From a virus, in the IMG/VR virus record IMGVR_UViG_3300034682_000427, positions 1-26,528 of that record: a stretch of DNA of 26,528 nucleotides; one strand, written 5' to 3'. The notes under the pieces are model-generated. The model made no database searches and was not told where the DNA came from. It saw only the letters and a list, made by a program, of their open reading frames with translations. The translations under genes were made by a program, and so were the position numbers. Positions 1 to 26,528 of this stretch are shown here, in pieces (the stretch's first letter is position 1; each line of letters opens with the position of its first letter).

Positions 1-1107
1 TTATGCGACATCGATCCACTCAGCGCCACGACTGTCGCGGTAGAGATCGGTCATCTTGGCCGAACGGTGACCCAGCAGTCGTTGTGCGTCTCGACCCTCT
101 TCCTCATGCAGTCGTGCCGCCAGCGACCGCTGCTCATGGAAGGTTGGCGGGCTGGCGCCCAAGTCGAGGCCAAGCTTCTCAGCCGCCCGGTCACGGGCCG
201 CGGCGAACTCTTTGCTGATTGTGTCGAGCATGACGGTAGTTCCCGCCTTCGCGCGGCTGATTGTCCGGTGGTGATGCACCAGGTGCTTTGACAGCACCCG
301 ATCCCGGCAGCGCCGTATCACCTCACCCAGGCTCAAGTCGATGCATTCCAGTGTGACGCTGGTGCTGATCCTCAGCCTGGCCCCCGTCTTCGATTGGACG
401 ACCTGCAGGAATCCGTCCACCTCATCCTTGAAAACGAATGAAGCGATGTCCTCCCGGCGTTGTCCGGTTATAAGGGCCAGTTCCATAGCCCGCTTGAGCC
501 ACGGCTGGGCGGCCTCTTCGTAGATCGCCTTCCACAGGTCGAGGGTCAGGCGTTGGCGCTTGACCTTTACCCTTGCAGCCTTGGTGGCCTCTACGGGGTT
601 GGTGTCTACCCAGCCCCTCGCCATGGCTTCCATGAACAGGTCGCGCAGCAGCGACCGCATCACCCTGGCCATCTGCGCCTTACCTTCCTTGACGAGCGCC
701 GATAGGTTGTCGGCGATGTCCATGGTGGTCAATGAACGGATGCCGCGATCTCCGAATGCCTTTTCCAGGCGGTTCAGGCGCATGTGCAGGTTGCGCATGC
801 TCGACTCTGAAAGCTCGCGCTCCAGTAGGATCTGCCGGTATTCGACAACCCATTCACTGAATTTGCGATCTGGCACCGTCGGCTCGGGGGCCATGCGCGC
901 CGAAAGGGTGGGCGGGACAACTTGCAGTGCCATGTTGGCGGCGACCGCCTCCGCGATCGCTTTCGCCTTGTCGCTGCCCAGGCCAAACATCCGGCTGCTC
1001 ACGGGATCGCGGTACGTGTAGTAGGTGACCCCGTTTCTCTTGTCGGTCTTTCTGTAGAGGTTGGGCGGTAGATCCTTTGATCCAGGATTACGCGGCCTGG
1101 GCGCCAT
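1..1107 (-). CDS. int: Lambda-type tyrosine integrase
   Basis: Site-specific recombinase expected to integrate and excise the prophage at its att sites. The N-terminus (DLPPNLY, then YRDP and FGLG) closely follows lambda Int's arm-binding domain. The catalytic set is complete: Arg217 (TGQRRED), Lys240 (QSKTG), His324 and Arg327 (HEQRSL), His347 (LLGHRS) and Tyr356 (LYRD), spaced almost as in lambda Int. The length of 368 aa is close to lambda's 356. I chose the ATG at 1107, beginning MAPRPRNPG; an in-frame start lies five codons upstream. The start lies inside the 3' end of the xis gene (20 bp overlap), so the two are probably translated together from the leftward early transcript. The stop codon is the first three bases of the window, so the adjacent attachment site is not visible. 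Confidence 0.97.
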   Translation of the reverse strand: MAPRPRNPGSKDLPPNLYRKTDKRNGVTYYTYRDPVSSRMFGLGSDKAKAIAEAVAANMALQVVPPTLSARMAPEPTVPDRKFSEWVVEYRQILLERELSESSMRNLHMRLNRLEKAFGDRGIRSLTTMDIADNLSALVKEGKAQMARVMRSLLRDLFMEAMARGWVDTNPVEATKAARVKVKRQRLTLDLWKAIYEEAAQPWLKRAMELALITGQRREDIASFVFKDEVDGFLQVVQSKTGARLRISTSVTLECIDLSLGEVIRRCRDRVLSKHLVHHHRTISRAKAGTTVMLDTISKEFAAARDRAAEKLGLDLGASPPTFHEQRSLAARLHEEEGRDAQRLLGHRSAKMTDLYRDSRGAEWIDVA

Positions 1108-1330
1108 ATCGTGCACTCGCAATTCGATTTACAAGGGAGCTGCCCACAGGAACGCGGGGCAGCGGCTCTGGCTCCTGGTAGCAGGCATCGGCCTCAACAT
1201 AGTAGCTGCGGCCGTGCTTTACCGGGGCCGGGGTGATCAGGCCCTCACGGGCCCAACGGCGAAGGGTGTTGCTGCTGGGCGGCGTTCTGAAGTGATCGTG
1301 CGCCCATTCGTCGAGTGTGACTTTGCACAT
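1088..1330 (-). CDS. xis: Lambda Xis-like excisionase
   Basis: Small DNA-bending directionality factor that would push the integrase towards excision. The 80-aa product matches the plan of lambda Xis: VTLDEW at the N-terminus, a winged-helix segment TLRRWAREGLI, a PAPVKHGRSYYV wing, and a C-terminal LVNRI like lambda's LLKRI. The start is set at the ATG at 1330 because GGAG lies 6 nt upstream; an upstream GTG would swallow this ribosome site. It overlaps int in the lambda order. Expression should come from the leftward early promoter near 9223-9251, so it would be made on induction. Confidence 0.9.
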   Translation of the reverse strand: MCKVTLDEWAHDHFRTPPSSNTLRRWAREGLITPAPVKHGRSYYVEADACYQEPEPLPRVPVGSSLVNRIASARYGAQAA

Positions 1331-1367
1331 GATGGTCTCCACGCCGCCGGTGGCGGCAGGTTGGCGG

Positions 1368-1784
1368 TCAGGCCAGGTCAGCCAGGGCGAACACGATCCC
1401 CCGGCAGTATTTCTCTTCGCCCTCTACGACTTCGAAGGTCGCATGCGGGATGTCGGTCTTGTAAGTCCAGCTGTAGCCTTCTTCCTTGCACCACAGAGCC
1501 TCGATCGGCTTGGCCGACTTCTGGCGCAGGGTGTGCTCAGCGAGCTGCTCATCGCCATCCAGGCAATCTCGATCAGGGAGGACGCCGTCTGCATCGACGA
1601 ATGCGGTGCCACCGTCGTAGCAGCTGATCTCCTCGCGCCGGGCGCCGTAAAATTCCATCAGGTCGTCGCTGGCGCCGCAGAGGATGATCAGGCCGGAGCT
1701 CTGCGCTGCGGCGATCAGCGTCCCAGGGATGCGTGTTGGGTATTCGAGGCCGTTCAGCTGGGCGGCCAGTTCTTCGTTCGTCAT
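1368..1784 (-). CDS. Uncharacterised phage early protein, 138 aa
   Basis: I do not recognise a function. The 138-aa acidic soluble product starts MTNEELAAQLNGLEYP and has a central IAAAQSSGLIILCGASDDLMEF segment (here split as IAAAQSSGLI and ILCGASDDLMEF) that reads like a beta strand followed by a helix. No signal peptide or membrane segment is present. The ATG at 1784 has GGAGAG about 8-10 nt upstream; longer in-frame openings upstream lack this. It sits between xis and a group of small coupled genes in the leftward early operon, a position that usually holds accessory host-takeover or anti-defence genes. That role is only inferred from position. Confidence 0.72.
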   Translation of the reverse strand: MTNEELAAQLNGLEYPTRIPGTLIAAAQSSGLIILCGASDDLMEFYGARREEISCYDGGTAFVDADGVLPDRDCLDGDEQLAEHTLRQKSAKPIEALWCKEEGYSWTYKTDIPHATFEVVEGEEKYCRGIVFALADLA

Positions 1785-1840
1785 GGCAATAGCTCTCCAT
1801 GCCCGCGCATGCCGGCGGGCTTGAGTAGTAGGGGGAGGGG

Positions 1841-2032
1841 TTACTCGCTGTATTGCTTGCGGATGCGGCGGGCGATGTCGCGGAGTTCGAAGTCCATCTC
1901 GAACATGTAGTTGTTGTCCCGACGCGAGACGACCGGCGATCTGGTGACGTTCCGACCGCCGAGGATCCAAGCAGCCAGCAGGATCAGTGCAGATTCGAGC
2001 TGGCGCCGGAACCAGCCTTTGCGCGGGATCAT
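1841..2032 (-). CDS. Small basic protein with hydrophobic segment, 63 aa
   Basis: Unknown function. The 63-aa product begins MIPRKGWFRRQLESALILLAA (21 residues, shown here in outline: basic MIPRKGWFRR then hydrophobic ALILLAAWIL). This gives one possible short membrane or amphipathic helix at residues 15-25 preceded by positive charges, then a charged C-terminal half ending RRIRKQYSE. AGGGGG lies 6-7 nt upstream of the ATG at 2032. The start codon overlaps the stop of a 17-codon ORF (ATGA), so translation is probably coupled. Confidence 0.65.
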   Translation of the reverse strand: MIPRKGWFRRQLESALILLAAWILGGRNVTRSPVVSRRDNNYMFEMDFELRDIARRIRKQYSE

Positions 2033-2082
2033 CGCGGCCCCCTGTAGATCAGGTAGGCCATGTACATCAGGGGCAGGATCAT
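2029..2082 (-). CDS. Putative 17-aa hydrophobic mini-protein
   Basis: A tiny ORF reading MILPLMYMAYLIYRGPR. It has a good ribosome site (GGAGG, 9 nt before ATG) inside the 3' end of the upstream gene. Its ATG overlaps that gene's stop (ATGA at 2082-2079), and its own stop overlaps the next gene's ATG (2032-2029). It therefore bridges two genes with perfect translational coupling. It could be a hydrophobic micro-protein or only a coupling element that moves ribosomes onto the 63-aa gene. Only the reading frame, ribosome site and overlaps support it. Confidence 0.45.
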   Translation of the reverse strand: MILPLMYMAYLIYRGPR

Positions 2083-2264
2083 AGAAGGTGTCCTCCTGAT
2101 TCGAGCAGGCCGTCGCGGTCCTGGCGCAGGTTGTCGCGTTCGGTGGCCAGGCGCTGGATCTCGCGGTGCAGGTACTGGGCGATGGTCTCGCCGCCGCGCA
2201 GGTCGCTGGGCTTGACGCCTTTCAGGATGGCCTCGAGCTCGTTCACGCTGAATTGCTCGATCAT
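2079..2264 (-). CDS. Small coiled-coil protein, 61 aa
   Basis: Unknown function. The 61-aa product (MIEQFSVNELEAIL...) has a charged heptad-rich C-terminal half around HREIQRLATERDNLRQDRDG that should form a coiled coil, as in many small phage early proteins. The ATG at 2264 was chosen because AGAGG lies 8 nt upstream and the codon overlaps the stop of the upstream gene (ATGA). An in-frame GTG three codons earlier would consume the ribosome site. It is coupled at both ends, inside the leftward early operon. Confidence 0.65.
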   Translation of the reverse strand: MIEQFSVNELEAILKGVKPSDLRGGETIAQYLHREIQRLATERDNLRQDRDGLLESGGHLL

Positions 2265-2596
2265 GGCTTCCACCTCTTGCCGACGCGGTACACCATCATC
2301 ATGTTGTGGTGGAGTGGCACTTTCAGGACGTGGTCGAAGAACTCGCCCTTTCCAGAGATGAATCCAGTAGGCACCTTGGCTCCTCCGGCGCCGAATTCAC
2401 GCCAGCATTCTTCGCCGCCGTTCTTTTCCCAGTAGGCGCGCTCGCGCTTTGGAATCTCATCGTAGGTTTTTTCGAACACGGAGATATCCGGGATATCGCA
2501 GATCCGGCGCCATGCGGGATTGCGTTTGCACCATTCAGCAGCATGCTGAGAGGCTTGATCGACAGAGTAGAATTCCTTTGTGCTTTGTTCGGTCAT
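2261..2596 (-). CDS. Uncharacterised phage early protein, 111 aa
   Basis: Unknown function. The 111-aa product is rich in aromatic and charged residues (AEWCKRNPAWRRI, ERAYWEKNGGEECWREF, HHNMMMVYRVGKRW) and has no signal peptide or membrane segment. The ATG at 2596 overlaps the stop of the NinX-like gene upstream (ATGA), and a GGA ribosome site lies 9 nt away. Its own stop overlaps the next ATG. Two cysteines occur, but no metal-binding pattern is clear. Confidence 0.65.
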   Translation of the reverse strand: MTEQSTKEFYSVDQASQHAAEWCKRNPAWRRICDIPDISVFEKTYDEIPKRERAYWEKNGGEECWREFGAGGAKVPTGFISGKGEFFDHVLKVPLHHNMMMVYRVGKRWKP

Positions 2597-3003
2597 GGCA
2601 TCAGTTCCTTTGGCACCTGGACGGTATCGCCGAGCTTGGCGGCGACGTAGGCGCGGGTTGCTGCAATCAAACGGTTTTCACCGCTGCCGAATCCCGCGCG
2701 GGCATCGCCGTCACCGAGATCGATCCAAACCTCTGCGCCGCGGCCTCCGCCAAGCACTTTGGGAACTCGACGCTCTTCCGGGTCGATGCGCTCAATCAGT
2801 GGCCCGCCCAGCGCCCAGTCTTCCCACGGGTTGTAGCGCTTGGTGTGCTCGATGGCCTTGCCCTGGTACCGCGCGAATACTCGCCATGGATTGCCGTACT
2901 GCGGCGGGGCTAGGAGCACGTCCAGGCCCTCCGCCTTGCCGACCGCCCACCCCAGCGCCTCGCCGGCTAAGTCTGCCGTCTTCACTTCGATCAGGTCGGT
3001 CAT
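2593..3003 (-). CDS. NinX/DUF2591-like phage protein
   Basis: The 136-aa product starts MTDLIEVKTADLAGEALGWA and continues with a YNPWEDWALGGPLIER motif and a C-terminal segment about sampling rows of A/G residues (AATRAYVAAKLG). This layout (short LxG..LDWAV-like start, then W-D/GGPLIE) is that of the DUF2591 family, which includes P22 NinX. The biochemical function of that family is unknown. The gene is coupled by ATGA overlaps to both neighbours. In P22 the homologue sits in the right operon; here it is in the left early operon, as in many Pseudomonas prophages. Confidence 0.7.
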   Translation of the reverse strand: MTDLIEVKTADLAGEALGWAVGKAEGLDVLLAPPQYGNPWRVFARYQGKAIEHTKRYNPWEDWALGGPLIERIDPEERRVPKVLGGGRGAEVWIDLGDGDARAGFGSGENRLIAATRAYVAAKLGDTVQVPKELMP

Positions 3004-3248
3004 GGTTTCACCACCTGCAGCTTGCTTCGGGCAACGTCAGTAACAGCGTCGCGGATCGCATCGTTGATGATGCGAGCGTTGGCAGCGCCTAACTGTGCAT
3101 ACATGGCACCGTTTGCCCCGGCCATGAACCCGGCCCAGAGCTGGCCTTTTTCAATTGGCCCGTCGAAACCGTTAGCTGCTGCAACATCGTCGAAGGTTGG
3201 CCGAAGCATAATCCACATGTCGCGGCCCAGTGCTGATGCGTCTTTCAC
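3000..3248 (-). CDS. Uncharacterised phage early protein, 82 aa
   Basis: Unknown function. The 82-aa helical product has alanine-rich stretches (ANGAMYAQLGAANARIINDAI). Translation should start at a GTG (3248), preceded by GAGAGG at 8 nt. This GTG overlaps the stop of the upstream signal-peptide gene (GTGA). The stop overlaps the ATG of the NinX-like gene. No metal site or membrane segment is visible. Confidence 0.62.
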   Translation of the reverse strand: MKDASALGRDMWIMLRPTFDDVAAANGFDGPIEKGQLWAGFMAGANGAMYAQLGAANARIINDAIRDAVTDVARSKLQVVKP

Positions 3249-3508
3249 AGCTGATACCTCTCATCAATCCAGCGCCCAGGCGCCAGAGCGGGTGTAGGTT
3301 CGGGTTGGGTTTCGTGCGGGGAGAGCTGGTGCTCGTTGCCGGCCTGCAGCTGGCTGTCGGGGATGCAGCTGATGCCGACCCCATTGAGCAGGTAGCAGGT
3401 GACGCCGCGCTCGCTGTCGTGCTGCACGTCGATGACGTTCTCTTGTGGCTGAGGTGCTGCGCTGGCGCCGGTGGCCAGCAGCAGGAGGCAGAGGGCGAGG
3501 CGGGTCAT
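3245..3508 (-). CDS. Small exported protein with signal peptide, 87 aa
   Basis: The product begins MTRLALCLLLLATGASAAPQ, a textbook Sec signal peptide: short basic start, leucine-rich core, ASA-A cleavage site near residue 18. The mature part is about 69 aa with two cysteines (VTCYLLNGVGISCIPD), which could form a disulfide in the periplasm, and a proline-rich C-terminus. The ATG at 3508 overlaps the stop of the ASCH-like gene. A periplasmic product from an early operon is unusual and suggests action on the envelope or on superinfecting phage. That is inference; no homologue is recalled with certainty. Confidence 0.68.
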   Translation of the reverse strand: MTRLALCLLLLATGASAAPQPQENVIDVQHDSERGVTCYLLNGVGISCIPDSQLQAGNEHQLSPHETQPEPTPALAPGRWIDERYQL

Positions 3509-4119
3509 GGCGTCACCCGCTTGAACTCGACGACCCAGACCCACGGGTTGCCGATCCATGATTCGTCGCCGTTTATGCTGCTCCAGAGGCACTCGAACAA
3601 CTGGGCTGCAGTCAGCGTCTCGTCGGCGTCTGGCGCGTGGCGGAGAAAGCCAACGCCTTCCGCCTCGGCCTGCTCCTCGCTGATGTCCTGCAGGAGCTCC
3701 ACGCGCACGTCGGTGACCTCCAACAGGATGCGGCTATCGCGCCGGCGCATGTGAATGCTCGGTTTCCACGGACCGCCGTAGTCGGTCCGGTTATCGCACT
3801 CGCGATAGACCACCCAGCTTTCGCCAGGGGCCTGCGCCACATTGATCTGCGCCCATGCTTCTCGCACCCATAGACGGTCACCTGGCTGGCCATACGGGCA
3901 GGCAATTGGATGCTCGGTGCCTTTTGCATCCATGCAGCTCTCGTCAAAAGTGTGCATGGGGCGCCAAGACTCGTCTTCCTGCTGGTGAAGCTCGAAGCTG
4001 CTATCAGCGCTCCGCATGCTGGGCTTGATCTCGCGCCGCGTGACAGTCTTCTGGCCGTTTAGGATGGCGCGGACCATATGCCCGCTGAACAGGATCGGGC
4101 GTTCCTTTGCTTGAGACAT
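3505..4119 (-). CDS. ASCH-domain-like phage protein
   Basis: The 204-aa product carries PILFSGHMVRAILNGQKTVTRR near its start, followed by CPYGQPGDRLWVREAW at about residues 74-90 and LLEVTDVRVELLQDI further on. I recognise this as a common phage family related to ASCH domains (PUA-like fold), where the TRR and GD.LWVRE segments form the nucleic-acid or nucleotide binding pocket. The substrate of the phage members is not established; RNA or modified-nucleoside binding is the usual suggestion. AAGG lies about 7 nt before the ATG at 4119. It is the first of a tightly coupled run of genes down to 1841. Confidence 0.72.
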   Translation of the reverse strand: MSQAKERPILFSGHMVRAILNGQKTVTRREIKPSMRSADSSFELHQQEDESWRPMHTFDESCMDAKGTEHPIACPYGQPGDRLWVREAWAQINVAQAPGESWVVYRECDNRTDYGGPWKPSIHMRRRDSRILLEVTDVRVELLQDISEEQAEAEGVGFLRHAPDADETLTAAQLFECLWSSINGDESWIGNPWVWVVEFKRVTP

Positions 4120-4200
4120 AGCTTCGCCTTGGCCGCCATATCGCGGCAGTGAATAGAGGGGAGAGGGGTTACAGCTGGGTGGAGTACAAAGGTACTCTTG
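4120..4200. other. Short non-coding gap in the left operon
   Basis: An 81-bp gap between the 85-aa gene and the ASCH-like gene. I see no convincing ORF, terminator or promoter in it. Confidence 0.4.
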
Positions 4201-4458
4201 TCAGGATGTGGCGATGGCTGCGCGTTCTGGAGCCTCGATGTTCAGGATCTGGAATAGCTCAGGTCCAAACTCGCCAAGCACGCCTTTGGCGATCAGGTGG
4301 TTCCGCAGTCGATCCAGCAGCGCATCCCGCTCAGCCAGCTTCTCGCCGGCCTCATGCAAATCGTTGTGCAACTGGGTGAAAGCGGTTTCGACTTTGCTGG
4401 AAGCATCGCCGGTACCGGCGTGCTCTGCCCATTCGCGCTCGGAAACCATCGCGGCCAT
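4201..4458 (-). CDS. Small helical protein, 85 aa
   Basis: Unknown function. The 85-aa acidic product is predicted helical, with a central coiled-coil stretch (LHNDLHEAGEKLAERDALLD) and an LRNHLIAKGVLGE motif. This resembles small phage proteins that carry a heptad region ahead of a short domain. The start is ambiguous: GAGG is only 2 nt from the ATG at 4458 and 11 nt from an ATG at 4449, so the true N-terminus may be three codons shorter. It follows the 105-aa gene by 9 nt. Confidence 0.6.
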   Translation of the reverse strand: MAAMVSEREWAEHAGTGDASSKVETAFTQLHNDLHEAGEKLAERDALLDRLRNHLIAKGVLGEFGPELFQILNIEAPERAAIATS

Positions 4459-4467
4459 GGCCTCGCA

Positions 4468-4785
4468 CTAGGTTAGTTCGGCGATCGCCGCCATTGTTTC
4501 ACTCTCGGCTAGCTCGACAGCGGCGCGATCGGTCATCGGCCCGAGGCCAACGATAGGCAGCCCAGTAGCCGCCGCATCCCGCTCTGCCTCTTCTTTGATC
4601 CACCAGATGGCAGTACCAACTATCCAGGCTATTGGCTCTGGGTGGGGCAGGGCTGGTTTGGCCAGCAAGTCGTGAATCTCCCACTTCGCGGCACTGTCAC
4701 TCGGCAGATGCGCCAGGGTGAGATCGACCAAGTCGCGCGGCACGCTGACCATCTCTGTGTTGCTGGATCGGTTTTCTGTGGGCAT
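4468..4785 (-). CDS. Uncharacterised phage early protein, 105 aa
   Basis: Unknown function. The 105-aa product has an N-terminal MVSVPRDLVDLTLAHLPSDS segment, which is a pattern seen in small phage proteins where a helix of the form VPRDLL precedes a disordered linker. A hydrophobic IAWIVGTAIWWI stretch at about residues 52-63 is too short to be a confident membrane helix. GGAG lies 7 nt before the ATG at 4785. Confidence 0.62.
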   Translation of the reverse strand: MPTENRSSNTEMVSVPRDLVDLTLAHLPSDSAAKWEIHDLLAKPALPHPEPIAWIVGTAIWWIKEEAERDAAATGLPIVGLGPMTDRAAVELAESETMAAIAELT

Positions 4786-4799
4786 GGGGATACTCCGTA

Positions 4800-5180
4800 T
4801 CAGGCGGCTTTCGATTCAGGCTGCCAGTCGGACCAACCGATCCTTGGCATCTTGGTCTTAGGGTTCATGATGGGATTGCCCTTCGCGTCAGTCATAGCGC
4901 AACGGGCCCGGATGCGCAGGTCTCGGCATTCCCCGGAACGCTTGGCCAGGTCGATGAACTGTTGGGCGTACTGGGGGGCGTCGAACATGTTGCTGAGCTG
5001 CTTCACCTTCTCGCCGCTCATGAGCTTGTCGACGTACTTGGCGACCGCTTCCTCCCACTGCGCGGGTGTCAGCTGAATAGAAGGCCCGCCCGGCTTACCA
5101 GGCTTGCTAGTTTTGACGCGCTTCTTGGTCTCGACCAGCGCTACATCACGGGTCATGCCGAACACTGCAAAAGTGCTCAT
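4800..5180 (-). CDS. Uncharacterised phage early protein, 126 aa
   Basis: Unknown function. The 126-aa basic product has a lysine-rich N-terminal region (TKKRVKTSKPGKPGG), then a helical section with LTPAQWEEAVAKYV, and a C-terminal part with CRDLRIRARC and a tryptophan-rich tail (IGWSDWQPE). The basic N-terminus would suit nucleic-acid binding. GGAG lies 6 nt before the ATG at 5180. It belongs to the leftward operon. Confidence 0.65.
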   Translation of the reverse strand: MSTFAVFGMTRDVALVETKKRVKTSKPGKPGGPSIQLTPAQWEEAVAKYVDKLMSGEKVKQLSNMFDAPQYAQQFIDLAKRSGECRDLRIRARCAMTDAKGNPIMNPKTKMPRIGWSDWQPESKAA

Positions 5181-5239
5181 GGTGATCTCCAGGCAGGCGC
5201 CGCCCTCGCCGGGGAGGCGTTCATCGTTTGAGAGGGGAA

Positions 5240-5258
5240 GGCGCTGGCGGGCAGCGCC
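5240..5258 (-). repeat. Inverted repeat (7-bp stem, 5-nt loop)
   Basis: GGCGCTG and CAGCGCC are separated by GCGGG, giving a perfect 7-bp stem with a pentaloop in the 84-bp gap between two left-operon genes. No T run follows on either strand, so it is not a standard terminator. It could be an RNA processing or antitermination structure, or chance. Confidence 0.4.
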
Positions 5259-5264
5259 GGAGGG

Positions 5265-5648
5265 TCAGGCCCGGCGAACCTTGAAGCCGAACATGCACTC
5301 GATGTCGTGGTACTCGCAGCGTTCATAGGCCTTGTACTTGGCCTGCGACGGCGTGCTGGCAAACACATCGACGATGGTGCGGTTGGCGATGCCCCACCAA
5401 TCCCAGCCGGCGACCAGAACCTGGTAGCGCTTCAGCGGCAGCTTTTCGGCCATCTCGCCGTACTGCATTTCCCATGTGGGGTGGTAGTTGCGGATGCGTT
5501 TCTTCGGGTCGCTGTCGAGGATGACGCCGATGTAGTGACCACGGTCGGCCATAATCACGCCTGGCTCGCCGTTGGCGATCACCCGCCGCCCGATCTCGGC
5601 TGGCACGTCGTAGTGGCGGCGAACTTGGTCGCAGTTGTAGTTGCTCAT
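5265..5648 (-). CDS. Uncharacterised phage early protein, 127 aa
   Basis: Unknown function. The 127-aa product starts MSNYNCDQVRRHYDVPAEIG and then shows a beta-rich stretch (RRVIANGEPGVIMADRGHYI followed by GVILDSD) that reads like a small SH3-like barrel. The second half is helical and aromatic-rich and ends ECMFGFKVRRA. AGGGAG is 6 nt before the ATG at 5648. It lies 14 bp downstream of the NdpA-like gene on the same strand. Confidence 0.68.
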   Translation of the reverse strand: MSNYNCDQVRRHYDVPAEIGRRVIANGEPGVIMADRGHYIGVILDSDPKKRIRNYHPTWEMQYGEMAEKLPLKRYQVLVAGWDWWGIANRTIVDVFASTPSQAKYKAYERCEYHDIECMFGFKVRRA

Positions 5649-5662
5649 GGAGGGCTCCCTGA

Positions 5663-6673
5663 TCAGGCCTGCGCTGATCGCTTGAGCTGGTCGACCAGCT
5701 GCGTCGGCAGGTTCTTGATGGTCAGGCTGGCGCTGGCCTGGTCAAACTCGACTCGCTCACCAAGTAGGTGCGCCTCGAAGCTGATTGACATGCCTTCGGC
5801 GCGGCCGGTGTAGCGGCGATATTGGTTGAGGGTGCGCTTGTCGGCGGCGAAGGCCTCGGAGATTCCGTAGTCTCCGGCCCTGATGAAGTCGGCGAAGGTC
5901 TTCGGCCTGTCCTCGTTCAACACTTCGGAAAGTTCGTCCAGGCTGATCGGCTCGCCGAGCTTGCCCTGTGCTTGTGCATAGGCCACCAGGTTCTGGCTCT
6001 TCTCGCTGGCGGTGTCGCTCGGCAGATCTTCAGCGCTCACGAAGTCGGAGAAGGCCTTGAGCAGCGTTCGGGTTTCGCCTGGGCTGTCGATCCCTTCCTG
6101 GCAGCCGATGAAGTCTTGGAAGTAGTGCGAAAGCCGCTTTCCGCTCTTACTCTTGATGAACGAGATGTACTGGCGCGAGGCCGGGTTATTCTTCCACTCG
6201 CTCAGGTTGATCCTGGCTGCGAAGTGCAGGGCGCTGGTGTCCAGATGGCGCGACACCGACACGGTGAGGTCGTCGGCTACCGAGATGGTCTCGGCCTGCT
6301 TCAAAACGGCGATGGTCAGGTAGTCGGTCATTCCCTGTTGGTAGAGGGCGAACAGGACGTGGCCACCTACTGACAGGTTGGATTCCTCCATGAGGCGGGC
6401 GAGGTGCTCCACCGCGGCGCGGGTGAAGTCGATGAACTGCATGTCGCCGCTGACGACTTTGGCCAGCCACCCGCTGAGCGGATAGGCACCGGACTCGCCG
6501 TGGAAGAAACCCCAGGCCTTGCCGGTCTTGGCGTTGTAGCCGTCGTTGACATCGTGCACCAGGTTCTCGATGGCGCCGCTCTCTGGCAGGCTGGCGTTGG
6601 CCATGTGCAGGGCCGCTGGGCTGCCGTCCGGCTTCTTATCGATGAAGTGCATCACTGCGTGGCGAATGGGCAT
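5663..6673 (-). CDS. NdpA/YejK-family nucleoid-associated protein
   Basis: The 336-aa product aligns by eye along its whole length with E. coli YejK/NdpA (37-kDa nucleoid-associated protein, about 335 aa). Shared landmarks are the [12 protein letters not shown] start region, [22 protein letters not shown] followed by [28 protein letters not shown], and the C-terminal signature [14 protein letters not shown] with [10 protein letters not shown]. The family binds the bacterial nucleoid; its molecular task is poorly known. The ATG at 6673 is preceded by GGAGG at 7 nt; a longer in-frame opening has no such site. Placed in a phage early operon it could remodel host DNA or bind phage DNA, which is inference. 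Confidence 0.9.
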
Positions 6674-6750
6674 GGGTGTTCCTCCGTTGCCGGTTGGCGG
6701 CATGGTGGCGATTGGGCTGGTGTTTGTGTTCCGCCTGTCACGGCGGGATG

Positions 6751-6999
6751 TCACGCTATGCGAATCAGCTTTTCGAGTTGCTTTTCGGTGAGGCGGTCGG
6801 CCCCGTGGATTAGGCGGGAAATCAGGTCTTGCTCTTCCTCTATCTCTGCCCGAAGCATCACGCGTTTAAGCGCGTTGTCCGTGTTGTGATAGAGATCCGT
6901 GACTATGCGACGTGACAGCAAACGGGCTTCGCGTTCCTCGGCCGTCATCTTGTCCCGCTCGCGCTGTTCTTTCTTTCGCTGGGCTGGCGTCTTCGCCAT
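6751..6999 (-). CDS. Small basic coiled-coil protein, 82 aa
   Basis: Unknown function. The 82-aa product starts [18 protein letters not shown], very basic, followed by charged helices ([37 protein letters not shown]). The pattern of a lysine/arginine-rich start and long amphipathic helices resembles small phage DNA- or RNA-binding proteins. GGGAGG is 8 nt before the ATG at 6999. An N-like antiterminator is conceivable because of the arginine-rich N-terminus, but N is normally the first gene after PL and this one is not. Confidence 0.65.
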
Positions 7000-7080
7000 G
7001 GCCGGTACCTCCCAAGCCGCTGGGCGGCAGGTTGATGTGTTGCTGGCGCCGGCCGTGCCGGACACGCGCGGTGATGCGTT

Positions 7081-7629
7081 TCATGCTTGTCTTGTTGCTC
7101 GCTTTTCGGCGGTGGTTGGGAAGCTGATGTCGAAGTCCCGGAGAAGACGGCTGAGTTGCTTAAAGGAAATCTGCAGCTCGCGAACAACGTCAGCCCGGGT
7201 CATCCCGACGTTGCGATATGCAACGATCTGTTCAGCCTTGGCCCTGTCTTCTGCGGGATCGCTGAGCTTTTTGCCCTGGTTGCCCTTGCCCCAGTTCGGG
7301 TCGGGCTGAAACTTGAACTTGCCGGCTGCAGCAGCGCGGACTAGTGCTGATTGCGAAAGCCCTGTATGAGCCATTGCTTGGGAGTAGGTCATGGTCTGGG
7401 CCAAGGCCCGAAGCGCTGCAAGGTGCTCGAGCCGCTTGGCGACTCGCTTACTCACCGGCGGCTCCGCTGGAGCTCGTACTGGTTTCAGTTCACGGCGCGG
7501 CCGGTGTGGCACGTACTGGCTGCCTGGCAAGGTCTGCACGCTTCCACCTTCCAGGAAGAAGCTATCGATGCTCGCATTGAGCTGGGCCAGCACCGCTTCG
7601 CGATGGTCGGGGATTAGCGTGCCATTCAC
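7081..7629 (-). CDS. Putative two-HTH phage regulatory protein, 182 aa
   Basis: No family name recognised. The 182-aa product contains two helix-turn-helix-like segments: TYSQAMAHTGLSQSALVRAA in the middle and MTRADVVRELQISFKQLSRL near the C-terminus, separated by a basic loop (PNWGKGNQGKK). This suggests a DNA-binding regulator. Translation likely starts at the GTG at 7629, which overlaps the upstream stop (GTGA) and has GGGGTGG about 7 nt away; the long in-frame extension further upstream overlaps the 89-aa gene and has no supporting site. Confidence 0.62.
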   Translation of the reverse strand: MNGTLIPDHREAVLAQLNASIDSFFLEGGSVQTLPGSQYVPHRPRRELKPVRAPAEPPVSKRVAKRLEHLAALRALAQTMTYSQAMAHTGLSQSALVRAAAAGKFKFQPDPNWGKGNQGKKLSDPAEDRAKAEQIVAYRNVGMTRADVVRELQISFKQLSRLLRDFDISFPTTAEKRATRQA

Positions 7630-7895
7630 TGCCGGCCACCCCGCTTTGTCGCTGCGCCTGCCTCCATCGCATCCACAAAACGCATGGCTGCTTGGTAGGT
7701 GAACGCGAAGCCTTGCTTGGCGCCGGTGGCGATTTCTACCACATCCCAAACTTTGCCTTTTCCCGAGGCTTGATAGCGCGGCGCGCCCTTGCCGATCTTG
7801 GCAAATGCCTCGTCACGTGCCTCCCGGGTGCGCGCCAGAAGCGCATTGAGCATGTCCACCTTCTCTTGGAAGGCCGGGTGCATTGGTGTCTGCAT
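7626..7895 (-). CDS. Uncharacterised phage early protein, 89 aa
   Basis: Unknown function. The 89-aa product is a helical N-terminal half (FQEKVDMLNALLARTREARD) plus a small domain with VWDVVEIATGAKQGFAFTY. GAGG is 7 nt before the ATG at 7895. Its stop overlaps the GTG of the putative HTH gene, so the two are coupled. Confidence 0.63.
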   Translation of the reverse strand: MQTPMHPAFQEKVDMLNALLARTREARDEAFAKIGKGAPRYQASGKGKVWDVVEIATGAKQGFAFTYQAAMRFVDAMEAGAATKRGGRQ

Positions 7896-7913
7896 GGGTG
7901 ATCCTCGGGTAGG

Positions 7914-8297
7914 TCAGGCGTGGAGCTCGAAGGCCTCGGCCTTGCGAACGATTCGAACTTGGGCGGTACGCCGCTCCGGTACTCGGCGATCGCGGCGCAT
8001 TGGGTCGCTGTCATCGATGACGGCATGCATGGCGATTAGGCCGGCGAGGGCGATGCAGAGCGGGCTGATGATCTGTTGGCGCATGGCCTTGGTGACAGCC
8101 TCGATGCGGCGCCCGGCTTCGAGCTTGAAGAGTGCGGCCTCGATGCGGTTGGCCACAGTGCCCGGGCTGACCGCCATCTGGCGGGCGATTTCTTTGGTGG
8201 TGAGGCCTTGGGCCACCCACAGCAATGCTTCAAGCTCGCGGGGAGCCAGCGCCTTGCCGAGCTGGCCAATCCATGAGCCGCAAGTGATCGTTTCCAT
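7914..8297 (-). CDS. LuxR/GerE-type HTH protein, 127 aa
   Basis: Residues 16-70 form a clear LuxR-type helix-turn-helix: LAPRELEALLWVAQGLTTKE, then IARQMAVSPGTVANRI. There is no receiver or autoinducer domain, so it is a stand-alone DNA-binding module. A hydrophobic segment follows at residues 76-95 (IISPLCIALAGLIAMHAVI), possibly a membrane anchor or dimer helix. GAGG is about 7 nt before the ATG at 8297. It probably regulates phage or host genes; the target is not visible. Such orphan LuxR-HTH genes recur in Pseudomonas prophages. Confidence 0.8.
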   Translation of the reverse strand: METITCGSWIGQLGKALAPRELEALLWVAQGLTTKEIARQMAVSPGTVANRIEAALFKLEAGRRIEAVTKAMRQQIISPLCIALAGLIAMHAVIDDSDPMRRDRRVPERRTAQVRIVRKAEAFELHA

Positions 8298-8597
8298 GAG
8301 TTGTCCTCGGTGGGCTGCATTGGTGTGTGATCTGGCCGGTGCTGCGTTCTCTCCGGCCTGGCGGCCTAACTCTGTGATGTCTCAGTAGCTCGCCAACGAG
8401 ACTAGGTTTGCGCATCAGCCTGCGCATTCAGATCGCACACCGATGCAGCCTGGTGATGGGGAACCAGGTAGATCGGGCAGTTATCGTCAGGCTGACACGG
8501 TGCTGGTTGTTTGGTGGCCAGCGGCCATCTCACCACTACGCAGGTGACGCGCTTCCCGGATATGCTGAGAGTTCCACCAATCAGCAAGGAAAGACCT
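8298..8597. other. 300-bp non-coding gap around an orientation switch
   Basis: Region between the leftward LuxR-type gene and the rightward zinc-ribbon gene. It should hold the promoter of the rightward gene, but no convincing -35/-10 pair stands out; a TATGCT near the 3' end lacks a good partner. One leftward reading frame crosses part of it without a good start site. Confidence 0.45.
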
Positions 8598-8813
8598 ATG
8601 CAGATTTCTGCAGTGTGTGCAGCATGCGGGAGCAAGATGCTCGTGATTCCGGATGACGAGGCGGATCAGATGGTCCGCTGCAGTGAGTGCAATGCGGATA
8701 TCGGGGATAAAGCAGCGGTTACCGAAAAGTTAAGGGAGGCTGCGAAGAAAGAGGCCGATCAGCTTGTTCAGGACATGAAGAAGCGCCTAGATAAGGCGTT
8801 CAAGCGCCGCTGA
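8598..8813 (+). CDS. Small zinc-ribbon protein, 71 aa
   Basis: The 71-aa product begins with two CxxC knuckles (CAACGSK near residue 7 and CSECNADIG near residue 28), which form a zinc ribbon, followed by a charged helix (EKLREAAKKEADQLVQDMKK) ending DKAFKRR. It resembles the small ECs_2282-type putative zinc-binding phage/prophage proteins; the function of that group is unknown. AAGGA is 7 nt before the ATG at 8598. It is the only rightward gene inside the leftward early arm, and its 3' end overlaps the convergent 53-aa gene by 14 bp, so it is probably transcribed separately, perhaps in the lysogen. Confidence 0.75.
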   Translation: MQISAVCAACGSKMLVIPDDEADQMVRCSECNADIGDKAAVTEKLREAAKKEADQLVQDMKKRLDKAFKRR

Positions 8814-8961
8814 CATCCACTTTGGCGCCTTCCGCATCCTGCTCAAGGCGCTCTTTGACTCGCCGGTAAACCGCTTCGGCTAGCGCCTCGACCAAGCGTT
8901 CGAACTCTTCTTCTCCCGCCTTCGGAAGTTTCACTTCGACTTGCAGTGTTGATGTAGTCAT
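8800..8961 (-). CDS. First gene of the left operon, 53-aa acidic protein
   Basis: Unknown function. The 53-aa product (MTTSTLQVEVKLPKAGEEEF...) has a short beta-like start and one long amphipathic helix (ERLVEALAEAVYRRVKERLE). GGAGAAAGG lies just upstream of the ATG at 8961. It is the first gene behind PL, the place of N in lambda, but it lacks the arginine-rich N-terminus of N proteins. Confidence 0.65.
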   Translation of the reverse strand: MTTSTLQVEVKLPKAGEEEFERLVEALAEAVYRRVKERLEQDAEGAKVDVSGA

Positions 8962-9109
8962 GACCTTTCTCCGTGGTGATTTCCCGTCTGGCCCTGTCGC
9001 CAAGGCCAGCCAGTGAAATCTTCGTGGTCCAGACGCCCATCGCTCTCTGGGCTACGCGCTTCCCCGCATTGGCATGCGCGCCACTTGGTTACCTGAACCC
9101 AGCTCACTG

Positions 9110-9133
9110 CATGAGGCAGCTGCTGCCCTCATG
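9110..9133 (-). repeat. Leader hairpin downstream of boxA
   Basis: CATGAG...CTCATG arms enclose GCAGC and GCTGC, giving a nearly perfect long stem-loop with one bulged base. It lies in the PL leader RNA, about 30 nt after boxA. No T run follows, so it is not a plain terminator. Confidence 0.5.
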
Positions 9134-9164
9134 TGCCGCTGAGGGTGACGGGTGTCGAGTTGTG

Positions 9165-9173
9165 TAAAGAGCG
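9165..9173 (-). promoter_or_regulatory. boxA-like antitermination element in the PL leader
   Basis: On the minus strand the leader reads CGCTCTTTA, an exact match to the boxA consensus bound by NusB/NusE. It lies about 45 nt downstream of the predicted PL start. A GCCGA/TCGGC hairpin (9174-9192) lies just upstream of it in the RNA, and a larger hairpin follows. Confidence 0.6.
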
Positions 9174-9222
9174 GCGGCCGATGAGGGCCTCGGCAGTCCC
9201 TCGTGAGTGACTGCTTGAGGTG

Positions 9223-9251
9223 AATTTAGAAAACTAAACGGATCGCGTCAA
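9223..9251 (-). promoter_or_regulatory. Leftward early promoter PL
   Basis: On the minus strand, TTGACG (9251-9246) and TAAATT (9228-9223) are separated by exactly 17 bp. Transcription should start near 9216 and run through the leftward operon. One operator copy covers the -10 and spacer; another lies just upstream of the -35. Confidence 0.8.
9225..9239. promoter_or_regulatory. Operator OL, copy 1
   Basis: TTTAGAAAACTAAAC, with half-sites TTTAG and CTAAA around a 4-bp spacer. It overlaps the PL -10 and spacer, so repressor bound here would block PL. An identical copy lies 34 bp away, and related sites flank the cI/cro start region. Confidence 0.8.
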
Positions 9252-9258
9252 GATTTAT

Positions 9259-9273
9259 TTTAGAAAACTAAAC
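9259..9273. promoter_or_regulatory. Operator OL, copy 2
   Basis: Second exact copy of TTTAGAAAACTAAAC, centred 34 bp (about three helical turns) from the first and just upstream of the PL -35. The spacing would allow side-by-side cooperative repressor binding. Confidence 0.78.
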
Positions 9274-9357
9274 AGGCAAGGCGAGTGGGCGCCCCTACAG
9301 ACCGCGCAATGTCAAGACTTCCGGCTCTGTAGGAGATCGGCTAATCTTGCGTGGTCC

Positions 9358-9373
9358 CTGTATGGATATACAG
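9358..9373. promoter_or_regulatory. LexA (SOS) box
   Basis: CTGTATGGATATACAG fits the CTG-N10-CAG LexA consensus, with matching CTGTAT and ATACAG arms. It lies 15 bp before the DUF1654-like ATG and just downstream of a weak candidate promoter (TTCCGG at 9319, 17 bp, TAATCT at 9342). Confidence 0.82.
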
Positions 9374-9388
9374 TTAGTGGAGTGTCAG

Positions 9389-9703
9389 ATGGCAAAGCCC
9401 CAGAAGCAGCAGGAAAGAGCGGTTATGTCGGGTGTGGAGCGCCTAGGTCTTCGGGTGTCATCGATGATCAATCACCCGATCGCGCAGCAGCAGCGATGGG
9501 TCGTGATTTACCGCCTGGACACCGACGGTGACCGGGAGTGGGAAGAGGTGATGGGGATTCTCAAGGAAACTGACGGGATAGAAATGGAATTCAACGAGGA
9601 GGATGCCTCGGTTACGCTGCGTTGGGAGGCCTTCTCGGATGATGACCCTCGAGCGCAGAACCAGGATGAGTTCGTCGCGATCGAGGAGCCGGCGCCGTTC
9701 TAA
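9389..9703 (+). CDS. DUF1654-like protein under a LexA box
   Basis: The 104-aa product has the DUF1654 layout, a family I associate with Pseudomonas: VERLGLRVSSMINHPIAQQQ, then RWVVIYRLDTDGDREWEEVM, then a DASVTLRW strand and an acidic tail. Its molecular function is not established. The ATG at 9389 was chosen because GGAG is 6 nt upstream; an earlier in-frame ATG at 9362 lies inside the LexA box and has no ribosome site. The gene lies alone between PL and the convergent cI gene, in the place lambda uses for rex. SOS control suggests a role in induction or DNA-damage response, possibly as an antirepressor (inference). Confidence 0.8.
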   Translation: MAKPQKQQERAVMSGVERLGLRVSSMINHPIAQQQRWVVIYRLDTDGDREWEEVMGILKETDGIEMEFNEEDASVTLRWEAFSDDDPRAQNQDEFVAIEEPAPF

Positions 9704-9712
9704 GCGAGCAAC

Positions 9713-9740
9713 AAAAAGCCCGCGCTATGCGGGCTTTCTG
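9713..9740. terminator. Bidirectional terminator between DUF1654-like gene and cI
   Basis: AAAGCCCGC (9715-9723) pairs with GCGGGCTTT (9729-9737) around GCTAT, a 9-bp stem with an A run on one side and a T run on the other. It separates two convergent genes and should stop both transcripts. Confidence 0.88.
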
Positions 9741-9747
9741 GGATAGG

Positions 9748-10569
9748 TCACGCCTTCTTGGCGTTCCATATCAGCAAAACCTTCGCGTGCACCGTAACAT
9801 CATCGATCCGCGCGGTCTGGTTCTCGTAGTGCTTGTTGTCCGAGATCAGGCGGAAGTGGTCCTCATCGAGGCGCATCAGGCGCTTGATATACAGCTCTTG
9901 GTGCCAGGTGATCACGTAGATACCTTCACCGATGAACTCGTTGATCCCGCGATCGACAATGACCAGGTCCTTGTCGTTGATCGTGCCTTCCATGCTCTGG
10001 CCCCAGCCGGTAATCATCGCCAGTGCCGAGGGAGCGGTGTAGGTGACGCCTTTCTCGCGCAGTACCTCCTCGCGCACTACCAGGTTACGAACGGCCTCGT
10101 TGTAGTCGGCCGGCACCTGGCCGTGGCCCATGGCTGCCCGAACGTCGTACTGAGGGATAAGGATCTCTTCCTGGGTGGGTTTGAGGCTCGAGTAGGCAGC
10201 AGGCAGGTACTCCTGGCCCTGATCTGGGCTATCAGCCTCAGCCGCGGCGGCCATCATCACCTCGCGAGCCTTTTCGGAGAGGTTCTTCCCGGCCTTGGAG
10301 GCCAGCATCTGCGCAACCAGTTCTGCAGTAGTCAATGAAGAGCTGGCAGATGATGACTGGTCAGTAGCCTGGCCAGTACCGTCCGACAGCCATTGTGCTG
10401 AGCACTCTAGCGCTTTTGCCAAGGCGAGCAGGTTTTTGCCCTTGGCGCCGTTCGTTCCGTTGATCCAGAAACTCACGGTTGCCTTGGACACGCCAGACAG
10501 TTTGCTGAGGTCGGTGGAACTGAGGTTCAGCTCCTTCATGCGCGCGATAACGCGGTCTTTGAATTCCAT
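9748..10569 (-). CDS. CI-type prophage repressor (HTH plus S24 peptidase)
   Basis: Maintains lysogeny by binding the operators at PL and PR. Residues 1-65 form an XRE-type HTH (LSSTDLSKLSGVSKATVSFW), then a serine-rich linker, then an S24 peptidase/dimerisation domain. The catalytic pair is Ser192 (GQSMEG) and Lys229 (LYIKRL), 37 residues apart as in LexA (Ser119/Lys156). The usual Ala-Gly or Cys-Gly cleavage dipeptide is not obvious in the hinge; AAMGHG at 145-150 is the nearest candidate. The start at 10569 has no Shine-Dalgarno sequence, and a TAGAAT box 7 nt before the ATG suggests a leaderless message. It faces cro divergently. Confidence 0.93.
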   Translation of the reverse strand: MEFKDRVIARMKELNLSSTDLSKLSGVSKATVSFWINGTNGAKGKNLLALAKALECSAQWLSDGTGQATDQSSSASSSLTTAELVAQMLASKAGKNLSEKAREVMMAAAAEADSPDQGQEYLPAAYSSLKPTQEEILIPQYDVRAAMGHGQVPADYNEAVRNLVVREEVLREKGVTYTAPSALAMITGWGQSMEGTINDKDLVIVDRGINEFIGEGIYVITWHQELYIKRLMRLDEDHFRLISDNKHYENQTARIDDVTVHAKVLLIWNAKKA

Positions 10570-10570
10570 A

Positions 10571-10585
10571 TTTAGGATTCTAAAC
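10571..10585. promoter_or_regulatory. Operator OR, cI-proximal (OR3-like)
   Basis: TTTAGGATTCTAAAC shares both half-sites with the two PL operators. It covers the candidate PRM -10 (TAGAAT, minus strand 10582-10577) directly before the cI start, so binding here would shut off cI, as OR3 does in lambda. Confidence 0.8.
10577..10582 (-). promoter_or_regulatory. Candidate PRM -10 for cI
   Basis: TAGAAT on the minus strand ends 7 nt before the cI ATG, so transcription would begin at or next to the start codon. No good -35 is found, as is common for PRM promoters that depend on activator. Confidence 0.5.
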
Positions 10586-10586
10586 C

Positions 10587-10601
10587 TTTAGAAGTTTAGA
10601 T
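10587..10601. promoter_or_regulatory. Operator OR, middle (OR2-like)
   Basis: TTTAGAAGTTTAGAT keeps one perfect half-site and a degenerate second half. Its centre is 16 bp from the cI-proximal site, and it lies between the two divergent promoters, the place of OR2 in lambda. Confidence 0.55.
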
Positions 10602-10604
10602 AAC

Positions 10605-10633
10605 TTGCCTTGTGGTGTTAAGAACTCTAAACT
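10605..10633 (+). promoter_or_regulatory. Rightward early promoter PR
   Basis: TTGCCT (10605-10610) and TAAACT (10628-10633) are 17 bp apart, placing the start of transcription near 10640, about 19 nt before the cro ATG. The cro-proximal operator overlaps the -10. Confidence 0.68.
10617..10632. promoter_or_regulatory. Operator OR, cro-proximal (OR1-like)
   Basis: GTTAAGAACTCTAAAC has one exact half-site (CTAAAC) and one with a single mismatch. It overlaps the PR -10 hexamer, so repressor bound here would block cro and the replication genes. Confidence 0.7.
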
Positions 10634-10658
10634 CGCCAAAGACATCGGAGAGACATCA

Positions 10659-10868
10659 ATGACCTTTGACGAAGCCCTGAACCATTTCCGAACCGGCCGC
10701 GCCATTGGTGAAGCTCTCGGCGTTTCCAGTAGCCGTGTGTCCCAGTGCCGGGCTGCTGGTGGTTTCTCCTACCCAATGCAATGCGTTTTGGAGAAGGAGT
10801 CAGACGGGAAGCTGGTCGCTAGACGACAAGACGTTCCTGGCGTCGACCCTCTGAAAAGCGCCGTTTGA
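10659..10868 (+). CDS. Cro-like repressor
   Basis: The 69-aa product has a single helix-turn-helix, FRTGRAIGEALGVSSSRVSQ, followed by a short wing, typical of small Cro/YdaS-type phage regulators. It is divergent from cI with the shared operators between them. GGAG sits 8-9 nt before the ATG at 10659; a longer frame from 10605 would begin inside PR. Cro should lower early transcription and favour lytic growth. Name and role rest on position and the HTH. Confidence 0.82.
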   Translation: MTFDEALNHFRTGRAIGEALGVSSSRVSQCRAAGGFSYPMQCVLEKESDGKLVARRQDVPGVDPLKSAV

Positions 10869-10888
10869 CGGTAGGAATTATGCGAAGC

Positions 10889-10903
10889 CTGGCATTGCGC
10901 CAG
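10889..10903 (+). repeat. boxB-like hairpin after cro
   Basis: CTGGC and GCCAG flank a 5-nt loop (ATTGC), the 5-bp stem and pentaloop geometry of lambda boxB. It lies between the cro stop and a terminator, as nutR does in lambda. No boxA match is visible beside it, so this is tentative. Confidence 0.35.
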
Positions 10904-10950
10904 TAGATGACTGAAACACCTGCGAATCCATCCAGTATTGGGATCGCGGA

Positions 10951-10983
10951 CGAAAAAAAACCGCCTGGCAGGGCGGCTTTCTC
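10951..10983 (+). terminator. tR1-like terminator between cro and the O-like gene
   Basis: CCGCC (10961-10965) pairs with GGCGG (10972-10976); an A8 run precedes and CTTTCT follows. It is the position of tR1 in lambda, so the replication genes would depend on read-through or antitermination. Confidence 0.7.
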
Positions 10984-11007
10984 TACAGCATTTCAACGGG
11001 TTTAAGC

Positions 11008-11865
11008 ATGACAAACATCGTCCCACTTGACAAGTCCAGGGGGTTTACCCGGATGGACAACCAGCTCATGGATGGCCTGCTGGCTATCGATCTCCCGGCC
11101 CGGGAGATGAAGATTGTGCTGTACGTGGCCAAGGCCACCATCAACTTCGGGGCGGGCTCTCAGCGCATCCCGGCTTCCGATATCGCGAAAGCCATCCACG
11201 CTCACCCTGACACCGTGTCCAAGGCGGTTTCCAGCCTGCTGCGCCGTCGCGTGTTGTTCCGTGAGGGCGGTGCACGGGGTGATATCGGTGTGAATGACCC
11301 GAAAGACTGGGTCTACGTCATTGAGCCGAAACAGACCAAAACAGCCGACTCGGCTGAAGTGGTCCGAATCGGCGATGAGTCGAAACAGACCAAAACCGCC
11401 GACTCCCTTCTTTATTCTAAGAATCTAACCCCCTATGTATTTCTTCCTTCGGAAGAAAATACATGCCCCCCCAGCGATGAGCGGCCGGCTCCGGCCAAAG
11501 CTGACCGCAAAGCACCGTTCGGGAAGGCCGCCATGCTGGCTGATAACCCTCACGGCCTGGATGAATCGCTGATCGCTGACTACCTGACTGTCCGCAAGGC
11601 TGCCAAGGCCCCAGTGACCGCCCGGATTTGGGCGGGGCTGAACGTCAAACTGGAGCAGTGCAAGGCCTTCGGCATCCAGCCAGCCCAAGCCCTGGAAGTC
11701 GCCGTCGAGAACGGATGGCGCGGCTTCGAGGTGGAGTGGGTAACCAAGCGCATCAGCACACAGTTGCCTGCCCAGGCCAAGCCGCACAGCCGTCACCACG
11801 GCTTCGACGACCGCGACTACACCGCCGGCCTGGCCGCTCGAGAGGACGGCACCTATGCGATCTGA
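11008..11865 (+). CDS. O-like replication initiator
   Basis: The 285-aa product begins with a winged-helix DNA-binding domain of the phage replication protein O type: FTRMDNQLMDGLLAIDLPAR then a helix YVAKATINF and an ASDIAKAIHAHPDTVSKAVS recognition region. A low-complexity linker (residues 105-175) contains the repeats described below, and a C-terminal domain likely contacts the helicase loader. It should bind the phage origin and recruit the DnaC-like protein encoded next. The ATG at 11008 has only a weak ribosome site (CGGG, 7 nt). The following gene starts 11 bp inside its 3' end. Confidence 0.85.
   Translation: MTNIVPLDKSRGFTRMDNQLMDGLLAIDLPAREMKIVLYVAKATINFGAGSQRIPASDIAKAIHAHPDTVSKAVSSLLRRRVLFREGGARGDIGVNDPKDWVYVIEPKQTKTADSAEVVRIGDESKQTKTADSLLYSKNLTPYVFLPSEENTCPPSDERPAPAKADRKAPFGKAAMLADNPHGLDESLIADYLTVRKAAKAPVTARIWAGLNVKLEQCKAFGIQPAQALEVAVENGWRGFEVEWVTKRISTQLPAQAKPHSRHHGFDDRDYTAGLAAREDGTYAI
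11323..11405 (+). repeat. Tandem 29-bp iteron-like repeats inside the O-like gene
   Basis: Two 29-bp units (11323-11351 and 11377-11405) are identical at 27 positions and sit 54 bp apart, both encoding KQTKTADS. They resemble the iterons inside lambda O, so they may be initiator-binding sites of the phage origin. Confidence 0.65.
11406..11464 (+). other. Candidate origin segment: AT-rich stretch with hairpin
   Basis: Directly after the repeats the DNA becomes AT-rich and ends in an inverted repeat (ATGTATTTCTTCC at 11435-11447, loop TTC, GGAAGAAAATACAT at 11451-11464). Iterons followed by an AT-rich, easily melted segment is the layout of lambdoid origins. Confidence 0.5.
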
Positions 11866-12667
11866 ATCGGTGATCACCATGTCCGAGGTGCGAAACGCCG
11901 CGGGTTTCCGCGTCCAGCCCGCGCACTGCGAGCATCACGGCGACTTCGAGCAGCGTGTGACCATGCTGTTGGGCCGCGAAATCGTTGGGCGCTGCCCTGT
12001 GTGCGAGAAAGCGGCCGTTGCCGAGCGCGAAGCCAAGCAGCTGGCTGAGGATACCCGCCTGAAGCGTGAGGCGATGACCCGCAAGCTGGGTTCGGCGCTG
12101 ATCCCCAAGCGCTTCGCCGACCGCACCTTGGCCAATTACCGCGTCGAACACGAAGGGCAGCGCAAGGCCCTGGCCTACTGCACTCGCTACGTGGCGGCTT
12201 TCTCGGAAATCGAGCGCACTGGGCGCTGCCTGATGCTGCTGGGCAAGGTCGGTACAGGCAAGACGCACCTGGGCGCCGGGATGGCCAACGAGCTGATGCG
12301 TAACACCTCGGCAACGGCCGTGTACCGGACGGTGGGCGCCGTCCTGCAATCCATCCGCGCCACGTACGACCGCCACAGCGAACAGTCCGAAGCCGACATC
12401 CTGTCCAGCCTGATCGAACCTTCGCTGCTGGTGCTGGACGAGGTCGGGGTCAGCAAGGAGCAGCCGAGCGAATTCGAGCTGACCACCCTGTTTTCGATCA
12501 TCAACGGGCGCTACGAGCAGATGCGCCCCACGGTAGTGATTTCCAATTTGGAGCCAGCCCAGCTGCGCCACGCCATGGGCGAGCGGTGTTATGACCGCCT
12601 GCGTGAGGGCGGTGGGGTGGTGGTGCCCTTCGAGTGGGAATCGCACCGTGGCAAGGAGGAGTTCTGA
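11855..12667 (+). CDS. DnaC/IstB-like helicase loader
   Basis: AAA+ ATPase expected to load the host DnaB helicase at the phage origin. The Walker A motif is LLGKVGTGKTH (residues 128-138) and Walker B is LLVLDEVG (191-198). An N-terminal Cys25, His28, Cys47, Cys50 cluster forms a likely zinc finger, as in many phage DnaC-like proteins. The 270-aa length suits the family. GAGAGG is 9 nt before the ATG at 11855; an ATG at 11879 is the alternative start. It overlaps the O-like gene by 11 bp, so initiator and loader are co-translated. Confidence 0.9.
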   Translation: MRSESVITMSEVRNAAGFRVQPAHCEHHGDFEQRVTMLLGREIVGRCPVCEKAAVAEREAKQLAEDTRLKREAMTRKLGSALIPKRFADRTLANYRVEHEGQRKALAYCTRYVAAFSEIERTGRCLMLLGKVGTGKTHLGAGMANELMRNTSATAVYRTVGAVLQSIRATYDRHSEQSEADILSSLIEPSLLVLDEVGVSKEQPSEFELTTLFSIINGRYEQMRPTVVISNLEPAQLRHAMGERCYDRLREGGGVVVPFEWESHRGKEEF

Positions 12668-12669
12668 CC

Positions 12670-12966
12670 ATGCGGCAAACCAAGCTGACCAAGGCCGCGC
12701 GCGGCAGGGAGTGCCAGGTGCGCATCCCGGGCGTGTGCAACGGCAACCCCGAGACCACCGTTCTGGCACACTACCGGCTGGCCGGCACCTGCGGCGTCGG
12801 CAAGAAACCACACGACCTGCAGGGCGCATGGTGCTGCAGCGCTTGCCATGACGCCTGCGACGGACGCAGCAAGGCCGTGGACCGGGATACCGCCCGCCAG
12901 TACCACGCCGAGGGCGTCATGCGCACCCAGGCGCTGCTGCTGAACGAGGGGGTGCTGATCGCATGA
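12670..12966 (+). CDS. YbcO-like (DUF1364) nuclease
   Basis: The 98-aa product closely matches E. coli YbcO of the DLP12 prophage: KAARGRECQVRIPGVCNGNP, then TVLAHYRLAG, then CCSACHD. These residues form a zinc-bound HNH-like fold and the family is regarded as a structure-specific nuclease. It should act in recombination or processing of replicating DNA. GGAGGAG lies 8 nt before the ATG at 12670. Its stop overlaps the next start (ATGA). Confidence 0.9.
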   Translation: MRQTKLTKAARGRECQVRIPGVCNGNPETTVLAHYRLAGTCGVGKKPHDLQGAWCCSACHDACDGRSKAVDRDTARQYHAEGVMRTQALLLNEGVLIA

Positions 12967-13391
12967 ATGCTCCTGCCCTTCGCCCGTTCAAGGCCAAGCC
13001 GGCCCGCGCCAAGCCCATCGATCGGGAAGGGCAGGAACAGGCCGCGCTGATGCAGGAGCTGCAGCTGCGCTACCCGCAGGCCTACAAGCTGATCTACCAC
13101 GTTCCGAACGGCGGGCATCGGGTCAAGGCCGTGGCCGCCAAGCTGAAGGGGCAGGGCGTGAAGGCCGGCGTGCCCGACCTAGTGCTGCCCATGGCGCGCG
13201 GCGGCTACTTCGGCCTGTACATCGAGTTCAAGGCCATGCCGCCGTTCGACGCGCCGGTATCGCCGAGCCAGTACGCCTACCTGCAGGCGCTGGCCGCCCA
13301 GGGCTACCTGGCCATCGTATGCCGGGGCAATATCGACGCGGTCGAGGCCATCCGCGCTTACCTGCTGCAGCCTGCGACGGTGGCCGCATGA
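12963..13391 (+). CDS. VRR-NUC domain nuclease
   Basis: The 142-aa product carries the VRR-NUC signature: YHVPNGGHR (residues 45-53), GVPDLVLP with catalytic Asp72, and YIEFK with Glu88 and Lys90, a PD-(D/E)XK active site. The family includes Holliday-junction type nucleases, so a role in resolving branched replication products is likely. It is coupled by ATGA at both ends. It stands where lambdoid phages keep rusA, rap or ninG. Confidence 0.88.
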   Translation: MNAPALRPFKAKPARAKPIDREGQEQAALMQELQLRYPQAYKLIYHVPNGGHRVKAVAAKLKGQGVKAGVPDLVLPMARGGYFGLYIEFKAMPPFDAPVSPSQYAYLQALAAQGYLAIVCRGNIDAVEAIRAYLLQPATVAA

Positions 13392-14686
13392 GTGCTACCC
13401 GGGAAGTGAAGCTGAGCGAAGCCGAGGTGCGCCGGCAGGCCGCCGACAAGTCGGTGCGGGACCTGCGCGACCCGCGTCACCCCGGCCTGTACCTGCGCTT
13501 CTGGAGCAATCGCGAGCGGGGCACCTGGCACCTGGTGCGCGGCAAGAAGTGGGTGCCGGTGGCCCGCTGGCCCGAGCTGAGCGTGGCGGCGGTGATCGCC
13601 GAACTGCCCGCGCTGCGCCAACGCCTGTTGCGCGCCCCGGGCACTGCGCCCGTGGCGTCTGGCATGGTTACCGTGGGCCAGCTGCTGGGCTGGTACGGCG
13701 ATCGGATGGCCCGCGACCGCTCGCTGTCGGCGAAGCGCAAGGCCGGCGCCCGTTCGGCGATAACCCAGCACCTGAAGCCGCGGCTGGATGACCTGGCCAT
13801 CGTCGATGTGAATGCCGACACGCTCGACAAGTGCCTGATGTGGCCGTGCCAGGCCGAAGTGTCGCTGTCCTACCTGCGGCAGATGTTCGCGCTGCTGCTG
13901 ACCGCGTTCCGCCAGGCTCTGCAGTTGGGGCTGATCGACCGCAACCCGATGGCCGGGATGCGCTTCAACGATTTCACCAAGGCACGCATTCTGCCCAAGG
14001 CCGCCCGGCTGCGGGGCGTGCAGTTGCCCGAGCTGATGCAGCAGCTGGCCCAGGCCTTCGAGCAGGAGCCCGGCGACGCCATGCTGGCCCTGATGATGCT
14101 GGCCCACGGCACCCGGATCGGCGAGACCCGCATGGCCCGCTGGAGCGAGATTTCCCTGGCCGCTGCCGAGTGGTTCATCCCGGCGGCCAACACCAAGACC
14201 CGCACCGAGCACCGCCTGCCACTGACCGCCCAGCTGGCGGCGCTGCTGACCCGGTACCGGACGATCCAGCAGGCCCGGGGCTATGAGGGTGTGTACCTGT
14301 TCCCCAACCGGCGCGGGCTGCCGCTGAGCGAAACCCAGGCCAGCATGGTGTTCACCCGCCTGGGGCAGGGCGAGTGGACCAGCCACGATCTGCGCAAGGT
14401 GTCCCGCACCACCTGGACCGACCTCGGCATCGACGGCCACATCGGCGAAATGTTGCTGAACCACACCCTGGGCAAGATCGCCAGCACCTACATCCACACC
14501 CAGGCCATGCAGCAGCGCCGGGCAGCCCTGGAGAAGTGGCACGCCTGGTTAGACGGCATCGGCTTCGGTGCCATTCACGGCCTTACCAAGGCCTTATCCG
14601 AAATTTCACAGAATTCGGCCCAGCCAGCGGAACACAAGGCGTCCAGCCACCTTGCCGAATTTGTAATTAGCGAGGATTCGAAATGA
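13388..14686 (+). CDS. Second tyrosine recombinase in the replication operon
   Basis: The 432-aa product is a second, quite different phage-type integrase. The catalytic set is complete: Arg243 (GTRIGE), Lys270 (NTKTR), His333 and Arg336 (HDLRK), His359 (LNHTLG) and Tyr368 (STYIH). A SAM-like core-binding domain covers about residues 92-195, and a C-terminal extension of some 50 residues follows the tyrosine. It belongs to the Pseudomonas-prophage type found after a VRR-NUC gene. Its task is unknown; resolution of concatemers or dimers during replication, or an alternative integration system, are possible. The ATG at 13388 overlaps the upstream stop (ATGA). Confidence 0.88.
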   Translation: MSATREVKLSEAEVRRQAADKSVRDLRDPRHPGLYLRFWSNRERGTWHLVRGKKWVPVARWPELSVAAVIAELPALRQRLLRAPGTAPVASGMVTVGQLLGWYGDRMARDRSLSAKRKAGARSAITQHLKPRLDDLAIVDVNADTLDKCLMWPCQAEVSLSYLRQMFALLLTAFRQALQLGLIDRNPMAGMRFNDFTKARILPKAARLRGVQLPELMQQLAQAFEQEPGDAMLALMMLAHGTRIGETRMARWSEISLAAAEWFIPAANTKTRTEHRLPLTAQLAALLTRYRTIQQARGYEGVYLFPNRRGLPLSETQASMVFTRLGQGEWTSHDLRKVSRTTWTDLGIDGHIGEMLLNHTLGKIASTYIHTQAMQQRRAALEKWHAWLDGIGFGAIHGLTKALSEISQNSAQPAEHKASSHLAEFVISEDSK

Positions 14687-14958
14687 ACAATCCGGACCAC
14701 GGTGCCGACGCTTTGCTTTACGTGTTGGACGAGCTCGGCAACGAGTTCAAGCGCCTCGGGCAGGTTGTGATTGATGAGTGGTTCGGCATGGACCTCGGCG
14801 AAGAATCGCCCATCGTGCCTCGTCAGGTAGGTCTGCTCGGCAAGCAGCCTGTTGTCTTTCGGCTTGACGAACTGGCAGTGGCTGGCAGCTCTGTCGTTCC
14901 GCGCAGTCGTTCGAACAGACCTTGGCTGCGAGCCAAGAAGGGGCGTTCCCGCCAATGA
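14683..14958 (+). CDS. Uncharacterised protein, 91 aa
   Basis: Unknown function. The first half is acidic and helical (GADALLYVLDELGNEFKRLG), and the C-terminus is strongly basic (PRSRSNRPWLRAKKGRSRQ), suggesting nucleic-acid contact. It is coupled by ATGA overlaps to the second recombinase and to the following zinc protein. Confidence 0.65.
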   Translation: MNNPDHGADALLYVLDELGNEFKRLGQVVIDEWFGMDLGEESPIVPRQVGLLGKQPVVFRLDELAVAGSSVVPRSRSNRPWLRAKKGRSRQ

Positions 14959-15272
14959 GAAAAAGCCACGGCCCGGCTTTCAAGAAGGCCGTAATTGATT
15001 TGGATGTATGCCCTTTGTGCCGTGGGAGAGCGGTCACCAAGGGCTTGTTTCACGAACTGCCATGCGGCCACTGCAACGCCTCGGGCTGGGTAGTGGCGGC
15101 AACTGGCGAGGCCTTGGGCCTGGATGAGCTGGTGACACAGCTCAGCCTGAAGCTGCAGGCCGCGCACCGGCAGATCGAGCGGTTGAAGACCCCTCAGGCA
15201 TCCGGGCCTGAGGCTACATATCAGGGAAGCAACCGGCGCGGCGCCGGCGGCACCAACTACACCGGGGATTAG
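14955..15272 (+). CDS. Zinc-knuckle protein, 105 aa
   Basis: The product has a DnaJ-like pair of knuckles, CPLCRG (near residue 19) and CGHCNASGW (near residue 37), followed by a helix (VTQLSLKLQAAHRQIERLK) and a flexible glycine-rich tail. Such zinc knuckles occur in phage antiterminators such as lambda Q, but this protein lacks the rest of Q. It may assist the Q-like protein made from the gene starting 10 bp further on. The function is otherwise unknown. Confidence 0.68.
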   Translation: MRKSHGPAFKKAVIDLDVCPLCRGRAVTKGLFHELPCGHCNASGWVVAATGEALGLDELVTQLSLKLQAAHRQIERLKTPQASGPEATYQGSNRRGAGGTNYTGD

Positions 15273-15282
15273 GGGGAAGGAC

Positions 15283-15969
15283 ATGATTTACAGCAGCGTA
15301 TCGGGTGCAGTGGTTGCCGCTCTGGCGGCGGGCGAGAAGGGATCGGCGAAGGCCCAGGCCTGGCAGAAGCTGTACAAAGCGGCAGAGGAAGAGGGCGGAT
15401 GCTTGGCCTCGCTGGCTGGCCAGTCGGGAGGAATCGACCAGGCCCAAATCGACTTCTGGGTGTCTGCGCGACTCCACCACATGCTCAAGCCGCAACACTG
15501 GGATGCTTTGGTGGCCAAGTACAGCACCAGCAAGGCCAAGAAGGTTCAAGCCATCACTTTGGTGAGGCCGCGCATTGCTAGCCCGGCCTCCCAGTTGTTC
15601 ATCTACAAGGCAGTCACGGCCTGGGCAATCCCGAAGCTCAAGGGAGCGCGCCGAAAGCCGCCGCGCTCCGTCTCGGTTGAGATCCCGTTGGATGCCTCCG
15701 CGTGGCGTCGTGACGCCACCGTGAATGCTGCCGTTGCTGCTGGCCAAGCGGAAAAGAAACGCATTGAGGCGTTGCAAGAGGGTGTGATCATCCTTCCGGA
15801 CAGCTTCTACGACATGAACACCTGGGACCTCGACGCCACTCCGGAGTCGACGCGCCGCCGCTGGAGGGCTGAAATCAACGAGAAACTCGACGGCTTGGTG
15901 GATGATGCCCTAGCTGATGTGAAGGTGATTCTGGAAGCTGAAGGGTTGCTGATGAAAGAGGCCGCGTGA
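15283..15969 (+). CDS. Putative Q-type late antiterminator (DUF1133-like)
   Basis: The 228-aa product is the last gene of the right early operon and directly precedes a promoter-terminator module, the position of Q in lambda. Sequence features (HHMLKPQHWDALVAKYSTSK, then VRPRIASPASQLFIYKAV and AWAIPKLKG) recall the DUF1133 / phage antitermination Q type 1 family, which I recall only from memory. It would let RNA polymerase pass the terminator at 16051-16080 and read the lysis, packaging and structural genes. AGGGGGAAGGA lies just before the ATG at 15283. An alternative is a conserved phage protein without Q activity. Confidence 0.6.
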   Translation: MIYSSVSGAVVAALAAGEKGSAKAQAWQKLYKAAEEEGGCLASLAGQSGGIDQAQIDFWVSARLHHMLKPQHWDALVAKYSTSKAKKVQAITLVRPRIASPASQLFIYKAVTAWAIPKLKGARRKPPRSVSVEIPLDASAWRRDATVNAAVAAGQAEKKRIEALQEGVIILPDSFYDMNTWDLDATPESTRRRWRAEINEKLDGLVDDALADVKVILEAEGLLMKEAA

Positions 15970-15976
15970 TTGCCTG

Positions 15977-16007
15977 TTGACATCAGTGAGCGACTGAGCG
16001 AAATTAT
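15977..16007 (+). promoter_or_regulatory. Candidate late promoter pR' with Q-binding repeats
   Basis: TTGACA (15977-15982) is a consensus -35; AATTAT (16002-16007) is a 4-of-6 -10 at a long 19-bp spacing. Two direct repeats of TGAGCGA (15987-15993 and 15995-16001) occupy the spacer, where lambda Q binds. A terminator follows within 50 bp. Confidence 0.55.
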
Positions 16008-16050
16008 CCCCATCCTGTCATTCCTGCGCGTGTTGAGGAGTGACGAATAT

Positions 16051-16082
16051 AAGCCCGGCCATCGCGTCGGGCTTTGTTTTAT
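16051..16082 (+). terminator. tR'-like terminator after the late promoter
   Basis: AAGCCCG (16051-16057) and CGGGCTT (16068-16074) form a 7-bp stem followed by TGTTTTAT. Directly downstream of pR' and before all late genes, it is the expected target of Q antitermination. Confidence 0.78.
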
Positions 16083-16103
16083 CTGTAGTCAAGGAAAGAT
16101 GAG

Positions 16104-16361
16104 ATGTTTCGTGATTTGAAGCTGGTCAAAAGAGTTCTGATCTGGCTGGAGGAGAACTCTCCATTGAGCGGGGTTCGGCGAGATGAGCTGCGTGAAGGCT
16201 TGCTCGTTACCGTCTCGGATTCTGCTTCATTCGACTACCAGCTCGATCTTCTCACCGGTGGTGGCTTTGTCCGACGTGAGCCCTCACTTGCTGGTTCGGA
16301 CTGCTTTAAGCTGACCTGGAGCGGTCATGACTTGCTGGATCGGCTGAATAAAGAAAACTGA
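16104..16361 (+). CDS. DUF2513-like protein, 85 aa
   Basis: The 85-aa product follows the DUF2513 plan: RDLKLVKRVLIWLEE at the start, YQLDLLTGGGFV in the middle and LTWSGHDLLDRLN at the end. It reads as a winged-helix protein. DUF2513 members are common in phages and integrated elements; their function is unknown. AAGGA is 8 nt before the ATG at 16104. It is the first gene after tR' and is flanked by terminators, so it may be an independently expressed insert. Confidence 0.75.
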   Translation: MFRDLKLVKRVLIWLEENSPLSGVRRDELREGLLVTVSDSASFDYQLDLLTGGGFVRREPSLAGSDCFKLTWSGHDLLDRLNKEN

Positions 16362-16383
16362 TCCTAATTCTGTATTGACACAG

Positions 16384-16410
16384 AGCCCTGGCGAATGCCG
16401 GGGCTTTTTC
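16384..16410 (+). terminator. Terminator between DUF2513-like gene and holin
   Basis: AGCCCTGGC and GCCGGGGCT form a 9-bp stem with one G-T pair and a GAAT loop, followed by TTTTT. A strong terminator between two late-region genes would need antitermination for the holin to be expressed. Confidence 0.85.
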
Positions 16411-16441
16411 ATTTGAGCTCCCCGAAAAGGGAGGAACCGAG

Positions 16442-16765
16442 ATGCCGAACATGCCTGAGAAGGATCCTGGCCTGTGGGCCGCTGTGCTCGCCTGGGTGAT
16501 TGCCCATCAGCCCCAGCTTGGCGCCGCCGGCTTGTCCGTTGCGATCGCCGTCCTCCGGGTGGTGTACGGCGGCGGTACCCGCCGCCAGATGTTCTTGGAG
16601 GGCGCTCTGTGCGGCCTCATCACCCTGGCCCTAGTGCCACTGCTCGAGTGGATGGGGCTGCCGCAGGGCATGGCCACCTTCGCCGGCGGCATGGTTGGGT
16701 TCATGGGCGTTGAGAAGCTTCGCGGTTACTCCGACCTGTTCTTGTCTCGCAAGGCGCAAGGCTGA
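16442..16765 (+). CDS. Lambda-family holin
   Basis: The 107-aa product is a small membrane protein matching the lambda S type holin: LWAAVLAWVIAHQP, LSVAIAVLRVVYGG, a charged loop GTRRQMFLEG, GLITLALVPLLEWMGLP, and MATFAGGMVGFMG. These give three to four membrane segments, with a hydrophilic tail. It would form the timed lesion in the inner membrane at lysis. A near-perfect ribosome site GGAGG is 7 nt before the ATG at 16442; a second ATG follows at codon 4 (MPNM), a possible dual start as in lambda S. No endolysin gene follows. Confidence 0.85.
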   Translation: MPNMPEKDPGLWAAVLAWVIAHQPQLGAAGLSVAIAVLRVVYGGGTRRQMFLEGALCGLITLALVPLLEWMGLPQGMATFAGGMVGFMGVEKLRGYSDLFLSRKAQG

Positions 16766-16941
16766 TGGCATGCAGTGGATGCGCCGCCCGGCGCGAATGG
16801 ACCAACAAGTGGATGAGGGTCGCGCGTGAACGAGCAAGCAATCTCTTTGCTCCAGCAGATTCTGGAGCAGCAACAGAAGCAGACCGGCCTATTGGAGACG
16901 ATCGCGAGCCAGAACCTGGCACTGATCGAAGCCCTAGCTGA
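16765..16941 (+). CDS. Small CxxC protein (MACSGCAARR type), 58 aa
   Basis: A short ORF beginning MACSGCAARREWTNKW with a basic helix (MRVARERASN) and an acidic tail. I recognise this CxxC start as a recurrent small protein next to the holin in Pseudomonas phages; its role is unknown. The ATG overlaps the holin stop by one base (TGATG), so translation is coupled. From 16826 it overlaps a second, out-of-frame ORF, so its tail may be less constrained. Confidence 0.6.
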   Translation: MACSGCAARREWTNKWMRVARERASNLFAPADSGAATEADRPIGDDREPEPGTDRSPS

Positions 16942-17008
16942 CGATACGGTTATCGACCAAGACGAACTTCCTCGCACGCACTATCTGGACGGCTCGCCAT
17001 GCCGATGA
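16826..17008 (+). CDS. Small glutamine-rich coiled-coil protein, 60 aa
   Basis: Starts at a GTG with GAGGG 6 nt upstream. The helical N-terminus (ISLLQQILEQQQKQTGLLETI) should form a coiled coil, and the tail ends HYLDGSPCR. It overlaps the CxxC gene out of frame by 116 bp and the HNH gene by 10 bp. Similar short QQ-rich proteins occur beside holin or HNH genes in phages; function unknown. Confidence 0.6.
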   Translation: MNEQAISLLQQILEQQQKQTGLLETIASQNLALIEALADDTVIDQDELPRTHYLDGSPCR

Positions 17009-17367
17009 GGCCACAGCGACCATGTCGTGCTCAGGGCTGCCGGGCGCTGCATCGCAACGCAAACGGCTACTGCGATGGTCATGCCGAACTGGCTACCGAG
17101 CAGGCCAAGGCCTGGGCAACTCGCAAGGGATCAGGACGTGGTGGTCGCCCGTGGCGACGCAAGCGTGAGCGAATCCTGAAGCGAGATCAGTACCTCTGTC
17201 GTTGTGATGACTGCGCCCAGCTCGGTCGCATCCGCGAAGCGCATGAGGTTGACCACATTGTGGCCCTGGCCCACGGCGGTACCGACGATGACGACAACCT
17301 TCGGGCGATCAACCGCGACTGCCACAGGACGAAGACGCAGCGGGAGTCGAAAACGGTCAAAAAATGA
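16999..17367 (+). CDS. HNH endonuclease
   Basis: The 122-aa product ends with an HNH motif: LCRCDDCAQ, then HEVDHIVALAHGGTD, then NLRAINRDCHRTKT; the two CxxC/C..H pairs bind structural zinc. In HK97-like phages this gene next to the terminase cooperates with TerL to cut the cos site. The start at 16999 has a weak ribosome site; an ATG at 17005 is equally possible. A cos-like segment follows. Confidence 0.9.
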   Translation: MPMRPQRPCRAQGCRALHRNANGYCDGHAELATEQAKAWATRKGSGRGGRPWRRKRERILKRDQYLCRCDDCAQLGRIREAHEVDHIVALAHGGTDDDDNLRAINRDCHRTKTQRESKTVKK

Positions 17368-17503
17368 TCAAAAGCTGCGCAAATGAGACGAAATCTCGTT
17401 TACGGGGAGGGGGAGGGTCAAAAGTTCAGGCCCTTTCGCTCGGACACCGCGCCCTCAGTCGTTTTTTTACACCCGCGAAATATAAAGTTTAGTGGAGGCG
17501 CCG
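17368..17503 (+). other. Candidate cos region between HNH and TerS
   Basis: A 136-bp non-coding segment with a short inverted repeat (GAGA...TCTC at 17385-17397), a G-rich track GGGGAGGGGGAGGG (17404-17417), an A/T run GTTTTTTTAC and ACACCCGCGAAAT. Position between the HNH and terminase genes, and this type of G-run and CCCGCGAAA sequence, fit cos sites of HK97-type phages. The cut positions cannot be told by eye. Confidence 0.5.
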
Positions 17504-17983
17504 ATGCCAGGGGTTGCCGGGCGCTCTGGCCGTCGCCCAAAACCCACGGCCCAGAAGGCGTTGGCCGGCAATCCCGGCAAGCGCAAGCTGAACAAGGACG
17601 AGCCAGATTTCGCCCTGGTGACCAACGTCGACGCACCCGAATGGCTGTGCGAACACGCGACCAGGGTTTGGGAAATGCTGGTTCCGGAATTGCTCCGGGC
17701 AAAGGTTCTTGCCCTGACCGACATGCACAACGTCGAGGCGTTCTGCTCTGCCTACGGTAACTGGCGTCGGGCACAAGAATCGGTCATCGCCCACGGCATC
17801 GTGGTGGCCGGTGCTACTGGCGGACCAGTGAAAAACCCAGCGCTCACCGCGGCCAACGAAGCGATGCGCCAGATGGTCACCTTCGGTTCGATGCTGGGTC
17901 TGGACCCGGCCAGCCGCACGCGGATCATCGGCGGTAATAAGCAGAAATCCACCAACGAGTTTGCAGCCCTACTGAGTTCCTGA
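17504..17983 (+). CDS. Terminase small subunit, P27 family
   Basis: Recognises packaging DNA and recruits TerL. The 159-aa product has the P27/Terminase_4 layout: [20 protein letters not shown], then [11 protein letters not shown] at the start, [40 protein letters not shown], and [10 protein letters not shown] with a C-terminal helix. The ATG at 17504 has GGAGG 5 nt upstream; an in-frame GTG four codons earlier would consume that site. The stop overlaps the TerL start (TGATG). Confidence 0.93.
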
Positions 17984-19710
17984 TGACCAGAGCCAAGTAC
18001 ACCAATGTCGACAAGGCTATGGTGTGGGCAAGGTCTGTCCTCAAGGGCAGGTTTCCGGCATGTCGCTACATCCACCAGGCGATCGAGCGGCACTTCGAGG
18101 ATCTGGCGGCCAGCCGCTCGAAGAACTACCCGTACAAGTTCGACCCAGCCAAGGCTGAGAAAAAGCTGCGCCTGATGCAGCTGCTGCCCCACACCAAGGG
18201 CGAATGGGCGTTCAAGCGGCAACTGATCACGCTTGAGCCCTGGCAGCTCTTCGGCCTGGCCTGCACGTTCGGCTGGGTCCGGAAGAAGGGCGGGTACAGG
18301 CGCTTCCGCGAGAGCTACTGGGAGGTGCCGCGCAAGAACGGCAAATCGGTGATCGCCGCCGGCGTCGGCATCAGCATGTTCACCGCCGACAACGAGTTCG
18401 GCGCCGAGGTCTACTCCGGCGCGACCACCGAGAAGCAGGCGTGGGAGGTGTTCCGGCCTGCAAGGCTGATGGTCAGCCGGTCGCCCATGCTGATCGAGGC
18501 AGCCGGCATCGAGGTCAACGCCTCGAACTTGAACATCCCGTCGAATGGCAGCCGCTTCGAGCCGCTGATCGGCAACCCAGGTGATGGTGCGTCGCCGTCC
18601 TGCGCCATCATCGACGAATACCATGAGCACGACAGCGCGGCCCAGTACGACACGATGCTCACAGGTATGGGGGCGCGCCGCCAGCCGCTGATGTTCATCA
18701 TCACCACCGCCGGCGCAAACATCGAGGGGCCGTGCTACGACAAGCGTCGCCAGGTCATCGAGATGCTCAACGGCACGGTGCCGGACGACGAGCTGTTCGG
18801 CTACATCTGGACACTTGACGAGGGCGACGATTGGACCGACCCGAAGAACCTGGCCAAGGCCAATCCCTGCATGGGCGTGTCGGTGTTTCAGGAGTACCTG
18901 GAGAGCCAGCTGGCAAGGGCGATCCGCTCGGCGCGCTTCACCAACACGTTCAAGACCAAGCACCTGAACCTGTGGGTGAGTGCCAAGTCTGGCTTTTTCA
19001 ACATGGAGAGCTGGAAGGCCTGCGAGGACAAGACGCTCACACTTGAGCAGTTCGAGGGGCAGGAGTGGATTGCCGGCTTCGACTTGGCCCGCAAGCTGGA
19101 CATGAACTCCAGGGCCAGGCTGTTCTGGCGAGAGATCGATGGAAAGATCCACTACTACAGCGTGGCGCCGGCGTTCTGGGTTCCCGAAGACACCGCGAAC
19201 GATGTGGACAACAAACGTATGGCCGAGCGCTTTCAGGCCTGGGTCAATACCGGCCACCTGACCGCCACGCCTGGCGCTGAGGTGGACTACCGCGAAATCC
19301 TCGAGGATACCAAGGAAGCCAACAAGCTGGCACCGATCAGGGAGAGCCCGATAGACCCGCACGGCGCCACGGGCCTGAGTCATGACCTGGACGACGAGGG
19401 TTTCAACCCGATCACCATAACCCAGAACTACACCAACATGTCCGACGGCATGAAGGAGCTGGAGGCCGCAATAGAGGCGGGCAGGTTCCATCACGACGGC
19501 AATCCGATCATGACCTGGTGTATTGGCAACGTCATCGGCAAGAACCTACCCGGCAATGATGACGTGGTGCGACCGATCAAGCAGGGCGAAGACAACAAGA
19601 TCGACGGGGCAGTGGCGTTGATCATGACAGTTGGCCGGGTGCTGGCTAACGCAAACCCGGAGGAAACGCTCTCCGACCACATCACCAAGCACGGAATCAG
19701 AACTCTATGA
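17983..19710 (+). CDS. Terminase large subunit, HK97 type
   Basis: Packaging motor ATPase and nuclease. The 575-aa product carries Walker A VPRKNGKS (residues 115-122), Walker B CAIIDE (207-212), an ITTAG coupling region (240-244), and the nuclease acids Asp367 (GFDLAR) with a late Asp in NKIDGAVAL. Length and order match HK97/YmfN-type TerL. Its start overlaps the TerS stop and its stop overlaps the next ATG. Confidence 0.96.
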
Positions 19711-19916
19711 CCTCTCACAACGAGGCACCCCGCAGCGGTGGGATGTCCGCGCTCGCTCATCTGCGCGAATCTTTGCCGGATATCGTGGGCATGGCCGGGT
19801 TTGCGCTGCTTGCACGGGGCTTGTGGATCGGCGTGGGCGAGGCCGTGGCGCTGTCGGTGTGCGGCATGATCCTGATGGCACTTTCGGCCTATGCCGTTGT
19901 GCGAGGAGGGCGCTGA
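19707..19916 (+). CDS. Small membrane protein between TerL and portal, 69 aa
   Basis: Unknown function. Two predicted membrane segments: [19 protein letters not shown] and [21 protein letters not shown] small membrane protein between terminase and portal is frequent in HK97-like Pseudomonas phages. The ATG overlaps the TerL stop (ATGA) and the stop overlaps the portal ATG. Confidence 0.78.
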
Positions 19917-21127
19917 TGTTCAAGGCTCTTCTCGGAAGGAAAGAAAATCCGCTGATCATTGATACGCCGGAAAAACTGGCCCAGGCGCTTGGTGCTGGCT
20001 ACGAAAGTGCGTCAGGTCAGCGGGTGACCACCACCAGCGCCATGCAACAGTTGGTGGTCTTCAACTGCGTGCGGGTGTTGGCCGAGTCGATCGGCATGCT
20101 GCCTTGCCGGTTGTTGAAGCAAAACGGCAAGGTCAGGGTACCGGCCACCGGTCACCGGCTTTATCCACTGCTCACCATGGCGCCGAACGGGTACATGACG
20201 GCCCAGGAGTTCTGGGAGCTGATGGTGGCTTGCCTGTGCCTACGCGGCAACTTCTACGCCTACAAGGTCAAGGCCCTTGGCAATGTCGTCGAGTTGCTGC
20301 CGATCAACCCAGATCGGGTTCAGCCGAAGCTCAAGGACGACTGGTCCGTTGAGTACAAGGTCACGTTCAACAGGGGCCAAGAGACCTTGAGCCAGGACGA
20401 GATCTGGCATGTGCGCCTGTTCACACTTGATGGGCTCGTCGGTTTGAACCCGATCGCGTACGCCCGGCAAGCGCTCGGGCTGGGGCAGGCGATGGACGCC
20501 CATGCCGCAAAGCTGTTCACGAATGGCGCGGTCACCAGCGGTGTTCTGCGAACTGATCAGCAGCTCACTGACGAAGCGTTTGGGCGGCTGAAAACCGAGT
20601 TCCAGGGCGAACACATGGGCGTGGCCAACGCCTACAAGCCTATGATCTTGGAGATGGGGCTGGACTGGAAGCCGATCAGCTTGAATGCCCAGGATACCCA
20701 GTTCATCGAGTCCAAGAAGCTTACCGAGGCGCAGATCTGCGGCCTGTACCGCGTGCCGCCGCACCTGGTGGCGAACATGGACAAGATGACGCTCAACAAC
20801 GTCGAGCAGTTGGGGATGAGCTTCGTCAACTACTCGCTCGTGCCGTACCTGACACGAATTGAGCACCGCATTCAGGTCGGCCTCCTCAGTGATAAAGATC
20901 GGCTCAGCCACTACGCCAAGTTCAATGCCGGCGGACTCATGCGAGGCGACCTGAAAGGCCGTTATGAGTCCTACGGCAAGGGCATCCAGTGGGGAATCCT
21001 CAGCCCGAATGATTGCCGCGAGCTGGAAGACCTGAACCCGCGCGAGGGCGGGGATGTGTACCTGACCCCGATGAACATGACCACCAAACCAGAGGCTGCC
21101 GGCGATGCAGACAAAACAGCGCCTTGA
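19916..21127 (+). CDS. Portal protein, HK97 family
   Basis: Forms the dodecameric portal through which DNA enters the head. The 403-aa product shows HK97-portal features: AMQQLVVFNCVRVLAESIG near the start, GNFYAYKV, LPINPDRVQPKL, DGLVGLNPIAYAR, and SKKLTEAQICGLYRVPPHLV near the C-terminus. GAGGAGGG lies 5 nt before the ATG at 19916. Its 3' end overlaps the protease gene by 23 bp. Confidence 0.95.
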   Translation: MFKALLGRKENPLIIDTPEKLAQALGAGYESASGQRVTTTSAMQQLVVFNCVRVLAESIGMLPCRLLKQNGKVRVPATGHRLYPLLTMAPNGYMTAQEFWELMVACLCLRGNFYAYKVKALGNVVELLPINPDRVQPKLKDDWSVEYKVTFNRGQETLSQDEIWHVRLFTLDGLVGLNPIAYARQALGLGQAMDAHAAKLFTNGAVTSGVLRTDQQLTDEAFGRLKTEFQGEHMGVANAYKPMILEMGLDWKPISLNAQDTQFIESKKLTEAQICGLYRVPPHLVANMDKMTLNNVEQLGMSFVNYSLVPYLTRIEHRIQVGLLSDKDRLSHYAKFNAGGLMRGDLKGRYESYGKGIQWGILSPNDCRELEDLNPREGGDVYLTPMNMTTKPEAAGDADKTAP

Positions 21128-21758
21128 CCTGCCGCTGACCATCAAGTCGGTCAGCGACAACGGCGAGTTCGAGGGCTACGGCTCGGTGTTTGGCGTGGAG
21201 GACAGCTACGGCGATGTTGTTGTCCGCGGCGCCTTTACCGCAAGCCTGGCCAAATGGAAAGAGAAGTCCCGCCTGCCGGCCATGCTCTGGCAACACCAGA
21301 TGAGCGAGCCGATCGGCATCTACACCGAGATGCGCGAAGACGACGTTGGGCTGTACGTGCATGGCCGGCTGCTGATCGAGGCCGACCCGCTGGCCAAGCG
21401 AGCGCACGCCCACATGAAGGCCGGCAGCCTGACCGGCATGTCGATCGGCTACATGCTCGACGATTACGAGTACGACAAAGAGAAGGGCATCTGGCTGCTG
21501 AAGGCGATCGATCTCTGGGAAGTCTCCCTGGTCACCTTCCCGGCCAACGACGAGGCTCGGATCACCGATGTGAAATCTCTGCTGGCCCGCGGCGAAACCC
21601 CGCCGCCCAGCAAAGTGGAGCGGGCCCTGCGAGAGGTAGGGTTTTCCGGCTCACAAGCCAAGGCCTTCATGGCCAAGGGTTACGGCGCAGTTTCACCGCG
21701 AGAGGCGGGTGCCGACGCATCACTCAACCACCTGAAATCCCTTTTGGACAAAATGTAA
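21105..21758 (+). CDS. Prohead protease, HK97 family (U35)
   Basis: Cleaves the capsid scaffold domain during head maturation. The 217-aa product has the U35 pattern: GYGSVFGVEDSYGDVVVRGAF, His64 in LWQHQM, Ser113 in GMSIGY, and an acidic residue in LWEVSLVTFPAN, probably Glu139. GAGG is 9 nt before the ATG. It lies between portal and capsid, the usual order. Confidence 0.94.
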   Translation: MQTKQRLDLPLTIKSVSDNGEFEGYGSVFGVEDSYGDVVVRGAFTASLAKWKEKSRLPAMLWQHQMSEPIGIYTEMREDDVGLYVHGRLLIEADPLAKRAHAHMKAGSLTGMSIGYMLDDYEYDKEKGIWLLKAIDLWEVSLVTFPANDEARITDVKSLLARGETPPPSKVERALREVGFSGSQAKAFMAKGYGAVSPREAGADASLNHLKSLLDKM

Positions 21759-21768
21759 GGAGCCTCTC

Positions 21769-22971
21769 ATGGCTGTTGAAGAAAAAGACATCAAAGAAGT
21801 CGCCGACGCCCTAGGCAAAAAGTTCGACGAGTTCAAGGAAAAGAACGACAAGCGCATCGATGGCTTGGAAGCCGAGAAGGGCAAGCTGTCCGGCCAGGTC
21901 GACACCCTGAATGAAAAGCTGGGTGAGCTCGACGAGTTGAAATCTGCTCTGGAAAAAGAGCTGATCGAACTGAAGCGCCCGGACGGCAGCGGCACTAAGG
22001 CTGCGAGCGAGCACAAGACCGCCTTCATGCAGTTCGTTCGCAAGGGCATCGACACCGGCCTGGGCGATCTGCAGGCCAAGGCGCTGCAGATCGGCAATGA
22101 CGCCGATGGCGGCTACGCGGTACCGGAAGAGCTGGATCGCAGTATCATTGAGCTGCTCAAGGACACCTCGCCGATGCGCCAGGTGTGTAACCAGATCACT
22201 GTCGGCTCCCCGGACTACAAGCGCCTGGTCAGCTTGGGTGGCGCCGGGTCTGGCTGGGTCGGCGAAACTGACGAACGTCCGGCTACCGGTACCCCAACCC
22301 TCGGACAGATCTCTGCCTTCATGGGCGAGATTTACGCCAACCCGCAGGCAACCCAGACCAGTCTGGACGACATCTTCTTCGACGCCGAGGGTTGGCTGAA
22401 TGGCGAGGTCGCCCGAGAGTTTGCCGAGCGTGAGGGCACTGCTTTCTTGCTCGGCAACGGCGACAAGAAGCCAAAAGGAATCCTGGCCTACGCATTGACC
22501 ACGGCCAAGGACTCCACCCGTCCCTTTGGCACTCTGCAGAAGGTCATCACGGGTGCAGCCGGCGGTTTCACTGGCGACAACCTGATCGACCTGGTCCACT
22601 CGCTGAAAGCAGGCTATCGGGCCAACGCTCGTTTCATGATGAACAACCTGACCGTGGCCTATGCCCGCAAACTCAAGGACAGCGAAGGCAATTACCTGTG
22701 GCGTCCTGGTCTGGAGCTGGGGCAGCCTTCGACACTGCTGGCCTACGGCATCACCGAGAACGAGGATATGCCGGATATCGCGGCGGATGCCAACGCAGTC
22801 ACCTTCGGCGACTACAAACGCGGCTATACCATCGTGGACCGCATCGGCACCCGCGTGCTGCGCGATCCGTACACCAACAAGCCGTTCGTTGGTTTCTACA
22901 CCACCAAGCGCGTCGGCGGCATGCTCGTCGACTCCCAGGCGATCAAGGTTCTTACCCTGAGCGCTGCCTGA
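21769..22971 (+). CDS. Major capsid protein, HK97 fold
   Basis: The 400-aa precursor starts with a coiled-coil delta domain (KKFDEFKEKNDKRIDGLEAE and following heptads, residues 1-70) that acts as internal scaffold. The mature part should begin near residue 105, where KALQIGNDADGGYAVPEEL resembles HK97's SLGSDADSAG start; cleavage by the protease encoded just upstream is predicted after about Lys104. Typical later blocks include GWVGETDERPATGTPTLGQI and FMMNNLTVAYARKLKD. AAGGAG is 6 nt before the ATG. Confidence 0.96.
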   Translation: MAVEEKDIKEVADALGKKFDEFKEKNDKRIDGLEAEKGKLSGQVDTLNEKLGELDELKSALEKELIELKRPDGSGTKAASEHKTAFMQFVRKGIDTGLGDLQAKALQIGNDADGGYAVPEELDRSIIELLKDTSPMRQVCNQITVGSPDYKRLVSLGGAGSGWVGETDERPATGTPTLGQISAFMGEIYANPQATQTSLDDIFFDAEGWLNGEVAREFAEREGTAFLLGNGDKKPKGILAYALTTAKDSTRPFGTLQKVITGAAGGFTGDNLIDLVHSLKAGYRANARFMMNNLTVAYARKLKDSEGNYLWRPGLELGQPSTLLAYGITENEDMPDIAADANAVTFGDYKRGYTIVDRIGTRVLRDPYTNKPFVGFYTTKRVGGMLVDSQAIKVLTLSAA

Positions 22972-23010
22972 TTCAGCGGGCGCCTCCGGGCGCCAACTTC
23001 TGGAGTATTT

Positions 23011-23436
23011 ATGCCAATCATTTCCGTGAAGAAGGCGTTTCCGTTCGCTGTGGACGGTAACCAGGTGGTGGAGATCCAGGTGGGCGAGCAGGATGTTTCT
23101 GACCGTTGCGCAGTGGTGGCGGTTGATCACCTGGGCGTGGCCGAATATCTCGACCAGAAGCGCACCCCGGGGCTTCGTGAGGACGGCCCTACCGTGGCCG
23201 AATTCGTGGAGGCCGGTTACCTGGCTGCCAACTATCCGCCGGAAGGCTATGCCTCGCGCAGCTCGCAGGAAGAAATCGACGCAGCCATCGAGCTGCAGAA
23301 GGGCGCTGAAAACGAAACCGATCCGCTGAAGATGACCGTTCCCAAGCTGAAAGAATGGCTCACCGCCAACGGTATCGAATTCGCGGCAGACGCGAAAAAG
23401 CCGGCGTTGCAGGCCCTGGTGCCGAAAAATGATTGA
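23011..23436 (+). CDS. Head-associated protein with HeH/LEM-like C-terminus, 141 aa
   Basis: The 141-aa product starts MPIISVKKAFPFAVDGNQVV, a beta-rich segment common to small head proteins found after the capsid gene. Its last 35 residues (MTVPKLKEWLTANGIEF) look like a SAP/HeH-type helix-extended loop, a DNA- or protein-binding motif. GGAG is 7 nt before the ATG. Function unknown; a head decoration or completion protein is likely from position. Confidence 0.75.
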   Translation: MPIISVKKAFPFAVDGNQVVEIQVGEQDVSDRCAVVAVDHLGVAEYLDQKRTPGLREDGPTVAEFVEAGYLAANYPPEGYASRSSQEEIDAAIELQKGAENETDPLKMTVPKLKEWLTANGIEFAADAKKPALQALVPKND

Positions 23437-23746
23437 CCTCGACACCGTGAAGTCGCACCTGCGGGTTGACGGTGACGAAGACGACGCCCTGATCCAGGCA
23501 TACACCGACGCGGCATTCAGCACGTTCGAACAGTGGACCAACCGCAAGCTGATCGCCGAGGGTGAGCCGCTACCAGAGCCCGCTGGAAACTCGATCGTTA
23601 TCACGAAGGCAATTTGCCAGGGTGCACTGTTGCTGATCGGTCACTGGTTCATGGGGCGGGAAGCGGTAGTTACCGGAACCATCGCGACTGAGATGCCGAT
23701 GGCCACCCAAGCTCTTTGGGGGCCTCACCGCTGGGTGAATCTATGA
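23429..23746 (+). CDS. Head-tail connector, gp6-like
   Basis: The 105-aa product has the signature of the HK97 gp6 family: MIDLDTVKSHLRVDGDEDDA, then IQAYTDAAFSTFEQWTNR and a hydrophobic helix ICQGALLLIGHWFMGRE. The protein forms the ring beneath the portal. It overlaps its neighbours by 8 bp and 4 bp, so the connector genes are translated as a unit. Confidence 0.9.
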   Translation: MIDLDTVKSHLRVDGDEDDALIQAYTDAAFSTFEQWTNRKLIAEGEPLPEPAGNSIVITKAICQGALLLIGHWFMGREAVVTGTIATEMPMATQALWGPHRWVNL

Positions 23747-24081
23747 AGGCTGGCGATCTGAGGCACCGCATTGAGCTGCAGCACAAGGTCACACCTCGCG
23801 ACCCTGAATCAGGCGAATACGGTGAGCCGGAGTGGCAGAAGCTGCTTTCGGTATGGGCCAAGGTATCGCCATTGTCGGCTCGCGACTTGATCGCAGCGCA
23901 GGCTGCGAAGTCTGAGGCCACCGCTCGCATGGTGATCCGATACCGTCCAGGCATTCTGCCCACGATGCGAATCGTCTACCGCGGCGAGGTGTACAGCATC
24001 GAAGGCCCGCCTCTGGAAGACGACAAGTCCGGCCAGGAGTACCTGACCATCCTCGTGTCGAAAGGGGTGAAAGATGGCTGA
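23743..24081 (+). CDS. Head-tail adaptor, SPP1 gp16 type
   Basis: The 112-aa product starts MKAGDLRHRIELQHKVTPRD and continues WAKVSPLSARDLIAAQA, then RIVYRGEVYSIEGPPLED, the pattern of the phage head-tail joining family (H_T_join, SPP1 gp16). It closes the head and forms the tail docking surface. The start at 23743 overlaps the previous stop (ATGA); a longer opening upstream lies within the gp6-like gene. Confidence 0.92.
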   Translation: MKAGDLRHRIELQHKVTPRDPESGEYGEPEWQKLLSVWAKVSPLSARDLIAAQAAKSEATARMVIRYRPGILPTMRIVYRGEVYSIEGPPLEDDKSGQEYLTILVSKGVKDG

Positions 24082-24559
24082 CGGAGTCGAGTTCAGCATC
24101 ACCGGCTTGGATAGCCTGCTGGGGAAGCTGGAGTCGGTCAGCTATGACGTTCGGCGTAAGGGTGGACGGGCCGCGTTGCGGAAGGCCGCTCAGGTTGTGG
24201 TGCAGAAAGCCAAGGAAGGCGCCGAGCGGATCGACGACAAGGAAACCGGGCGCTCGATCGCGGACAACATTGCTCTTCGCTGGAACGGCAAGCTGTTCAA
24301 GCAGACCGGAGACCTCGGTTTCCGGATCGGCGTACTGCACGGCGCCGTGCTCAAGGATGGCGGCGACCTCAGCCCGAACTCACCAACGCCGCACTGGCGC
24401 CTGATCGAGTTCGGTACCGAGAACATGGCGGCCGTGCCTTTCATGCGTCCAGCCCTGGCCAACAGCATCAGTGAGGTTACGGCCACTTTTGTCACCGAGT
24501 ACGAGAAGGCAATCGACCGCACCATCCGGCGCGCTGCCAAGAAGGTCGCATCCTCATGA
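24074..24559 (+). CDS. HK97 gp10-like tail component
   Basis: The 161-aa product starts with the gp10 pattern FSITGLDSLLGKLESVSYDV, then AALRKAAQVVVQKAK, and ends with HWRLIEFGTENMAAVPFMRP followed by helices. Family members terminate or complete the tail tube. It overlaps the adaptor gene by 8 bp. Confidence 0.9.
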   Translation: MADGVEFSITGLDSLLGKLESVSYDVRRKGGRAALRKAAQVVVQKAKEGAERIDDKETGRSIADNIALRWNGKLFKQTGDLGFRIGVLHGAVLKDGGDLSPNSPTPHWRLIEFGTENMAAVPFMRPALANSISEVTATFVTEYEKAIDRTIRRAAKKVASS

Positions 24560-24924
24560 CACCACCTATTTTCCAAATCTGCTCGCAGGCCGCTGGCGTC
24601 ACCGCACTGCTCGGCGTCGGCGCGAATCTGCGGCTCTACTCGTTTGGCGAGGCCCCCCAGGATGTGACCAAGCCATACGCTGTGTGGCAGTTGGTCAGTG
24701 GCGAACCGGAGAACTACCTGGCCGGCCGTCCCGACGCCGACGGTTTCACGCTACAGGTTGACGTTTACGGCACGACCAGTACTTCGGTCCGCCAGGTTCG
24801 CGACGCCATACGTGATGCCATTGAGCTGGATGCCTACGTGACTCGGTGGGGTGGCGAAGCCCGCGACCCGGCCACCAAGAACTACCGGACCAGTTTCGAC
24901 GTGGACTGGTGGGTGCAGCGCTGA
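24556..24924 (+). CDS. Tail completion protein, DUF3168 type
   Basis: The 122-aa product matches the DUF3168 family: [20 protein letters not shown], then [20 protein letters not shown] and [12 protein letters not shown]. The family includes tail terminator proteins that cap the tail tube. It is coupled to the gp10-like gene by ATGA and is followed by a terminator. Confidence 0.88.
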
Positions 24925-24942
24925 AATGTCGAAATCCATCGT

Positions 24943-24966
24943 GCCCGCCATGTGCGGGCTTTTTTA
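24943..24966 (+). terminator. Terminator between head-completion and tail genes
   Basis: GCCCGC (24943-24948) and GCGGGC (24954-24959) with loop CATGT and a T6 run. It divides the head/connector genes from the tail-tube gene, so tail genes need antitermination, read-through or their own promoter. Confidence 0.9.
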
Positions 24967-24986
24967 TTGCTGACTGGAGACAACCC

Positions 24987-25484
24987 ATGTCGATGAATGC
25001 TCAGGGCGCCCAGCTCTACGCGCTGCTGCCGCCTGTTTCCGGCACCGGCCCAAAGACCGTAATGGAGGTGGAGTGCCTAACCGCATTCAACCCCGGCGGT
25101 GCCCCTGCCGATCAGATCGATGACACCTGCCTGGCGGACACCGATCGCAAATACAAGAAAGGCCTCCGCACACCAGGTCAAGCTACCGCAACGATCCTGG
25201 CCGATCCGCGCAATGCCAGCCATGTGCGCATGTTCCAGCTATCCCAGGACGATAGCGACGAAGACATCCTTTGGGCGCTCGGCTGGTCCGATGGCAAAGG
25301 TATCGCGCCCACGGTCAACACCGCCGGAGACGATTTCGAGCTCCCCTCCACGCGCACTTGGTGCCTGTTCGCCGGCTATGTCGCCGACTTCCCGTTCGAC
25401 TTCGCGAGCAATGCCTCGGTGAGCACCGCTGCCACCATTCAGCGTTCTGGCAAGCTCAACTGGATCATCAAGGAAAACCCATGA
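24987..25484 (+). CDS. Major tail tube protein
   Basis: The 165-aa product has the phage tail tube plan: a start [20 protein letters not shown], then [39 protein letters not shown] and a beta-rich C-terminal part ending with a repeated-strand pattern. Similar to lambda gpV-type tubes. GGAG is 7 nt before the ATG. The stop overlaps the next start (ATGA). Confidence 0.88.
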
Positions 25485-25819
25485 ATCTGGAGCAACTGAA
25501 GAAGAAAGGCGGCGTCATTGCTGATGCCCTGGTGCCGAAAGAAGTCGCGTGGAAGCACGTAGACAAGAACGGCAAAACCGTAACCGACAAATTCACGGTC
25601 CACATCCGTCGTCACGCCTTCGGTGTGATGGAGGCGATGTTCGCTGGTGGGGAAACTGAGCGCTTCAAAACCGCTCGCTACCTTTCGGCCAGCGTCATGC
25701 TGGGCGAGGATGGGACCGAGGAGTTGCCGTTTGATGATGCTGTGAATCTTGACCCTGGGTTGGGCCTGGCGCTTTACAACGCCGTTAAAGCCGTGAATAA
25801 CCCTCCCCCAAAGAGCTGA
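25481..25819 (+). CDS. Tail assembly chaperone, lambda G analogue
   Basis: The 112-aa product ([20 protein letters not shown], then [15 protein letters not shown] and a helical C-terminus) is a tail assembly chaperone (TAC). It prepares the tape measure protein for tube assembly. Its last codons contain a CCCAAAG slippery site, from which ribosomes can shift back into the next frame to make a longer G-T form. The ordinary product ends at the TGA at 25817. AAGGA is 6 nt before the ATG. Confidence 0.9.
25807..25813 (+). promoter_or_regulatory. Programmed -1 frameshift site (CCCAAAG)
   Basis: C CCA AAG in the zero frame is an X XXY YYZ slippery heptamer, equivalent to lambda's G GGA AAG in gene G. 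The zero-frame stop is only two codons later, and a long open frame continues in -1. Confidence 0.88.
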
Positions 25820-26103
25820 CCCCGGCTGACGAACTTTGGCATGAGCTTGTGCTGAACGGGATAGGCGGAACATCAATCGCGGAGGCCAAGGCCACGCTTT
25901 CCTACGCGGAGGTGCTGGCCTGGGTCGACTACCGAGACAAGCATGGCTCGCTGAATGTGGCTCGCCGGCAAGAGCTGTCCGCAGCGCTGGTGGCTCTTCA
26001 GATTAACCGCAGTCGGGGCGGTAAGGCTGATCTCTATGAATTCATGCCGCATCACACACAGTCGGGGATATCGCTGATGAATGCGATGGCTTCTTGGACA
26101 TAG
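25813..26103 (+). CDS. Frameshift extension of the tail chaperone, lambda T analogue
   Basis: The -1 frame runs for 96 residues ([19 protein letters not shown]... to NAMASWT). It has no ATG or ribosome site near its beginning, so it is expected only as part of a G-T fusion: 111 residues from the chaperone frame plus 96 residues here, about 207 aa (lambda G-T is 279). The segment FMPHHTQSG near its end is a small domain seen in T-like proteins. It should bind the tape measure protein; the window ends before that gene. Confidence 0.85.
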   Translation, partial: ELTPADELWHELVLNGIGGTSIAEAKATLSYAEVLAWVDYRDKHGSLNVARRQELSAALVALQINRSRGGKADLYEFMPHHTQSGISLMNAMASWT

Positions 26104-26120
26104 CTTGTTTCGGCAATATT

Positions 26121-26149
26121 TTGGGAGAGGCCGTAGGTGATGGTAGATT
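26121..26149 (+). promoter_or_regulatory. Candidate moron promoter before the Imm gene
   Basis: TTGGGA (26121-26126) and TAGATT (26144-26149) at 17-bp spacing, each 4 of 6 to consensus. It would allow expression of the following gene from the otherwise silent tail operon in a lysogen. Confidence 0.5.
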
Positions 26150-26177
26150 GCCCTCGTTTAACAGGGAGCGTCTAACC

Positions 26178-26528
26178 ATGGTCGTTGAACCAGACTCCAC
26201 TCAGGCCTTCGTGATGCTCGCGATGGCCGTGGCTTTGTACTTCACTCCAACGATAATCGCGGCAGCGAGAAGCCACCCAAATCGGGTGTCGATCATGCTG
26301 CTCAACTTCTTTTTAGGCTGGACAATTCTGGGCTGGATCGCTTCGCTAATATGGTCGGTTTCATCAGGCGGAAAGCCGGTCAGCATCAACATTGAGCAGG
26401 CCACGTCGCCGTCCAGCAAGACTGTTGACCCGTACCAAGAGCTCGAAACGCTGGCAGCCCTCAAAGAGCGAGGTCATATTACCGATGAGGAATTCGATAT
26501 CGAGAAGAGGAAAATTCTGAAACGGTAG
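26178..26528 (+). CDS. Superinfection-immunity (Imm) protein with SHOCT domain
   Basis: The 116-aa product is an Imm-superinfection type membrane protein: two membrane segments (AFVMLAMAVALYFTPTII and VSIMLLNFFLGWTILGWIAS) joined by a short loop with HPNR, a motif of the T4 Imm family that blocks DNA entry of superinfecting phage. Residues 84-116 (LAALKERGHITDEEFDIEKR) are a SHOCT short C-terminal domain. The ATG at 26178 has GGGAG 9 nt upstream. It is inserted between the tail chaperone and the expected tape-measure gene, and reads less GC-rich than its neighbours, so it is a moron. It could protect lysogens or lysing cells from other phages. Confidence 0.88.
   Translation: MVVEPDSTQAFVMLAMAVALYFTPTIIAAARSHPNRVSIMLLNFFLGWTILGWIASLIWSVSSGGKPVSINIEQATSPSSKTVDPYQELETLAALKERGHITDEEFDIEKRKILKR

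Follow-up and report, generated by a model that had tools for sequence, protein, structure and literature searches.

Several prophage genes controlled by LexA are already known, namely those for Tum, AntC and the Gifsy antirepressors as well as the dinI homologues (PMC3121763). Regarding SSB, it has been established that the pockets of its partners bind the carboxylate of the terminal Phe together with acidic residues of the tail (PMC5872125). Closer to the locus described here, the GenBank annotation of phage LKA5 includes a predicted LexA site upstream of the DUF1654 gene. The window, i.e., the whole 26.5-kb stretch of DNA that was analyzed (26,528 nucleotides), is a virus record most closely related, among sequenced DNA, to prophages and phages of Pseudomonas, and it contains a DUF1654 gene inside its immunity region. 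An earlier note on this DNA had stated that DUF1654 has no known function and our literature search agrees, the domain being merely named and no function ascribed to it. As the likeliest single explanation, albeit one that we place somewhat short of an even chance, we propose that this LexA-repressed prophage gene encodes a damage-induced mimic of the SSB tail.

Control of the DUF1654 gene by LexA, and thus by the SOS response, is near certain as judged from the sequences compared. CTGTATGGATATACAG (9358-9373), the sole exact CTGT-N8-ACAG retrieved by a motif scan of the window, is separated by 15 nt from the downstream ATG (9389) of a gene whose product matches PF07867 (DUF1654) with 86 bits for a Pfam gathering cut-off of 27, and the well-matched LexA site reported in the earlier note directly before a DUF1654-like gene is hence confirmed. 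When one mismatch is tolerated, the window contains 14 LexA-type matches for 8.2 expected, so that weaker sites mean little here. Among the best 80 viral homologues, the upstream site that fits best is CTGT-N8-ACAG without mismatch in 74 cases and has one mismatch in the other 6; with 80 genome loci added, the box is exact at 124 of the 160 loci and has one mismatch (mostly CTGG-N8-ACAG) at 36, the background in the same 1.4 Mb being 16 other exact sites or ∼0.002 per 150 bp. Such conservation is far beyond chance, and an operator of the LexA regulon located at a predicted promoter, within one mismatch of CTGT-N8-ACAG in 160/160 cases, strongly supports the SOS control beside the repressor that had been proposed. 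The recA gene was used as a comparison and had an exact box in 2/6 genomes, a result of a crude start-site search that is too weak to rest on.

The promoter was called from the bases preferred at each position across 144 distinct upstream regions aligned on the box, which share a -35 position that is TT-rich and, after a spacer of 17 nt, an AT-rich -10-like hexamer with the box shortly 3' of it. The corresponding promoter of the window (Table 1) was left unflagged by a consensus promoter scan. This layout has the geometry expected of a LexA-blocked promoter, the box probably covering the start of the transcript, and we infer that LexA binds and represses the gene and that DNA damage induces it.

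Table 1. Features of the DUF1654 locus and of the adjoining immunity region, numbered from the first letter of the window.
Feature	Position	Strand	Description
Left operator, copy 1	9225-9238	.	CI operator-like palindrome TTTAGAAAACTAAA; putatively overlaps a leftward promoter-like site (9251-9223)
Left operator, copy 2	9259-9272	.	CI operator-like palindrome TTTAGAAAACTAAA; motif search
Likely sigma70 promoter of the DUF1654 gene	9319-9347	+	Weak -35 TTCCGG (9319-9324), 17-nt spacer, -10 TAATCT (9342-9347); putative
LexA box	9358-9373	.	CTGTATGGATATACAG; perfect palindrome just 3' of the -10, covering the likely transcript start
Ribosome-binding site	9378-9383	+	TGGAGT region, SD-like GGAG
DUF1654 gene	9389-9703	+	ATG to stop; 104 aa, acidic, computed pI 4.3
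Folded DUF1654 domain	9431-9634	+	Residues 15-82, predicted a-a-b-a-b-b
Variable acidic linker	9635-9682	+	Residues 83-98, predicted disordered
SSB-like C-terminal tip	9683-9700	+	E-E-P-A-P-F-COOH, residues 99-104, conserved
GC-rich hairpin	9715-9737	.	9-bp stem, T-runs on both sides/strands; probable shared terminator of the convergent genes
cI repressor gene	9748-10569	-	HTH_3 and Peptidase_S24 (Pfam); cleavage region RAAMGHGQ, Ser in GQSMEG, Lys in YIKRL
Right operator region	10571-10631	.	TTTAGGATTCTAAA (10571), TTTAGAAGTTTAGA (10587), TTAAGAACTCTAAA (10618)

The protein itself falls in PHROG 2707, a group of unknown function, and AlphaFold2 predicts with confidence an a-a-b-a-b-b core, residues 83-99 being disordered. 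Neither the DinI nor the YebG family was matched in Pfam and NCBIfam scans, no NCBIfam model matches the protein, PADLOC assigned it to no defence family and a sequence search of the PDB returned nothing. Likewise, no SSB (OB-fold) domain was matched, in line with the predicted a-a-b-a-b-b fold. Fold comparison against the PDB gave no significant hit, the best (E 0.18) being an R3H domain, and comparison against viral structures gave only uncharacterised small phage proteins (E ∼0.01), which were not used. PA3414, first considered as a P. aeruginosa relative, was dropped, one paper describing this protein as YebG-like.

DUF1654 is nearly confined to Pseudomonas: 129 of 149 Pseudomonas genomes have it, three of 146 genomes of an order-wide sample pass the cut-off, the reference Pseudomonas being among these three, and none of 14 control genomes has it. 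The best-scoring copies represent a chromosomal form of ∼80 aa, with FW(T/V)VPK(E/D)D as its typical C-terminus, and all 36 chromosomal copies inspected (L166-L171 and L194-L223) have an exact LexA box. With no repressor nearby, this form usually leads an apparent operon that includes an EndX-type endonuclease I gene; among the 30 loci L194-L223, 21 have an endonuclease I gene that follows DUF1654 on its strand after a gap of 5-71 nt, the PF04231 identity being confirmed for one of them. The 229-aa form of this endonuclease fits P. putida EndX (PP_2451, 687 bp) (PMC11684315). Of note, the apparent DUF1654-EndX operon with its exact LexA box suggests an SOS-induced, probably exported nuclease. 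Exact boxes also precede two order-level outgroup DUF1654 genes (39-49 bits). With boxes on phage, chromosomal and outgroup copies alike, LexA control appears as a property of the whole family and not as a peculiarity of this prophage, and DUF1654 would thus constitute a Pseudomonas-wide LexA-regulated (DNA-damage-response) family with prophage and chromosomal branches. Paralogues may also coexist in one phage, since YMC11/07/P54 (L186) has a second gene annotated DUF1654 (3668-3907, reverse strand); a weakly similar ORF of the same phage, possibly the same gene (4382-4621 in reverse-strand coordinates), is preceded at 60 nt by CTGTATATTCGTACAG, an exact LexA box.

A feature that distinguishes the protein of the window from the chromosomal form is its C-terminal tip. 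A PF terminus is present in 137 of 139 distinct tailed homologues, mostly as E-E-x-A-P-F, nearly all of them having Glu at -5 and -6; in the homologue alignment, P103 is invariant and E99, E100, A102 and F104 are each conserved at ≥90%. Among control ORFs from the same loci, 4/2149 end in PF, and one of these has at least two acidic residues before it. The tip codons vary synonymously among the 139 distinct proteins, which points to selection on the protein, while the tail extends 22 to 28 residues past the domain in nearly all tailed homologues, a variation in length which implies that the motif is anchored to the C-terminus. Moreover, conservation is stronger in the tip than in the linker. 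The anatomy is thus that of an SSB C-terminus, with acidic residues and Pro-Phe-COOH at the extreme end of a predicted disordered linker. However, the bulky aliphatic residue (Ile/Val/Leu) expected at -3 is missing, DUF1654 tails having nearly all Ala there. Host SSBs terminate in FDDDIPF in the six of these genomes that were sampled. In the phylum sample, from which about one third of the SSBs were not recovered and one further row was read in the wrong frame, those retrieved end in I/V-P-F. Ala at -3 and the usual presence of only two acidic residues count against a mimic, whose affinity for SSB-tail pockets is a prediction. The tip is present in the phage proteins of AUS531phi (HEEPAPF) and D14O (EEDETPF) and is absent from the short P. 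aeruginosa phage forms F116, LKA5, phi297 and LESphi3 and from the chromosomal form, so it is not required for the role of the core domain. In one locus (L231), an SSB-like gene lies ∼7 kb from a tailed DUF1654 gene (G005:C109:58418-58612; G005:C109:65341-65538); its DEDIPF motif is internal and followed by RALPYLAGA.

Regarding the surroundings, the DUF1654 gene and an S24-type cI are convergent in the window and the hairpin at 9715-9737 lies between them, in agreement with the earlier description of a gene facing cI across a terminator; the folding z of this hairpin is -2.2, and a simple terminator scan left it unflagged. TTTAG-N4-CTAAA, a motif resembling a CI operator, is present at 9225 and 9259 and again beside cI within 10571-10631. 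The DUF1654 gene is located between the left operator and cI and its promoter overlaps neither operator; hence CI should not silence it. A convergent S24 CI gene is found downstream in 153 of 160 DUF1654 loci, at less than 150 nt in 74 of them, at 150-1000 nt in 22 and at more than 1 kb in 57, and the same gene order occurs in F116, LKA5 and LESphi3. In these 57 loci, the interval holds other genes and looks like an insertion site for accessory genes, those of annotated phages being ParA-like, BrnT-like and integrase-like. The S24 repressors encoded by DUF1654 genes' neighbours carry Met (AAMGHG/AAMGGG) in place of Ala or Cys immediately ahead of the Gly presumed to be scissile and have kept the Ser and Lys; with this Met, self-cleavage of CI is not certain despite the S24 domain and the Ser/Lys dyad. 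Elsewhere in the window are found a Cro-like 69-aa regulator of PHROG 409 divergent from cI (10659-10868, + strand), a 37-kD nucleoid-associated protein NA37/YejK (PF04245; 5663-6754, - strand) among the leftward genes of the phage, and a small zinc-ribbon protein (8598-8813, + strand) with weak, sub-cut-off similarity to Lar restriction alleviation proteins.

How, then, should a LexA-controlled gene in such a position be interpreted? The earlier note favored an antirepressor, and a damage-induced DUF1654 protein could indeed bind and inactivate CI in the manner of Tum (phage 186) or GftA (Gifsy-2). The LexA box combined with a site beside cI, the convergent orientation of cI in all 153 loci with an S24 CI and the uncertain cleavability of a repressor with Met before Gly would fit this idea. 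DUF1654 and CI also co-diverge when adjacent (rho 0.67), but rho drops to 0.29 for loci in which more than 1 kb separates the two genes, the pattern expected of linkage rather than of a dedicated partnership, and the comparison is confounded by clade structure and linkage. Moreover, known LexA-controlled antirepressors act on non-cleavable repressors (PMC3121763), whereas CI here retains a Peptidase_S24 domain with its Ser/Lys dyad, and the chromosomal LexA-regulated form adjoins an endonuclease with no repressor nearby. Because the family occurs without a neighboring repressor and CI retains its peptidase, the antirepressor proposal finds no support in these comparisons and we consider it improbable. 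As DUF1654 is a genus-wide damage-response family and as an SSB-like tip is present, interference with DNA repair or replication is likelier than an action on the phage repressor.

Within such a role, the active part could be the core domain, the protein acting family-wide as an SOS effector that modulates RecA, replication or division in the manner of DinI, YebG or SulA, and the PF tip being the addition of one clade. Indeed, the domain and the LexA box are common to tailed, untailed and chromosomal forms, and many LexA-regulated phage genes, such as the Gifsy dinI homologues, encode modulators of this kind (PMC3121763). Against this stand the lack of any sequence or fold match to DinI, SulA or YebG and the conservation of the tip above that of the linker; we rank this reading second, after the SSB-tail mimic, and judge it rather unlikely. 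Alternatively, the tip might be a short signal of another kind, for turnover or for another partner. SOS proteins are often short-lived, which would suit a turnover signal, as would Ala at -3 in place of Ile/Val. Yet, no degron with acidic residues and a terminal P-F is known to us. In combination, these are what SSB-tail pockets recognize (PMC5872125), and a different signal is a distinctly unlikely reading.

In the SSB-tail mimic that we prefer, the gene would be repressed by LexA and transcribed independently of CI, DNA damage would lead to cleavage of LexA, and the small acidic DUF1654 protein would then be made. Its E-E-x-A-P-F-COOH tip, carried by a flexible linker, would imitate the acidic P-F tip of the host SSB and dock in the SSB-tail pocket of at least one host enzyme, such as RecO, ExoI, RecQ, PriA, DnaG, HolC or RadD, the DUF1654 domain possibly contributing a second activity or contact. 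That the tip docks on SSB-binding repair and replication enzymes is a tentative proposal, to which we give rather less than an even chance. As for the consequence for the phage, we infer that host repair and RecA loading might be recruited, diverted or blunted during induction, or that replicating phage DNA might be protected. This explanation is close to the other possibility raised in the earlier note, that of a gene needed at induction. In its broadest form, namely that a standard immunity-region gene of Pseudomonas prophages is a LexA-induced SSB-tail decoy seizing the host SSB hub upon damage, the proposal is more doubtful.

DUF1654 hence moves from the curiosity of a single prophage to a Pseudomonas-wide damage-response family with chromosomal and prophage branches, the former putting an EndX-type endonuclease under apparent SOS control. 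If the tip does bind SSB-tail pockets, the phage would exploit the SSB hub at induction and would provide a natural peptide competitor for a much-studied antibacterial target. A decoy of the SSB tail would also be, if true, an unrecorded route by which temperate phages control host repair, RecA loading or replication; our literature search, which covered few subscription journals, did not turn up any phage protein described as mimicking the SSB tail.

Compared with known systems, the gene of the window resembles those of Tum (186), AntC (N15) and GfoA/GftA (Gifsy), all small genes of temperate phages silenced by LexA and activated by damage, as is predicted here, although family searches detect no sequence similarity between these proteins and DUF1654. 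In addition, the Gifsy antirepressors are located outside the immunity region (PMC3121763) while the DUF1654 gene is within it, and the CI of the window carries an S24 peptidase, whereas known LexA-controlled antirepressors target repressors that are not cleavable. With bacterial SSB (tip DDDIPF), the protein shares a disordered linker ending in acidic residues and Pro-Phe-COOH, but it differs by the absence of an OB fold or SSB domain, by Ala at -3 and by mostly two acidic residues instead of three. DdrB from Deinococcus radiodurans is a precedent for a damage-induced protein that is not an SSB and has a purported SSB-like tail, as well as a warning, this tail being dispensable for radioresistance (PMC3834827); DdrB binds and anneals ssDNA, and no similarity of DUF1654 to it was detected. 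Finally, F116 gp28 and LKA5_028 (PF07867/PHROG 2707) have the same domain as the protein of the window, a LexA box likewise ∼15 nt before the start and the same placement between the leftward genes and cI. These two proteins lack the acidic x-P-F tip, whereas the protein of the window and most homologues from environmental Pseudomonas prophages possess it.
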